NCBI GenBank assembly: GCA_905233915.1
Contig: CAJOFM010000001.1
Span: 145,475 to 209,474 of the forward strand
Direction of reading: 5' to 3'
DNA from: an uncultured Muribaculaceae bacterium
GTDB taxonomy: Bacteria > Bacteroidota > Bacteroidia > Bacteroidales > Muribaculaceae
DNA length: 64,000 bases
This document shows, piece by piece, positions 1 through 64,000 of this stretch. How positions within the stretch are numbered: the stretch's first letter is position 1; each line of letters begins with the position of its first letter. The notes beneath the pieces are model-generated. The model was not told the DNA's origin. It made no database searches and saw only the letters and a program-made list of their open reading frames with translations. A program made the position numbers and the translations under genes.

Positions 1-515
1 TTGTGGTTGTGCTCGGTCATCTTGAGAGCCTTGGAAGCGTCCCAGTCGCCCAGAGTGGGCTCGTTGCCCACAACAGCCAGGGTCTCGCCGACACGCAATT
101 GCGGCGCGCGCACCTTTAACTGCACGATGGTCGCATACTTGCTCTTGGCAAGGGGTTGATGCTTACGCAACGCCACACAGTCGGTGAATGCCGAACTGTA
201 CATATAGCTGTCATCAGGCATGTCGTTCCAGTGGTCGTAGGTGTTATAACGAACCGCTTTGGCTGCGTTCAAGTCCAAGCGATGGGGAACAACCGTCCAC
301 TCGTGACGCATTTCTTTCCCGTCTCGCTCCACACTGTAGTAATAGTCGATATGACCTACCTTGGCGGGGACGTCGATGTCACATTTCCAGGTCGAGTCGG
401 TGGCGGGTTTCATGGCATGGCTGGTCACCTTGGCAGAATCGGACTTGTCCAGTATGTTGAGCACAAGGTTCTCGCCATAGATGGTGCCATACTCTATATT
501 GAATCTAACTTTCAT
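1..515 (-). CDS. malQ: 4-alpha-glucanotransferase (CBM20-containing), N-terminal part, truncated by window edge
   Basis: Minus-strand reading from ATG at 515: MKVRFNIEYGTIYGENLVLNI...VGETLAVVGNEPTLGDWDASKALKMTEHNHN, starch-binding-domain-like; lies next to a sugar MFS transporter. Confidence 0.7.
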   Translation of the reverse strand, partial: MKVRFNIEYGTIYGENLVLNILDKSDSAKVTSHAMKPATDSTWKCDIDVPAKVGHIDYYYSVERDGKEMRHEWTVVPHRLDLNAAKAVRYNTYDHWNDMPDDSYMYSSAFTDCVALRKHQPLAKSKYATIVQLKVRAPQLRVGETLAVVGNEPTLGDWDASKALKMTEHNH

Positions 516-547
516 ATTGTTTGGGTTTTAGTATTATCGTTAATGGA

Positions 548-1939
548 TTATTGAATAACTTTTTTCTTGGCAGGTATGATAAAAACAGAAATAGCGCCAA
601 GAACTAGCAGAATACCAGCAAGGAAAATCATGTTCACTTGATTGTCTCCAAGAGCCTTTAGAATATTGCCGCCCAGTCCTGAAATGACAAGTTGTGGTAG
701 GCATATTGTGCAGTTGAATAGTCCAAGATATGTACCCATTCGAGGATTTCCTTCAAGGGCATTAGTTACCAGAGTGAAAGGCATTGCTAACATTGCTGCC
801 CAAGTGAGACCTGTCAGGCCATAAGGCACCATCAAGACGTATTTCACTGGAATTGTGAAGGAACTGAAGAGTGTGATGTCAGTGCAATGGGGTACAAGAA
901 GGAAACCGATTGCGCCCACAAGTAGACTAAACGAGTAAGCAAGTTTAATGTTTTTGGCCTTAGTAAGCACTGCTGCCCAAATAATGCTGATAGCAGCCTG
1001 CACTGCCAACAGGTTGCCCACCCAATTGCCAGCGTCCTGATAGGCAGGAGTTGAAGCGTGCTTGGGGTCTAAGATATCAACACCAAAGCCGAGGTTGGCA
1101 ATAGCTCCATTGTTATAAACCCACATACACTGGAAAGCAGCCCAGCAGAAGAACTGAACCAATGCTACAGTGGCAAATACTTTTACGGCATGTTTGCCGG
1201 AACTCTCAGTATGGGACGCTATGTTATTTTCCTGCTGCTTTGCAGCCTCGCGGAATGATTCCATCTGAAGGGGGGTGTACTCCTTAACGTGTGTTGTGGT
1301 ATAAAGAACACACAGTATCAAGATTGCAGCACCTCCATAGAAGGACCATTTCACCGAATCGGGAATAACGCCATCAGGCGCATCATTACTAACACCGATT
1401 AAGGTTAAAACAAACGGGAAAAGGAATCCAACTAATTGTCCCGCATTGCACAGGAAACTCTGGATGCTATAGGCCTTGGCCTTCTGTTTCTCGTTGACCA
1501 TGTCGCCCACCATCATTTTGAAGGGCTGCATCGCCATGTTGATGCTGGCATCAAGGAACATGAGTGCGAAAAGGCCAAAGAGCATAGCACCAGACAAACC
1601 TAACAGCACTGTCTCTTTAGTTAGGCCAAGGTTGCCCGCGTTAGGCAATAAACACATGACAGCAACAGCAAAAGTTGCACCTAAGAACAAGTAAGGTATC
1701 CTACGACCAAAGCGGTTCCACGTTCTGTCGCTAAAAATGCCAACTAATGGCTGGACAATCATGCCGAGCAGTGGCGGTAAGATCCAGAAATAACTTAATT
1801 TGTGAGGATCGGCACCCAAAGTCGCAAAGATACGGCTGATGTTAGCGCTTTGAAGAGCAAATGCAATCTGCACTCCAAAGAAACCAAAGCTGATGTTCCA
1901 CAGCTGGTTGAATTTCAAATCCGGTTTAGTTTTCATCAT
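548..1939 (-). CDS. SLC45-family MFS sugar (maltose-type) transporter
   Basis: 463 aa multi-TM ORF; 'NQLWNISFGFFGVQIAFALQSANISRIFATLGA' and 'VGIFSDRTWNRFGRRIPY' motifs. Confidence 0.85.
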   Translation of the reverse strand: MMKTKPDLKFNQLWNISFGFFGVQIAFALQSANISRIFATLGADPHKLSYFWILPPLLGMIVQPLVGIFSDRTWNRFGRRIPYLFLGATFAVAVMCLLPNAGNLGLTKETVLLGLSGAMLFGLFALMFLDASINMAMQPFKMMVGDMVNEKQKAKAYSIQSFLCNAGQLVGFLFPFVLTLIGVSNDAPDGVIPDSVKWSFYGGAAILILCVLYTTTHVKEYTPLQMESFREAAKQQENNIASHTESSGKHAVKVFATVALVQFFCWAAFQCMWVYNNGAIANLGFGVDILDPKHASTPAYQDAGNWVGNLLAVQAAISIIWAAVLTKAKNIKLAYSFSLLVGAIGFLLVPHCTDITLFSSFTIPVKYVLMVPYGLTGLTWAAMLAMPFTLVTNALEGNPRMGTYLGLFNCTICLPQLVISGLGGNILKALGDNQVNMIFLAGILLVLGAISVFIIPAKKKVIQ

Positions 1940-2111
1940 AGTTGTAATATTTTTTAGTGTTCGGTAATAATTTCTAATGAATGCTATTTAATCACCTACA
2001 AATATAACGTATTACCATCAATTTTAATTATAGATAATGAGTAACAATCCAAAAAAATCAATGCAACCGATTGCATAAGCCACCCTATTTGGTCATTTAT
2101 AGGGATTTTTA

Positions 2112-2119
2112 TATCTTTG
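2112..2119 (+). promoter_or_regulatory. Bacteroidetes-type -7 element TATCTTTG upstream of ychF
   Basis: Matches TAnnTTTG, about 34 nt before the ATG at 2153. Confidence 0.5.
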
Positions 2120-2152
2120 CAGGCTGGAATATAACAAAAACAAGATAGAACT

Positions 2153-3256
2153 ATGTCACTACAATGTGGAATCGTGGGGTTGCCCAATGTGGGAAAGTCA
2201 ACCCTGTTCAACTGCCTGTCGAATGCCAAGGCGCAGTCGGCCAATTTTCCTTTTTGCACCATCGAGCCCAACGTGGGCGTCATTACGGTGCCTGATGAGC
2301 GCCTCAACGAGCTCGCCAAGCTGGTAAATCCCGCACGCATCGTCCCCACCACCGTCGAGATTGTCGATATCGCCGGCCTGGTCAAGGGTGCAAGCCGCGG
2401 TGAGGGCCTGGGTAACAAGTTCCTGGGCAACATCCGTGAAACCGACGCCATCATTCACGTGCTGCGTTGCTTTGACGATGACAACGTGACCCACGTTGAC
2501 GGCACCATTGACCCCGTGCGCGACAAGGAGGTCATCGACCTGGAGCTGCAACTGCGCGACCTGGAGACCATCGAGAGCCGCATCAGCCGTGTGCAGAAAC
2601 AGGCACAGACCGGCGGCGACCGTGAGGCCAAGGCACAATACGAAGTACTCAAACGCTATAAGGAAGCCCTCGAACAAGGCCTCAACGCCCGCTCGGTGGA
2701 ACTGCTCAACAAGGACGAGGAGAAGATTGCCCACGAGCTGTTCCTGCTGACCAACAAGCCGGTGATGTATGTGTGCAACGTGGACGACAAGAGCGTGGTT
2801 AACGGCAACGCCTATGTTGACGCCGTGCGCGAAGCCGTCAAGGACGAGAATGCCCAAATCCTGGTGGTTGCCGCACAAACCGAGAGCGAAATCGCTGAAC
2901 TCGAGGATTATGAGGAGCGCCAGATGTTCCTCGCCGAAATCGGTCTGGAGGAGAGCGGTGTGAACCGTATCATCAAGTCGGCCTATGCCCTGCTGAACCT
3001 CGAGACCTTCCTCACCGCCGGTCCCAAGGAGGTGAGGGCCTGGACCTACCGCCGCGGCAGCAAAGCCCCGCAATGCGCCGGTGTTATCCACAGCGATTTT
3101 GAGCGCGGCTTCATCCGTGCCGAGATCATCAAGTATGACGACTACATCCACTATGGCAGTGAGGCCGCCGTCAAGGAAGCCGGCAAGCTGCACATCGAGG
3201 GCAAGGAATATGTCATGCAGGACGGTGACATCGTGGTGTTCCGCTTCAATGTGTGA
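2153..3256 (+). CDS. ychF: Redox-regulated ATPase YchF (Obg-family GTPase)
   Basis: [42 protein letters not shown]; full-length 367 aa. Confidence 0.97.
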
Positions 3257-3291
3257 TTTAGGCTTTAGGTGTTAGGCTTTAGGTATTAGGT
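3257..3291. repeat. Heptamer array (TTTAGGC/TTTAGGT/GTTAGGC/TTTAGGT/ATTAGGT), 5 units
   Basis: Direct reading; starts on the base after the ychF TGA. Confidence 0.85.
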
Positions 3292-3301
3292 TATTTTAGA
3301 G

Positions 3302-4507
3302 ATGGCAAGTAGGATACTCCTGGTCAACAAGTTCTACTATCCCCGTGGCGGGGACTGCATTGTCACGCTCAACACCGAGGCGATGTTGCGGGACTGTGGC
3401 CTGGAGGCCGACGTGTTTGCCATGGAGTATCCCGAGAACCTGAACGCACGCTACAAGTCGCTGTTTGCAAGCGAGGTGAGCTTCGGCGGCGGCATGGGCA
3501 ATCTGCTACGCGCCTTGAAACGCACCATGGGCTTGGGCGACGTGAAAGAGCGCTTCGAAGCCGTGCTCGACGAGTTCAAACCCGACGTCGTGCATCTGCA
3601 CAACATCCACAGCTACCTGTCGCCCGTCGTTGGTGAGCTGGCCCACAAGCGGGGCATCCGCGTGGTGTGGACGCTGCATGACTACAAGCTGCTGTGCCCC
3701 CGCTACGACTGTCTGAGGGACGACAAGCCCTGTGAGAAGTGTTTCGGCGGTAGCAAAGTTCATGTGCTCACCAACAAGTGCATGAAAGGCTCGCTGCCCG
3801 CCAGCGGTGTGGCATGGCTTGAAGCCCTCAAATGGAACCGCGCGACACTGGAACGCAATACCGACGTGTTTGTGTGCCCCAGCGAGTTCATGGCCAGCAA
3901 GATGCGACAGGGCGGTTTTGACCCAGGCAAGATCAAGGTCCTCAACAATTTCCTTGATCCCGTGAAGCTCAAGATATACCAAAACACCGAGAGCAATGCC
4001 CAGCGCCAGGATTACTACTGCTACGTCGGACGACTCTCGCAGGAAAAAGGTGTCACCGACATGCTGGAAGCCGCGTCCCGCCTACCCTACCAGCTCAAAG
4101 TTGCTGGCGGCGGCCCGTTGGAAGCCGAACTGCGGGAGAAATATGCCCGCTGCCCCAATATCGAGTTTTTGGGAATGCTTGATGCACAAGGAGTCGTCAA
4201 CGTGCTCACGGCGGCTAAACTGAGCGTTATTCCCTCGCAGTGGTATGAGAACAATCCGCTGAGCGTTGTCGAGTCGTTATGTGCCGGCACTCCGGTCGCC
4301 GGGTCGCAAATAGGCGGCATCCCCGAACTCATCGACAGCAGCAACGGCGTCACGTTCCAACCCTTCAACCAGAAGGCCCTTTCAACGGCCATCACCATGT
4401 CGATGACCCGCGACTGGAACCACGCCAGGATTGCCCGCCAGGCCCTCGACCGCTTCTCAGCCTCCAACCATCTCAAGACCCTGCTCCATGACATTTATAA
4501 CGTGTGA
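3302..4507 (+). CDS. Glycosyltransferase family 4
   Basis: 'VHLHNIHSYLSPV', 'YVGRLSQEKGVTDMLEA', 'NPLSVVESLCAGTPVAGSQIGGIPELI'. Confidence 0.9.
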   Translation: MASRILLVNKFYYPRGGDCIVTLNTEAMLRDCGLEADVFAMEYPENLNARYKSLFASEVSFGGGMGNLLRALKRTMGLGDVKERFEAVLDEFKPDVVHLHNIHSYLSPVVGELAHKRGIRVVWTLHDYKLLCPRYDCLRDDKPCEKCFGGSKVHVLTNKCMKGSLPASGVAWLEALKWNRATLERNTDVFVCPSEFMASKMRQGGFDPGKIKVLNNFLDPVKLKIYQNTESNAQRQDYYCYVGRLSQEKGVTDMLEAASRLPYQLKVAGGGPLEAELREKYARCPNIEFLGMLDAQGVVNVLTAAKLSVIPSQWYENNPLSVVESLCAGTPVAGSQIGGIPELIDSSNGVTFQPFNQKALSTAITMSMTRDWNHARIARQALDRFSASNHLKTLLHDIYNV

Positions 4508-4557
4508 TTCCAGTCACGCATTAACGATGATGATGCCGCTGATCTTCTTATTGAAGG

Positions 4558-6015
4558 TCAGTGGTTTTTCCAGAACCATGGTGTGAAGATGACCAGCATG
4601 GTGAAGATTTCCAGACGTCCCATCAGCATCAGCGCCGACAATATCCATTTAACCATTGTGGGCAAAATGCTCCATGACATCGTCGGGCCGATTTCAAGGC
4701 CCAGCGTGGGACCGACGTTACTGCCGCAACTCAAAGCAATAGTGAACGAGTTAGTGCTGTCCACCCCAGCAAGAATCATGATGAAGTAGGCTGTGAAACA
4801 CAAGACAATGTAAGCAAGGAAAAATGCCATCAACGTTATCTGTACAGGGGTGTGCACCATCGAGTCATTGACCTTGACAGGAAGCAATGCCTTAGGGTGA
4901 AGCATGTGGCGTATCTCATTGCGCAAGACTTTCAAAGCGATAACACCGCGCGCGCACTTAAAACCGCCCGCCGTACTGCCCGCACAACCACCAAAGAACA
5001 TGCACAGACTGAGTATCACCCATGTGATGTGATGCCACTGCGCCGCGTCCTCGTTGAACATACCCGTCGTGGTGAGGAACGACACAACCTGGAACAACGA
5101 GACACGGATGGCGTCTGAGACGTTGTAATGATTATACTTCAGCAGGAAATAGACAATGAGCGCTGTCGAAACCACCACCAACGCCGCATAGAGGCGGAAT
5201 TCGGCATTCTTGAGCAAGTGCTTGACCTTGCCCTTGAACAACGCAGTGTAGAGCAAAGCAAAACTGATACCCGAGAGAAACATGAACACGATAGCAGTGT
5301 AATCGATAGCAGGATTATTGAAGTAACCCGTACTGGCGTCATGGGTGGCAAAGCCGCCTGTGGCAGTAATGGTCATCGCATAATTGACGGCGTCAAATGG
5401 ACCCATTCCAAAAATGAAGAAGCACACGGCGCAGGCGAAGGTCAACAGCAAATAGACGCCCCACAAGGCCTTGGCGGTGGTGGTCAGGCGCGGATGCATC
5501 CTGCTCTTAATCGGGCCCGTAGCCTCGGCAGCGAACACCTTCACCGTCCCGCCGACAAATGACGGAATAATGGCAATCGTAAAAAACACGATACCCAAGC
5601 CGCCAATCCATTGGGTCAACGAGCGCCAGAAAAGGATGCCATGCGGCAATCCCTCCACCTTGTCAATCACAGTCGCCCCGGTTGTCGTCAACCCCGACAT
5701 TGTCTCAAAGAACGCGTCGGGCACACTGTGGATATATCCCCCGATGAGGAACGGCAACATCCCGAACACCGCAAAGGCAATCCACACGACCGTTACCAGC
5801 AGATAGGCATCACGGCGGCTCAAGGTGCTCGTCGCATGACGGCCTAACAGCCTGAACATCAATCCTGTCAAGCTTGTAATGGTAATGGTGAACGCAAAGG
5901 CCGCGATGTCACTCTCCATGTAGCATATGCCCAAGATGAGGCTCAACGACATGAACGCAGCCTCTATCCACAACAGAGTGCCCAAAATCTTGAATATCAA
6001 TCGTCGGTTGAACAT
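4558..6015 (-). CDS. trkH: Trk potassium uptake protein, TrkH family
   Basis: 485 aa; 'LTTTGATV', 'TATGGFATHDASTGYF', 'SLCMFFGGCAGSTAGGFKCAR'. Confidence 0.93.
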   Translation of the reverse strand: MFNRRLIFKILGTLLWIEAAFMSLSLILGICYMESDIAAFAFTITITSLTGLMFRLLGRHATSTLSRRDAYLLVTVVWIAFAVFGMLPFLIGGYIHSVPDAFFETMSGLTTTGATVIDKVEGLPHGILFWRSLTQWIGGLGIVFFTIAIIPSFVGGTVKVFAAEATGPIKSRMHPRLTTTAKALWGVYLLLTFACAVCFFIFGMGPFDAVNYAMTITATGGFATHDASTGYFNNPAIDYTAIVFMFLSGISFALLYTALFKGKVKHLLKNAEFRLYAALVVVSTALIVYFLLKYNHYNVSDAIRVSLFQVVSFLTTTGMFNEDAAQWHHITWVILSLCMFFGGCAGSTAGGFKCARGVIALKVLRNEIRHMLHPKALLPVKVNDSMVHTPVQITLMAFFLAYIVLCFTAYFIMILAGVDSTNSFTIALSCGSNVGPTLGLEIGPTMSWSILPTMVKWILSALMLMGRLEIFTMLVIFTPWFWKNH

Positions 6016-6027
6016 TGCTCAGGACTA

Positions 6028-7374
6028 TCAGATAAAGTATTTCTCGATACGGCTAATGTCTGTTCCATGGCAGAACACAACCACAACGTCATCAGGCTGG
6101 ATTTGGGTCTCGCCATTGACGAGCAAGCCCACGCCATTCCTCACCAAACCACCCAGCTCGATTTCAGGCGGCAAGTCCAAGTCACGCACTTTGTGACGGG
6201 TGATGCGCGACCTGGGATAGGCCGTGAACTCAGCGACGTCGGCATTGACTGCCATGAGATTGCGGATGTTGCGCACATCGCCGTTGAGCAACAGCTGGTA
6301 GATGTGGCTGGCGGTAAGAGCCTGCTTGTTGATGATGGTCCCGATATCCACATTTCCGGCAATGTCCATGTAATCCATGTTCTCGATCATGGCAATGGTC
6401 TTTCTCACACCCAGCTGCTTGGCCGTGAGACACGCCAGGATGTTGGCTTCGGCATTTCCTGTCAAGGCAATAAACGCTTGAGCAGACTTTATGTTCTCTT
6501 CCTGCAAGTTGGCCACCGAGCGCCCGTCGGCGTTAATGACCATCACGCGGTCGGTATCCACCAGGTCGATGAGTTCCTCGCAACGGCGTGTGTCATTTTC
6601 AAAGATTTTTGCCCTCATGCCCTGGGGTAGCATGTTGACGACCCTGACGGCGGTTTTGCCGCCACCCACGATGAAGACGTTTTTCACATCGGGGTAGTCT
6701 TCCTTGCCCATGATGCGCTTCATGTTGGGGATAAATTCCCGTGTGGTCATGAAATATACATAATCACCTGTCTTGAGCATGTCGTTGCCCGACGGCATGA
6801 TGGTATCATCACCACGCTTGATGGTGACGACATGATAAGGCGAATCGGGCTTGAAAATCTCCTTGAAGGGTTTGTCTAGGATTTCACAAGTCTCGCGGAC
6901 CTTGATGCCCAACAACGTGAGCAGTCCGCCGTAAACATCCCAACGCTGACGCACCCATGTCAATTTCAATCCGTTGATGATATCGAGTGCAGCAAGGTTA
7001 TCGGGATAGATGACAGACGAGATTCCGGCGGCCTTAAACGCTTCGATAATCTGCGGTTCCACGAACTCCGCATTCTCTACCTTGGCCACGGTTTGCCGAG
7101 CACCCATCGATCTTGCCAACACGCACAGACTCAGGTTCAGGTTCTCGTCACGAGTGACCGCGATAAAGAGGTCAGCACGGCGTATCCCAGCATCTCTAAG
7201 GGCTTGAATGGGCGTACTTGGCGACGAGTGGATGGTCATCAGGTCACAGTCGGCCTGAATGCGTTCCAGTTTCTCCTCATCATCATCGATGATGACGATA
7301 TCCTGCTTGATCTTTGAAAACAAGTCAGCAAGATGAGCTCCAATGGCACCCGCGCCTACGATAATGACTTTCAT
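6028..7374 (-). CDS. trkA: Trk system potassium transporter TrkA (two RCK N/C modules)
   Basis: MKVIIVGAGAIGAHLADLFSKIKQDIVIIDDDEEKL; second Rossmann 'VFIVGGGKTAVRVVNML'. Confidence 0.93.
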   Translation of the reverse strand: MKVIIVGAGAIGAHLADLFSKIKQDIVIIDDDEEKLERIQADCDLMTIHSSPSTPIQALRDAGIRRADLFIAVTRDENLNLSLCVLARSMGARQTVAKVENAEFVEPQIIEAFKAAGISSVIYPDNLAALDIINGLKLTWVRQRWDVYGGLLTLLGIKVRETCEILDKPFKEIFKPDSPYHVVTIKRGDDTIMPSGNDMLKTGDYVYFMTTREFIPNMKRIMGKEDYPDVKNVFIVGGGKTAVRVVNMLPQGMRAKIFENDTRRCEELIDLVDTDRVMVINADGRSVANLQEENIKSAQAFIALTGNAEANILACLTAKQLGVRKTIAMIENMDYMDIAGNVDIGTIINKQALTASHIYQLLLNGDVRNIRNLMAVNADVAEFTAYPRSRITRHKVRDLDLPPEIELGGLVRNGVGLLVNGETQIQPDDVVVVFCHGTDISRIEKYFI

Positions 7375-7583
7375 ATATACTAATCTTTGTTATGGGCGTT
7401 ATTTAATCCAAGGCATTAGCGATGGATGTCTTGACACGGGCAAAGGTATTGATAATTTTCATCAAACAAGCAATTAAGGCGTTTTTTTGCCTTCAGATAA
7501 TATTTTTTTATCTCTAACGGTATTACCCCATCCATGTTTCCATTGAAAAACACAGAGAATGAACAGATAAAGAAAAAGTTTAC

Positions 7584-7591
7584 TACCTTTG
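7584..7591 (+). promoter_or_regulatory. -7 element TACCTTTG
   Basis: TAnnTTTG upstream of the ORF; suggests the true start is the downstream ATG at 7629. Confidence 0.4.
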
Positions 7592-7628
7592 CATGAATAA
7601 TATTAATAAAAGAAAACCGATCAGACTT

Positions 7629-8399
7629 ATGAACGTTAAACTGCATACACCCAAGACCCTGAAAGCAGGCAGCGGGATGTCATCAATGAAACAGTTCTTG
7701 CTGTCACTCTTAGCCACCACGGTATCGATTGCCCTCACTTTTGGTACGGCCGCCGTCGTTGACTACTACAAGAAAAAAGCAGCCAAGAAGGAGATGGTGA
7801 TGATGGTCATCAGCGACTTCGACAAGACCATTGATAATGTGATGAAAGCCGATACGGCACTCCGTGAAGCCTGCCGCTTGGAACTGGAATTAGCGAATCA
7901 TCCCGAGGAGTACAATAGCAAGCGATTCTCATTCCCCAGCCTATGGTCAAGTGTTATCGAAATGGAGTTTCCTGAAACCACCCAGAAGGTCTTCTCCTCA
8001 AGCATTGAGACTTTCAACACCATCGGTAACGCCAATTTTGTCAATGAGGTCTCGTCATTCTATATCAATCGCGACAAATATAAGACTTACGTGATTGAAC
8101 AGCTCAAGAATGATGTAACTAATAATAATACGTTGTCCTCGCTAAAGTCATTGTTAAACATCAGTTTCCCAGAATATGTATTAGTGAATTGGACTATGCT
8201 GCAAGAGCTAAAGGACAGTCGCGACAAATGTATGCAAATAATGCATGTGAGCGAAGAGGACTTACAAGCTTTCTCAAAACAGCAACAAGTTTCTACAACA
8301 AAAGACCCTGAAGCTATTGCCGAGCATCAGAAAATGATTGACGAATTCTCAGCCACATTAACAAAGATTGAGGAAGCCAAGGATAAGATCAAAGACTAA
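7629..8399 (+). CDS. Hypothetical single-TM protein with coiled-coil periplasmic part
   Basis: N-terminal 'FLLSLLATTVSIALTFGTAAVVDYYKKKAAKK' TM; track ORF starts at 7593. Confidence 0.7.
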   Translation: MNVKLHTPKTLKAGSGMSSMKQFLLSLLATTVSIALTFGTAAVVDYYKKKAAKKEMVMMVISDFDKTIDNVMKADTALREACRLELELANHPEEYNSKRFSFPSLWSSVIEMEFPETTQKVFSSSIETFNTIGNANFVNEVSSFYINRDKYKTYVIEQLKNDVTNNNTLSSLKSLLNISFPEYVLVNWTMLQELKDSRDKCMQIMHVSEEDLQAFSKQQQVSTTKDPEAIAEHQKMIDEFSATLTKIEEAKDKIKD

Positions 8400-8454
8400 A
8401 ACCCTATCCATCGTTTTTGGGGCCAAATCACATTGGTGCATCAAGACACATTGC

Positions 8455-8483
8455 CCCCGAAAGTAATTGACATACTTTCGGGG
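8455..8483. terminator. Bidirectional terminator-like hairpin between convergent genes
   Basis: Perfect 11-bp inverted repeat CCCCGAAAGTA / TACTTTCGGGG, 7-nt loop; no long U tract. Confidence 0.5.
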
Positions 8484-8514
8484 ACACTTATGTTCAGATT
8501 CTGGAACTTCCTGT

Positions 8515-11500
8515 TTACTGGAAGGCGTTCTCGCTCAGGCCCTTGCCGCCGATAGCGAGATCCTTCATATACTCGGGAACAGGCTTGCCCAGATACTTGT
8601 CCACATAGAGCTTGGCAAGGTACTGGCCGAGCATGAAGCCGTGGCCACGCAGACCGGTCAACAGACCCACCTCGGGGTCGATGATGTAACGCGGCTCGAT
8701 GTAGTAACCTGCCCAAACGGCATGGAAGCCGACGGATGCCAGGTTAGGAATCCACTGGGCAAACATCTCGCTCACAATCTTGAGGAAGGCCTGACTGTTG
8801 TACTTCAGGTTCTGGCGTGCCTCATAGGCGTCGCAGTCGGGTGACGCACAACCGATGATTTGTCCCGTGTGCAGGAACTGCTGGCCGTAAACGGCGTTGA
8901 AGCCCTTGTAGTGACGACGGTCGATAATCATGTCGAGCGAGTCGCCGTTCACACCCATATTGGGCAGGCGGCGGGTGATGAATGCCTGGTGCTTGACGGG
9001 ATAGAGCTGGGTGTCGATGCCAAGCATGTCGGCAAATTTCTCAGAGCCCCAACCCATGGCGTTGACAAAGTGGTCGCAGGTGTATTCCACGTAGTGCTTG
9101 TCGTGACGGCGCACCAGCACGCGGTACTTGTCACCGACACGCTGAACACTCAGCACCTCGCAGTCCTCGAGCACCTCGCCACCATGCTGCTTGCCCACGT
9201 TGCGCACGTAGTCAATCGTGCGGCCCGGGGTGGCCTGCCAGCAGTTCTCGGAAATCAAGGCGTGACTGTAGATATTATCGTTGGGGTTCCAGTACGGCGA
9301 AATCACCTTGGTGAAGTCCTTGCGGTCAATCATATAGGCCTCGCTCCAAGCGCGTGAGGCGTCGAGCGAACGGTAGGTAGCATCATCATGCACGAGGTTG
9401 ACATAGCGGGTCATCTTCAGGTCGATGTTGCAATGGGCCTGGTCGTCGCGGAAGATTTCCAGGTTGTGCATGGCAATGTCGCTGATGTCGGGGTTGGAGA
9501 AAGCGGGACGTCCACCGCCGATGCAACGCCACGTTGAACCGCGGTCGTAATTGACCAGGATGGTGCGCTTGCCAGCCTCGGCAAAGTAACGGAATGCCGC
9601 GCTACCGGCCATACCACCGCCAGCAACGATGATTTCGGTCTCGGCTTTCTCGATGACCGAGCCATGCTCAAAGACGAAGGTCTCCTGGGATTCACCATTA
9701 TAGACATCACCCAGGGTGACCTGGTTGGCCAGCGGGGCACGCGGGGTGCTGTCGCCAGTCACTTCGATGCCGTGGGCACGCAGAATCTGCTTGGCTCGAG
9801 AAACACAGCGCTTACCGCGGCAGGGACCCATACCCATGCGGGTGGTGTGCTTGAGTTCGTCTACCGAGATGTACTTGCGGTCGCCAACCACAGCCAGCAG
9901 GGTCTGCACATCCACATCCTCGCAGTGGCAGACGAAGGACTTGCCTTCCTCGGGGTTGGTGAGGGGTCGCAGGTTCAAGGGCTCGGGATAGCGTTCCTTG
10001 ATAATGAAACCTTTCACTTGGTTCAAATCATCGACCTGGGTTGCCTGGACGCGGGCAACATTGGTCTTGTTGTCTTTCTTGAGCACCTTCTCGATGAGGC
10101 CTTCGCCCACCTTGGCACCATTGTCATCAACCAGGAAGACTTCCTTGCCCTCTTCCACCTCATATTCAACAGGCAGGAAGACCACATTCTTGCGCTTGTC
10201 GTAGCCGAAGATGGCCAGACCCGGGCAGTGGTTCACGCACTGCATACAGCCGATGCACTTGTCGTAATCGACCATAGGCACCGACGAGGTGGTGGGCTTG
10301 GTGATGGCACCCTGCGGGCAGGCAAAGGTGCAAGGATTGCAAGCAAACCCGTAGAGGCAGTTGATCTGCACATAGGGCTTGAGCGCCATACGCTCCTCGT
10401 CGGGAACGCGCGGAGCATCGAGCAGACGCACGGGACGCTGCTGCGAGTCGATATACTGGCGGGAAACCTCGAGATAGTCCTCATAGGGGAAACGGAGACC
10501 CATTTCCTGAGCCACCTCATAGGCCACCTGTTTACCACGCAACACGGCGCTGGTGCCCTCGCCGATGCGGACAGCATCGCCGGCACCATAGACGTTGCGG
10601 CCAAATACCGAACGACCCTTCACGAGCAACTGATTGTCGGGAATCAGACCCGTGCAGATGTTGATGATATCGATGTCGTCAATCACACGCTCGGTGCCGG
10701 GAATGGGTTGGAAATTCTTGCACTCGGCGATGACGGCACCGGTGACGCCGGTGTAGTCCTCGTTGGGGATGGCGCGGATGAGCACGTGTGAAGTCATGAT
10801 GGGAATGCCCAAGCGGCGCACGCGGTTGGCCTGCACGGGGAAACCACCCTCGTGGTCCATACCCTCGATAATGGCCTTGATGGTTGCGCCGGCCTGCATG
10901 GCCTGATAGCTGGTGAGGTAACCGATATTGCCGGCACCCACAGTGAGCACGCGCTTGCCCAGCAGGGTGTGCTCCTGGTTCATCATCTTCTGGAACACCG
11001 CAGCGGTGTAAACGCCCGGCACGTCGTCATTCTCAAACACGGGCATGAAGGGAACGGCACCGGTAGCCACAACCAGATGGTCGGCATCGATGTAGCTCAC
11101 CTCCTGGGTGACGATATTCTTCAAGGCGATGCGGCGACCTTCGAGCAGGTCCCACACGGTATTGTTCAACAGGATGCCGTCGTGGTTGTCGCCGGCAAGG
11201 GTTTTGGCAATGTCAAAACCGCGCATGCCACCAAACTTCTGCTCCTTCTCGAAGAAGAAGAACTGGTGGGTCTGCATATTGAACTGACCACCCTCGGTAG
11301 CATTGTTATCCACCACAATGTTGGGAATACCCAGTGCGGTGAGCTGCTCACGGCAGGCAAGTCCTGCAGGACCGCCACCGATGATGGCAACAGTGGTCTT
11401 GTAAATCTTGGTCTCGCTTGCAGCACGGGGCTTACCCTCGGGCATATATTCCTTGGGAATCTCGCGCACCTCTTTCACACCGTCAACGCTGGTGATGCAG

Positions 11501-11736
11501 ATGCGCCTCACCTGGCCATCGACGAGCATCTCACAGGCGCCGCACTTGCCGATACCGCACTCCAGACTGCGATTGCGACCTGTTATACTGTGACTGTGCA
11601 CAATTAATCCTGCCTGATGCAGGGCAGCAGCAATGGTTTTGCCTTTCTGGCCGCGAATGGTTCTCCCCTCGAACTGGAATTCCACGAATTCCTCTTTTGG
11701 GAGGTCAAGAATAGGATGATTTTCAATTTTATACAT
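8515..11736 (-). CDS. Multi-domain oxidoreductase: 2Fe-2S ferredoxin-like, FAD/NAD(P) oxidoreductase, 4Fe-4S, BFD-like 2Fe-2S and DAO-type FAD oxidoreductase in one chain
   Basis: 'CGIGKCGACEMLVDGQVRRIC', 'AIIGGGPAGLACREQL', 'CIGCMQCVNHCPG', 'VCHCEDV...MGPCRGKRC', 'IIVAGGGMAGSAAFRYFAEAG'. Confidence 0.9.
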   Translation of the reverse strand: MYKIENHPILDLPKEEFVEFQFEGRTIRGQKGKTIAAALHQAGLIVHSHSITGRNRSLECGIGKCGACEMLVDGQVRRICITSVDGVKEVREIPKEYMPEGKPRAASETKIYKTTVAIIGGGPAGLACREQLTALGIPNIVVDNNATEGGQFNMQTHQFFFFEKEQKFGGMRGFDIAKTLAGDNHDGILLNNTVWDLLEGRRIALKNIVTQEVSYIDADHLVVATGAVPFMPVFENDDVPGVYTAAVFQKMMNQEHTLLGKRVLTVGAGNIGYLTSYQAMQAGATIKAIIEGMDHEGGFPVQANRVRRLGIPIMTSHVLIRAIPNEDYTGVTGAVIAECKNFQPIPGTERVIDDIDIINICTGLIPDNQLLVKGRSVFGRNVYGAGDAVRIGEGTSAVLRGKQVAYEVAQEMGLRFPYEDYLEVSRQYIDSQQRPVRLLDAPRVPDEERMALKPYVQINCLYGFACNPCTFACPQGAITKPTTSSVPMVDYDKCIGCMQCVNHCPGLAIFGYDKRKNVVFLPVEYEVEEGKEVFLVDDNGAKVGEGLIEKVLKKDNKTNVARVQATQVDDLNQVKGFIIKERYPEPLNLRPLTNPEEGKSFVCHCEDVDVQTLLAVVGDRKYISVDELKHTTRMGMGPCRGKRCVSRAKQILRAHGIEVTGDSTPRAPLANQVTLGDVYNGESQETFVFEHGSVIEKAETEIIVAGGGMAGSAAFRYFAEAGKRTILVNYDRGSTWRCIGGGRPAFSNPDISDIAMHNLEIFRDDQAHCNIDLKMTRYVNLVHDDATYRSLDASRAWSEAYMIDRKDFTKVISPYWNPNDNIYSHALISENCWQATPGRTIDYVRNVGKQHGGEVLEDCEVLSVQRVGDKYRVLVRRHDKHYVEYTCDHFVNAMGWGSEKFADMLGIDTQLYPVKHQAFITRRLPNMGVNGDSLDMIIDRRHYKGFNAVYGQQFLHTGQIIGCASPDCDAYEARQNLKYNSQAFLKIVSEMFAQWIPNLASVGFHAVWAGYYIEPRYIIDPEVGLLTGLRGHGFMLGQYLAKLYVDKYLGKPVPEYMKDLAIGGKGLSENAFQ

Positions 11737-11818
11737 GTTGTCCGGTTTATATGGTTATTGTTTCTATATCAACGGTTTAACCTCGACTTGTGCTAGCGGT
11801 ATGAGGCCATGATGTGCA

Positions 11819-11826
11819 CAAAGATA
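11819..11826 (-). promoter_or_regulatory. -7 element (TATCTTTG on minus strand) for the oxidoreductase gene
   Basis: TTG-N20-TATCTTTG; the TTG lies in the right arm of an imperfect palindrome (11841-11877). Confidence 0.55.
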
Positions 11827-11917
11827 GTGCAAGCCGAAGACAATGACAAGAAAATAATGAATTTTTTCTTGACATTGTTGAGGCGCAGCCATTTTTTGCG
11901 TAAAAGCAGTTTTTTCG

Positions 11918-11925
11918 TAAATTTG
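11918..11925 (+). promoter_or_regulatory. -7 element TAAATTTG for the WbuC-family cupin gene
   Basis: TTG at 11896-11898, 19-bp spacer, TAAATTTG; ATG at 11945. Confidence 0.45.
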
Positions 11926-11944
11926 CCGAGAAATAACGTACAAC

Positions 11945-12346
11945 ATGAAGATAATAGACGACAACTTATTGAATAATCTGGCCGAGGAGGCCAAGAAGTC
12001 ACCAAGGCTCAGGATGAACTATAATTTCCATCAAAGCCTTCAGGACAAATGCCATCGTTTTCTCAATGCCCTGGAACCAGGCACCCAGATTCCTGTGCAT
12101 CACCACCCTACCAAGGACGAAACCTTCGTCATTCTCAAAGGAAGGGTAAGAGTGCTGACCTACAATGACCAGGGCGAAGTCATGGAGTCTTGCGTGCTGA
12201 GCCATGAAGACGGCCTCTACGGCGCCGACATACCCAAGAACGTGTGGCACAGTCTTGAATGCCTGGAGCCATGCGTACTGCTGGAATGCAAAGAGGGACC
12301 CTTCATCGAACATGACGTGGATGGCATCCTTGAGATTGCCAAATGA
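11945..12346 (+). CDS. WbuC-family cupin-fold metalloprotein
   Basis: 'LEPGTQIPVHHHPTKDETFVILKGRVRVLTYNDQGE' and 'GLYGADIPKNVWHSLECLEPCVLLECKEGPF'. Confidence 0.85.
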   Translation: MKIIDDNLLNNLAEEAKKSPRLRMNYNFHQSLQDKCHRFLNALEPGTQIPVHHHPTKDETFVILKGRVRVLTYNDQGEVMESCVLSHEDGLYGADIPKNVWHSLECLEPCVLLECKEGPFIEHDVDGILEIAK

Positions 12347-12409
12347 TTTGGCCAGCAAAGCCCCATAAGATATTGAAACATCACTTATAAACATAAACTG
12401 TCATCAAGT

Positions 12410-13447
12410 ATGAATCCTGTAGCCATCAGACTTCTCAACCAGCAGCTCATCTCCCCTCAGTTTGACAGCCCTGCCGAGGTGGTCAGCCACATGGGTGCCA
12501 TACAGGCCCAGGAATACCGCATGATGCGATGGGCAATAGAGATGCGGACACGCAAACCGTCGGCCACAGCCTTCAAACAGGCTTTTGACAGCGGGCAGAT
12601 TATCCGTCTGCACTTGATGAGAGGCACCTGGCAACTGGTGTCGTCCGAAGACTACTGGCAGATGATCGCGTTGTGTTCATCCAAAGCCCTCGCCGTTACC
12701 ACAGGATGGATGAACAGCAATCAGATTACCCTACCCCACGAGGAACTGATGCGCGTCAGGGATATACTTGTCCGAACTGCGGCCGACAAAGGCAGTGTGA
12801 CCAAGGAAGATTTTGTCCAGGCTTTGGAGGAGAAAGACCTGCGGCTGGATGACCACCCATTGTCCTATCACATCCGCATGGCAGAGATCTCGGGCGTGCT
12901 GTGCAGCGGAGATTTGCTGCCCATGAAGGCCACTTATGCCCTCGCTGCCGACAAAGTTGGGCCCTCACCCAGGATTGACCATGACGAAGCCCTGATGCAC
13001 CTCACTAGAAAATATTTCCAGAGCCGCCAGCCGGCAACATTGGAGGACTTTGTTTGGTGGTCGGGACTCAACGTGGGCGAATGCAGAAAAGGTATTGCAC
13101 TCCTGGGCAACACCATACATGCCGAGAAGTGGAAAGGCAGGACATTCTACCTGACAAACGAATGCCGAACGAGGGGATTCAGAAAGGGCAAATTCCTCCT
13201 GATTCCCCCGTATGACGAATACCTCATCGGCTATAAAAGCCGTGACATTGTGCTTCCTGCAGCGTTCAGGCACCACGCCCACAACAACAGCGGGATTTTC
13301 AAACCCATCATTGCCCACGACGGCATCATTTGCGGCAATTGGACACCCTTCAAAAATGACTGCGACGTGATATTTTTCAACGATGAGTTCGACCCTGAAG
13401 ATGTGAAACGCGCCTGGCAATTGTACCAAAATTACCGATTATCGTGA
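12410..13447 (+). CDS. Winged-helix DNA-binding protein, AlkZ-like (HTH_42) DNA glycosylase family
   Basis: 'LLNQQLISPQFDSPAEVVSHMGAIQAQEYRMMRWAI', 'HLMRGTWQLVSSEDYW'. Confidence 0.8.
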   Translation: MNPVAIRLLNQQLISPQFDSPAEVVSHMGAIQAQEYRMMRWAIEMRTRKPSATAFKQAFDSGQIIRLHLMRGTWQLVSSEDYWQMIALCSSKALAVTTGWMNSNQITLPHEELMRVRDILVRTAADKGSVTKEDFVQALEEKDLRLDDHPLSYHIRMAEISGVLCSGDLLPMKATYALAADKVGPSPRIDHDEALMHLTRKYFQSRQPATLEDFVWWSGLNVGECRKGIALLGNTIHAEKWKGRTFYLTNECRTRGFRKGKFLLIPPYDEYLIGYKSRDIVLPAAFRHHAHNNSGIFKPIIAHDGIICGNWTPFKNDCDVIFFNDEFDPEDVKRAWQLYQNYRLS

Positions 13448-13555
13448 CTAGTCGTCCGCGCACGATTTCAAACAACTTAAATAACAAGGATGACAACTGG
13501 AACAACCTTGTTCAACGGAAATTCCCTGCCAATTATAAAAATAAAGCATTCATTT

Positions 13556-13587
13556 TTTGACCATTAATGTGAATTGAACTATCTTTG
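13556..13587 (+). promoter_or_regulatory. Bacteroidetes promoter: TTTG (13556-13559) - 20 bp - TATCTTTG (13580-13587)
   Basis: Both hexamer-like elements match the established TTTG/TAnnTTTG consensus with the usual spacing. Confidence 0.7.
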
Positions 13588-13593
13588 CCTTTG

Positions 13594-13876
13594 GAAACGG
13601 TGCAATCCTGTGCCGTATCCAAGACATCGTGGTATATAATTAGCGTTGGCTATTATTCAAACGTTCAGAAACTTGCAGGTGAAAGAACATGTTATCGGAA
13701 TAATGGTAGCGCTCACCTTGTGTGGGCGTTTTCCTGTTCTGATGACATAGGTTTCCTGCAAGTACCTTGAACGTTGGACGGGGATTCGTCCACCTTCCAT
13801 ATCCCGAGGTGCTTGCAGGAACGCTTTGTTTATTGGCCCAGCGCATTAATAATAACGACAACATTATTAATGCTTT
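13594..13876 (+). ncRNA. Candidate structured leader RNA / ncRNA upstream of methyltransferase-nuclease pair (family unrecognised)
   Basis: Hand-found helices: 13597-13603/13610-13616; 13660-13668/13767-13775; 13671-13679/13755-13763; 13689-13702/13735-13748; 13708-13716/13722-13730; 13775-13780/13787-13792; alternative 13753-13769/13805-13821; perfect 11-bp IR 13843-13853/13863-13873. Wobbles are all G.U on the + strand. Confidence 0.7.
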
Positions 13877-14986
13877 ATGGCAAACGAAAGTCTATCTAAG
13901 GCTAAGGAGGCCAAGAATGACGAGTTCTACACTCAGTACCAAGATATTGAGAAGGAAATCTCGGCCTATCTTGAGTATAACCCAGACGTGTTCCGTGGCA
14001 AGACGGTGCTATTGCCGTGCGATGACCCCGAGTGGAGCAACTTTACCAAATACTTTGCCCAAAATTTTGAGAAATTCGGACTCAAGCGGTTAGTTTCCAC
14101 CAGCTATGCCCCCGAGAGCAAACGGTACAAATATGGCTATCAGCCCACCCTGTTTGAGACCGAGGCCCCGCATTTTGACGCCGACAAGAGCAAAACCCAT
14201 GGCAAAATCTTCATCCTTGACCATGACGTGACGGGCGACGGGAAAATCAACGTTGAGGACCTGCAGTGGCAATATCTTGAGGGCGATGGTGACTTCCGCA
14301 GCAAGGAAATCTGCAAACTGCGCGATGAGGCTGATTTCATCATCACCAACCCGCCTTTTTCCCTTTTTAGGACATTCTTAATGTGGATTTTAGAAGCAAA
14401 CAAGCAATTCGTTATCATCGGCAACATGAATGCCGTGACCTACAAAGAAGTTTTCCCGCTGATTAAAGAGAATAGAATTTGGTATGGGTGTTCAATTAGC
14501 AGTGGAGATAGAGAATTTGCTGTACCTGATGAATATCCATTGACTGCTGCGGGTTGGAGAATTGATGAACATGGTAAAAAATATATCCGTGTTAAGGGTG
14601 TACGTTGGTTTACTAACCTTGACCATGGCCGCAGACACCAGCAATTGGCATTGATGACAATGGCTGATAATTTGAAATTTAGCCGTCATAAAGATATCAG
14701 AGGACGTGAGAATTATGAGCATTGTATTAATTATGATGCTATAGAAGTGCCATTCACTGATGCAATTCCAAGTGATTACGAGGGCGCAATGGGGGTGCCT
14801 ATTTCATTTCTTGATAAATACTGTCCTGAACAGTTCGAAATTTTGGGAATTGGATTAGAATTGGCCAATATGGAAATCATTAAGAAGAAGTTGGGCAAAC
14901 TTAATGGTGGGCCTCGTTTATATGTTGAAAGAGACGGGGAATTAGTTCGTTTATATGAAAGAATTCTTATCCGCAAAAAGCAATAA
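13877..14986 (+). CDS. Adenine-specific DNA methyltransferase, EcoRI family
   Basis: 'AKNDEFYTQYQDIEKE', 'VLLPCDDPEWSNFTKYFAQNF', catalytic 'DFIITNPPFSLFRTFL' (NPPF). Confidence 0.9.
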   Translation: MANESLSKAKEAKNDEFYTQYQDIEKEISAYLEYNPDVFRGKTVLLPCDDPEWSNFTKYFAQNFEKFGLKRLVSTSYAPESKRYKYGYQPTLFETEAPHFDADKSKTHGKIFILDHDVTGDGKINVEDLQWQYLEGDGDFRSKEICKLRDEADFIITNPPFSLFRTFLMWILEANKQFVIIGNMNAVTYKEVFPLIKENRIWYGCSISSGDREFAVPDEYPLTAAGWRIDEHGKKYIRVKGVRWFTNLDHGRRHQQLALMTMADNLKFSRHKDIRGRENYEHCINYDAIEVPFTDAIPSDYEGAMGVPISFLDKYCPEQFEILGIGLELANMEIIKKKLGKLNGGPRLYVERDGELVRLYERILIRKKQ

Positions 14987-14992
14987 GTTGAT

Positions 14993-16153
14993 ATGGAAAC
15001 GATATTAAGAACTGATATAACCGTTCGTGACATCTGCGAGGGCTTTGTCTATAACGAGTTGGAGGGTAAGGGCCTGTTTGGCTTGAATGGCAAGCTGACC
15101 ATTCAGCCCGAATACCAGCGCAACTACATCTATGCCGACGGCAAGAAAGATGTGGCTGTCATCGACTCGGTGCTGAAGGGCTATCCGTTGGGTATCATCT
15201 ACTTCATTGAGGTGAATGACCATTACGAGGTGCTGGACGGGCAGCAGCGCATCACGAGCCTGGGGCGTTTTGTGACCCATAAACTCGCCATCAAGGACAA
15301 GAACGGAATGATGCAGTATATCGATGGCTTGAACCAGGAGGACCGCGACAGGGTATTGAACACGACCCTGCTCATCTACATCTGCAAGGGCTCCGAGAGC
15401 GAAATCAAGGAATGGTTCCAAACCATCAACATTGTGGGCATCGCGTTGAACAATCAGGAGAAGCTGAACTCCATTTATTCGGGACCTTTTGTCACTGAAT
15501 TGAAGAAAGAATTCAGCAACTCGCAGAACGCCAACATACAGAAGTGGAAATCCTATATCCGTGGCACGGCTAACCGTCAAGACTTCTTGGAGCGAGCCTT
15601 GCAGTGGGTAAGCCAAGGCAATGTTGAGGGCTACATGAGCCTTCATCGCCAGGACACCGACATCACCCCCGTCAAGACCTACTTCAACGCTGTCATCGAC
15701 TGGGTGTCGGGAGTGTTCAAGGACGTGCTGCCCGAGATGCGCGGCCTGGAGTGGGCACGGCTCTACGAGGAGCACCACCACAAGCCCTACAACGTGACGG
15801 CAGTGTCAAAGCGGGTGCATGAACTCTATGCCGACCCGTTTGTCACCAACCACAAGGGCGTGTTTGAATACATCTTGGGCGGCGAGAAAGACAAGAGCCT
15901 GCTGAACATCCGCATCTTTGACAAGGCGACCATTAACCGCGTCTATGCCCAGCAGACCGAGGCGGCCAAGAAGAGTGGTGTGAGCAACTGTCCCGACTGC
16001 GCCTTGCAAGAGGGCAGCAACAGCACTCGCATCTGGAAACTCAGCGAGATGGACGCCGATCACGTCACAGCTTGGAGCAAGGGCGGTGCGACCGACGAGA
16101 GCAACTGCCGCATGCTGTGCCGCCACCACAACCGCTCCAAGGGCAACAAGTAA
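14993..16153 (+). CDS. DUF262 (GmrS/ParB-like) - HNH endonuclease fusion
   Basis: DUF262 '[23 protein letters not shown]' (I/L-DGQQR-T); C-terminal HNH 'CPDCALQEG...[34 protein letters not shown]'. Confidence 0.9.
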
Positions 16154-16212
16154 ACTGGCACATCATCTCGTGTACATTGTGTAGCATCAACGCCCCGCCC
16201 TATTGGGCACCC

Positions 16213-16490
16213 CCTCTAAGCTTAGAGAGGGAATTTAGGTGATATCGGTTTCCCGTGAGGGACAAGAAAAAAGCCGCCAGGCTGTTAAGGTCAATCTTAG
16301 CGGCTTGGCGGCTTAGCGTGGCTGTCGCCCCGATGGGGCTATTGCGGATGTGTTGCACGTTGCAGGGGTTTCACTCGGCTTCGCCTGGTTCCACCCCTGC
16401 CTATGCTCTAGCCGCTCCTAACGGAGCTTAGAGTGCCTTGCTTATGTTCTGGCCGATCCTGGCGGAGCTTTGTTGACACTAATAATTCTA
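16213..16490. repeat. Composite intergenic repeat (palindrome CTCTAAGCTTAGAG, AAGCCGCCA/TGGCGGCTT hairpin, 'CCCCTGCCTATGCTCTAGCCGCTCCTAACGGAGC' module)
   Basis: Sub-modules recur at 26385-26640, 41960-42125 and, inverted, 43745-43890. Confidence 0.75.
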
Positions 16491-16499
16491 ACGTGACTG

Positions 16500-17504
16500 T
16501 TACGGCAGCTTGTTGTAGATGTCATCGTTGACAGGCTCCAGCCACTCGTTGGAGGCGCCTTCCTGCACGTCCTTGTGATAGGTGAGGTGCTGGAACCAGC
16601 TGTCCTTGGCTGCTCCATGCCAATGCTTCACCTCGGCGGGGATGGCAATAATGGTGCCGGGGGTCATCGCCACGGGCTCCTTGCCCCACTCTTGATACCA
16701 GCCGCGACCAGCGACGCAGACCAGCACTTGCACCTGCTTGTGGTGGATGTGCCAGTTGTTGCGGCAGCGGGGTTCGAAGGTGACGTTAGCGATACCGCCC
16801 TCCATAGGAGCCAGGTAGCTGTTGCCGATGAAATACTGGGCATAGGCCGTATTGGGTTCACCCTTGGGCCAATTGCTACGCAGGGTATAACCCTCCTTGT
16901 CGAGCCATGCGCACAGCTCGTCAACCAGCTGCTGGCTGTTGCCCATGTTCACCGCGCCCTGCTTGTGTGCGGCGAGTTGCGGTGCCACACCCACGAGACC
17001 GCTAAGGGCAGCCACAGTCACTATCTCGCGATCGGCGGCAGTGAGCTGGTCACCAGCGAAGATGTCACCAAAGAGGTGGGCCTTCAGGTAGTAGTCGTCC
17101 TGCGGGCAGAAGGTGTAGTCAAAGGGGCGGCCTGAGAGTTGCTTCTGGTTCTTTGTGCCCAGTTCATAAGCCTTGCGGGCGTCGTCCCACTCGACAGGGC
17201 GCTTCCAGGGCTTGCCCTCCTGCCACTCGGGTTTCCTGTTTTCCAGCACCTTGCTCAACACGCCCAGGGCATTCAGCGAGCGTGGAAATCCCGTGTAAGC
17301 ATATAGTTGTGAGAAAGCCTCTTTCAGCTCGTTGACGGTCACGCCGTTGTCGAGTGCCTGTCGCACTGCCGGTTCCAACCGTTCCAAATCACCTTGTGCC
17401 ATCAGGCAGGCACTTGCCGCCAATCCTTTCTGACGCTCGGTCAGCGTCTGTGCGTTTACTGTTGCCATTGTCAATAATGCTAATATTAAAGCTACGATTC
17501 GCAT
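16500..17504 (-). CDS. Secreted carboxymuconolactone decarboxylase-family protein with C-terminal cupin
   Basis: Signal peptide 'MRIVALILALLTMATVNAQ'; CMD 'VTVAALSGLVGVAPQLAAHKQGAVNMG'; cupin 'NNWHIHHKQVQVLVCVAGRGWYQ'. Confidence 0.85.
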   Translation of the reverse strand: MRIVALILALLTMATVNAQTLTERQKGLAASACLMAQGDLERLEPAVRQALDNGVTVNELKEAFSQLYAYTGFPRSLNALGVLSKVLENRKPEWQEGKPWKRPVEWDDARKAYELGTKNQKQLSGRPFDYTFCPQDDYYLKAHLFGDIFAGDQLTAADREIVTVAALSGLVGVAPQLAAHKQGAVNMGNSQQLVDELCAWLDKEGYTLRSNWPKGEPNTAYAQYFIGNSYLAPMEGGIANVTFEPRCRNNWHIHHKQVQVLVCVAGRGWYQEWGKEPVAMTPGTIIAIPAEVKHWHGAAKDSWFQHLTYHKDVQEGASNEWLEPVNDDIYNKLP

Positions 17505-17520
17505 AATCCTATATCAATTA

Positions 17521-18471
17521 TCAGTTATCAAGATTTACCAGAGTATAGGCCTTAGAACCGAGGCCAATCTGCTCCGCATAATCGGTGATGTAGGTGCCAT
17601 GCTGGCGGTTGATGCGCTCGATGAGGGGCTTGTTGTCGTCACCGGGCTTGCCCTTGTAGTTGAACACCATGTCAAGGCATGCCTGGTCAACAGCCACGGG
17701 GTCGAGCGACGCCATGATTCCCATGTCCTGGAGTTCCGGCTTGGCGGGATGTCCGTCGCAGTCGCAATCGACCGACATGTTGTTCATCACGTTGATGTAG
17801 ATGACATGGCCATTGAAATAGTTGTGCACCGCTTGGGCAGCGGCTGCCATCGACTCGAGGAAGCCGTCCTGGTCGTCGATGTGGCTCCACATCTCGGCTG
17901 CGTCTTCGGTGATGCCTGCCGAATGGATGTTGGCCTTTCCCGCTGTTGAAGCGACACCGATGCTGGCGTTCTTGAGCACACCGCCAAAGCCGCCCATGGC
18001 ATGTCCCTTGAAGTGGGCGAGGTTAATCATGAAGTCATAGTTGGGCAGATGGTTGCCAACGATGTTATAACGCAGGTGCTTGTGGTCCTGCACTGGGATG
18101 CGAATCTGTCCATACTCGTCCATCAAGTCAACGGCAAAGATGCTGTCAAAGCCATGTTCGTGGATGGTTTCCCAATGCTTCTTGGGATCCATGCGTGACC
18201 CGGGATAGGCCGTGCAGCACTCCACAATAGTACCGTTCACCTCTTCCACAAGGTTGCGTATCAAGGTCGGTTTCAAGTAGTGTGTGTTGCCACTTTCTCC
18301 CGTTGAGATTTTCACCGCTACCCTGCCTGTCGCTTCCACACCCAGGGCCTTGTAGATCTTGACCAATGACTCGGGCGTTATATCCCTGGTGAAATACACC
18401 GTGGGCTGTGCCAGCAGTGCTGCCGAAGTCAGCACGAGCACTGCCGATAAAAATAACCTCAAAGATTTCAT
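17521..18471 (-). CDS. DUF362 domain protein with signal peptide
   Basis: 'GRVAVKISTGESGNTHYLKPTLIRNLVE', 'HFKGHAMGGFGGVLKNASIGVAS'. Confidence 0.85.
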   Translation of the reverse strand: MKSLRLFLSAVLVLTSAALLAQPTVYFTRDITPESLVKIYKALGVEATGRVAVKISTGESGNTHYLKPTLIRNLVEEVNGTIVECCTAYPGSRMDPKKHWETIHEHGFDSIFAVDLMDEYGQIRIPVQDHKHLRYNIVGNHLPNYDFMINLAHFKGHAMGGFGGVLKNASIGVASTAGKANIHSAGITEDAAEMWSHIDDQDGFLESMAAAAQAVHNYFNGHVIYINVMNNMSVDCDCDGHPAKPELQDMGIMASLDPVAVDQACLDMVFNYKGKPGDDNKPLIERINRQHGTYITDYAEQIGLGSKAYTLVNLDN

Positions 18472-18496
18472 CATGTTGATAGTTTTAATTGTTGTC

Positions 18497-19342
18497 TTAT
18501 CCGTAATTCTCAATCAGATATTTCACGAACTGCGGGTCGCCAAAGGTGACGGTGCCCGTGTCGTGCTGGTTCATCTGGGCAATCTGCGCCATTTCCCCGT
18601 CGGTAAGCGAGAAGTCAAAGATGGCGAGATTCTGTGCCATGCGCTCCTTGTGACTCGACTTGGGGATGGCGACGATGCCACGCTGCGTGAGCCAGCGCAG
18701 GGCAACCTGGGCAGCGCTCTTACCGTACTTGGCACCGATGGCAGCCAATTCATCGCTCTTCACAATGCCGTCAACGCCTTGTCCGCCCAGCGGGCCCCAG
18801 GCCATCATGCGTGTGCCGAACTCGGCAAGTAACGGCTCGATGCCCTGCTGCTGAATGAGCGTGTTGCACTGGAGCTGGTTTACCATGGGCTTCACGTCAA
18901 CATAGTGGGCGAAGTCGAAGAAACGGCCTGCCTGGAAGTTGCTCACGCCGATGGCGCGCACCTTGCCGTCGCGATAGGCCTGTTCCATGGCCCTCCACGA
19001 GCCGAACACGTCGCCGTAGGCCTGATGGATGAGCAGCAGGTCGATGTACTCGGTCTGCAACTTGCGCAGGCTCTCGTCGATGCTCCTGGCCGCCTTTTCC
19101 TCGCCGGCGTTGCTTATCCACACCTTAGTCACGAGGAACAGATCCTCGCGCTTGATACCGCTCTTGCGCCAGGCGTTGCCCACGCCTTCCTCGTTGGCAT
19201 AGGCCTGTGCCGTGTCTATCATGCGATAGCCAACACTCAAGGCGTCGGTCACGCAGCGTTCACACTCGTCGGGGCTTACCAGAAACACGCCGTAGCCCAT
19301 GGTGGGCATTTCCACACCGTTGGATAACCTGATGTATTCCAT
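18497..19342 (-). CDS. Aldo/keto reductase
   Basis: 'GYRMIDTAQAYANEEGVGNAW', 'DLFLVTKVWISNAGEEKAARSIDESLRKLQTEYIDLLLIHQ'. Confidence 0.93.
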   Translation of the reverse strand: MEYIRLSNGVEMPTMGYGVFLVSPDECERCVTDALSVGYRMIDTAQAYANEEGVGNAWRKSGIKREDLFLVTKVWISNAGEEKAARSIDESLRKLQTEYIDLLLIHQAYGDVFGSWRAMEQAYRDGKVRAIGVSNFQAGRFFDFAHYVDVKPMVNQLQCNTLIQQQGIEPLLAEFGTRMMAWGPLGGQGVDGIVKSDELAAIGAKYGKSAAQVALRWLTQRGIVAIPKSSHKERMAQNLAIFDFSLTDGEMAQIAQMNQHDTGTVTFGDPQFVKYLIENYG

Positions 19343-19360
19343 TGTTCTGTGTTATATGTG

Positions 19361-20524
19361 TTATAATGATGCGACAAGAATTTCCTTGATGTCCTGCTCG
19401 GTCAAGGGGGCGTAGGCATGCTCGAGTCCCTCATTCACGGCAATGTGGTGTGCCATCTCGTCGATGCGGCTGTCGTCAATGCCCACCTCGCGCAGGTGCA
19501 TGGGAATGTTGATGCTCTCAAAGAAAGCATAGGTGGCGTCAATGGCCTTCTCAGCGATTTCCTGTTTGGGCAGCGAGGCATCGATGCCGAACACGTTAAT
19601 ACCGTATTTCACAAAGCGGTCGATGGTGCGGTCGTTGAGGATGTGGCGCATCCAACGCGGAGTGATGATAGCCAGGCCCTCGCCGTGGGTGATGTCGTAA
19701 TAGGCGCTCAGGGCATGCTCGATGCCGTGGCAGGGCCAGCCGCTGCGACTGTTGCCCAGAGAGTAGATGCCGTTGCAACCCAGGGTGCAGGCAAACATCA
19801 TCTCGGCGCGCGCACGATAGTCCTCGGGATTCTCCAAGCAGGCCTTGGCGTTCACCATCAGGCTCTTCAATCCAGCCTCGCAGAAACCGTCGTTCAGCAG
19901 GGTGTGGTCCTCACAGAAGTATTGCTCCATGATGTGGTTCATGGCATCGGCACAGCCAGCTGCAGTCTGTTTCTTGGACACGGTGAACGTGTAACGGGGG
20001 TCGAGGAATGAGCACACGGGGAACAGCAGCGGATCCATATAACCGATCTTGTCGTTGGTCTCGGTGCGTGAAATCACACCACCGCAATCATATTCACTGC
20101 CTGTGGCGGCCAGTGTCAGGATGTCCACGATGGGCAATGCGGCCTGAGCCTTCACTTTATAGGAAATCAGATCCCAGGGGTCGCCGTCGTACTTGGCACC
20201 GGCAGCAATGGCCTTGGAGCAGTCGAGCACGCTGCCGCCGCCCACAGCCAGGATTATCTCGATGTCGTTCTCCTTGCACAGGCGCACGCCGTCGAGCACG
20301 CTGGGGTTATACTTCGGGTTGGGCTGGATGCCTGAGAGCTCCACAATTTCGAAGTCCTTCAACAGTTCCTTCACGCGGTCATAGAGACCGATTTTCTTGA
20401 TGCTGCCGCCACCATAAGTCATTAACACGCGCTTGCCGATTGCAGCCATCACTGCGGGCAACTTCTCAATAACGTTCTCGCCAAACACCAGACGAGTCGG
20501 GGTCATATAATCAAAATTCTGCAT
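19361..20524 (-). CDS. Iron-containing alcohol dehydrogenase
   Basis: 'TRLVFGENVIEKLP', 'ILAVGGGSVLDCSKAIAAG', 'GWPCHGIEHALSAYYDITHGEGLAII'. Confidence 0.93.
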   Translation of the reverse strand: MQNFDYMTPTRLVFGENVIEKLPAVMAAIGKRVLMTYGGGSIKKIGLYDRVKELLKDFEIVELSGIQPNPKYNPSVLDGVRLCKENDIEIILAVGGGSVLDCSKAIAAGAKYDGDPWDLISYKVKAQAALPIVDILTLAATGSEYDCGGVISRTETNDKIGYMDPLLFPVCSFLDPRYTFTVSKKQTAAGCADAMNHIMEQYFCEDHTLLNDGFCEAGLKSLMVNAKACLENPEDYRARAEMMFACTLGCNGIYSLGNSRSGWPCHGIEHALSAYYDITHGEGLAIITPRWMRHILNDRTIDRFVKYGINVFGIDASLPKQEIAEKAIDATYAFFESINIPMHLREVGIDDSRIDEMAHHIAVNEGLEHAYAPLTEQDIKEILVASL

Positions 20525-20547
20525 AACTTCTATTGTTTATTTATTGA

Positions 20548-21153
20548 TTAATATCCTAAGCCTTTAAGCCACTTTTCCACCTTAGCCTTGCCGGTGCGCA
20601 CCTCGTGGCCGTAGATGCTATAGCCCTTGGTCACGTTGGCACCAGGGAAGGCGGCCTTCACGTCCTCGACGCAGTTGGCCAGGCCGCTGCCCTCGTGGGT
20701 GGTGAAGGGGATGACGGTCTTGCCCTGCAGGTCGTCGCCATGCTTCTTGAAGAATGTGAACATCACCTGGGGATAGGTGCCCCACCACACGGGACCACCG
20801 ATGAACACGGTGTCGTATCCGCTCATGTCCACGTCGCCCTCATACTCGGGCAGCTCGCCGTTGTTGGCCTCTTCCTGAGCCAGCTTGATGAGCGGGTTGT
20901 AGGTCATGCCGTCATACTTGTGGGTCACGATCTCAAACTGGTCGGCACCCGCCAACTCGCTGATGTAGTCGGCCACAATCTTGGTGTTGCCTACTTCAAT
21001 GTTTCCTACCCCGTAGTTGTCTCCCGCATGCGAGAAGAACACTACCAATGCTTTGCCTTTAGTTTCCATAACTTTCTCTTGTTTTGTCTGGCCGCTGCAT
21101 GCCGTCGAGACGAGCAATGCCAGCGCGACCATAATGATGTTCTTGATATTCAT
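20548..21153 (-). CDS. Lipoprotein-anchored flavodoxin
   Basis: Lipobox-like 'LLVSTACSGQ'; flavodoxin fold 'ALVVFFSHAGDNYG...VFIGGPVWWGTYPQ'. Confidence 0.85.
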   Translation of the reverse strand: MNIKNIIMVALALLVSTACSGQTKQEKVMETKGKALVVFFSHAGDNYGVGNIEVGNTKIVADYISELAGADQFEIVTHKYDGMTYNPLIKLAQEEANNGELPEYEGDVDMSGYDTVFIGGPVWWGTYPQVMFTFFKKHGDDLQGKTVIPFTTHEGSGLANCVEDVKAAFPGANVTKGYSIYGHEVRTGKAKVEKWLKGLGY

Positions 21154-21172
21154 AATTGCTTTATTGTTGTTT

Positions 21173-22018
21173 TTATCCTAATTGATACTCCCCGGTGCGG
21201 ATTGCGGCGATGACGCCGCCGTCGATAAGCAAGTCGGTGCCGGTGATGAACTTGGCATGCTCGCCAAGCAGGAACGCAGCGACCTCGGCAATCTCGTCGC
21301 TGGTGCCTGTGCGCTGGGCTGCCGAAGCATCAATCATGCGCTGGTAGCCGTCACCGTTGGCGTTGAACTCGTCATAGGCCAGCGGAGTGACGACGACACC
21401 CGGCGAGATGGTGTTGATGCGGGCGCGGCGCTTGCGCCAGCTGGTGGCAGCAGCACGCTGGGCCTGCAGGTGGTTCATGCGCTTGGCAATCATGTAGGCA
21501 AGGCCAGAATTCTGCATGGCCACCTCCTTGATGAAGGGCACATCCTTGAGCCCCTGGGTCGGCGTGTTGACGAGTTGTAGCTCGATGTCGTTGGGAATGG
21601 GATACATGTATGCGGCCTGGCTCGAGATGATGAGTCCCGCGCCACCCTGGGCCATCACCTGCCCGAAAGCATCCACGGCATAGCCCGTGCCCACCATGTC
21701 GAGATCGACGATGTGCTCTGGGTTGGCCTGATTGGGGGATGCTCCCGCCGTGTCGATGAAGTACATCACGGGTCCCAGCTCGGCGGCTTTGCGTGCGAAT
21801 GCCTCCACGCTGTCCTTCAGCAAGGCATTCACCACCATCGTTTCCACGTCATAACCACTGTGCCTGAAGTCCTCACCGACGCGCTCCAGGGCTTTCTCGC
21901 TGATGTCACCCAGCAGAATCTTCTTGCCCGCACCAATGCGGCGCACGATAGCGGTACCCATACTGCCGGCACCCAAGAGTGCCACCACAGCCTTCTGTTC
22001 GTTTCTGTCAAAAATCAT
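21173..22018 (-). CDS. SDR-family oxidoreductase
   Basis: 'VALLGAGSMGTAIVRRIG', 'RARINTISPGVVVTPLA', 'FITGTDLLIDGG'. Confidence 0.88.
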   Translation of the reverse strand: MIFDRNEQKAVVALLGAGSMGTAIVRRIGAGKKILLGDISEKALERVGEDFRHSGYDVETMVVNALLKDSVEAFARKAAELGPVMYFIDTAGASPNQANPEHIVDLDMVGTGYAVDAFGQVMAQGGAGLIISSQAAYMYPIPNDIELQLVNTPTQGLKDVPFIKEVAMQNSGLAYMIAKRMNHLQAQRAAATSWRKRRARINTISPGVVVTPLAYDEFNANGDGYQRMIDASAAQRTGTSDEIAEVAAFLLGEHAKFITGTDLLIDGGVIAAIRTGEYQLG

Positions 22019-22035
22019 AGTCTGTCCTCCTATTT

Positions 22036-22566
22036 TTATTGCTCTATATTCTTGATAAACTTTGCCGGATTACCGCCCACGATGGTATTTGGCGCTACAT
22101 CCTTGGTCACCACGGCACCTGCTGCGACGACGGCATTCTCGCCCACGGTCACGCCGGGCAGGATGGTGGCGCCCGCACCAATCCAAGCGTTCTTGCCGAT
22201 GTGGACGGGCTTGCAGATAAGCAACTGGCGGTCGTGCAAGTCATGATTGTTGCTGATGAGCTGCACATTGGCGGCTATCATGGCATGATCGTCAATGGTG
22301 ATACCCCCTCGTGACATCATCAAGCAGTCGGGCATAATCATCACATTCTTGCCAATTTTCACCCTGTCGAAGCACACGCCCTTGAGCGGTGGCATCACCA
22401 TGGATCCGTCACCCAGGTTATCGCCAAATAGTTCCTTTACCAGATTGTTATATTCCTCGGTATAGGGCATAGTTTGGTTGATGGTGAAAATGAGTTTCAC
22501 ATCTCGCATGCCGCGCTCCATTTCCTCAGGAGTTGTTTTGCGGGGGTCAACAATGATTGCGTCCAT
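22036..22566 (-). CDS. Hexapeptide-repeat sugar O-acetyltransferase
   Basis: 'PVHIGKNAWIGAGATILPGVTVGENAVVAAGAVVTKDV'. Confidence 0.9.
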   Translation of the reverse strand: MDAIIVDPRKTTPEEMERGMRDVKLIFTINQTMPYTEEYNNLVKELFGDNLGDGSMVMPPLKGVCFDRVKIGKNVMIMPDCLMMSRGGITIDDHAMIAANVQLISNNHDLHDRQLLICKPVHIGKNAWIGAGATILPGVTVGENAVVAAGAVVTKDVAPNTIVGGNPAKFIKNIEQ

Positions 22567-22674
22567 TTTTTCTTTATTTTCTTGATGTTGTTAATTACAC
22601 CGCAAAATTACATCGGTTTTTCATGGCAGCACTTTCATAAAAAGCGCTACAATTTTCACTTTTTGCACAATTCG

Positions 22675-22706
22675 TTTGCTTTACTGTTATTTTGGACATA
22701 ACTTTG
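22675..22706 (+). promoter_or_regulatory. Promoter TTTG - 20 bp - TAACTTTG before AraC gene
   Basis: Consensus match; ATG at 22712 leaves an extremely short leader. Confidence 0.5.
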
Positions 22707-22711
22707 CGGTC

Positions 22712-23533
22712 ATGAAGATAGATTTTCTTTTTTCCACCGACTTCTACGGGATGAATGCCAGTGAGTTGAGCCACACCTGCATGCACCTGCTGTGCACGGC
22801 TGGCGAGGGCAGCTTTGTGTTCAACGAGCACTGCTACCACATCATGAAGAACGACCTGGTGGTGATTTCCATGCCCGACCGCGTCAGCAATCTTGCGGCC
22901 CATGCCGACATGCAAGTAGAGTGGTTTGCCGCCGACTACAGGTTCCTGCAGAACCAGTTGCCGTCCAACAACTACAGCATCGGCGGTAGCATTTCGCTCA
23001 ATCAGGACCCCGTCATCAAGCTCACCGACGAACAGGCCCGGCATCTGCTGGAAGATTTTCACCGCCTGAGAGATCGCCTGGGCGAGCGACACCTGTCGTT
23101 CTACCAGGAACTCATGGGCAGCCTGTGCCAGACCATGATGTACGACATCTTTGAGGCTCATGCCCAGCGTGATGCCACCGACGCGCACACCGACCGCACG
23201 GCCTATATCGTCAAGCAGCTCATGGAGTTGCTTTCCACCGGCATCAGCCGCACCGAACGCGAGGTCGGTTATTATGCCGAGCGCCTCAACGTATCGCCCA
23301 AATACCTCTCGGCCACCATCAAGCGCGTGACAGGCCTCAGCGTCACCTCCTACATCGACCGCCACACCGTGCCCATCCTCAAGGAACTGCTCAACGACGA
23401 GCGCCTGTCGCTCACCCAGATTGCCGAGCGCATGAACTTCACCTCACTCTCCTACTTCAGCCGCTACTGCACCAAGCACCTGGGCCAGTCGCCCAGCGCC
23501 TACCGCCAGAGCCTCCAGCCCAAAAAGCGCTAA
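22712..23533 (+). CDS. AraC-family transcriptional regulator
   Basis: C-terminal double HTH 'YYAERLNVSPKYLSATIKRVTGLSV...LTQIAERMNFTSLSYFSRYCTKHLGQSPSAYR'. Confidence 0.9.
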   Translation: MKIDFLFSTDFYGMNASELSHTCMHLLCTAGEGSFVFNEHCYHIMKNDLVVISMPDRVSNLAAHADMQVEWFAADYRFLQNQLPSNNYSIGGSISLNQDPVIKLTDEQARHLLEDFHRLRDRLGERHLSFYQELMGSLCQTMMYDIFEAHAQRDATDAHTDRTAYIVKQLMELLSTGISRTEREVGYYAERLNVSPKYLSATIKRVTGLSVTSYIDRHTVPILKELLNDERLSLTQIAERMNFTSLSYFSRYCTKHLGQSPSAYRQSLQPKKR

Positions 23534-23596
23534 CCATCGGCCATCACATCGACATCTCACACTAAAACGCTAAGATTTTAGTTTCTAGTTGGCATC

Positions 23597-23659
23597 CCTA
23601 ATGCCTAAAACCTAATGCCTAAAACCTAAAACCTAATGCCTAAAACCTAATGCCTAATT
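23597..23659. repeat. Heptamer array CCTAATG/CCTAAAA, 9 units
   Basis: CCTAATG CCTAAAA CCTAATG CCTAAAA CCTAAAA CCTAATG CCTAAAA CCTAATG CCTAATT read directly. Confidence 0.95.
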
Positions 23660-23830
23660 CTTTCGTCCGCGCGTGCATGGGTGTAAAGCAACGGAAACTG
23701 CACTTTTGAGGGTGGCGGATGGGAGATTTGTTGAATAAATGTTGCTCATGTCGAGTATTATTACGATATTTGCGTGTTAAATATTCACCCACCCTACGGC
23801 TAACTCGTAGTAAGCAAATACTTGTCTATC

Positions 23831-24910
23831 ATGAACGAGCATCAACTGCAACAATTGGAAAGGACTCGTGAGTATGTGGAGCAACTCAAGCGGGAACACC
23901 CGTTGCGCGACCTGTTTTGGGAGTGCACGCTGCGCTGCAACATGGCGTGCCGACATTGTGGCAGTGACTGCCTGAAGGAATCGATGGTGCCCGACATGCC
24001 CCTGGCCGACTTCCTGCCAGTGCTCGACGAGGTGGCGGCGCACTGCGACCCCAGGGAAGTGATGGTGCAGACGGTGGGCGGTGAGCCGCTGGTGAGGCCC
24101 GACCTGATGGACTGCGGGCGTGCCATACGCGAGCGGGGCTTCATGTGGGGACTGGTCACCAATGGCCTCATCCTGGACCGCTCCCTTGCCCGCGAGATGG
24201 CCCAGGCGGGTATCACCTCGCTGTCCATCGACGTGGACGGCATGCGCGAGGAGCACAACTGGCTCCGCAATTCCAAGGTAAGCTTTGACGCCGCCATGCG
24301 GGCGATAGAAGCGGTACAAACCATCCCCGACCTCACCTGGGACGTCATTACCTGTGTGAACGGCCGCAATCTGCCCCAACTGAATGAGATCAAAAAGTTG
24401 CTCATCGAGGCTGGCGTGACCCACTGGCGCTGCTTCACCATCGACCCGATGGGACGTGCCGCCCAGGACCCGAGCCTGCTGATTACCGATGAACAGTTCC
24501 GCGAGCTGCTCAACTTCATCGTCGCCACCCGTTGCGAGGGGGAAATCGACCTGAGTTACGCCTGTGACGGATTCCTGGGCGCCTACGAGGGGCTTGTCCG
24601 CGACTATTTCTTCTATTGCCAAGCAGGGCTCTCGGTGGCCAGTGTGCGTGCCGACGGCGCCATCTCGGGCTGCCTGAGCATCCGCAGCGATTACAGCCAG
24701 GGCAACATCTACCGCGACAGCTTCTGGGATGTGTGGGAAAACCGTTTTGAGCAGTACCGCGACCGTGAGTGGATGAGGCGTGGCGCGTGCAAGGATTGTG
24801 AGGCATTCCGCTACTGTCAAGGCGACGGTTTCCACCTGCGCGACGGCAATGGCGACCTGATGATGACCTGCCACTACAGGCAGCTAAAAAATATTAAGGT
24901 TAATGGTTAA
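23831..24910 (+). CDS. Radical SAM/SPASM enzyme (resembles the Bacteroidetes rSAM/lipoprotein-system enzymes, TIGR04133-like)
   Basis: 'LFWECTLRCNMACRHCGSDC' with CxxxCxxC; C-terminal Cys-rich SPASM region '..ISGCLSIRSDYSQGNIYRDSFWDVWE...CKDCEAFRYCQGD...MMTC'. Confidence 0.88.
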   Translation: MNEHQLQQLERTREYVEQLKREHPLRDLFWECTLRCNMACRHCGSDCLKESMVPDMPLADFLPVLDEVAAHCDPREVMVQTVGGEPLVRPDLMDCGRAIRERGFMWGLVTNGLILDRSLAREMAQAGITSLSIDVDGMREEHNWLRNSKVSFDAAMRAIEAVQTIPDLTWDVITCVNGRNLPQLNEIKKLLIEAGVTHWRCFTIDPMGRAAQDPSLLITDEQFRELLNFIVATRCEGEIDLSYACDGFLGAYEGLVRDYFFYCQAGLSVASVRADGAISGCLSIRSDYSQGNIYRDSFWDVWENRFEQYRDREWMRRGACKDCEAFRYCQGDGFHLRDGNGDLMMTCHYRQLKNIKVNG

Positions 24911-24946
24911 TGGTTAGAGGTTAGGGTTTAGAGGCTAAGGGTTAAT
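24898..24946. repeat. Degenerate heptamer array GGTTAAT/GGTTAGA/GGTTAGG/GTTTAGA/GGCTAAG/GGTTAAT, 7 units
   Basis: Period-7 read directly; encodes the last codons and stop of the rSAM gene. Confidence 0.8.
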
Positions 24947-24949
24947 GTG

Positions 24950-25573
24950 ATGAAAGATAAGAGAAATAAAGGGAAAAAGACGCTCGCTGCGGTAGTTGCC
25001 GCGGGGCTCACGCCGGGTTTCGTTGCTGCCAGCACCGCAGGTCTGTCCAATCAGGGCTCCAATGCTGGAATCACCGCTGCCGATATGGTCGCCATTGACG
25101 GCACAACTTACAGTTTTGACGAGCTATATGCCATGCAACGTGGAGACACTGTGGAGACACAAATAGAGCTCCCCGAAGTCATAGTCAAATCATTGCCTCG
25201 AGCCACAAAGTATGGTGCCATAATGCCTAAACCGGTCAATGAAACTATCTATCGTGCCGTTGTGCAGATGCCACAGTTCCCGCTTGGCGAGGCTGCACTG
25301 ATAAAGTACATTGAATCACATATCATTTATCCTCCCATGGCTGCCGAAAACAATGTTCAGGGTAGAGTCGTTGTGCAGTTTGTTGTGAATAAAGACGGTA
25401 GCATAGGCGAAGTGAAGGTTGTGCGCTCGGTGGATAAGGACCTTGATGCCGAGGCCGTCCGTGTTATCAAGTCGATGCCCAAGTTTATTCCCGGCCGCCA
25501 AAATGGACAAGCTGTGAGCGTATGGTACACGCTGCCTGTACCATTCAAACTGCCAGTAAAAAACAATCACTAA
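24950..25573 (+). CDS. rSAM-adjacent paralog 1: leader + TYSFDELYAMQ block + TonB C-terminal domain
   Basis: MKDKRNKGKKTLAAVVAAGLTPGFVAAS...DMVAIDGTTYSFDELYAMQRGD; TonB-C 'PPMAAENNVQGRVVVQFVVNKDGSIGEVKVVRSVDKDLDAEAVRVIKSMPKFIPGRQNG'. Confidence 0.85.
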   Translation: MKDKRNKGKKTLAAVVAAGLTPGFVAASTAGLSNQGSNAGITAADMVAIDGTTYSFDELYAMQRGDTVETQIELPEVIVKSLPRATKYGAIMPKPVNETIYRAVVQMPQFPLGEAALIKYIESHIIYPPMAAENNVQGRVVVQFVVNKDGSIGEVKVVRSVDKDLDAEAVRVIKSMPKFIPGRQNGQAVSVWYTLPVPFKLPVKNNH

Positions 25574-25584
25574 AAACATTTGGA

Positions 25585-26262
25585 ATGATGAAAGAGAAAA
25601 ATAGAGGGAAAAAGACGCTCGCTGCGGTGGGTGCTGTGGTTGCTGCAGGGCTCACGCCGGGATTCGTTGCTGCCAGCGCCGCAGGTGCGGCTCTTCAGGC
25701 CCCCAATGCTCCATTCACCGCTGCCGACGTGGTCGCCATCGACGGCACAACTTACAGTTTTGACGAATTATATGCCATGCAACGTGGAGAATCTGTGGAC
25801 ACAATAGAGATGCATATCGTACTTGAAGAATCAAATGCCACTTTGTATGGAGTAATAATTCCTATACCCAATAATTCCCATAAAGTTCAGAGGGATAAAG
25901 CTAAGAAGGATAACGTTAAGAAGGATAACGTTAAGAAGAATGACGACACTGTCTATCGTAGCGTTGAGCAGATGCCCCGATTCCCGGGTGGCGAGGCTGC
26001 GTTGATGAAGTACATCAACTCCCATATCAATTATCCTACCGCGGCTGCCATGAATAAAATAGAAGGCAATGTCGTTGTGCAGTTTGTTGTGAAAAAAGAC
26101 GGAAGTATCGGTGAAGTGAAGGTTGTCCGCTCAGTGGAGAAGAACCTTGACAGGGAAGCCGTCCGCGTTATCAAGTCGTTGCCCAAGTTCACTCCCGGCC
26201 GCCAAAATGGTGAAGCAGTGAACGTATGGTACACGTTGCCTGTTCCATTCAAGCTGAAATAG
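25585..26262 (+). CDS. rSAM-adjacent paralog 2: leader + TYSFDELYAMQ block + TonB C-terminal domain
   Basis: MMKEKNRGKKTLAAVGAVVAAGLTPGFVAAS...DVVAIDGTTYSFDELYAMQRGE; TonB-C 'IEGNVVVQFVVKKDGSIGEVKVVRSVEKNLDREAVRVIKSLPKFTPGRQNG'. Contains KKDNVKKDNVKK mini-repeat. Confidence 0.87.
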   Translation: MMKEKNRGKKTLAAVGAVVAAGLTPGFVAASAAGAALQAPNAPFTAADVVAIDGTTYSFDELYAMQRGESVDTIEMHIVLEESNATLYGVIIPIPNNSHKVQRDKAKKDNVKKDNVKKNDDTVYRSVEQMPRFPGGEAALMKYINSHINYPTAAAMNKIEGNVVVQFVVKKDGSIGEVKVVRSVEKNLDREAVRVIKSLPKFTPGRQNGEAVNVWYTLPVPFKLK

Positions 26263-26384
26263 AGAAATCAGCACAGCAAAAGAGTATTAAACCATAAATA
26301 TCCTCCCTGAAAAGCCCGTGAGGACTGGCCAGATGATAGGCAGAAGTGAAGCGAAGCGGAACTCCTGTTAACGACACATGCCAC

Positions 26385-26640
26385 AAACTAGCCCCGCTAG
26401 GGGCGATACTTTCTCTGCCGCCCCGATGGGGCTTGGATGATTGCCCCACTATTGCAGGGGTTTCACTCGGCTTCGCCTCGTTGCACCCCTGCCTATACTC
26501 TAAACGCTCCTAACGGAGCTTTTATCAAGCATCACTGCCGAGAACTCCTGACTTGCTCTAAACGCTCCTAACGGAGCTTTTTGCGACCCACTCCAAACGT
26601 CCCTGCCTGTGGTCTCGCGGGTCTTACGGAGCATTTAACG
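26385..26640. repeat. Composite intergenic repeat (GCCCCGATGGGGC hairpin, 'GCAGGGGTTTCACTCGGCTTCGCCTCGTTGCACCCCTGC' hairpin, CTAAACGCTCCTAACGGAGC x2)
   Basis: Shares long blocks with 16320-16440 and inverted 43790-43890. Confidence 0.8.
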
Positions 26641-26708
26641 GAGCCAAGGGGCATTAAACTCTAAGGGCGTATTTTAGTCTAAAGAATATAATACTCTAAC
26701 GCCATAAC

Positions 26709-27329
26709 ATGAAGAAAGACAAAAATAAAGGGAAAAAGACGCTCGCTGCGGTGGGTGCCGTGGTTGCCGCAGGGCTAACACCAGGTGCCATTGTTGCCAG
26801 CGCCGCAGGAATGCCCCCTCAAAGCCCCAATGTTGAAATCACTGCTGCCCAGGTGGTCTCTATCGCCGGCAGCACCTATAGTTTTGATGAATTGTTCGCC
26901 ATGCAAGAACGTGTCAACGGTCCACGCCAAGAACAACCGCAACACGCATCAAGGTATGGCATACCACGCCCTCAAACTCAACACCAAACAATGTATGGTG
27001 CGATGCGCCCCATACACCCCCCACATCCAAAACCGCCTATTGAAATTCATGTGTCGGCGAGACTGGACACGATTCAAAAGGGCCTCATTGAGTATTGCAT
27101 CCAGTTGCTTGATGCTGATTCCTATACCCGAGGTGTCGATTTTGACCTTGACAGCGACTTGACCCGTGAAATAGAAATGAGTGAAGAGCAGCTGAAGGAA
27201 CTCAAGGCATTCATCGAGGAATACTACGGCGTGGAAGTGTCTCACCACCGTTTCCGTCTCCAAGGTCAGCTCAACACGTTGCGCCTCATCTCGGAATACA
27301 TCTTCAAGCTAAAAACCGTTTGGGACTAA
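26709..27329 (+). CDS. rSAM-adjacent paralog 3: same leader/TYSFDELFAMQ block with a different, ACP-like C-terminal domain
   Basis: MKKDKNKGKKTLAAVGAVVAAGLTPGAIVAS...QVVSIAGSTYSFDELFAMQE; C-term 'EMSEEQLKELKAFIEEYYGVEVSHHRFRLQGQLNTLRLISEYIFKLK' resembles ACP helix II-IV spacing. Confidence 0.8.
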   Translation: MKKDKNKGKKTLAAVGAVVAAGLTPGAIVASAAGMPPQSPNVEITAAQVVSIAGSTYSFDELFAMQERVNGPRQEQPQHASRYGIPRPQTQHQTMYGAMRPIHPPHPKPPIEIHVSARLDTIQKGLIEYCIQLLDADSYTRGVDFDLDSDLTREIEMSEEQLKELKAFIEEYYGVEVSHHRFRLQGQLNTLRLISEYIFKLKTVWD

Positions 27330-27331
27330 AG

Positions 27332-27394
27332 GAGTTAGAAGTTAGGAGTTAGGAGTTAGAAGTTAACTTTTCACTGTTAACTAATGCCTAAGGG
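27332..27394. repeat. Heptamer array GAGTTAG/AAGTTAG plus degenerate units up to and through the stop codon of the LRR gene
   Basis: GAGTTAG AAGTTAG GAGTTAG GAGTTAG AAGTTAA CTTTTCA CTGTTAA CTAATGC CTAAGGG in one 7-bp register. Confidence 0.85.
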
Positions 27395-29490
27395 ATGCGG
27401 ACGGGGCGGACAGAATTGCCGAAGGATCGGGTGCCAGTGGACGGAGCACGCCAACCCTCATAATGGAACATCAAGCGGTAGGCAAAGTCGCAGATATTAG
27501 TGTAGAGTTCGCGAGACCAGATGTCGCCACTTGTGCCTTCACCAGTGTTGTTGTCTCCCCAGTTGAAGCCCGCAGCGGGCAAGAACATGGTATTCCCGTT
27601 GGGACCTGTCACCAATATGCCCTTCACACCATTCAATTCTGTCCATTGCTGGGTGCAGTTACTGTATAATTCTACGAGCTGCTCAACGGTGGGCATGCGC
27701 CACGATGGTCCCCAGTTCACATAGGCAGCATCATCTTCAGGATCCAGTTCAATCTTGTTGTCAACCGTTCCATCACTGCTATTGTTACAATATTTCGTCA
27801 GAAGACCGTCTTCGCACCACTTGTAGGTATACCAATTGTAGGTTTCCTTGGGTGCGGTCTCGCCCCAAGCGAACTGATGGCCGAACTCCTCGGGAGCATT
27901 GGCACCCACGTTGCACGTTGCCCACAGCGTGCCACTGGGCAAGCCCAAGTCCACCCACTCGTGCTCTGGTTCCTCATGAGCGCTCACGATGATGTCGATA
28001 ATAACATTGATGTCGGCAATGGTAATCTCACCATCACTGTTCACGTCGGCACGAGCGGCATAAATATCTCTTCCCAGGATAATGTCAACAACGGCATTGA
28101 TATCACTAAGATCGATCTCGCCGTCAAGGTTCACATCACCTCGCAGGTACTCCTCCGGCATCACATCGTCCACAATCTGCTCGAAGTAGGGATACCAATG
28201 CTCATCGGCTTGATAGGCATCGGCTGCGCCCTGCGGCACATGCAGAGTGCGCCCTGAATAGTTTTTATCAGACAAATAAAAAGTAGCGCTGCCACAGGTC
28301 ACACTCGAGAGGTCGGCGATATGGCTATACACATCTGTCAACCCAGTGCATTTCCAAAATGCCCTCGTGCCAATGGCGGAAACCGAGCCGGGGATGGTCA
28401 AGCACGTCAACCCGCTGCATTCAACGAACGCATAATTGCCAATTGAGGTAACCGAGCAAGGAATCGTCACGCTCGTCAGCCCACTGCACATCAAGAACAT
28501 ACCCTCCATGATGCTGGTGACCGAAGAGGGAATAGTCACACTCGTCAGCCCACTGCAGCGCATGAATGCATATTTGCCGATGCTGGTGACCGAAGAGGGA
28601 ATAGCGACACTTGTCAAGCCGCTGCAGTCCTGGAAAGCATTCTCGCCGATGGCAGTGACCGACTCAGGGATGGCGATGCTGGTCAACCCGCTCATGCCCG
28701 CGAACGCATAATCACCTATACTTGTAACGGTGCTGGGAATGAGCGTATTCTGACAACCCGCAAACAATCTATTGCTTGCCGTCTCAATGATAGCATTACA
28801 ATTATCACGGGAATCGTATGCTGCGTTGCCGTTATCCACAATGATACTCTCCAAGTTGGCACAACCACTGAAGGCTCCCGTGCCAATGCCCGTGACAGAG
28901 CCAGGGATGACTACACTCGTCAAGCCGACACAGCCAGCAAAAGCACCCATGCGGATACCAGCGACAGAGTTTGGGATGACCGTGCTTTGACAGCCTGCCC
29001 ACAAAATATTGTTTGCTGTCAGAATGACTGCATTACAGTCATCACGGGAATCATACCTCGGATTATCACTTGCCACGACAAGACGCGACAGATTTCTATT
29101 GTAAGAAAACACATTGTCGCCAATGTATGTGACAGCGCTGCCGATGTTCACACTCGTCAGATTGTCACAATGAGCGAACGCCTGGATGCCGATTATACTA
29201 ACTGAGTTACCAATGGTCACACTCGTCAGCCCATTGCAGCCACTGAAAGCCTGGTCGTCGATGACTTTGACAGTGTAGGTAGAGCCGTTGTAAGTCACGG
29301 TTTCGGGGATGGTCACGTCACCCGAATATTTGTTTGTACTAGGGGATTCGGTCACTTCGACAATGCCTGCGTTGCTGCGAAAGTTATAGTAAATGCCGTC
29401 CACCTCGAAATCGTAGGCATAGGCAGCAGTGGCTGGCAACAACAGGGCCAGCAGCAGGAGTGTGGATGTAATCAGACTTCTCATTTTCAT
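27388..29490 (-). CDS. BspA-like LRR_5 surface protein with dockerin type I pair and C-terminal FISUMP-like domain
   Basis: Repeats 'GLTSVTIPSSVTSIGKYAFMRCS'; dockerin 'RGDVNLDGEIDLSDINAVVDIILG...ADVNSDGEITIADINVIIDIIV'; 'VDLGLPSGTLWATCNVGANAPEEFGHQFAWGET'. Confidence 0.9.
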   Translation of the reverse strand: MKMRSLITSTLLLLALLLPATAAYAYDFEVDGIYYNFRSNAGIVEVTESPSTNKYSGDVTIPETVTYNGSTYTVKVIDDQAFSGCNGLTSVTIGNSVSIIGIQAFAHCDNLTSVNIGSAVTYIGDNVFSYNRNLSRLVVASDNPRYDSRDDCNAVILTANNILWAGCQSTVIPNSVAGIRMGAFAGCVGLTSVVIPGSVTGIGTGAFSGCANLESIIVDNGNAAYDSRDNCNAIIETASNRLFAGCQNTLIPSTVTSIGDYAFAGMSGLTSIAIPESVTAIGENAFQDCSGLTSVAIPSSVTSIGKYAFMRCSGLTSVTIPSSVTSIMEGMFLMCSGLTSVTIPCSVTSIGNYAFVECSGLTCLTIPGSVSAIGTRAFWKCTGLTDVYSHIADLSSVTCGSATFYLSDKNYSGRTLHVPQGAADAYQADEHWYPYFEQIVDDVMPEEYLRGDVNLDGEIDLSDINAVVDIILGRDIYAARADVNSDGEITIADINVIIDIIVSAHEEPEHEWVDLGLPSGTLWATCNVGANAPEEFGHQFAWGETAPKETYNWYTYKWCEDGLLTKYCNNSSDGTVDNKIELDPEDDAAYVNWGPSWRMPTVEQLVELYSNCTQQWTELNGVKGILVTGPNGNTMFLPAAGFNWGDNNTGEGTSGDIWSRELYTNICDFAYRLMFHYEGWRAPSTGTRSFGNSVRPVRIP

Positions 29491-29576
29491 TTCAGGTGTT
29501 GAATGTTAATTGCTGTCGCAAAAGTAACTAAAAAAAATCGTGCTAACAAGTTTTCAACGACCAATCAGAACGAAGG

Positions 29577-29667
29577 GAGTTAGGAGTTAGGAGTTAGGAG
29601 TTAGAAGTTAGAAGTTAGAAGTTAGAAGTTAGGAGTTAACTGTTCACTGTTAACTGTTAACTAACGC
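29577..29667. repeat. Heptamer array GAGTTAG x4, AAGTTAG x4, then GAGTTAA CTGTTCA CTGTTAA CTGTTAA CTAACGC through the AKR stop codon
   Basis: Direct reading, uninterrupted 7-bp register. Confidence 0.95.
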
Positions 29668-30695
29668 TTTGTCGCGGCTGTCACCCACACAGGGTCGGTG
29701 TCCATGACAGGTTTGTTGACGGCCATCACGCCCGAGAGGTTGTGCGGCACGTAGGGTTCTTCCAGATAGCGGATGTCGTCGGCTGTCAACTTAATGTCGA
29801 GCGAGCGCACGGCGCCCTCGATGTGGTGGAGTTTGGTGGCTCCCACGATGGGTGATTCCACCTTGGTCAGCAACCAGGCCAGTGAAATCTGCGTCATCTC
29901 CACGCCGTAGCGGTCGGCCAGTTCCACGACGCGCTCCACGATACGGTTGTCTTGCTCGGCCGTCGCGTCATACTTGAAATGCATGAAGGAGTCCTTCTCC
30001 TGGCGCAGCGAGGTTTCACCTGGGCGCTTTGCCAGCTTGCCTGAGGCCAGTGCGCTGTAGGGCGTCTGTGCGATGTTATCCTCGCGGCACAGCGGCTGCA
30101 TCTCGCGTTCCTCCTCACGCATAATCAGATTGTAATGGTTCTGCACACTGATGAACTTCGCCCAACCGTTCTTCTCGGCCAGGGCGTTCATCTTGGCCAA
30201 CTGATAGGCATAGGCGTTGGCAATGCCGATGTAGCGGGCCTTGCCCGAACGGACGGCCTCGTTCATGCCTTCCAGAATTTCCTCGGCGGGCGTCTTGTAG
30301 TCCCAGATGTGGTAGATGTACAGGTCCACATAGTCCATGCCCAGGTGCTGCAGGCTGCTGTCGATGTTGTTCAGCACATGCTGGCGGCCATTGATGCCAT
30401 TGGCAATCTCCTCGTCGGTGCGCGGCAGGAATTTGGTGGCCACGACCACGTCCTCGCGCCGTGCCATGTTGCGCAAGGCCCGCCCCACATACTGCTCAGA
30501 GGTACCCAATTGGTAAGCGATGGCCGTGTCAAAGAAGTTCACGCCCAAGTCAAGCGAGCGGCGGATGATTTCCCGTGTCGGCTCCTCGCCGATGGTCCAT
30601 GAATGCTGGCCGATGGTCGGGTCGCCGAAGCCCATACAACCCAAACAGATGCGTGACACGCGCAAGTCAGAATTCCCCAGTTTTACGTATTCCAT
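29661..30695 (-). CDS. Aldo/keto reductase
   Basis: 'SLDLGVNFFDTAIAYQLGTSEQYVGRAL', 'VVVATKFLPRTDEEI', 'YVDLYIYHIWD'. Confidence 0.93.
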   Translation of the reverse strand: MEYVKLGNSDLRVSRICLGCMGFGDPTIGQHSWTIGEEPTREIIRRSLDLGVNFFDTAIAYQLGTSEQYVGRALRNMARREDVVVATKFLPRTDEEIANGINGRQHVLNNIDSSLQHLGMDYVDLYIYHIWDYKTPAEEILEGMNEAVRSGKARYIGIANAYAYQLAKMNALAEKNGWAKFISVQNHYNLIMREEEREMQPLCREDNIAQTPYSALASGKLAKRPGETSLRQEKDSFMHFKYDATAEQDNRIVERVVELADRYGVEMTQISLAWLLTKVESPIVGATKLHHIEGAVRSLDIKLTADDIRYLEEPYVPHNLSGVMAVNKPVMDTDPVWVTAATKR

Positions 30696-30844
30696 AACCC
30701 AAATTATTTATTATTTCCAAGACACAAAGATACAAAAACTTATTGTTGTTAGTATAGAAGAAAATGAAAAAAGTGAGGGTTTAGTGAACCGCCTATGTCG
30801 GATTTTTGTTTACTTTTGGAGCAAGTAATCAATTTAATAATCAC

Positions 30845-31627
30845 ATGAAGAGGATATTGACATGGATGCTGGCGCTTGCCGTGGTGGCTGGCGCGGGCGC
30901 TAAGACCAAGGCGGTGAAAACGCAGCCGCAACTGAAGTTTGACCCGTCAATCGGCGAAACGAGGACCTTGACGATGCCCGATGTGCAGGCGGCTATCAGT
31001 GAGGCCATTTATGCGCTCGACACATTGGGAGCCGACGGCATCAAGCTGGCGACTAACGTTCAGGGACAATACCTGGGTTCGCCCGAGCTGGACACCCTCT
31101 TTGCCGTGCTCAACCAGCGGCAAGCGGTCATCATCCTGCATCCGCATTGCCCTGACCCCGTCAACCACGAGGTGATGGCACAGACGCCGCTCGCCATGCA
31201 GGAATACCTGTCTGAAACCACCCGCGCCGTGACCAACATGATCAGCCGCAATGTGCTGGCACGCTATCTTAGTGTGAAGGTCGTTGTACCCCATTGCGGG
31301 GCCTATCTGCCGCTGGCCGTGCCGCGCATGAAGTCGCTCACGCCCGTCATGCAGGCCAACAAGATGGTGGGCGACATCGATTGGGAAGCCAACCTCGCCG
31401 CGCTCTACTATGACCTGGCGGGAGCCCATTCGCCCGAAACCATCCGCATGATGCTGACAATCACCACTCCCGACCATCTGCTGTATGGCTCGGACTATCC
31501 CTATGTAGCCCCGCAGGTGCTCACACAGGGCCTCGCGAGGATGAGACAGTACCTCACCGACGAGCCCGACCTGGCAACGTTCAAGGAGATGTTCCTGTGG
31601 AAGAATGCTCATCAATTATTCAAATGA
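30845..31627 (+). CDS. Secreted amidohydrolase-2 family protein, apparently lacking the N-terminal metal-binding segment
   Basis: 'ALDTLGADGIKLATNVQGQYLG', 'IILHPHCPDPVN', 'LLYGSDYPYVAP'; no DxHxH segment between the signal peptide and 'DVQAAI'. Confidence 0.75.
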   Translation: MKRILTWMLALAVVAGAGAKTKAVKTQPQLKFDPSIGETRTLTMPDVQAAISEAIYALDTLGADGIKLATNVQGQYLGSPELDTLFAVLNQRQAVIILHPHCPDPVNHEVMAQTPLAMQEYLSETTRAVTNMISRNVLARYLSVKVVVPHCGAYLPLAVPRMKSLTPVMQANKMVGDIDWEANLAALYYDLAGAHSPETIRMMLTITTPDHLLYGSDYPYVAPQVLTQGLARMRQYLTDEPDLATFKEMFLWKNAHQLFK

Positions 31628-31637
31628 CCATACACTG

Positions 31638-32417
31638 ATGAAGAAGATATCATTCCTGTTACTGACTGCCCTGCTGAGCCTGACTGCCGCAGTTCAGGCA
31701 CAGACCATTTTTCCAGCCGAGTTCACTGCTCCTGCCGAGTTTAACACGGGCACTGTCCACATCTCGGTACTCAGCCGCAGCGATCGACAGATGACCACCA
31801 ATTTCCTCTTTGAGCAGGGTAGCCGCAACTCGTGGCACTACCATCCTAATGCCACTCAAGTGCTGATGGTGCTCAGCGGCGAGGCCTATTATCAGGAGGA
31901 AGGCAAGCCCAAGCAACTGCTGCGCAAAGGCGACGTGGTGACCACTGCCCCCAATGTGCGGCACTGGAATGGAGCCACCCCCTGGAGCGCAGCCGAGTGC
32001 ATGACCGTTACCGAGATAGTCGAGGGTGAAGAACATGCCGTGCAGTTGCGCAAGGTGACCGACGACGAGTTTTCAAGTCCCGTCACAAGCGAGACGATGA
32101 TTGTCCGCATCGCCGAAATCGAGGTGCATCCGCAGTACCTGGAAGAGTATCTGGCGTTTGCCAACGAGGTGGACCGCCTGAGTGTGGAGCGTGAGCCTGG
32201 CGTCATCTGCCTGTTCCCGATGCAGAACGCCGAGGATTCCACACAGATACGCATCTTGGAAATCTACGCCTCGGATGCAGCCTACCAGGCGCACCTGAAG
32301 ACCGAGCATTTCCAGAAGTACAAGCAGGGCACATTGCACATGGTGAAAAGCCTGAAGCTGCCCACCATGCAGCCCCTTGACCCCGAAACGATGCAGCTGA
32401 TTTTCAAGAAGAAATAA
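31638..32417 (+). CDS. Secreted cupin + antibiotic-biosynthesis-monooxygenase (ABM) domain protein
   Basis: Cupin 'SRNSWHYHPNATQVLMVLSGEAYYQEEGKP'; ABM 'VRIAEIEVHPQYLEEYLAFANEVDRLSVEREPGVICLF'. Confidence 0.87.
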   Translation: MKKISFLLLTALLSLTAAVQAQTIFPAEFTAPAEFNTGTVHISVLSRSDRQMTTNFLFEQGSRNSWHYHPNATQVLMVLSGEAYYQEEGKPKQLLRKGDVVTTAPNVRHWNGATPWSAAECMTVTEIVEGEEHAVQLRKVTDDEFSSPVTSETMIVRIAEIEVHPQYLEEYLAFANEVDRLSVEREPGVICLFPMQNAEDSTQIRILEIYASDAAYQAHLKTEHFQKYKQGTLHMVKSLKLPTMQPLDPETMQLIFKKK

Positions 32418-32554
32418 AGGATCTGCCGGTTTTCGGGAATAATACACTATAATAAACTCCACTTCAGTGAAGTAGATACAACAATCCGTAAAATGGTCAC
32501 ACACCCTTTTGCGGATTGCCACTAATTTTGCATTCGATAAAATCTCTATTGACA

Positions 32555-33310
32555 ATGAGAAAGATTCAAACCATCATTTTACTGTTGCTTGCTATGGCGA
32601 GTGTTGAAATGAGCGCCAAGACACTTGTCGTGTATTACAGCTATACAGGCAATTGTCAAGAAATCGTACAGACCTTGACTTCGCAGATTGAAGCTGACAC
32701 GTTGCGCATCTACCCCGCTGACAAAACCCAGCAATATGAGGCCAACAATTATGCCATCGGGACGCAGCTGCTCAATGCCATCTATGCCAATCCCGACAAC
32801 CCCGACAGCTATCCTGCTATCGACCCCGTCACAATTTCGCTAGCAGGCTATAGCACTTACATCATCGTCACACCGCTATGGTGGAGCCACATGGCCGCCA
32901 TCTTACAGACCTACCTGTTCCACCATGGAAGCGAGATGGCTGGCAAGAACGTGGGACTGATTGTATCAAGCTATAGCAGCGGCATCAGCGGTGTCGTGGC
33001 TGATGCCCAACGTCTCATTCCCGAAGCCGAGTGGCTCGGCAACGCGTTGTGGATTAACAACTCTAACCGCAGAAACCAGGCCTCGCTGATAGAAAATTGG
33101 CTCATAAGCATTGACTACAACTCTTTGCCAACCTGGGCTGATGGTGACATCAACCAAGATGGTGAAATAAACATAGGCGACGTGACATCTTTAATTGATA
33201 TTGTGTTAAGTGGCAACATCCATTATCCTGGTGCCGATGTTAACGGTGATAACGAAGTGAATGTCAGTGATGTGACCAAACTCATTGATATGATACTTCA
33301 ATCGAAGTAA
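32555..33310 (+). CDS. Secreted flavodoxin with C-terminal dockerin type I module
   Basis: 'TLVVYYSYTGNCQEIVQTLTSQI...TPLWWSHMAAILQTYLF' plus 'DGDINQDGEINIGDVTSLIDIVLSG...ADVNGDNEVNVSDVTKLIDMIL'. Confidence 0.88.
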   Translation: MRKIQTIILLLLAMASVEMSAKTLVVYYSYTGNCQEIVQTLTSQIEADTLRIYPADKTQQYEANNYAIGTQLLNAIYANPDNPDSYPAIDPVTISLAGYSTYIIVTPLWWSHMAAILQTYLFHHGSEMAGKNVGLIVSSYSSGISGVVADAQRLIPEAEWLGNALWINNSNRRNQASLIENWLISIDYNSLPTWADGDINQDGEINIGDVTSLIDIVLSGNIHYPGADVNGDNEVNVSDVTKLIDMILQSK

Positions 33311-33369
33311 ATAGGCTTGACGGAAAACTCCCGACACGAATATTATACCTTGTAAATGAATAAAACAAG

Positions 33370-33963
33370 ATGAACACCTTCACCAAAATCCTGTTGATGA
33401 TGTCTGCAATACTGATGCTCAGCTGCAACGATGACGGCAACGAGGCTGTTGCCCAGACCACAATGTCTCAAAAAATGTACATAACCATCGATGGCGTGTC
33501 GCGGGCTGTGACCCTCTACGACAACGCCGCCACACAGGCACTGGTGGCAAAGTTGCAAGACGGCAATGTGACGGTGACACTCAACTCTAGCGGCGGCTTT
33601 GAAATTTGGGGCGCATTGGGTTTCTCGTTACCCACGAGCAATGAGCAGATCACTGCTCGTCCCGGCGATGTGATTCTCTATAACGGGAGCAACATCTGCC
33701 TGTTCTATGGTTCCAATTCCTGGAGCTACACCCGCCTGGGGCACATCGACAACATGTCGGAAAACGAGTTGCGGACGTTCCTGAAGGCTGGCGAGAGCAA
33801 TATCAGCGTCACGCTGTCGCTCGAGCCGGCATCCTCAAGCATCAACCAGGTGAGGATGGACAGCGCCCCCCAAGATGACGTTTATTATAACCTGAGCGGC
33901 CAGAAAGTGGAGAATCCCACCCACGGCATCTATATCAAGAACGGTAACAAGGTGATATTATAA
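33370..33963 (+). CDS. Lipoprotein with cyclophilin-like fold and C-terminal 'YNLSGQKV..PTHGIYIKNGNKVIL' tail
   Basis: Lipobox 'AILMLSCND'; 'ARPGDVILYNGSNICLFYGSNSWSYTRLGHI'. Confidence 0.75.
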   Translation: MNTFTKILLMMSAILMLSCNDDGNEAVAQTTMSQKMYITIDGVSRAVTLYDNAATQALVAKLQDGNVTVTLNSSGGFEIWGALGFSLPTSNEQITARPGDVILYNGSNICLFYGSNSWSYTRLGHIDNMSENELRTFLKAGESNISVTLSLEPASSSINQVRMDSAPQDDVYYNLSGQKVENPTHGIYIKNGNKVIL

Positions 33964-33967
33964 GACT

Positions 33968-35056
33968 ATGAAGAGAATTATTTTAGCAGCTATGATCATG
34001 GGCTTGACGCTCATGGCCTGCTGCCCGAACAAACAAAACGAAGAGAATATGAAAACAGCATTGCAACTGACTCAAGAGTGGGACAAGACGTTCCCCAAGA
34101 GCGACAAGGTGGACCACAAGAAGGTCACGTTTAAGAACCGCTACGGCATCGAATTGGCAGCCGATATGTACACGCCGAAAGGCGTTGAAGGAAAACTTGC
34201 GGCCATCGCCGTGAGCGGTCCTTTTGGCGCGGTCAAGGAGCAGAGCAGCGGCCTGTATGCCCAGCACATGGCAGAGCGCGGTTTCATCGCTATCGCCTTC
34301 GACCCCTCGTTCACTGGCGAGAGTGGCGGAGAGCCTCGCCGCATGGCTTCGCCCGACATCAACACCGAGGATTTTCTCGCTGCTGTGGATTTCCTGAGCG
34401 TGCAGGACAACGTTGACCCCGAGCGCATCGGCATTATCGGCATTTGCGGTTTCGGCGGCATGGCAGTGAACGCTGCTGCCCTCGACCCGCGCATCAAGGC
34501 CACGGTGGCCTCGACGATGTATGACATGAGCAAGGTGAACGTGGAGGGCTACTTCAAGAGCGAGGACACCAAGGAGCAACGCATGGAGAAGCGCAAGGCG
34601 ATTGCCGCACAGCGCACCGAGGACTACAAGAACGGCACCTACAAGCGTGCCGGCGGTGTGATTGACCCGCTGCCCGAGGACGCGCCTTTCTTTGTGAAAG
34701 ATTACTACGATTATTACAAGACCGAGCGCGGCTATCACGAACGCAGCGGCAACAGCACCGACGGCTGGAACGTGATTGGCTGCCAGTCGTTCATGAACCA
34801 GCCCCTGCTGGCCTGGGCACACGAGATTGAGGCCCCTGTGCTGCTCATCCACGGCGAGAAAGCCCATTCGCGCTACTTCAGCGAGTATGCCTTTGAGAAG
34901 ATGACAGGCGTGCACGTCGAGGGCGTGAGCAAAACCGTCGGCAATAAGGAGTTGATGATTATCCCCGGTGCCGTCCACACCGACCTGTATGATGATAAGA
35001 AAGGGAAAATCCCTTACGACAAAATGGAATCATTCTTTAAAGAAAACCTGAAATAA
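33968..35056 (+). CDS. Alpha/beta hydrolase (dienelactone-hydrolase-like), lipoprotein
   Basis: 'LMACCPNKQ' lipobox; 'AERGFIAIAFDPSFTGESGGEPRR', 'IGIIGICGFGGMAVNAAALD'. Confidence 0.87.
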   Translation: MKRIILAAMIMGLTLMACCPNKQNEENMKTALQLTQEWDKTFPKSDKVDHKKVTFKNRYGIELAADMYTPKGVEGKLAAIAVSGPFGAVKEQSSGLYAQHMAERGFIAIAFDPSFTGESGGEPRRMASPDINTEDFLAAVDFLSVQDNVDPERIGIIGICGFGGMAVNAAALDPRIKATVASTMYDMSKVNVEGYFKSEDTKEQRMEKRKAIAAQRTEDYKNGTYKRAGGVIDPLPEDAPFFVKDYYDYYKTERGYHERSGNSTDGWNVIGCQSFMNQPLLAWAHEIEAPVLLIHGEKAHSRYFSEYAFEKMTGVHVEGVSKTVGNKELMIIPGAVHTDLYDDKKGKIPYDKMESFFKENLK

Positions 35057-35057
35057 G

Positions 35058-35594
35058 ATGAAGAAAGTAGTTGTTATCTCAACCAGCCTGCGCCCTGGCT
35101 CTAACAGCCAAGCGATGGCCGAACAGTTTGCGGCAGGTGCTCAAGACGCCGGTCATGAGGTGGAGCTCATCTCGCTGCGAGGCAAAGAAATCAAGTTCTG
35201 CATCGGTTGCCTGTCGTGCCAAAAGACCGGAGCCTGTGTCTTCAAGCACGATGTGCCAGCCATCATGGACAGCGTGCTCAATGCCGACGTGGTGTGCTGG
35301 GCAACGCCAATCTACTACTACGAAATGTCGGGGCAGATGAAGACGCTCATCGACCGCATGAATGCCATGTACCCCAAGGATTACCGCTTCCGCGACATCT
35401 ACCTGCTGACCACGGCCGCCGAGAATGAAGAGTTCGTTCCGAAGCGCGCCGAGAGCGGTCTCCAGGGCTGGATCGACTGTTACGGGAAATCCACGCTCAA
35501 GGGACACCTGTTCTGCGGCGGTGTGAACGATGCGCGTGAAATCACCGGCAACGCCAAGCTGCAGGAAGCCTACGAAATGGGCAAGGGCATTTGA
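35058..35594 (+). CDS. NADPH-dependent FMN reductase / flavodoxin family
   Basis: 'STSLRPGSNSQAMAEQFAAGAQDAGHEVELISL...CIGCLSCQKTGACVFKDD'-type pattern. Confidence 0.88.
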   Translation: MKKVVVISTSLRPGSNSQAMAEQFAAGAQDAGHEVELISLRGKEIKFCIGCLSCQKTGACVFKHDVPAIMDSVLNADVVCWATPIYYYEMSGQMKTLIDRMNAMYPKDYRFRDIYLLTTAAENEEFVPKRAESGLQGWIDCYGKSTLKGHLFCGGVNDAREITGNAKLQEAYEMGKGI

Positions 35595-35677
35595 AGAATG
35601 TTATTCCACCAGGAAAATGAGAAAACTGTGGTGCCAGTCAAATAAACTGCCACAGTTTCACGTTTAATCAACTGATG

Positions 35678-36589
35678 ATGTACAAACTCGACAATATCGA
35701 CCAGTATAACCATGCCTTGGGCATTGAGACGGTCCATCCGTTGGTAACGGTGTGCAACCTCAAGGACGTGCCTAACCGTGAGCTCATCGACAACGAGGTC
35801 ACGTGGCAATACGGCGTGTATGCGCTGTACTTGAAGAACACCCGCAGCTGCCTGTTGTCCTACGGCCACAAGGAGTATGACTACAGCGATGGGACGGTGA
35901 CGAGTTTCGCCCCGATGCAGACGGTGACCTCGACGCCCATTCCCGGCTTGGATCACGACGTGGTGGCACTGCTGTTCCACCCCGACCTGATCCGCGGCAC
36001 CTCGCTTGCCAAGGGGATGGCCGATTACCGCTTCTTCCAGTACTCGTCCAACGAGGCGCTGCACATGTCGGAGCGTGAGCGTGGCATTTATCTCGATTGC
36101 ATCGACAAAATCAAGGAGGAAATCAACCGGCCGATTGATAAGTTCAGCCGCAAGCTCATCTGCCGCAACATCGAGTTGCTGCTTGACTACTGCCTGCGGT
36201 TTTACGACCGCCAGTTCATCACACGCGAGTTGGAAAACAACAGTGTGATAGCGACCTTTGAGCAGGCGCTGAACGATTATTTCCATAACAGGGAATCCAT
36301 TTTCATGAGCGGATTGCCTTCGGTCAAGACGTTTGCCGATAAGTGCTGCCTCTCGCCTAACTACTTCGGCGACCTGGTGAAGAAGGAAACGGGCAAAACT
36401 CCGGTGGAGTTCATCCAGCAAAAGATTATTGATATCGCAAAAGAAGACCTCCACTCGACCGACGTTTCGGTCACCGAATTGGCTTACAGCCTAGGGTTCC
36501 AGAGCAGCCAGCACTTTAACCGCTACTTCAAGCGTTGCACGGGCATGACCCCGACCGAATACCGCAAACACAGCCGCCAATCGGCATAA
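35678..36589 (+). CDS. AraC-family transcriptional regulator
   Basis: 'KTFADKCCLSPNYFGDLVKKETGKTPVEFIQQKII...VTELAYSLGFQSSQHFNRYFKRCTGMTPTEYRK'. Confidence 0.92.
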   Translation: MYKLDNIDQYNHALGIETVHPLVTVCNLKDVPNRELIDNEVTWQYGVYALYLKNTRSCLLSYGHKEYDYSDGTVTSFAPMQTVTSTPIPGLDHDVVALLFHPDLIRGTSLAKGMADYRFFQYSSNEALHMSERERGIYLDCIDKIKEEINRPIDKFSRKLICRNIELLLDYCLRFYDRQFITRELENNSVIATFEQALNDYFHNRESIFMSGLPSVKTFADKCCLSPNYFGDLVKKETGKTPVEFIQQKIIDIAKEDLHSTDVSVTELAYSLGFQSSQHFNRYFKRCTGMTPTEYRKHSRQSA

Positions 36590-36626
36590 TAGCTGCCAAC
36601 GTTCTCATACAAGCTATAAACCAAAC

Positions 36627-36666
36627 GGCGGCCTCACTGCAATGGCATGGTGAGGCCGCCTTTTTT
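36627..36666 (+). terminator. Intrinsic terminator of AraC gene (stem also usable for the convergent gene)
   Basis: Perfect 11-bp stem GGCGGCCTCAC / GTGAGGCCGCC followed by TTTTTT. Confidence 0.85.
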
Positions 36667-36701
36667 AGGGGTTGTGTTGTGGTAAAAGTTACATGGAGCA
36701 A

Positions 36702-37124
36702 TCACTTGAAGACGGCATCCCTAATCTCGGAGTAGCCGATCAGTGTCTTCCACACGTTGTCCTCCTTGTAGAGGCGGAATTTTTTCTTTTTCACGGTGCC
36801 ATTGCTCAGCGTGAGGTCACACACCACTTCGGTGTAGCCATCACGTACCTTGGCCTTCTTGGCAGTGACTTTGAAATTCTTCTGTGTCAGCTGTTTGAAG
36901 AATTCGTTTTTCTGGTAGTCACTGAGTTTGTCGTTCTCCTTGAACTTAACAGCTTCTTTAAGAAATTTCTTGTCGCTCTTGTTGGGCAGCTCGTTGAAGA
37001 GGGCTTCTACGGCCTGCTTGGCATTGCGGTGGTACTTATCGAGGTCAAGCACCGGGCTGTCGCAAGAGGTGAGCCCGATCAGGCACAGCAGTGCAACGAT
37101 TGAAAAAAAAGATAAACGTTTCAT
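36702..37124 (-). CDS. Hypothetical lipoprotein
   Basis: 'LLCLIGLTSCDSP' lipobox; no recognised domain. Confidence 0.7.
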   Translation of the reverse strand: MKRLSFFSIVALLCLIGLTSCDSPVLDLDKYHRNAKQAVEALFNELPNKSDKKFLKEAVKFKENDKLSDYQKNEFFKQLTQKNFKVTAKKAKVRDGYTEVVCDLTLSNGTVKKKKFRLYKEDNVWKTLIGYSEIRDAVFK

Positions 37125-37202
37125 AATCATATCCTGTTAAATGGTTACTTTCCTGGAAGATGCACCACGGGGACGGTTCTCCTGGCACATCCTCATGATA
37201 CA

Positions 37203-37532
37203 CTACATGTTAGGGCACTCCTCCTGCTCGTCGGTGGCAACCTGCTCGTCGTCTTTCACCTCGCGGGCGTTGTAGTTGATTTTCTCAAAGCCCTTGATGA
37301 TGTCCTCGACGGTGGTCTTGTCGGCGTCATAGGTGATGGTGACCGTCTGGTGCTCGACGTCGGTGACAATCTTCTTGACGCCTTTCTCAAAGCGGATGTT
37401 TTCCTTGATGCGCTTCTCGCAACCCTCGCAGTGCATCTGCGGGACGGTGGTGAGCACAACGGTCTTGATGTCCTTGGCGCTGGCCATACTCATGGTGAGG
37501 GCAGCGATGAGCAGTAAAAGAATCTTTTTCAT
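37203..37532 (-). CDS. Secreted heavy-metal-associated (HMA) domain protein
   Basis: 'VPQMHCEGCEKRIKENIRFEKGVKKIVTDVEHQTVTITYDADKT'. Confidence 0.87.
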   Translation of the reverse strand: MKKILLLLIAALTMSMASAKDIKTVVLTTVPQMHCEGCEKRIKENIRFEKGVKKIVTDVEHQTVTITYDADKTTVEDIIKGFEKINYNAREVKDDEQVATDEQEECPNM

Positions 37533-37562
37533 TGTCGTTATCTGAATTATTTTGTTGTAGAA

Positions 37563-39620
37563 TTATCTGAACAGGTTGATGCGGATACCCAAATAGGCCA
37601 TCGCACCGCTCACGGGGCCCCACACCATGGTGGGGTCGAACAACTGGCTCCAGGGCTGGTCGGCGGCAATGATGGGATTGGGCTGACGGTAGTTGGTCAG
37701 GTTCTCTCCGCCCAGATAGACCGAAAAATGCCTGAACCAACGGGTGACTTGGGCATTCAACTGGCAATGGGCGGGGAAACGGGGATTCCATGACAGCCGG
37801 GTGTCGTCACCGATATAATAGGGATCGGGCATGCGGCCACTGCCGTTGAGCTGCAGGGTCACGTCAAACTCCCAAAGCCCTAACGGGGTCTTGTAGGATG
37901 CTGCCACCAGTCCCTTGAAGCGCGGCGTGAGGGGCTTCTCGCGCAACTTGCCGCCATAGGTTGTCTTGACATCGTTGCGGCGATAGGCGACGGTCAGTTC
38001 CAGCCCCTCGACGACGGGATAGGATACGTCCACCTGCCACGTGTGGGAGCGGGACTTGCCGTCCAGGTCGCTGATATAGGTGACCAACGGATCGGTATCC
38101 ATGTCGATGACCATCTGGTGCTCAAAGCGGGTGTAGTGGTACTCGGCATTGACCTTCAACAGCTTGCCCCACAACGGGATGTCCCACGCTGAGGTAAAAC
38201 CGTAGTTCCAGGCGCTCTCCTGATGCAGGTCACCGAAGACAATGTGACGCCCGCTGGCCAGCAGATAGTGGTTCTCGGCCAGGGCGTGTGCCGTGCGGTA
38301 GCCCTTACCGGCCGACAAACGAACGGTGAGGAACTGCGCCGGATGCAGGCGCAGGTGCAGGCGTGGCGTGACAAACGTGCCGTGCAGGCTGCTGTGGTCC
38401 ACACGCACACCGGCCATCAGCGTCATCACGTCGCTGGCGGGAGTGAACGTGTATTGACCGTAGGCTCCAGTAACGGTCTCCTTCTCCAGCAGGTGGATTA
38501 AGGGCCCATCGGCAATATGAACCAAGCGATAATCCTGTGACAGGTTGTCGTGGTTGAGGCTCAAGCCTAGCGACAGGGTGTGAGGGTCGGTCAAGCGGGT
38601 CTCGAACATGAGTTGCGCATAGGCATTGGTCTCGTTGACGTCATATCGCTTGTAGCCATAGGCTCCGTCCAGGTCGTGATAGGCTGCCGAGGCCATCAGG
38701 GCGATGTTGGTGCCGCGCTCGGCATTGAGCACAACGGCATGCTTCATGTAGCCCTCATAGCGGCGCGTCTTCAGGTCTATGGCAAAGAGCTCTGCCCCCT
38801 TGTGATGTGCCTGGGTCTGCCCGCTATGGCGTTTCTCGTCAATCATGCCCACACCGCCATGGAAGATGTAGCGGTCGCCCAGCCAGTCCCAACGGCTCTG
38901 CAGGTTCACCTGCCGCACATTGGGTTGGTCCATGAAGTGGTCATGGTTGTGGTCCATATCGGCCAGATTGTCCTCATAGTGCGCCAGCAGATTGGCATTG
39001 AGTCGAGGCGTCAGGTGCAGGTTGCCGTCGGCATTGGCCTCGATGCGGCCGTCGCTGTTGCCGTACAGGTTGAGCGTCACGCCCTGCTCGTCCTCGGGCT
39101 TGAGGTACTCCACATCTATTTGTCCCGTGATGCCCTCATAGCCGTTTCGCACCGACGAGGCCCCCTTCGACACCTGGATGCTCTTCATCCACGGTCCCGG
39201 CACGTAGCCTAACGCGAAGGGCAAGGCAGCACCCCGCCAATCGGGCAGGTTCTCGGCCAGCATCTGCACATAGGTGCCGCTCAGCCCCAGCAGCTTGATT
39301 TGCTTGGCTCCGGTGGCGGCATCGCTGTAGTTGACGTCCACCGACGGGTTGGTGGTGAAACTCTCGCCCAGGTTGCAGCAGGCGGCCTTGAACAGCTCGG
39401 CCCTGTTGATGCGCATCGCGTTCTCGGCCCCGGCGACGCGGCTCATGCCAGGCCGACGCGAAGTCACAGTGACCTCGTCAATGGTCTGCATGGGTATCGA
39501 GTCCCCGTGCTGGCTCACCGACGTCGTATCGACGCCACTGGCAACAACGCGTACCTGACCCACAGCCTGCGATAAGGCAACGGTCATGCTCAGTGCCAAT
39601 ATGAACCTGCGAAACGTCAT
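37563..39620 (-). CDS. TonB-dependent receptor
   Basis: Plug 'IDEVTVTSRRPGMSRVAGAENAMRINRAEL', beta-barrel aromatic-rich C-terminus '..LGIRINLFR'; His-rich loops (HNHDHFMDQPN). Confidence 0.9.
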   Translation of the reverse strand: MTFRRFILALSMTVALSQAVGQVRVVASGVDTTSVSQHGDSIPMQTIDEVTVTSRRPGMSRVAGAENAMRINRAELFKAACCNLGESFTTNPSVDVNYSDAATGAKQIKLLGLSGTYVQMLAENLPDWRGAALPFALGYVPGPWMKSIQVSKGASSVRNGYEGITGQIDVEYLKPEDEQGVTLNLYGNSDGRIEANADGNLHLTPRLNANLLAHYEDNLADMDHNHDHFMDQPNVRQVNLQSRWDWLGDRYIFHGGVGMIDEKRHSGQTQAHHKGAELFAIDLKTRRYEGYMKHAVVLNAERGTNIALMASAAYHDLDGAYGYKRYDVNETNAYAQLMFETRLTDPHTLSLGLSLNHDNLSQDYRLVHIADGPLIHLLEKETVTGAYGQYTFTPASDVMTLMAGVRVDHSSLHGTFVTPRLHLRLHPAQFLTVRLSAGKGYRTAHALAENHYLLASGRHIVFGDLHQESAWNYGFTSAWDIPLWGKLLKVNAEYHYTRFEHQMVIDMDTDPLVTYISDLDGKSRSHTWQVDVSYPVVEGLELTVAYRRNDVKTTYGGKLREKPLTPRFKGLVAASYKTPLGLWEFDVTLQLNGSGRMPDPYYIGDDTRLSWNPRFPAHCQLNAQVTRWFRHFSVYLGGENLTNYRQPNPIIAADQPWSQLFDPTMVWGPVSGAMAYLGIRINLFR

Positions 39621-39761
39621 GCCAATAGAAATTGGAAATCGCAACAAAATTACAACTAATTTGCAATTTAGCAACTTCACAACCCAAGAATGTCAAAAAC
39701 TGCACCCTAAAATCTCAAAAAATCGCTAACTTTGCCGTTCAAGAGAAAACAGAACTGATTT

Positions 39762-40121
39762 ATGAAACACCTTGCCACATTACTTGCATTGACAGCCCTG
39801 CTGCTGTGCTCATGCCATCACAGCGACTCAACGGGCACCATCACGGCCCAGATGGCCCTCGAGGGAGTGAACAACTACTGCCACAGCGAATATGACTGGA
39901 GCGTCGCCAAGGATAACTCCTCGATGATGTCTGTCACGATGGGCGAAGAGACCGAGACGGAGTATCAAGTGATTTTCCGCAGCTACACGGGTGCCCTGGT
40001 TCACTTCTATGTCGATAAGGCAACGGGCAAGACACGCCTGGTCGAGACGGTCCCGGCGCTTGATGTCGATAGCGCCGCCGGCACCATCAACCTGCTGGAT
40101 TACATCGAGAAGAACCGATAA
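39762..40121 (+). CDS. Hypothetical small lipoprotein
   Basis: 'TALLLCSCHHSDS' lipobox. Confidence 0.7.
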   Translation: MKHLATLLALTALLLCSCHHSDSTGTITAQMALEGVNNYCHSEYDWSVAKDNSSMMSVTMGEETETEYQVIFRSYTGALVHFYVDKATGKTRLVETVPALDVDSAAGTINLLDYIEKNR

Positions 40122-40137
40122 AGACAAACCGCAGTTT

Positions 40138-40668
40138 ATGGAAACAGGAATCAGAATGATACCCCTCGCCGAAGAGCGCGTCATCGCGTTTAAGGAGGAA
40201 ATGCAGGAGGCCTTTGAGCGCGGCTTTCAGGGGCATGTTAAAGAAGACGGCGACAACCAGTGGCAAGTGCTGCCCGACGGGGACTTCTACCAGTCCTTGC
40301 GGGCCGAGGGCGCCGAGGCCTATGAGGCTGTTGATGCCGACGGGCAGCGTGTGGGCGGCGCCATCATCTGTATCGACGGGGCGAACCGTCATGGGGAACT
40401 GTCGTTCCTCTACGTGAAGCCGGGCGTGCAGGGCAAGGGCATCGGCCAAGCCATCTGGAAGGCCATCGAGGCGATGCACCCCGAGGTTGAGGTGTGGGAG
40501 ACCTGCACCCCCTATTTCGACCGCCGCAACATCCATTTCTATATCAACTGCTGCGGCTTCCATGCCATCGAGTTCTTCAATGCCCACCACCGTGACCCGA
40601 ACATGCCCGAGCAGTACGACCCCAGCGACGGCCTGTTCGTGTTCGAGAAACGAGTGAAACACCAATGA
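40138..40668 (+). CDS. GNAT-family N-acetyltransferase
   Basis: 'LSFLYVKPGVQGKGIGQAIWKAIEAMHPEVEVWETCTP...NIHFYINCCGFHAIEFF'. Confidence 0.88.
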   Translation: METGIRMIPLAEERVIAFKEEMQEAFERGFQGHVKEDGDNQWQVLPDGDFYQSLRAEGAEAYEAVDADGQRVGGAIICIDGANRHGELSFLYVKPGVQGKGIGQAIWKAIEAMHPEVEVWETCTPYFDRRNIHFYINCCGFHAIEFFNAHHRDPNMPEQYDPSDGLFVFEKRVKHQ

Positions 40669-41183
40669 CAGAACATCAAACTCACTTCACCATGACAGAA
40701 TTCAGACCCATGCGCCGTCATCGGCAACAATTATCCAAGGAAGAATGTGAAAGCATCCTAGGCCGTTGCACATCGGGCGTGCTTGCGCTCTCGGGCGATG
40801 GCGGCTACCCGTACGCCGTGCCCCTAAGCTACGTCTATGCCGACGGGGCCATCATCTTCCATTCGGCGGTTGAGGGACACAAGATTGATGCCGTCAAGCA
40901 GGACAGCCGTTGCTCGTTTTGCGTCATCGATCAGGACGAAATCAAGCCCGCCGAGTTCACGACCCACTTCAGGAGCGTGATTGCATTCGGCCGCATCCAC
41001 ATCCTCGAGAATGCCGACGACAAGGTACAGGCCCTGCGCCTGCTGGGCCGCCGATACTCTCCCAACGACGACCACGGCCTGCAGCACGAGATTGACAAAT
41101 CACTGGACCACGTCCTGCTCCTGCGCCTCGACATCGAGCACCTCTCCGGCAAGCAAGCCATCGAACTGACCAAAGCCCGATAG
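40665..41183 (+). CDS. Pyridoxamine 5'-phosphate oxidase-family / NimA-like flavoprotein
   Basis: 'ILGRCTSGVLALSGDGGYPYAVPLSYVYADGAIIFHSAVEGHKIDAVKQDSRCSFCVID'. Confidence 0.87.
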   Translation: MTEHQTHFTMTEFRPMRRHRQQLSKEECESILGRCTSGVLALSGDGGYPYAVPLSYVYADGAIIFHSAVEGHKIDAVKQDSRCSFCVIDQDEIKPAEFTTHFRSVIAFGRIHILENADDKVQALRLLGRRYSPNDDHGLQHEIDKSLDHVLLLRLDIEHLSGKQAIELTKAR

Positions 41184-41212
41184 GCCTTAGTGAACAGTTA
41201 ATTACTCATTAT

Positions 41213-41380
41213 TTTCGTCCGTTTCGTCCGCGCGTGCACGTGCCTGTTGTCTCGGGTCCTGCGGGGCTAATGCTGATTACGCTAATTCATCTAATTAACG
41301 CTAAGTTTTTTTCATTGGCTCCCGCACCGTAGGGCCTCGCCTTGGCGTGGCCGTTTGCCTCACGCTAAGACGCTAAGATT
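41213..41380. repeat. Intergenic repeat, left arm of ~170-bp inverted pair around pepC
   Basis: Near-identical reverse complement of 43966-44140 ('CGTCCGTTTCGTCCGCGCGTGCACG...GCACCGTAGGGCCTCGCCTTGGCGTGGCCG'). Confidence 0.9.
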
Positions 41381-41412
41381 TCAGTTTTCAGTTTTTAGTT
41401 GGCATCCGCATC

Positions 41413-41433
41413 CCTAAAGCCTAAAACCTAATA
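41413..41433. repeat. Short heptamer array CCTAAAG CCTAAAA CCTAATA
   Basis: Same unit type as 23597-23659. Confidence 0.7.
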
Positions 41434-41959
41434 TTATCCGTCCGTTTCGTCCGCGCACGCACGTGTCCAAATTAAAAACAAGAAATACAACTATCTATCA
41501 AACAACAGATATATCTGATACATCTGACGGCATCCGCACACGGTTCCAAACAACCTCAACAACAAAGATGACGAGAACAACAAAGTATGACGGGGAGAAG
41601 CATTTGTTTGGCGACTCGACGGATTGGGTGGAGTTCGGGTGGTTCAGCAGGGAGGAGTTCTTGAAGGTTATCGGGGACGGTTGGTGGCGGCGTGAACATT
41701 GACGGCAACGCCTTGAAAACTGATGGTTGTGCGTATGCATGCGGACGGAACGGAAAAGGCGGAAAACTATTGAGTAGAGTATATATTTATTTTGTTTGTG
41801 TCAGTACTTGCGAGGACAACAACCCGTTTTCCGTTTCTTCCGTTTTCCGTTTCTTCCGTTATATATATAATAGGCGGACGGACGGAAAAGGCACAGGGAT
41901 AAAATAGGGACGGTTCTTTTGATGTAATTTTGATGTAATTTTCCTGGGTGGGGCACAAG

Positions 41960-42125
41960 GAAAAAGCCGCCAGGCTGTTAAGGTGAATCTTAGCGGCCTG
42001 GCGGCTTAGCGTGTCTGTCGCCCCTTCGGGGCTTATTATTGGGTGGGTACCTATAGAACACAGGGGTTCCGTGCTTCGCACTTCACCCCTGCCTATACCC
42101 TTAACAGCCCTAACGGGCTTCACTG
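41960..42125. repeat. Composite intergenic repeat (AAGCCGCCAGGCTGTTAAGG... and GCAGGGG...CCCCTGCCTATACCC modules)
   Basis: Shares blocks with 16270-16440. Confidence 0.8.
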
Positions 42126-42144
42126 TTGTTTGAAAAGTCAAGGG

Positions 42145-43548
42145 TTAGTCGTCGGTGCCGAAGAGGGGGTCTTCGGGCATGACCATCACGGGCTTGGTTT
42201 CGGCGGCCTTGAGGATGTGCTGCGGCACATACTTCTTGTCCACGACGAGACGGAAGGAGTACTCGTTGAACCACTCGTTGGTCATGATGATGTATCCCTT
42301 GTGGCCGCTGTCGCCGCCCCAGGAGTTCTCGACTTTCCACTTGACGGGCTTGCCGTTTTCATCAAGGTCGACGGCGGTGAGCGTCATGGCGTGGGTCGAG
42401 CCGCTGTCGAAGGTGGCGATGCGCTGGGCCTTGTCCATGGGGAAGGTTGTGCCGAACAGGGTGGCGTAGTCGAAGTTGTCGAGGGCGAGGTAACCGTTGT
42501 CGCGGTTGAGCTGCTTGCCCACGTCGAAGCTGGCATAGAGCTTGGTGGTATCCTGGAGCGAGGCGATGGCCATGGCTGCGATGTCCTCCATGGGCAGGTT
42601 GACGTAGCGCCAGTTGTGACCGTCGTAGGTGTGGCGGTCATATTCCACCTCGTAGGTCTTGTAGTATTCCCTGCGGGGGTCGTTCATCGCCATGATGAAC
42701 GTGCCGTTGATGGGTCCGCCCACCGTCTCGCGGTAGAACTCGAGCGGGGTGTAGGTGCGGGCCGGGCCCACGGCCTTACCATCCTTGTCGCGGAAGGCGT
42801 AGGTGAACGACTTGATGGGTTCGCCCAGGGTGAGCGAGAGCATGGAATAGATGGTGCCCAGCATCTCGGTCTTGCGCTGGTTGATGGCCTTTTTGCTCTT
42901 CTTGTCGGCGACCATCTGCCGCAGTTCCAGGCCGAATTCACGCAGCTTGGAGGCGACGAGCTGGCTCATGCGTGAGGTGCGCTCGGCCGAGTAGGTCTCG
43001 GGCTGGGCCTCAACGGGCACGAGGCCATATTTCTCGGCCAGGTCGGCCGCGCCGCAGAAGGTGCCGCCATCGTTCATGGGATGGTGGAAGAAGAACTGCA
43101 CGCGGGTGTCGTCGATGGGCTTGTCGGCACAATCAATCACGCCTTGCAGCATGAGGTTGGCCTTCTCGAGCTGGTCGTAGAAGAACAGGTAGTCGTGAGA
43201 AAATTCCACGGCAATGGAGTCGCCGTGACGACGAGCGAAGTTGGCGCGCAGCACGTTGAAGCTGGAGTACATCCAGCAACGGCCGCTCTGCCGCTGATTG
43301 TGGATTGACTGCTTGGGCGTCTCGATGCTGAAGTGGGTGTCGGTAATCTTGTTGTTGCGGTAGTTACGGGCAAGATCGTCGATGGAATTTGTCGCCATGG
43401 CATTGCTGATGGCCTTGTTTTGGTGGGCTGCCGAGGTGGCAACGATCTGGCGCATCATGTCGGGGCTGATGCCGCCCTGGGAACGGTCTTGTGCTGAGCC
43501 GGCAAAGGCGAGGCCTGCTGCCAGGGCAAGTGTGATGAATCTGTTCAT
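42145..43548 (-). CDS. pepC: Aminopeptidase C / bleomycin hydrolase (peptidase C1B) with signal peptide
   Basis: Catalytic 'NQRQSGRCWMYSSFNVLRANF', 'THAMTLTAVDLDENGKPVKWKVENSWGGDSGHKGYIIMTNEWF'. Confidence 0.93.
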   Translation of the reverse strand: MNRFITLALAAGLAFAGSAQDRSQGGISPDMMRQIVATSAAHQNKAISNAMATNSIDDLARNYRNNKITDTHFSIETPKQSIHNQRQSGRCWMYSSFNVLRANFARRHGDSIAVEFSHDYLFFYDQLEKANLMLQGVIDCADKPIDDTRVQFFFHHPMNDGGTFCGAADLAEKYGLVPVEAQPETYSAERTSRMSQLVASKLREFGLELRQMVADKKSKKAINQRKTEMLGTIYSMLSLTLGEPIKSFTYAFRDKDGKAVGPARTYTPLEFYRETVGGPINGTFIMAMNDPRREYYKTYEVEYDRHTYDGHNWRYVNLPMEDIAAMAIASLQDTTKLYASFDVGKQLNRDNGYLALDNFDYATLFGTTFPMDKAQRIATFDSGSTHAMTLTAVDLDENGKPVKWKVENSWGGDSGHKGYIIMTNEWFNEYSFRLVVDKKYVPQHILKAAETKPVMVMPEDPLFGTDD

Positions 43549-43686
43549 ATCAAGTTGCGAAATGGTTTTAAATAAACTTGGCTGCACCTCAGCCATTAAA
43601 AAACAAGTTTTTATGGCATTCGGTTTGCACAAGTTTTGCGCGCCGGCACTCGGGCCATAGCGCAGGATTAATAGTTTCTTTGCCCA

Positions 43687-43741
43687 CAAAGGTAGTGCAA
43701 GTCGAGCGCAATGGCAAGAAAAAACAATTTTTCTTGCATTG
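43687..43741 (-). promoter_or_regulatory. pepC promoter: imperfect palindrome CAATGGCAAGAAAA..TTTTTCTTGCATTG with TTG-N20-TACCTTTG
   Basis: Read on minus strand; same architecture as 11819-11877. Confidence 0.6.
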
Positions 43742-43965
43742 CCGAAGCGCCGCCTACCTTCGCCGCCAGGCCAAGCTCCGTCAGGAGCGGCCAGAGCATA
43801 GGCAGGTGGTGCAACGAGGCGAAGCCGAGTGAAACCCCTGCAACGTGCACCACACCGGCATTAGCCCCAAGGGGGCGACAGAAACTCTGCCGTTGAACTG
43901 AAATAATTATTTCAATGCTAATTTCGCTGATTTTACGAACTTTTCAGCTCGGCCAAAATCAAAAA

Positions 43966-44140
43966 CTTAGCGAATTAGCGGCTTAGCGTGAGGCAAGCGG
44001 CCACGCCAAGGCGAGGCCCTACGGTGCGGTAGCCAATCAAAAAAAAACTTAGCGTCAATTAGATTAATTAGCGTAATCAGCATTAGCCCCGCAGGGTCCA
44101 GGTCAACAGACCCGTGCACGCACGGACGAAACGGACGAAA
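43966..44140. repeat. Intergenic repeat, right arm of inverted pair around pepC
   Basis: Reverse complement of 41213-41380; also direct relative of 49855-49990. Confidence 0.9.
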
Positions 44141-44342
44141 TGGAACGAAATGAATGAGAAATGAGTATGTTCAAGTCTTAACAAAACATAAAAGTGAGTT
44201 TGTTAATACGTTGATTTGTCCATTTCTAACATCAAAGTGCGTAGCGAACATTTGGGGTGGTTCATTGTCATGTCAACCAACGTTAGTAACTTTGCAACCG
44301 AAACGAGAGAAAAGTTAGTATAACTGATAATCAGAACGAAAT

Positions 44343-44717
44343 ATGTTACGAGACATTATAGTTGATCCATACTTTCCTGATTGCCCGATACGCAACATCC
44401 TGTCGCGCATCAGTGACCGCTGGTCGATGCTGATACTGTACACGCTCGACGGCAAGGACACGGCGATGCGCTATTCCGACATCCTCGCGGCCATCCCCGA
44501 CATCTCGCAGAAGATGCTCACCGTGGCGCTGCGCAATCTGGAGGCCGACGGGCTGGTGCTGAGGCAGGCCTATGCCGAGATTCCGCCACGGGTGGAGTAC
44601 AGCATCACCGAGCGCGGCAAGTCGCTCATGCCGCACATCAACAGCTTGATTGACTGGGCGCTGGCCAACCTGGCCGACATCTTGAACGACCGCAAGAATT
44701 ATTCATCCAAAAAATAA
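44343..44717 (+). CDS. HxlR-family winged-helix transcriptional regulator
   Basis: 'CPIRNILSRISDRWSMLILYTLDG...DIPDISQKMLTVALRNLEADGLVLRQAYAEIPPRVEYSITERG'. Confidence 0.93.
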   Translation: MLRDIIVDPYFPDCPIRNILSRISDRWSMLILYTLDGKDTAMRYSDILAAIPDISQKMLTVALRNLEADGLVLRQAYAEIPPRVEYSITERGKSLMPHINSLIDWALANLADILNDRKNYSSKK

Positions 44718-44740
44718 CATTAATCACATTTTACAACACA

Positions 44741-45196
44741 ATGAAACAGATTGAAAAGATTGCACAGGGTGCAAATTATGCCGCCATCAACGTTGGCCGC
44801 ATCAGCGAGATTATTGAACACGAGTTGCCCATGGGCCCGGACTTCACGATTCAGGGCAAGGTCTTCGGCGGACAGGCCGTTGGCGCTGCTGCCAGCGAGT
44901 TCTCTTTCCAGACGCTCGTTCCCGGACAGGACAGCGGTTTCCTCCACACCCACAAGACCCACGAGGAGCTCTACTTCATCCTGCGTGGCGAGGGCCAGTA
45001 CCAGGTCGATGGTGAAATTTTCCCCGTCAGCGAGGGTAGCGTCATCCGCGTGTCGCCCAACGGCAAGCGTGCGTTGAAGAACACGGGCAACGAGAACCTG
45101 ACGATGCTCTGCATCCAGTACAAGGCCACCCCGTTCACCGAGGCCGACAGCCCCATGACCGACGGCAACATCCTGCAAGAGCCCCTCAACTGGTAA
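44741..45196 (+). CDS. Cupin domain protein
   Basis: 'GQDSGFLHTHKTHEELYFILRGEGQYQVDGEIFPVSEGSVIRVSPNGKRALKN'. Confidence 0.9.
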   Translation: MKQIEKIAQGANYAAINVGRISEIIEHELPMGPDFTIQGKVFGGQAVGAAASEFSFQTLVPGQDSGFLHTHKTHEELYFILRGEGQYQVDGEIFPVSEGSVIRVSPNGKRALKNTGNENLTMLCIQYKATPFTEADSPMTDGNILQEPLNW

Positions 45197-45228
45197 GCTA
45201 CACTTGCAGGCATTCGGCTAAGGAGTTA

Positions 45229-45258
45229 GTGAGGTGGGCGAATAATCGTCCACCTCAC
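45229..45258. terminator. Terminator-like hairpin between convergent cupin and antiporter genes
   Basis: 13-bp stem GTGAGGTGGGCGA-ATAA-TCGTCCACCTCAC (one G.U), followed by AAAA. Confidence 0.65.
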
Positions 45259-45287
45259 AAAACTTCGTCAGTAACACACCCCTCACG

Positions 45288-46262
45288 TTAACGTGAAAAC
45301 AGATAGGCGGTGTAGCCTACATAACATAGCAGAAAAATGATGCCCTCGATGCGGTCAAAGCGATGTTTCCCGAAGGTGAATACAACCATATAGGTCATAA
45401 CGCCAGCGCCCAGCATCACCAGGTAATCAACCATGTTGATGTCAACCACGGTTATGGGCTTGATGGTTGCGGACAGGCCCAATACAAACAAGATGTTGAA
45501 CACGTTGCTGCCCAATACATTGCCCAAAGCCAGCTGAGGGTTGTTCTTACATGCCGCAACAATGGAAGTAATAAGTTCAGGCAACGATGTGCCCACCGCC
45601 ACGATGGTGATAGCAATTACCGCCTCGCTCATGCCCCATGCCCTTGCCAAGTTCTTGGCCGATTCCAGGAAGAGGTTGCCACCAAAAATCAATCCAGCCA
45701 GTGACGCGATGGCTATCGCCCACAGCAAGACGGGATTCCTTCCCGTGAATTTGCTCTTGGCTGCTTCATCGGTTTCTTGTTGCGCCTCTTGGGCACACCT
45801 TCCGTTGCCAAATACCACATATATCATGTAACTGACAAACAGCATCAGAAATATGATTCCGTCTATGCGTGATAGCGTGTTCCCGTTACTTCCAAAAACA
45901 AACTTGTCGTTGGAGAGCAACAGCAACAACACGGTGGCGAAAATGCCGAAAGGTATGTCACGGCGCTGCGTCCCTCGTTCGATGGCAAAAGGCAGTATAA
46001 CCGCCGACACGCCCAGGATGAGCAATATATTGGCGATATTGCTGCCGACCACATTACCCATGGCAACGTCGCCGCTGCCGCTAAGTGCCGAGGAGATGCT
46101 CACAAACAACTCGGGCGAGGAAGTCCCCATGCCCACGATGGTCAGTCCGATGATAAAGTTAGAAACGTGGGCACGCTGGGCTATCGCTACCGACGAATCG
46201 ACCAGGAGGTCGGCCGCCAGTAGTAATAGACCTAATCCAAGTGCTAAAAACAAATAGTCCAT
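45288..46262 (-). CDS. Calcium/sodium antiporter (CaCA family)
   Basis: Two alpha repeats: 'VGMGTSSPELFVSISSALSGSGDVAMGNVVGSNIANILLILG' and 'VAVGTSLPELITSIVAACKNNPQLALGNVLGSNVFNILFVLG'. Confidence 0.93.
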   Translation of the reverse strand: MDYLFLALGLGLLLLAADLLVDSSVAIAQRAHVSNFIIGLTIVGMGTSSPELFVSISSALSGSGDVAMGNVVGSNIANILLILGVSAVILPFAIERGTQRRDIPFGIFATVLLLLLSNDKFVFGSNGNTLSRIDGIIFLMLFVSYMIYVVFGNGRCAQEAQQETDEAAKSKFTGRNPVLLWAIAIASLAGLIFGGNLFLESAKNLARAWGMSEAVIAITIVAVGTSLPELITSIVAACKNNPQLALGNVLGSNVFNILFVLGLSATIKPITVVDINMVDYLVMLGAGVMTYMVVFTFGKHRFDRIEGIIFLLCYVGYTAYLFSR

Positions 46263-46314
46263 GCGAGTAAAATAATAGTACATATGTGTGCCAACTGCAG
46301 TTACTTGAAATGTG

Positions 46315-47640
46315 TCAAAGATGCATGAGCCAGTAACCGAGCATACCGGCAAGATAGCCTATAATGGCAATGGGAGTGATGTGCTTGGCGTACCAGCCAA
46401 ATGAGACCTTCTCGAGCCCCATCACAACGACACCGGCAGCCGAACCGATGATGAGGATGGAACCTCCGGTGCCGGCGCAGTAGGCCAGCAGCTGCCAGAA
46501 AATGCCATCCACCGCCATGTCGCCAGCCTCGGCCAGCGGATACATTCCCATACATCCAGCCACGAGGGGCACATTGTCCACAATGCTTGAGATGACACCG
46601 ATGATGCCCGTCACCATATAGTGGTTGCCGCCGCTGGCCGTGTCGAGCCATAGCCCCAATGCCGTGAGCACTCCGATTTCCTTCAAGGCACTCACAGCCA
46701 TCAAGATGCCGAGGAAAAACAGGATGGTTGCCATGTCGATGTGTGACAAGAGCTGTGCCACCCTGTGAGATGCAGTCTCATCGGCTTTCAAATGGGCGTA
46801 GAACACCTCGGTCGTGATCCATAACAAGGCAAGCACAAACAGGATGCCGACAAAAGGAGGCAGATCGGTCAGATACCTGAACACTGGGACAAACATCAGT
46901 CCTCCCACCCCAAGCACAAACACCATCTTTCGCTCCCATGCGGTCAACTCATTCTCGCCGGGTTGTTGATCATGGCTTTTCTGCCCAGTTGTTCGTAACT
47001 CGCCTTTGAGTGCAAATTGGAGCAAGAAGGCCGGTACAATCATTGACAACAGCGAAGGCAGCAGCAAATGCAGTACAGCGCCAGCCGCAGTGATCATGCC
47101 ACCATTCCATAACATGATAGTGGTAACGTCACCGATGGGCGAGAATGCACCGCCAGAATTGGCTGCTATGATAATGGCGGCATCATAGATGAGCCGTTCC
47201 TGCCTCTCAGTAACCAGTTTGCGCAGCACCATGATGAGCACGATGCTTGTCGTGAGGTTGTCCAGGACAGCACTCAAGAAAAAGGTCAAGACAGCAATTC
47301 GCCACAACAGGCGGCGCTTGCTTGTCGTGCCGAGTGCGTCACGAACAAAATTAAAGCCCCCATTTTGATCGACGACCTCGACAATCGTCATGGCTCCCAT
47401 CAAGAAAAACAATGTGGTTGAGGTTTCTCCCAAGTCGTTTTCCAGGGCTCCGCCAGCCGCTGCAATCGCATTTTCCACATCAGGAAAATACAATCCTGGC
47501 GATAACATGACAAGTGTCCAACAGGCTACAAACATAAACAGTGCCACAGCAGCCTTGTTCACCTTTGTCACGCTTTCAAGCGCAATGCACACATACCCAA
47601 AGACAAATGCTGCTACAATCGCTATCGTCAACATATTCAA
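46315..47640 (-). CDS. nhaD: NhaD-family sodium/proton antiporter
   Basis: 441 aa multi-TM; 'FFLMGAMTIVEVVDQNGGF', 'NSGGAFSPIGDVTTIMLW', 'GTGGSILIIGSAAGVVVMG'. Confidence 0.9.
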   Translation of the reverse strand: MNMLTIAIVAAFVFGYVCIALESVTKVNKAAVALFMFVACWTLVMLSPGLYFPDVENAIAAAGGALENDLGETSTTLFFLMGAMTIVEVVDQNGGFNFVRDALGTTSKRRLLWRIAVLTFFLSAVLDNLTTSIVLIMVLRKLVTERQERLIYDAAIIIAANSGGAFSPIGDVTTIMLWNGGMITAAGAVLHLLLPSLLSMIVPAFLLQFALKGELRTTGQKSHDQQPGENELTAWERKMVFVLGVGGLMFVPVFRYLTDLPPFVGILFVLALLWITTEVFYAHLKADETASHRVAQLLSHIDMATILFFLGILMAVSALKEIGVLTALGLWLDTASGGNHYMVTGIIGVISSIVDNVPLVAGCMGMYPLAEAGDMAVDGIFWQLLAYCAGTGGSILIIGSAAGVVVMGLEKVSFGWYAKHITPIAIIGYLAGMLGYWLMHL

Positions 47641-47660
47641 GAAAGAGTCAACAGTTATGA

Positions 47661-48056
47661 TTACAGGATTGAACTTACCAGTTGCGCTTGCTCACCTTCA
47701 AAGAAAGCGGGCTCGGTAATGGGATGGTAGGCATACTCGTCACCAAACCGCAGCAGTTGCAGGGCCACAAAATTCTTGTCCTCAGACAGGCAAATGTCCA
47801 ACTCGACATTGCCGATAGGCTGTTTCTTGGCGCGGAATGACTTCACCGCTGCTGCAAGACCCTTGTCGTCACTTTCGATGATACGTTGCAACTGATCGAC
47901 GGCATCAGCGTGATAATTGTCCCTGATGACCTTGACCGGAGACCCGGTGGGGATATAAACAAGTCGCTTCTTGAGACCGAACAAGATGGATTTAACACTC
48001 AGTTTTTCATGAGCCAATAAGGCATTGGCCATTTGTAAATTATTGAAATTTGCCAT
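47661..48056 (-). CDS. Hypothetical protein
   Basis: 131 aa ORF, no recognised domain; plausible coding composition and intergenic context. Confidence 0.6.
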   Translation of the reverse strand: MANFNNLQMANALLAHEKLSVKSILFGLKKRLVYIPTGSPVKVIRDNYHADAVDQLQRIIESDDKGLAAAVKSFRAKKQPIGNVELDICLSEDKNFVALQLLRFGDEYAYHPITEPAFFEGEQAQLVSSIL

Positions 48057-48179
48057 AATATGATTATTTCTATTGTGCTATACATTGAATGGTGTCGCAT
48101 GGGCATGACCCATACGGCAAAAAGACCGTGAAAGGCTCACGGCTTGAATGCGGAAAGAGAAATCAATAACAGATGCTGT

Positions 48180-48596
48180 CTAACACAATAGTCGGCAGAG
48201 CGTTATTACATAGTAATTAACGGCTCTGGATTTGCGCACGGGTGACGAGACCCGCTCAACGACGAATAGCCCTGACAGGGCAAGCGGTGTATAAATGTTG
48301 TCGCACAATCGGTTGGCTGAACGGCGCATGATATTTGTGCGCATCAATGTTGTGCGGTACTTGGCAGTGGTTACCAGGCGGGAGCTCTGTGATGGCACTA
48401 TTGCTGGAAGTTGAGCGGGGGCACTCAACATCTGGTAGCCGTCATGTGAAAACGGCGTGGGCTCATCATTGGATTTCAACTCACCCCTCGTCAGTTCAGG
48501 ACCGGAAGAGGCATCTTGATGGGTGGTGGCAATGCCTGTGACACCCAGCAATGCCATCATCATACAAAATGCCCATATCCTAAACTTTTCCTTCAT
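48180..48596 (-). CDS. Hypothetical small secreted protein
   Basis: 'MKEKFRIWAFCMMMALLGVTGIATTHQ' signal-like N-terminus; no domain. Confidence 0.35.
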   Translation of the reverse strand: MKEKFRIWAFCMMMALLGVTGIATTHQDASSGPELTRGELKSNDEPTPFSHDGYQMLSAPAQLPAIVPSQSSRLVTTAKYRTTLMRTNIMRRSANRLCDNIYTPLALSGLFVVERVSSPVRKSRAVNYYVITLCRLLC

Positions 48597-48667
48597 AATG
48601 GATTCAAGCCACAAAAATACAATTAATAATTAACACGCCCCAATCTGGAGCTCATTTTTCAGGATAT

Positions 48668-48841
48668 TTGTTGTCTTTTTTCATCTCACGACACAAACAC
48701 ACATTTACCACAAACCATAATCGATAGAATATGTCAATAACATTGAACACCCTACTCAAGGAGTACAAGGCCACCCCGTTCACCGAGGCCGACAGCCCCA
48801 TGACCGACGGCAACATCCTGCAAGAGCCCCTCAACTGGTAA
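48668..48841 (+). pseudogene. Chimeric remnant: promoter + N-terminal start of one gene fused in frame to the last 80 nt of the cupin gene
   Basis: 48762-48841 identical to 45117-45196; 48673-48761 parallels 56181-56269. ORF 48731-48841 = MSITLNTLLKEYKATPFTEADSPMTDGNILQEPLNW. Confidence 0.8.
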
Positions 48842-48905
48842 CTTCAGGGCATACGATTATGTTTATTTACACCGAGCGCACCCACGAAGGTGCGTTCGGA
48901 TTTAT

Positions 48906-49604
48906 TTAGTCCACGGGGGGCTCGACGTTGCGGACGACGGTTAGCCGGTTGACGGCCTTATAGAGGTTTGCTGCCACACTGTTGCGGGCCCGTTCGGTCA
49001 GCATGGCTGATGCTCTCTCAATTTCGTTGATATCAAAAGCGAAAAGGAATATCAGCGCTGCCGCAGCATCCTGGTCGGGGTGAGCCTTGATATAGTTATG
49101 CACTTCAGGAATCAGCTCGTCATTGTAGAGCCTGAGAAGCAACATGGTGTACAGATCCAATTCATCTCCAGATAATGGCCCGTATTTACCGCTCAAGTGC
49201 TTATTGCACTCATTGGTGCCTAGCAGGATTGAGGCAACTGTTTGATAGGCTTCGTCGTAGTCCACATAGAATTGCGAACCGCCCAGATGGGTGACATTGT
49301 GGTCATTCCGATAAAATTGGAGCGTCTCTCCGGGGATTGCTGGAAAAACAGTGGTAAGCCCTTTCACATCGGTAATGTAGAGCAATGCCGCATCATTCAG
49401 GTCGATAGTGAGTTCATGCATTTCGCCCGTGATGGCACGCGACTGCTTGACAATGGTTTCCCAGCTGTTCACGTCCACCACTTCGATGGTCACCGAGTCG
49501 GTGCGGCCCTCAAACGTTCCTCTCACAGTGAATTTGCCCCCTTGGGCCACAGCCCCCAGGGTCATCATGCCCACGAGCATGGTAATGAATAGTTTCTTTA
49601 ACAT
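48906..49604 (-). CDS. Hypothetical secreted protein (DUF4369-like N-terminus)
   Basis: Signal peptide 'LFITMLVGMMTLGAVAQGGKFTVRGTFEGRTDSVTIEVVD'. Confidence 0.7.
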   Translation of the reverse strand: MLKKLFITMLVGMMTLGAVAQGGKFTVRGTFEGRTDSVTIEVVDVNSWETIVKQSRAITGEMHELTIDLNDAALLYITDVKGLTTVFPAIPGETLQFYRNDHNVTHLGGSQFYVDYDEAYQTVASILLGTNECNKHLSGKYGPLSGDELDLYTMLLLRLYNDELIPEVHNYIKAHPDQDAAAALIFLFAFDINEIERASAMLTERARNSVAANLYKAVNRLTVVRNVEPPVD

Positions 49605-49854
49605 GTCTTGAAAAGTATTAGAATGACACTTAAGTTTGATGAGCCATTGACTGGCTCACTATTTATTTAGGGGTTAAAGATTCTCCATCATGTTTTTGGG
49701 TTGAGTTGCTAATAGAAATGGACTTTCATTGATACTATTATAACGTTAAACGCGCCCAGATATTGCCATGATTCACCCCTAACCTCTTAACTGGCTCCCC
49801 CATTGGCCTACAACAATTCTTTCAATGCTAATTTCGCGAATTAGACGAACTCTT

Positions 49855-49990
49855 AATAAAAAAACTTAGCGGCTTAGCGTGGGGCAAGCGGCCACGCCAA
49901 GGCGAGGCCCTACAATGCGGTAGCCAATTAAAAAACTTAGCGGCTTAGCGTGGGACAACCCCGTGCACGCGCGGACGAAACGGACGAAAT
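49855..49990. repeat. Intergenic repeat copy (ACTTAGCGGCTTAGCGTGGG x2, CGGCCACGCCAAGGCGAGGCCCTAC, GTGCACGCGCGGACGAAACGGACGAAA)
   Basis: Same blocks as 43966-44140. Confidence 0.9.
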
Positions 49991-50028
49991 GGAAAACAAT
50001 AAGTACAATAAATACAAAGTTTACCTTG

Positions 50029-51618
50029 TCACAAATTGTTTGACAAAGAGAGGCCTACGCTGAAGATCAGATTCACGTTGGACAATGTGCCGCTAACATC
50101 CCAATCCTCACGATACTCGTCACATGGTTTGTGATACCACACGGGCATGGGGTATTTGTTGGGCTTGCTCACATCCACTGGATGAAGGCCGTTCTCCCAC
50201 ACCACGGCACGGACACCTTTTTTCACGAAATTATAGTGGTCGGAACGGTAAAACCAGCCGTCGGAGTTGTCGTCGTCGAAATAGATAGACCTGCCCTGAG
50301 CGGCAGCGGCAGCCACATAATAATTGTCCAGGTCGCTTTCCCCACCACCCAAAATCACGACATCGTGCGTGAGCTCGGCAGGACCTATGCTCTCAAAATT
50401 AAGGCAGGCCACAGTCTTCGCCATCGGCACGGCAGGGTGATCGCAGTAATATGCCGAGCCGAAAAGTCCGCTCTCCTCAGACGAGGGAAAGATGAACAGC
50501 AAGTCGCGTTGCGGGCGGGGCATCTCCTTGAACTTCTTGGCGACGAGCAACGCACCAGCCACGCCGGAGGCATTGTCGGCAGCACCGTTATAGATCGTGT
50601 CGCCGTGCTCATCTGCTTTCCCGATGCCCAGGTGATCCCAGTGGGCACAGAACACGACGGCCTCACCATTATGACCGCTCCCTCGCAGGATGCCGCCCAC
50701 ATTGCGCGTCTTCTGGATGTCGTAAGTCACATTCATCTTCACGTCACCACTCACGTTCAGGAGAAAGCTCTTGAAGCCTGGCTTTTTCGCTGCAGCCAGC
50801 GCCTTGTCCATGTCCATGCCGGCCGCAAGAAACAGTTTCTTGCAACCGTCCTCGTGCAGCCATCCCTTGAGGGCCAGTTCATTGGCATTGCGCGTCTCCG
50901 GGTCATAGATGGCGAGATTGTCACTCAGGTGGCCATTCACACAGACGTGCCACCCGTAACTAGCGGCCTCAGTGTGGTGGAGCACAAGACAACCGGCTGC
51001 ACCTTGACGCTGTGCCTCTTCAAACTTGTATAGCCAACGGCCGTAGTAGGTCATATTGCGGCCTCTGAAGAGCTGAGCGTCATAAAAGCCGGGGTCGTTG
51101 ACCATCACCACCACGATCTTGCCTTTCACATCGATGCCCTCGTAGTCATTCCACCCGTATTCGGGCGCGTTGATGCCAAAACCGCAGAACACATACTCCG
51201 CCTTCTTCAGGTCAATTTTCTTGGTGGCGCGACTCGTCCAGATGATCAAATCGTCGGGATAGCGGAGCACCGATTTCTTCTTACCGCTCACCGACAGCCT
51301 GCCACCCACGGGCTTGGCCGTGACTGCAATCATTTCAAAGGGCTGGAACCAACTGCCGTTGAAGGCAGGCTCCAAACCCATCACCTCCAACTGCCTGGCA
51401 AGATAGTCCACCGTCTTGTCCTCATAGGGGGTCATGGGCTTTCTTCCGCCAAACTCGTCACTGGAAATCACCTTTGTCCATTCCCTCAGCAGCTGTTCGT
51501 CACTACCGGTTTGCAGCTGCTCCTGCGTAATCTGTGCGCTGGCCGTTGCCAACCCCATGGCGACAAAAGCGATTACTGTCACCAACTTTTTAGCATTCAT
51601 TCTCATCAGCATATTCAT
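50029..51618 (-). CDS. M28-family metallopeptidase
   Basis: 'VVFCAHWDHLGIGKADEHGDTIYNGAADNASGVAGALLVAKKFK', 'LLFIFPSSEESGLFGSAYY'. Confidence 0.92.
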   Translation of the reverse strand: MNMLMRMNAKKLVTVIAFVAMGLATASAQITQEQLQTGSDEQLLREWTKVISSDEFGGRKPMTPYEDKTVDYLARQLEVMGLEPAFNGSWFQPFEMIAVTAKPVGGRLSVSGKKKSVLRYPDDLIIWTSRATKKIDLKKAEYVFCGFGINAPEYGWNDYEGIDVKGKIVVVMVNDPGFYDAQLFRGRNMTYYGRWLYKFEEAQRQGAAGCLVLHHTEAASYGWHVCVNGHLSDNLAIYDPETRNANELALKGWLHEDGCKKLFLAAGMDMDKALAAAKKPGFKSFLLNVSGDVKMNVTYDIQKTRNVGGILRGSGHNGEAVVFCAHWDHLGIGKADEHGDTIYNGAADNASGVAGALLVAKKFKEMPRPQRDLLFIFPSSEESGLFGSAYYCDHPAVPMAKTVACLNFESIGPAELTHDVVILGGGESDLDNYYVAAAAAQGRSIYFDDDNSDGWFYRSDHYNFVKKGVRAVVWENGLHPVDVSKPNKYPMPVWYHKPCDEYREDWDVSGTLSNVNLIFSVGLSLSNNL

Positions 51619-51828
51619 AGATATAGGTTGTTGGAAAAGGACTCTTCCCTGACACACCGCTCATGATGGGGCGTCCAATCAGTTGAGAGAAAAATCCCAT
51701 GATTATTAACTTTATTAATTTCTGCAAAGATACATAATCTTTGTCTTTTGACGAAAATAAACTTCGGCGAATGTGCCTCAGCCTTGGTAGTAGAGCGAGT
51801 ACATCGAGCACGAGGTTTAAGGCCTCCC

Positions 51829-51867
51829 GTTCCGCAGGTGGGCGAGCGATCGCCCACCGATCGGAAC
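51829..51867. other. Strong GC-rich nested hairpin with GCGA loop
   Basis: GTTCCG-CA-GGTGGGCGA-GCGA-TCGCCCACC-GAT-CGGAAC. Confidence 0.65.
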
Positions 51868-51928
51868 CGGCGCCGGACGTCCCCCTCGATGGGAAACGCC
51901 CGGCTTTGGCTTATTTATTATCTGGTAT

Positions 51929-54622
51929 TTAGCGGATGACGATTTTTTTGCCTTTGTGGATGTAGATGCCAGGTGCTGTTGGTGCAACCTTACCCACGGG
52001 CTGGCCCATTAGGTTGTAATAGTTCTCGTCTATCAGGCGCCTTTCCTTGTCAGTAACCACCTCATCGATGCCGACTCTGACACCCGGATCATACCAACGT
52101 CCAGTATAAACGATCTGACCGTTCTCAATGACATGGCTTAGTCCATAACCAACCTGGAACCCTGTAATAAACGTCTCAAAGTAGAATAGTGGAAATCCCG
52201 CCATGCCGTCATAGCCAATGCCCTCGATAATGAAGTCATCCTCACTATACCAGGATTGATAATGATGGCATTTGCGCTTCTCGCCACCTATGGCCATCAT
52301 CCAAGTCCCGTCATAATCAACTTCACTCCAAAAGTCTTCATTATTAAAGTAAAGCTCTATCGGGTCGTTGAAATCATAGAGAATGAACTCTTCACTGGTT
52401 GTATAGATTGACAGGCCATCATATGGATCACTAATATGCCAACCGTAACCAACAGGACATTGAGGATGCTGGATGCCGTCAGGATGGATGGCATAGACCA
52501 CCTTGTTCTCTTCACGCAGGCAAATGGGGGTATAATCCTCGACTTCCTTATTATGTCCTTCTTTGTCCAAGTAATGGGTCAATACCACGGGCTTATAGGT
52601 TTTATCTCCAATTTGGACATCACCCTTCATCTCAAAACTGTAATATTGCAAGCCTTCAGGCATATCCAAAACGTATTCCCAGAATGGATTGTTATAAGCG
52701 TACACCCACTTCACTCCCTCACGAACAAAGGGCACATACTCGTAATCGTCAGGCACGGGCTCTTTATACCATTTGGTCTTATAAATAATCTCCCCATCCT
52801 CGATGACATGGCTTAAGCGGTTGATGACTTGGTCCATTCCTATAGTGATGCCATAGAAGTAGTTAAGGGACATTCCCGGTGATTCACCGACAAAACCAAT
52901 TCCTTCAATGATGTTCTCATTGCCGAAAATAACACCATCATCAACTCTATGGTTAAAGATATGCTTTTGGGTCAGATGACGTCCAACCTGAGCCAACTCG
53001 GCATGGTCGTAATGGAGGAACATGTGATTGTCCAATGACTCATAGAAGCTGGCAGGATCATTAAAGTCATAGAGTATGAATTCGACGCCAGTTTGTACTG
53101 TGGAGAGCAGATCCGTGCCTTGGACCTCTGTCCCGATGCCTATTGGACACTCATAATACCTCTTGTCGTCTGGTATGATGCCATAGACCACCTTGTTCTC
53201 TTCACGCAGATAGACCGGAACGGTGTCGTTCATCTCATTAATGCTTTCACCGCTATAGAGGTGTACTGGTTTATAGCTTTTGCCGTTAATCACGGTGTCT
53301 CCCTTCATTTCTAATGTATAGTAGTGCTCACCGTATGGTATGAAGCCATCTTCATAACCCATTCCTTCAATTGGATTGTCATAGTAATACACCCACTTGA
53401 CATCCTCGCGGACGAAGGGGACGTATTCCTGAGGCACACGATAGACAAGCGTGCCTTCTTTCCAGCAGCGCAGCATATAGGAGATGGTGTTTTCCTCATT
53501 GAGAAAGCATTGCTTGAGGTATTCATCCTTGCTGACGCCAATGCCTTCAATCAGGTCGTAGGCCCATGGCGCTGTATCGCCTGCAAAATATGACGCGCAA
53601 TCAAATCCCATGTCGATGGTGATGGTTCTATAGTGATAGCCCTGGTTTTCTTGATCCCACACGCTTGCTGTCGTCACATCATCAAGACGGTCACCATCTT
53701 GCAGGTTAAAATCAAGCAGAACCACAGGCTGACCATCCTCATTGACAACGTACACTTTGCGTCCCTCTTCAAACATAGTCTTTTGGATATTATGCTCCGA
53801 GGAATGAACCTGCTTGCAGTGACGTTTGCCGATGATAGTGTCTCCCTTGACTTGAATGGTGTAGGTGCTCTTGAGGTCCGGTTGCTCGGTGCCAACTGCT
53901 AAGCATTCCCAAATTGTGCCGTCGGTCAACATCTCATCGTAATTTATAATGATATCATCTTCATCGTCTTCTTCACCACTATTCATGTAAATGGTCTTGT
54001 GGCCACCCTTCGTAGAGAAGATGACATGACTGATGTTGGAAGGTTTTGGTTTTGGGGTTTTTCCTGGAGCTGCCTTCAGCAGGAAAAGTTCCATAGGTCC
54101 TCCAATGTAGCCATATTGATAGATGATACCTTTCCATGCAGGCAAACAATGCGTGTCGCCGTTGTTCATTATGTAGTAATCCAAGGTGTCTTCTTGCCAA
54201 TCGATGAATTCTTCCTTGACTTCTCCACCGATGACTCCATATCTTACTGTGCCGCCATATTCGTATGGTTCACGAAAATCGTAGAGCAGACATTCATCAC
54301 CAATGCTGCCGTCATACAAGACAGGTCGCACATAAATTAAACTGTCTCCAGCATTGCGAATATAGCCTTGAACCTGGACAGATTCAACCTCGCCATTAAA
54401 GGTAACAGTCTCTTCAAGGGCCATATAGTTATCGAAGGCAGGTAGCAGACGAAAGGTTACTATATATTCGTGTCCCACCTCTGTGCTATCTTCAATACCA
54501 GTAGTGCCATAGATGTAAACAACATCCCATTGTGAACCTTCTTCCCAAATGCTGCTTGCGTGTGCCTGCGTCAATAGTGAAATCAGGCACATGAGCGTGA
54601 ATAGTGTTCTTTTCATTTTCAT
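51929..54622 (-). CDS. Large secreted protein with tandem ~270-aa repeats and C-terminal 'YYNLMGQPV...GIYIHKGKKIVIR' tail
   Basis: 'YVPFVREDVKWVYYYDNPIEG' and 'YVPFVREGVKWVYAYNNPFWE' begin homologous units, both with 'LREENKVVY' and 'EFILYDFNDP'. Confidence 0.85.
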   Translation of the reverse strand: MKMKRTLFTLMCLISLLTQAHASSIWEEGSQWDVVYIYGTTGIEDSTEVGHEYIVTFRLLPAFDNYMALEETVTFNGEVESVQVQGYIRNAGDSLIYVRPVLYDGSIGDECLLYDFREPYEYGGTVRYGVIGGEVKEEFIDWQEDTLDYYIMNNGDTHCLPAWKGIIYQYGYIGGPMELFLLKAAPGKTPKPKPSNISHVIFSTKGGHKTIYMNSGEEDDEDDIIINYDEMLTDGTIWECLAVGTEQPDLKSTYTIQVKGDTIIGKRHCKQVHSSEHNIQKTMFEEGRKVYVVNEDGQPVVLLDFNLQDGDRLDDVTTASVWDQENQGYHYRTITIDMGFDCASYFAGDTAPWAYDLIEGIGVSKDEYLKQCFLNEENTISYMLRCWKEGTLVYRVPQEYVPFVREDVKWVYYYDNPIEGMGYEDGFIPYGEHYYTLEMKGDTVINGKSYKPVHLYSGESINEMNDTVPVYLREENKVVYGIIPDDKRYYECPIGIGTEVQGTDLLSTVQTGVEFILYDFNDPASFYESLDNHMFLHYDHAELAQVGRHLTQKHIFNHRVDDGVIFGNENIIEGIGFVGESPGMSLNYFYGITIGMDQVINRLSHVIEDGEIIYKTKWYKEPVPDDYEYVPFVREGVKWVYAYNNPFWEYVLDMPEGLQYYSFEMKGDVQIGDKTYKPVVLTHYLDKEGHNKEVEDYTPICLREENKVVYAIHPDGIQHPQCPVGYGWHISDPYDGLSIYTTSEEFILYDFNDPIELYFNNEDFWSEVDYDGTWMMAIGGEKRKCHHYQSWYSEDDFIIEGIGYDGMAGFPLFYFETFITGFQVGYGLSHVIENGQIVYTGRWYDPGVRVGIDEVVTDKERRLIDENYYNLMGQPVGKVAPTAPGIYIHKGKKIVIR

Positions 54623-55974
54623 TTGATATATTGGTTTAGATAATTTTCAATTGTCTGATTCTCAATATCGCTATCCAGCTTCTTTTTCATGCGTTGTTTT
54701 CTGACTGCAACCGATGAGGGCGCAATGCCATAAACATCAGCCAATAGCGCATTGGGCACCCGCATCATCAGCAGGCAGCAGAAACGGACATCTTCGGTTG
54801 TGAGTGTCGGGTGCTGCCGTCGCAAGCGGGAGGTGAATCCAGGAAGTACTATATCGGTGTTTTTTTCGATGAGTTCCCAAGACGATTCCTCAAGGTTGAT
54901 ATGCCCGCTCTTGCCACGATGGGCATTGAGGATAGGCAAAATTATGGCATAAAGGTGCTCATAGTACAAACGTTGCAACTTGATATTTTCCTCGCGCACC
55001 AAATTTTCATTGGCTTGGGCAGCTTCTGAGAGGCGCATAGCCTCCAATTCTTTTTCATGGGCAATCCGTGCCTTACGACGATAGAATAATCCAGCTACAG
55101 CTGCAGCCAATAACAGAAGTAGAACCGCAATGATGATGACATACAGTCGAGCTTGTTCAGCCTTGCGCTCTGCTCGCTGGAACTCCATCTGGCGCTCATG
55201 CTGCAGTTCATGGATTCGTGCCATGTTCTCCGAGGTTTCACTCCTTGCAATGCTGTCGGTAATGTCCATCAGGTTGATGGCGTCGTCATAGGCTTCCCTC
55301 CATTGATTCGCTTCTTGGTGATGATACATCAAGAGGCGGGTCAGTTCAGCCTTTCCATGAATCCCGCATTCAGATATATAGGAAGGAAGAACCGCCATCA
55401 GATCCTCATTTCGGTTCTGTAAGTTGAGCCCATAGGCATGTGTGATGCGGTATAGGTCAGTTTGAACAACCTTGGGATAGACACTTTTTGCTTCAGTGAT
55501 GTAATGCTCGACACTGTCGCCCTCTTCAGCCATGAGATGGATTTGAGCGAGTAAAAGGAGCGTCTGAGCTCTGAAATCCAATGTGTCCTTCGGTGCTAAT
55601 TGATAGGCCTGATGGGCTTCAATTGAAGCACTGTCCAAAATTCCTTCTACCATAAAAGCGGTTGCCAATTGCTGTAGAGCTTCAGCCATGAGTATATGAC
55701 CATATACCTTATTATTATTGCTGATCACTTCGGCTTCGCTCAGCATCTTCTTTTGGTATTGCTTTTGCAACTCGGTTAAGTTCTTCTTTTCATATTCAGC
55801 AGCGATCTGCGAATACAATTTGAAGCACTGCTCATGATCCCCGGTATTCTGGCATTTGTCCAATTCGTTGAGCAAAGCTACCAGTTCGCCATCTTCTTCG
55901 TCAAGGGGAGCATTGTTTACCTTGACGCAACTGACAAACAAACCGATTAATATGACTAAAAACAGCTTCTTCAT
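54619..55974 (-). CDS. TPR-containing membrane-anchored regulator with C-terminal HTH
   Basis: Lipobox-like N-term, TPRs, TM 'LYVIIIAVLLLLLAAAVAGLFYRRK', C-term 'TTEDVRFCCLLMMRVPNALLADVYGIAPSSVAVRKQRMKKKL'. Confidence 0.85.
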   Translation of the reverse strand: MKKLFLVILIGLFVSCVKVNNAPLDEEDGELVALLNELDKCQNTGDHEQCFKLYSQIAAEYEKKNLTELQKQYQKKMLSEAEVISNNNKVYGHILMAEALQQLATAFMVEGILDSASIEAHQAYQLAPKDTLDFRAQTLLLLAQIHLMAEEGDSVEHYITEAKSVYPKVVQTDLYRITHAYGLNLQNRNEDLMAVLPSYISECGIHGKAELTRLLMYHHQEANQWREAYDDAINLMDITDSIARSETSENMARIHELQHERQMEFQRAERKAEQARLYVIIIAVLLLLLAAAVAGLFYRRKARIAHEKELEAMRLSEAAQANENLVREENIKLQRLYYEHLYAIILPILNAHRGKSGHINLEESSWELIEKNTDIVLPGFTSRLRRQHPTLTTEDVRFCCLLMMRVPNALLADVYGIAPSSVAVRKQRMKKKLDSDIENQTIENYLNQYIK

Positions 55975-56177
55975 ATTGTGTCTTGTTTCCTGCAAAATTA
56001 CCACTAATAATACTACAATTCAAAACATAATTCTTAATTGTATATGCTTGTATTTCTCAAAATGTGTTTTATGTTATTGATATTCATAGCGATAATAATA
56101 TAGAAGATGTATATTGTACAAACTCCACCAAACCTCTAGAATGGCGATATTAACGCAATCTCAAGCGCATCTTTTCG

Positions 56178-56296
56178 TTGTCTTTTGCCATCCCACGACA
56201 CAAACATACCTTTGCCACAAACTAAAATCGATAGAATATGTCAGTCACATTGAATACCCAACTTGAGGAGCTGATGTTCTCCTCACAGATTATATA
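56178..56296 (+). pseudogene. Gene-start remnant (promoter + MSVTLNTQLEELMFSSQII*)
   Basis: ATG 56238; ~90 nt parallel to 48673-48761; early TAA stop. Confidence 0.65.
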
Positions 56297-56429
56297 AACT
56301 TGGCGGCGCCTTAGCCATCAGAGCAAGCTCTATGGCATTCGACTTGCTCAAGTTTTCCCGACCTCGCCATCAATTAAGGGCAATGGGCAAAATAATAGTA
56401 ACAGCACAAGTTGTGTTGCAAGAAATCAC

Positions 56430-56437
56430 TATCTTTG
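56430..56437 (+). promoter_or_regulatory. -7 element TATCTTTG for crcB
   Basis: TAnnTTTG, ATG at 56471. Confidence 0.5.
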
Positions 56438-56470
56438 CACTTTCGAGTGATATCAATCGTAATTTGTTGT

Positions 56471-56842
56471 ATGAGCATTTTTAAGGACATTCTTCTTGTT
56501 GGCGCAGGCAGTTTTTTCGGTGGCATTGCCCGGTACCTGATTTCGTTGACCATGAAGGGCATGGGATCAGCATTCCCGTGGGCAACGATGACCGCCAACA
56601 TTGTCGGTTGTCTGCTCATCGGTTTACTCTGGGCGGCCTTCAATCGCGTTAATGCCTCGTCGCAGCTGAACCTGCTGTTGATTGTGGGGTTCTGTGGCGG
56701 TTTCACCACATTTTCCACTTTCTCAAAGGAAAGCCTGTGCCTGTTGCAGGCCGGCAATTTTTCCTCATTCATCCTGTACGCCCTGGGCAGTGTTGTTCTC
56801 GGCATAGGAGCCGTTGCCCTGGGCTATGCATTAGCAAAGTAA
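56471..56842 (+). CDS. crcB: Fluoride efflux transporter CrcB
   Basis: 'GAGSFFGGIARYLISL', 'TMTANIVGCLLIGLL', 'GFCGGFTTFSTFSKE'. Confidence 0.95.
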   Translation: MSIFKDILLVGAGSFFGGIARYLISLTMKGMGSAFPWATMTANIVGCLLIGLLWAAFNRVNASSQLNLLLIVGFCGGFTTFSTFSKESLCLLQAGNFSSFILYALGSVVLGIGAVALGYALAK

Positions 56843-56851
56843 AATAAGATT

Positions 56852-57544
56852 ATGAAAGAAGAATGCTTGATTTGCAAAACTCCGCTGGAGTATCTCGAGA
56901 ATGATGAGCTCATGGAGTGCGCTATCTGCCACAAGAGGGAGCGCAGCAAGACCCGCTGCGTCCATGGGCACTACGTCTGCAACGACTGCCACACGGCGGG
57001 GCTGGACACCATCGTCGGGCTATGCCTCGCCGAGACGTCCAGGAACCCTGTTAAGATTATCGAGAAGATGATGGCACAGCCCTTCTGCCATATGCACGGC
57101 CCCGAGCACCATGTGATGGTGGGGGCGGCCTTGCTCACGGCCTACAAAAACGCCGGGGGCGAGATCGACCTGCCTAAGGCCCTGAACGAGATGATGTCCA
57201 GGGGCAAGAGCGTGCCAGGCGGAGCATGCGGCTTTTGGGGCGCCTGCGGTGCTGGCATCAGCACGGGGATGTTTGTGTCAATCATCTCCAAGTCCACGCC
57301 GCTCGCTAACGAACCTTTCGCCATGTCGCACCAGATGACGGCAAAGTCACTCGGAGAGATAGGCCACATTGGCGGCCCACGCTGCTGCAAGCGCGACTCA
57401 TTCCTCTCCATCCTCGCTGCCGTCGATTTCGTCAAGGAGCACTTCGGCGTGGAGATGGAACGCCCCGAGGTCATCTGCCGTTATTCAAGCCGAAACAACC
57501 AGTGCATCGGGCAGCGGTGCCCCTTCTCTCCAGCAAACCATTGA
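56852..57544 (+). CDS. DUF5714-family cysteine-rich protein
   Basis: Zn-ribbon-like 'CLICKTPLEYLENDELMECAICHK', 'VPGGACGFWGACGAGISTGMF'. Confidence 0.8.
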   Translation: MKEECLICKTPLEYLENDELMECAICHKRERSKTRCVHGHYVCNDCHTAGLDTIVGLCLAETSRNPVKIIEKMMAQPFCHMHGPEHHVMVGAALLTAYKNAGGEIDLPKALNEMMSRGKSVPGGACGFWGACGAGISTGMFVSIISKSTPLANEPFAMSHQMTAKSLGEIGHIGGPRCCKRDSFLSILAAVDFVKEHFGVEMERPEVICRYSSRNNQCIGQRCPFSPANH

Positions 57545-57589
57545 GAACCGCTTACCGCTCATCTTGCATGACCCAGGCGACCCGCTTCC

Positions 57590-58369
57590 CTACCCCATCA
57601 CCACGTCGAGCACCATCATCAGGACGAAACCGATGGCAAAACCAATGGTGCTGACATTGGTGTGCTGGCCGCTTGAGGCTTCGGGTATCAGCTCCTCGAC
57701 GACCACGTAGAACATGGCTCCTGCGGCAAAAGCGAGCATATAGGGAAGAACGGGTAAAATCAGGGACGATAGCAACAATACGGCAAGGGCGCCGACGGGT
57801 TCAACGGCACCGCTCAGCGAACCGATGAGGAAGGAGCGCCAACGGCTGTTTCCCGCCGCACGCATCGGCATCGAGATGATGGCTCCCTCGGGGACGTTCT
57901 GGATGGCAATACCCAACGACACCGCTATGGCGCTGGCCAGCGAGATGTTTGTGACACCGCTGTCGGCGCCGGCAAAGACCACGCCCACGGCCATACCTTC
58001 GGGCAGATTGTGGATGGTCACCGCCAGGGCCAACATCGCCGTGCGGGACAGGTGGGAACGGAGGCCCTCGGGCTTGCTGCTCCCGAGATGCAGGTGCGGG
58101 GTCAACTCATCAATCAGCAACAGGAACCCGATGCCCAAGAGGAATCCTACGGCAGCGGGCACCACCGCCCATGCGCCCCTAGAGACTTCCATCTCCATAG
58201 CGGGAATCAGCAATGACCAGACCGAAGCCGCCACCATCACCCCCGAAGCGAAGCCCAGCAGTGCCTTCTGCAACCTCACGGACATCTCGCCCTTCATCAT
58301 AAAGACGAAGGCCGACCCGAGCATGGTGCCCAGCAAGGGTATGAGTAACCCGATAACCAGTATGGTCAT
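57590..58369 (-). CDS. ZIP-family metal transporter
   Basis: 'LALAVTIHNLPEGMAVGV', 'LGIAIQNVPEGAIISMPMRAAG'. Confidence 0.93.
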   Translation of the reverse strand: MTILVIGLLIPLLGTMLGSAFVFMMKGEMSVRLQKALLGFASGVMVAASVWSLLIPAMEMEVSRGAWAVVPAAVGFLLGIGFLLLIDELTPHLHLGSSKPEGLRSHLSRTAMLALAVTIHNLPEGMAVGVVFAGADSGVTNISLASAIAVSLGIAIQNVPEGAIISMPMRAAGNSRWRSFLIGSLSGAVEPVGALAVLLLSSLILPVLPYMLAFAAGAMFYVVVEELIPEASSGQHTNVSTIGFAIGFVLMMVLDVVMG

Positions 58370-58995
58370 GACTGTACCGTCGATGCCTGATTCACGCCGG
58401 TAATGACGGCATACGAGGGCTTCTTGCGGTGAATGGCAGTATCCATGAAGCCTGCCTCGTCAAGCAACTTCTGCAGTTGCTCTGGCGAATAGGCCGTCAT
58501 GCCTTCCACCACGTTTGTCCACATCGAATCGCCTTCAATGACCTCCACCATGATGACGAAACGGCCACCCGGCTTCAACACGCGCCACACCTCTTGCAGG
58601 CAGTCGGGCAGGTTGGGCCAGAAATACACCGTCTCGACGGCTGTCACGAGGTCGAACTTCCCCTCCTCATAGGGCAGTTTCTCGACAGATCCTTGGCAGA
58701 CGAACACCTGCTTGTCAATCTCGGCGGCATTCACTTTGCGCGCCTTAGCCACGCTTTCCTCCGAGATGTCTATGCCATAGACCTGCGCCCCGTCGCTGCG
58801 CTTGAGCAGCCTCTTCAATGTCGCGCCACCACCGCAGCCAATGTCAAGCATTGTCCAGCCCGGCCGGAACTCCACGAGGTCAAGTCCCCAGTTTGTCAGC
58901 GGCGCATGACCGAAGTTCATGAACCGCAGCATCATTCGCCCCATCATCCCTCTAGGATGAGCACAATTAGTAAAGAACGTTTTCAGTATTCCCAT
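58366..58995 (-). CDS. Class I SAM-dependent methyltransferase
   Basis: 'MLDIGCGGGATLKRLLKRSDGAQVYGIDISEESVAKAR'; start taken at MGILKTFF. Confidence 0.9.
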   Translation of the reverse strand: MGILKTFFTNCAHPRGMMGRMMLRFMNFGHAPLTNWGLDLVEFRPGWTMLDIGCGGGATLKRLLKRSDGAQVYGIDISEESVAKARKVNAAEIDKQVFVCQGSVEKLPYEEGKFDLVTAVETVYFWPNLPDCLQEVWRVLKPGGRFVIMVEVIEGDSMWTNVVEGMTAYSPEQLQKLLDEAGFMDTAIHRKKPSYAVITGVNQASTVQS

Positions 58996-59466
58996 ATCAT
59001 TTAGTTGTTTAGTTGGCTGCAAATGTACGATGGGAATGACAATCATAGCAATACCAAATAATTGGTATTTTATTCCCCCTTTTTGCCATATAAATAGGAG
59101 AAAAGGCAACCAGCAGCCCCACACCCCACCCTTCAATTCAACACAAATGATACCAAACGACCACCCTCATGCCAAGCTAACGCTTTACTGATGAAAGCCA
59201 AGCCCCCATCCATTGCGTCCATACCATCATACCGTCAAAGGCTCTATGGGACAACCTTGGCATCCCTGACGGCTCCGCCCTCATCTTCGACATTGAACTG
59301 CTCACTATCAATTAATGACCAAAAGAAAAATAACAGCTACAGAACAAGTTGTGTTGCAAGAAAAAGACAATCAAGGTTAATAATCCCTTAAAAGCTTGCA
59401 GACCTGGTGTTTTTTCCGTATTTTCGCATCCTAAAACGGAAGATAACTAAAACGTTGAATATTTAT

Positions 59467-60348
59467 ATGAACAATCGCATCACTGAGGGCTATATGCCCT
59501 TCATGGGTTACCAGACCTACTATCGTATCGTAGGCGAACCTTCAGAGAAGGCTCCCTTGTTGCTGCTTCACGGCGGCCCGGGCAGTACACACAACTATTT
59601 CGAGGTGCTCGACTGCATCGCCGACACAGGTCGGCAAGTCATCTCATACGACCAGATCGGCTGCGGCAATTCTTATCTCGATGGGCATCCAGAGCTGTGG
59701 ACATTGAAGACATGGATTGACGAACTCGTCGCCATCCGCGAACATCTTCATCTCGACGCCGTTCACATTCTCGGACAGTCGTGGGGCGCCATGCAGGCTA
59801 TTGCGTACGCGATAGATCAGAAGCCTGCTGGCATCAAGTCGCTGATTCTCTCGTCTGGTCATGCTTCCAGTTCGCTGTGGGCTAGTGAGCAGCATCGGCT
59901 CATCAAGTATATGTCGGTAGAAGATCAGGAGGCTATCAGACGGGCAGAAGCTACAGGGAAATGGGATGATCCAGACTACTTGCGTGCCAACGAGCACTAT
60001 TTTGAGCTTTTCGTGACCAGCGTCGATGAACACTCGCCAGAGTGCCTCAGACGTCCGAAGCGTGCTGGTTCAGAGGCTTACCTCTATGGTTGGGGCCCCA
60101 ATGAGTATCAGCCGCTTGGCAGCCTGAAAGATTTTGAATATACCGACCAGTTGAGCCAGATATCCCAGCCGACACTGATTTGTAGCGGTACGCAGGATAT
60201 CTGTACGCCCGTTGTCGCCGCCTCGCTCTACGAGCACATTCCTCACAGCCGTTGGCATCTGTTCCGCCATTCCCGCCATATGTGTTTCGTGGATGCTCAT
60301 GAGGAGTATTGCGAGGTGCTGACTGATTGGCTGCAAGAGATGGATTGA
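59467..60348 (+). CDS. Proline iminopeptidase-family alpha/beta hydrolase
   Basis: 'LLLLHGGPGSTHNYFEVL', 'ILGQSWGAMQAIAYAI'. Confidence 0.92.
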   Translation: MNNRITEGYMPFMGYQTYYRIVGEPSEKAPLLLLHGGPGSTHNYFEVLDCIADTGRQVISYDQIGCGNSYLDGHPELWTLKTWIDELVAIREHLHLDAVHILGQSWGAMQAIAYAIDQKPAGIKSLILSSGHASSSLWASEQHRLIKYMSVEDQEAIRRAEATGKWDDPDYLRANEHYFELFVTSVDEHSPECLRRPKRAGSEAYLYGWGPNEYQPLGSLKDFEYTDQLSQISQPTLICSGTQDICTPVVAASLYEHIPHSRWHLFRHSRHMCFVDAHEEYCEVLTDWLQEMD

Positions 60349-60480
60349 GGTCTCGTAAGGCTTATGCCCGTCGGACTAATTAACCACATTTTCCAATTTA
60401 GCAAATAAAAACCGTATAATCATTCATTTGAAAGGTCTTGGCAGAGACCAGAGCCGCGACTCGAAACACTCCATGAAAAT

Positions 60481-61425
60481 ATGAAGAAAGTAATGTTTTT
60501 ATTGGCAGTAGGAATAATGTTTCTGACTGCCTGTGCCCAGAATAAGGGCGGAGAAAGAGGGCCGCGCCATGGTGGCGGCATGAGTATCAACAAGGATTCA
60601 GACAGCACGTTTGTTGCCTTGAAGAATGAGACGTTGAAGAAGTTCAAACAACTCACCTTCAAGGATGCCAAGACTGGTAAGACGATGTCCTATAACCTGC
60701 TTGTCCCTGAAGGCTATGATGGAAAGGCAAGTTATCCGCTGGTGCTGTTTATGGCTGATGCCAGTACCGTAGGTAAGGACGTGACGGCTCCGCTCACTCA
60801 GGGATATGGAGCGTTGGAGTTTGCCTCAGACCGTGACCAACAGTTGCATCCTTCATTCGTATTGGTTCCGCAATATACCGACTGGGCCGTGCAGGATGAC
60901 TGGAGTACGACTGACGAAGTGGAAATGACTATCCGACTGCTACAGTCTGTTTGCAAGGAATATAATGTTGACACCAACCGTCTCTACACTACAGGTCAGT
61001 CGATGGGAGGCATGATGTCGTTCTACTTTAACATCACGCATCCCGACATCTTTGCAGCCTCATTGTTCGTCAGCAGCCAGTGGGACACCTCGAAGATGAA
61101 GGACTTCGGCAAGAAGCATTTCTTCTACATCGTGGCTGGTGGCGACCAAAAGGCATCCGGTGGTATGAGAGACCTGGCAAAGGTGCTGAAGGAGAACAGT
61201 GCAAGGGTTGACTCTGCAAACTGGAGTGCAAAACTGCCGTCATCGGAACAGGAGAAGTTGGCAGAAGAACTGATTGCCCGTGGCGGCAACATCAACTTCA
61301 TCCGTTGGGAGGCTGGCAGCGTACTCCCCGAATCAGGCAAGGGCATGGAACACATGGCATCATTCGACTATGGCTATAAGATAGCCGCAGTACGCGACTG
61401 GCTGTTCAGGCAGAGCAAGAAATAG
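60481..61425 (+). CDS. Prolyl-oligopeptidase/esterase-like lipoprotein
   Basis: 'GIMFLTACAQN' lipobox; 'YNLLVPEGYDGKASYPLVLFMADAS', 'LYTTGQSMGGMMSFYFNITHPD'. Confidence 0.88.
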   Translation: MKKVMFLLAVGIMFLTACAQNKGGERGPRHGGGMSINKDSDSTFVALKNETLKKFKQLTFKDAKTGKTMSYNLLVPEGYDGKASYPLVLFMADASTVGKDVTAPLTQGYGALEFASDRDQQLHPSFVLVPQYTDWAVQDDWSTTDEVEMTIRLLQSVCKEYNVDTNRLYTTGQSMGGMMSFYFNITHPDIFAASLFVSSQWDTSKMKDFGKKHFFYIVAGGDQKASGGMRDLAKVLKENSARVDSANWSAKLPSSEQEKLAEELIARGGNINFIRWEAGSVLPESGKGMEHMASFDYGYKIAAVRDWLFRQSKK

Positions 61426-61460
61426 ATTTCGAAAAGACAAACAGATAAATCGGAATTTGT

Positions 61461-62105
61461 ATGTATTTAGAAAAATTATTATTCAAATTCAAAGGAGCTA
61501 CTAACGAGGAAGACCTCCAGATTCTTTTTTATGAGTTAGCGCAAGGTTTTCTTTATGGTGGGTATATTCAAGTGCGAAATGATTATAGAATCTATATTCG
61601 CACCGTAGAGTTTTACTTTCATAGTGAAGAAATAGATGGAATACATGACCCTATTGTTTATCATCGAAATATACGAGACAAGGAGGGCAATATTCTTGAA
61701 ACAGTTCCATACTTCCCAATTATGTCTTTACATGCACACACTTCTGGCTATGATATTACTTTTGAAAGTGAAGTTGGAAAATATAGATCTTCTGCGCTAA
61801 TTCGTTCATTCGAGGTGAAAGATAAGGATGGAAAGTATTTGAAATGGAAAAAGGATATGTTCATGAAATCTGAAAATTACGACTATAATACCCAATCCAC
61901 TTATCTCTATTATTTGTTAAACGGTTTTCCACTTGGCATAAGCAATGATGTAAAATGGGTCGATGCCCCTATAATGCAGAAGATAGAACCGGAAATTAGG
62001 AATCGTAAGAATGTATTCAAATCGAAGAGCGAATATGTATATGAAAAGATAGAGGGGGAAAAATGCGAACGACTATGGAGTTTTACGAGAAAAGAACAAG
62101 TATAA
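61461..62105 (+). CDS. Hypothetical protein (possible methyladenine-glycosylase-like fold, weak)
   Basis: 'RTVEFYFHSEEIDGIHDPIVYHRN...FPIMSLHAHTSGYDITFESEVGKYRSSALIRSFEV'; AT-rich gene. Confidence 0.7.
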   Translation: MYLEKLLFKFKGATNEEDLQILFYELAQGFLYGGYIQVRNDYRIYIRTVEFYFHSEEIDGIHDPIVYHRNIRDKEGNILETVPYFPIMSLHAHTSGYDITFESEVGKYRSSALIRSFEVKDKDGKYLKWKKDMFMKSENYDYNTQSTYLYYLLNGFPLGISNDVKWVDAPIMQKIEPEIRNRKNVFKSKSEYVYEKIEGEKCERLWSFTRKEQV

Positions 62106-62121
62106 CAACTAAAACACAGAA

Positions 62122-63006
62122 ATGACAACACCTATTATATGCACGTCCGAACGTCTTAGGAAAGAACCTAAGACCGAGTGCGTAGCAAAAGCTATCTTTG
62201 CTGCTCTCGATAAACTACATGTTGAACACCGTGAGTTAAAAAACACGCAAGATTATTGGTGTCGCGATTATATGCCAGTAATGATTCTCGATGATGGTAC
62301 ATATGCAAAATATGAATATAATCCTGATTATTTGGTTGAAAATAAAAATAAGAAATGGCGTAATTCTAAAACTAATCAGCAAGATGCATGTAAAGGACTC
62401 AATTTATACGCACCTATGAACATGAATATTATTTTTGATGGCGGGAACTATGTTCGTTGTGGAACTAAGGTCATTATGACTGACAAAATATTTAGCGAGA
62501 ATCCTAAGTGGCCAGCTCACGAATTGATTGAGCATCTGCAAATTGCACTTTGTGCTAATATTATCTTGCTTCCTTGGGATATGGAAGACCCATTTGGTCA
62601 TGCTGACGGTATGGTTGCAGATCTTGGGGATGGGAAAATACTATTGAATGGATGTTGGAAGGAACAAGATAAACCATTTCATAGAAGACTAAGGAAAATT
62701 TTGGATGCACATTTTAAAGTAGAAGAACTTCCTGCATGGAATGGCGATAAAGATTCGTGGTGCTATCTCAATTATTTACGTGTTCCTGAGGGTATTTTGC
62801 TTCCTTGTCTTTCTGAGAATTATGATAGTAAAGATGATATTGCAGCTTTGAATTATTTCGAACGTTTATTTCCTAATTTAAAGATAATACCTATCTATGC
62901 AAAACCTCTCATAAAAGGTCAAGATGGAGGAGGTGCATTACATTGTGTAACATGGGAGTATATAGAAAGAAAAGACACATCCGTCCCTTTGGCGAATAGT
63001 TTGTAA
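62122..63006 (+). CDS. Agmatine deiminase / peptidylarginine deiminase family (PAD_porph)
   Basis: Family motifs intact: 'DYWCRDYMPV', 'IIFDGGNYVRCG', 'DPFGHADGMVADLGDGKILLN', 'GGGALHCVTWEY'. Confidence 0.85.
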   Translation: MTTPIICTSERLRKEPKTECVAKAIFAALDKLHVEHRELKNTQDYWCRDYMPVMILDDGTYAKYEYNPDYLVENKNKKWRNSKTNQQDACKGLNLYAPMNMNIIFDGGNYVRCGTKVIMTDKIFSENPKWPAHELIEHLQIALCANIILLPWDMEDPFGHADGMVADLGDGKILLNGCWKEQDKPFHRRLRKILDAHFKVEELPAWNGDKDSWCYLNYLRVPEGILLPCLSENYDSKDDIAALNYFERLFPNLKIIPIYAKPLIKGQDGGGALHCVTWEYIERKDTSVPLANSL

Positions 63007-63022
63007 ATTCCAATTTATAAAG

Positions 63023-64000
63023 ATGGATTTGAATAAAATTATATTTCTGACGATGCTTTGCGTCCCGATGTTCGTGGGAGCGCAGACGCTGACTTTCACA
63101 GACCACGAGCCGATGGGCAACATGCGGACGCAGGTAACTCGGCAGTTCTTCCGCCTTGTAGAGCAGGAAAGCAAGGGGCGCATCCGCATTGACCACCATT
63201 GGAACGGCGAACTTTCATCGAGCTATGATGCCTACGAGACGGTGCGCGAAGGCACTAAAGCCGACATGGCTACGGTAGTACCCGAATACGATAGCCAGCG
63301 GATGCCACTCCACCAGTTGTTCAAGAGTTTCCTGGCAGGACCCTCGGGCGAGGCACAGGTCGCACTTATCCGCAAAGCCTACAAGACGATTCCCGAACTG
63401 ACAGAGGAGCTGCACCACGCGGGCATCCACCCCGTGCTGGTAGCTACGGGCTATCCCGTGGGCTTCTATAGCCGAGAGCCGATGGCAGACCTCAGTGCGC
63501 TGAAAGAGCAGACGTGGCGAACTGCCAGTTTCTGGCACATCAGTTATCTGGAGAATGCAGGAGCAACGAACAAACGCATCCCCTGGGGAGAGCAAGTTTC
63601 CGATTCGCTGCGCTCCGGAGCCATCGACGGCATCATGGTGAACATCGACAGCGGATGGGACATCGGTGCCCACCGTGCCGCCCCTCACCTGTTGGTGTCG
63701 CAGGAACTTTGGTTAGGGCACATCTATTTAGTGGCGATGAACCTCGACCGATGGAATGCCCTGCCCCCGAAGGACAAGCGAGCCATCGAGCGTGCGGCAA
63801 GCAAGACCTACAAGGCGATGGGCAAGACGATGGATGAGAGTTACGAGCAGATGCTTCAGCAACTGAGCAATGAAGGCTGCACCGTACGCCGCCTCACGCA
63901 TGAGGAAGTGTCCGATTTCGTCACCAACGTCCGTCAGAGCGAAGTGCAGGAACGATGGGTGAAGGAAAAAGAATCCGAAGGCACGGCAGACGTCCGCCGC
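63023..64000 (+). CDS. TRAP-type (DctP-like) substrate-binding protein, truncated by window edge
   Basis: 'MLCVPMFVGAQTLTFTDHEPMGNMRTQVTRQFFRLVEQESKGRIRIDHHWNGEL...GAIDGIMVNIDSGWD'. Confidence 0.75.
   Translation, partial: MDLNKIIFLTMLCVPMFVGAQTLTFTDHEPMGNMRTQVTRQFFRLVEQESKGRIRIDHHWNGELSSSYDAYETVREGTKADMATVVPEYDSQRMPLHQLFKSFLAGPSGEAQVALIRKAYKTIPELTEELHHAGIHPVLVATGYPVGFYSREPMADLSALKEQTWRTASFWHISYLENAGATNKRIPWGEQVSDSLRSGAIDGIMVNIDSGWDIGAHRAAPHLLVSQELWLGHIYLVAMNLDRWNALPPKDKRAIERAASKTYKAMGKTMDESYEQMLQQLSNEGCTVRRLTHEEVSDFVTNVRQSEVQERWVKEKESEGTADVRR

Follow-up and report, generated by a model that had tools for sequence, protein, structure and literature searches.

A conserved, apparently switch-like leader RNA precedes an adenine methyltransferase with exchangeable segments and a near-constant DUF262-HNH nuclease in Muribaculaceae

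The regulation of restriction-modification (R-M) genes is usually ascribed to controller proteins or antisense RNAs. Several described systems share features with the two-gene unit considered here, which lies in a 64,000-nucleotide stretch of DNA from an uncultured Muribaculaceae bacterium (the window). Like type II R-M systems, the unit has adjacent genes for one adenine methyltransferase (MTase) and one nuclease, but the nuclease is a DUF262-HNH protein rather than an EcoRI-like enzyme, and the MTase carries exchangeable segments while the nuclease is near-constant. The resemblance to type I systems, in which HsdS bears two target-recognition domains, lies in two independently swapped segments that would set specificity next to a constant nuclease. 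These two swappable segments, whose role in recognition is presumed, are present within the MTase itself; there is neither a separate S subunit nor an HsdR helicase, the nuclease is of the DUF262-HNH type, and only two genes stand in place of HsdM, HsdS and HsdR. In the type III (Mod/Res) systems and in BREX, with its PglX, the likeness is that the MTase would be the specificity factor for a target-independent partner; this locus differs in having no Res helicase, no BREX genes and two genes only. GmrSD, BrxU and SspE share with our nuclease an N-terminal DUF262 domain with a DGQQR motif and a C-terminal His-Me nuclease, but here the C-terminal domain is a PF01844 HNH instead of DUF1524 (PF07510, for which the nuclease gave no match) and is paired with an adenine MTase. 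The neighbouring proteins that were checked included no product of cytosine-modification or phosphorothioate (sspBCD, dnd) genes.

The RNA upstream of the genes also has described counterparts. Attenuators and riboswitches are likewise 5′ leaders that join a conserved pseudoknotted domain, mutually exclusive helices, a gene start and a terminator hairpin, the last being present with its U-tract in some family copies and not in that of the window; the present leader differs in lacking an Rfam match and in preceding a very mixed set of genes strongly weighted towards R-M and secreted or surface proteins. The FopS small RNAs of Bacteroides are multicopy, terminator-ended molecules of 65–70 nt, composed of a single-stranded 5′ region and one hairpin, that act in trans on susC mRNAs (PMC11697453). 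Both are multicopy Bacteroidales RNAs with a terminator, but the leader described here is longer than 200 nt, structured and situated at start codons, and on size and architecture we rejected its assignment as a FopS RNA.

All features of the unit are on the forward strand. It begins with a Bacteroidota-type promoter (13553–13587), read from the sequence as a −33 element, TTTTTTG, at about 13553 and a −7 element, TATCTTTG, at 13580–13587. The A(C/T)CTTTGCC end of this promoter is kept across the genus copies in the alignment, and the sigma-70-type promoter match at the locus is weak. A non-coding leader of ~285 nt separates the promoter from the MTase open reading frame (13877–14986), which encodes a 369-residue, EcoRI-family adenine-N6 DNA methyltransferase (PF13651, E = 4e-132) with an intact NPPF catalytic motif at 14348–14359. 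The second gene (14993–16153) encodes a 386-residue protein with a ParB/GmrS-like DUF262 domain (GmrSD_N, PF03235, 8e-19) that contains DGQQRIT (DGQQR at about 15236), followed by a C-terminal HNH domain (PF01844, 8e-8) at about 16058–16132. An earlier note on this DNA had read a promoter, a structured leader and these two intact genes from the letters, and each of these elements was borne out; the genes do abut, with a gap of 6 nt and not the 7 nt it gave. Its further suggestion of an undescribed layout stands in part. The openly licensed papers searched, which are weak evidence of absence, yielded no RNA leader on R-M genes, no recognition domains swapped beside a DUF262-HNH nuclease and no match to the layout. 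As a protein pair, however, the combination is not undescribed, since PADLOC type II models match both proteins over their full length (MTase_II, PDLC03297, 1e-91; REase_II, PDLC03418, 5e-83) and such pairs occur widely in several phyla, on chromosomes as well as plasmids. Just 5′ of the unit lies an AlkZ-like DNA glycosylase gene (12410–13447) whose matches in relatives are away from leader loci and which is probably outside the unit. A short stretch at 13466–13510 (ACAACTTAAATAACAAGGATGACAACTGGAACAACCTTGTT) is a dispersed repeat found at many sites in genomes of the genus.

The leader folds at −115.6 kcal/mol, compared with −76.2 ± 5.2 kcal/mol for dinucleotide shuffles (z = −7.6), and 0 of 200 shuffles were as stable. 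Its 5′ hairpin P0 (13591–13622), supported by the fold and the alignment, differs in sequence among copies. The conserved core of the leader family, captured in covariance models R1 and R2, spans 13640–13847. In P1, GCGUUGG (13643–13649) pairs with 13838–13844 in 92.4% of alignment cells. Within this core, UAUUAUUC (13651–13658) pairs with GAAUAAUG (13698–13705) as a pseudoknot, aligned as UUAUUC/GAAUAA, with 86–88% of cells paired and two-sided changes in three pairs. The 5′ strand of helix A, CGUUCA..ACUUGCAGG, occupies 13662–13679 (two-sided changes at 8 of 15 pairs). The stem P3 (13689–13748, with 13689–13696 opposite 13741–13748) is hypervariable in sequence with its pairing retained, showing two-sided changes at 8 of 8 pairs, and hairpin P4 (13710–13728) is paired in 98% of cells. 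A middle strand (13753–13773) can pair either with the 5′ strand, forming helix A, or with a 3′ strand, AGGUGCUUGCAGGAA (13807–13821), forming helix B, and compensatory changes are found for both. Between these strands lies hairpin P5 (13776–13791), an intrinsic terminator with a U-tract in many family members that is here associated with CCTTCC and has no U-tract. The last hairpin, P6 (GCATTAATAA..TTATTAATGC, 13843–13873), is seen in alignments, overlaps P1 by 2 nt and ends 3 nt before the start codon; it is also found at three further loci (L051, L073 and L075). No conserved upstream reading frame was seen when the aligned leaders were read by eye.

Covariation was assessed in a MAFFT alignment of 16 leader copies, with shuffled and column-slid alignments as controls. 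For the helix-A fold (helix A, pseudoknot, P1, P3, P4 and P5), 89% of cells are paired, against 36–45% in the slid controls, and two-sided changes occur at 22 pairs compared with 12.6 in the shuffled controls. The helix-B fold has 90% of cells paired and two-sided changes at 16 pairs, compared with 9.1 when shuffled. Helix A and helix B compete for a single middle strand and are mutually exclusive. Two exclusive helices that are both conserved look like the signature of an RNA switch, and the leader is to this extent switch-like in appearance, as had been suspected; the compensatory changes, well above both sets of controls, support the structure.

The leader and the two genes recur together. 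A DNA search with the leader against 101 genomes of the genus gave matches in 15, of which 13 are directly upstream of the start codon of this MTase and one is upstream of a type III R-M pair (L051); a leader match near ispF (G024:C40:59756, L015) is partial, with 73 nt. Among 54 nuclease loci in the genus, 45 have a leader RNA of the family in one of two sequence types, and the leader, MTase and nuclease thus form the conserved unit that had been surmised. The R1 leader is present at 13 of the 17 close nuclease loci, while the second type is present at 11 of 13 and 21 of 24 of the more distant ones; because most relatives have the second type, the R1 model alone would understate the co-occurrence. 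The second type differs in sequence but keeps the order of elements, with AGCATTCGCTATTATTTC at the 5′ end, a two-part helix, a hairpin and a start-codon hairpin, and it has 16 pairs with two-sided changes. Its model, R3, weakly matches the loci of the first type with exactly the same start position, which suggests common descent of the two types. Further copies lie ahead of even more divergent MTase-DUF262 pairs and, with a leader of the second type, ahead of one gene for an acyltransferase-like protein (L354). In another family of the order, an R2 RNA stands before a divergent pair whose MTase and nuclease show 46% and 38% identity (L179).

The unit is found at different genomic sites with differing flanking genes and always with the leader at its 5′ end, so that leader and genes appear to move together. 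The leader is not required for function, as 4 of the 17 close relatives have none and pairs in other phyla lack a matching RNA: the R2 model gave no match at pairs outside Bacteroidia. In the four leaderless close relatives (L304–L307), a short 5′ UTR follows a TAnnTTTG promoter. Read by eye, MTase-HNH operons of other phyla carry unrelated attenuator-like leaders (L028 and L029 at about 3700–4000; L024 at about 3780–3900) with a long-range helix and an intrinsic terminator, and in Saccharibacteria with a hairpin directly before the ATG. A further shared leader type, ending in a terminator (GGCTTCACGCTTTTTTT), was observed in the 300 nt 5′ of the MTase at three loci (L017, L020 and L026) and matched neither R2 nor R3. 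On a Phocaeicola plasmid (L269, 2440–3480), about 1 kb with a phage antirepressor-like reading frame is situated between the MTase and the nuclease.

Comparison of the proteins revealed exchange of segments within the MTase. Among 12 genus copies in which both proteins are complete (66 pairwise comparisons), the MTase framework and the nuclease are uniform, unlike two segments of the MTase: segment 1 (residues 202–243, 14480–14605) is either at least 0.86 or at most 0.33 identical between copies, and segment 2 (residues 322–362, 14840–14962) either at least 0.71 or at most 0.34. The two are swapped independently, with segment 1 alone common to 12 of the comparisons, segment 2 alone to 4 and both to 1; in the 16 pairs that have one segment in common and not the other, mean identity is 0.82 for the framework and 0.84 for the nuclease. 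The extreme case is a pair of loci (L044 and L048) whose segments are 0.28 and 0.24 identical and whose nucleases, with differences scattered along them, are 93% identical. In a set of 30 loci drawn from several phyla, segments are shared across phyla against the relationship of the frameworks, and over the 435 pairs, which are not independent, the identity of the nuclease tracks that of the MTase framework (rho 0.59) and neither segment 1 (0.12) nor segment 2 (0.00). Given this pattern and known R-M biology, segments 1 and 2 presumably read DNA, and the MTase probably supplies the specificity of the pair. That framework and nuclease track each other tightly suggests that the two proteins are in contact. 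The earlier note had mentioned neither the swappable target-recognition segments nor how widely the RNA family, described below, extends.

Among the solved structures, no sequence homologue of either protein was found. The predicted fold of the nuclease, a model of moderate confidence, has BrxU as its best PDB match (E = 1.4e-4, low TM), with weak matches to small HNH enzymes and to the modification-dependent EcoKMcrA, while the MTase returned only generic SAM-methyltransferases, including M.BseCI. Other variants of the MTase were also observed. In two Saccharibacteria loci, a pair of spare segment-2 modules separates the MTase from the nuclease (L028, 5085–5300; L029, 5093–5310), and in the latter a (GA)n repeat tract shifts the frame into the next segment-2 module. 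At L046 (G058:C44), the MTase frame is shifted before segment 2, giving a truncated 293-residue product, by decay, phase variation or an assembly error.

The RNA family extends far beyond this unit. Of the 393 genomes of the order, 84 contain matches to model R2, in 58 of 207 genera and with up to 6 copies per genome, as do 25 of 295 genomes of the class, orders beyond Bacteroidales included; one R2-type match that retains only part of the core (L077) was omitted from the model. In Rfam 15, neither the window nor the divergent copies scored above the gathering threshold of a family, and scans below threshold gave nothing beyond chance-like microRNA models and a single tRNA that is unrelated, so that the family is apparently uncatalogued. 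Phage and plasmid records showed no DNA similarity to the leader. We examined 126 copies in context, 119 of them with an assigned gene, and in 102 of the 119 the gene starts within 60 nt of the leader (median 17 nt). These genes include about 20 for DNA methyltransferases, which belong to type I, II, IIG, III and C5 systems; the first genes behind the leader include HsdM-type N6_Mtase, N6_N4_Mtase, MmeI type IIG, C5 methylases, EcoRI_methylase, a dynamin-like protein and GmrSD, the last a true GmrSD (L142). At one locus (L051) the leader, with its start-codon hairpin, precedes a type III pair (N6_N4_Mtase and ResIII), and R1 located divergent copies before another type III system and before three membrane enzymes of the PF00884 sulfatase superfamily. 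These three enzymes (L074, L075 and L076, in G024 and G009) are phosphoethanolamine-transferase-like, and surface modification genes may share the signal of the leader RNA. First genes outside R-M mostly encode secreted proteins, with a signal-peptide-like N-terminus in 57 of 98 by a crude rule. Because the seed and model were built from R-M copies, the enrichment of R-M genes among the matches is in part ascertainment and the absolute proportions are biased; in a local control, the nearest gene is an R-M gene downstream at 12 of 40 loci and upstream at 1 of 39 (p about 7e-4).

A terminator hairpin with a U-tract follows helix A in 58 of the 126 copies, compared with about 5% in shuffles. The clade of the window keeps P5 and has lost the U-tract; termination at P5 may thus be inoperative in the window copy, and regulation here may be translational or through competing folds rather than through termination. 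The helix-B strand is typical of defence-linked copies and is not a feature of copies before secreted proteins (median z −1.9 vs 0; p = 1.5e-5); sulfatase-linked copies also have it. The earlier proposal that the RNA sets the ratio of MTase to nuclease is not supported, as the leader lies 5′ of the two genes alike and the same RNA is found ahead of many single genes and operons unrelated to them.

The reading we consider the probable one is that of a mobile R-M unit of two proteins, retargetable because its specificity comes from the MTase, and controlled by a cis-acting, attenuator-like leader RNA. The two exchangeable segments would read the two halves of one target, in which an adenine would be modified. 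The DUF262-HNH nuclease, having no target reader of its own, would be directed to, or licensed at, unmodified targets by contact with the MTase framework, probably with use of nucleotide binding by DUF262, and a swap of either segment would retarget modification and cutting at once. The leader would be a transferable element consisting of a 5′ domain (pseudoknot, helix A, P3 and P4), then P5 and then the competing strand, and the choice of fold would govern the amount of operon mRNA that is completed, or that is translated from the hairpin-flanked start codon. We infer from sequence that the two leader folds interconvert and alter expression, that the MTase recruits the nuclease and that the unit restricts DNA. 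Against this reading, the nuclease could still possess a short-range specificity that escaped detection, or it could respond to a different cue and act on whatever DNA lacks the mark.

Classic type II R-M, with an independent sequence-specific HNH restriction enzyme beside the MTase and the leader merely a regulatory 5′ UTR, would fit the PADLOC type II models for both proteins, the two adjacent genes without a helicase and, weakly, the fold matches to small HNH enzymes and EcoKMcrA. An independent type II enzyme would, however, have to change along with its MTase, and a nuclease changing with MTase specificity is not what the sequence comparison, an indirect criterion, found: the segments swap freely beside a near-constant nuclease, as at L044 and L048, and nuclease identity does not follow them. 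We give this reading little weight. A type IV-like arrangement, with DNA of host or phage marked by the MTase and a DUF262-HNH protein that recognises this mark or a phage modification in the manner of GmrSD, BrxU and SspE, would account for a nuclease that does not follow the segments. It is favoured by the DUF262 and His-Me nuclease layout common to those systems, by BrxU as best fold match and by a true GmrSD behind the same RNA family. We nonetheless regard it as unlikely, since a nuclease cleaving at m6A set by the adjacent MTase would be self-destructive, the close tracking of framework and nuclease suggests contact, and the HNH is not DUF1524.

With regard to the leader, its own promoter, the intrinsic terminator that about half of the copies carry, the several copies per genome and the precedent of FopS, albeit at only 65–70 nt, are what would be seen if it were an independent small RNA that ends at its own terminator and acts in trans, the adjoining gene being just one target. 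Most copies nevertheless stand on the same strand a few nucleotides from a start codon, the window clade lacks the U-tract yet keeps the structure and the hairpin beside the start codon, and the downstream competing strand is inside the mRNA leader, all of which render an RNA acting in trans quite improbable. A site acting as DNA, that is, a folded recombination or insertion end of a mobile cassette, would explain why a unit found at differing genomic sites always has the leader at its 5′ end, and hairpin sites can also show base-pair covariation. The upstream promoter, the sense-strand terminator with its U-tract, the fixed spacing to the start codon and the start-codon hairpin speak against it, the element is found ahead of many single genes of unrelated kinds, and the opposite end of the unit showed no counterpart to it; this reading is very improbable. 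A role for the RNA as a guide for the nuclease, whose HNH is weakly IscB-like, was rejected because type III, type I and non-nuclease genes also have this RNA in front of them.

A retargetable R-M unit under a cis-acting leader may be one instance of a wider arrangement, which we advance tentatively as a possibility: a switch RNA spread across Bacteroidia, and perhaps representing a new riboswitch-like class, would subject nearly all R-M types, as well as surface-modifying and secreted genes, to a single shared signal, for instance phage infection or cell stress. Here it would drive a new two-subunit R-M system, with an EcoRI-family MTase of two recognition segments directing a DUF262-HNH nuclease that has no specificity itself. 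If true, a transferable switch-like leader of type I, II, IIG, III and C5 systems would constitute a common RNA layer of defence control in Bacteroidia, and a constant DUF262-HNH nuclease with a two-segment MTase would be a compact retargetable R-M design, one that predicts the type II annotation of the pair to be wrong.

The leader could also serve as a marker for unannotated defence operons, for which two loci pairs offer examples. At L107 (2731–5900) and L111 (2703–6650), the RNA is followed by a conserved operon of uncharacterised proteins, a candidate unannotated defence system, that includes a protein of about 171 residues, one of roughly 870–900 residues beginning MAGWN(Y/F)R(R/K)RV.IAPGVTLNFS and, in L111, an ion-channel-like protein. 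At L109 (2758–7825) and L112 (2698–7550), it is followed by a protein of about 300–345 residues without a Pfam match and by one of about 1320 residues, a candidate new R-M or defence pair.
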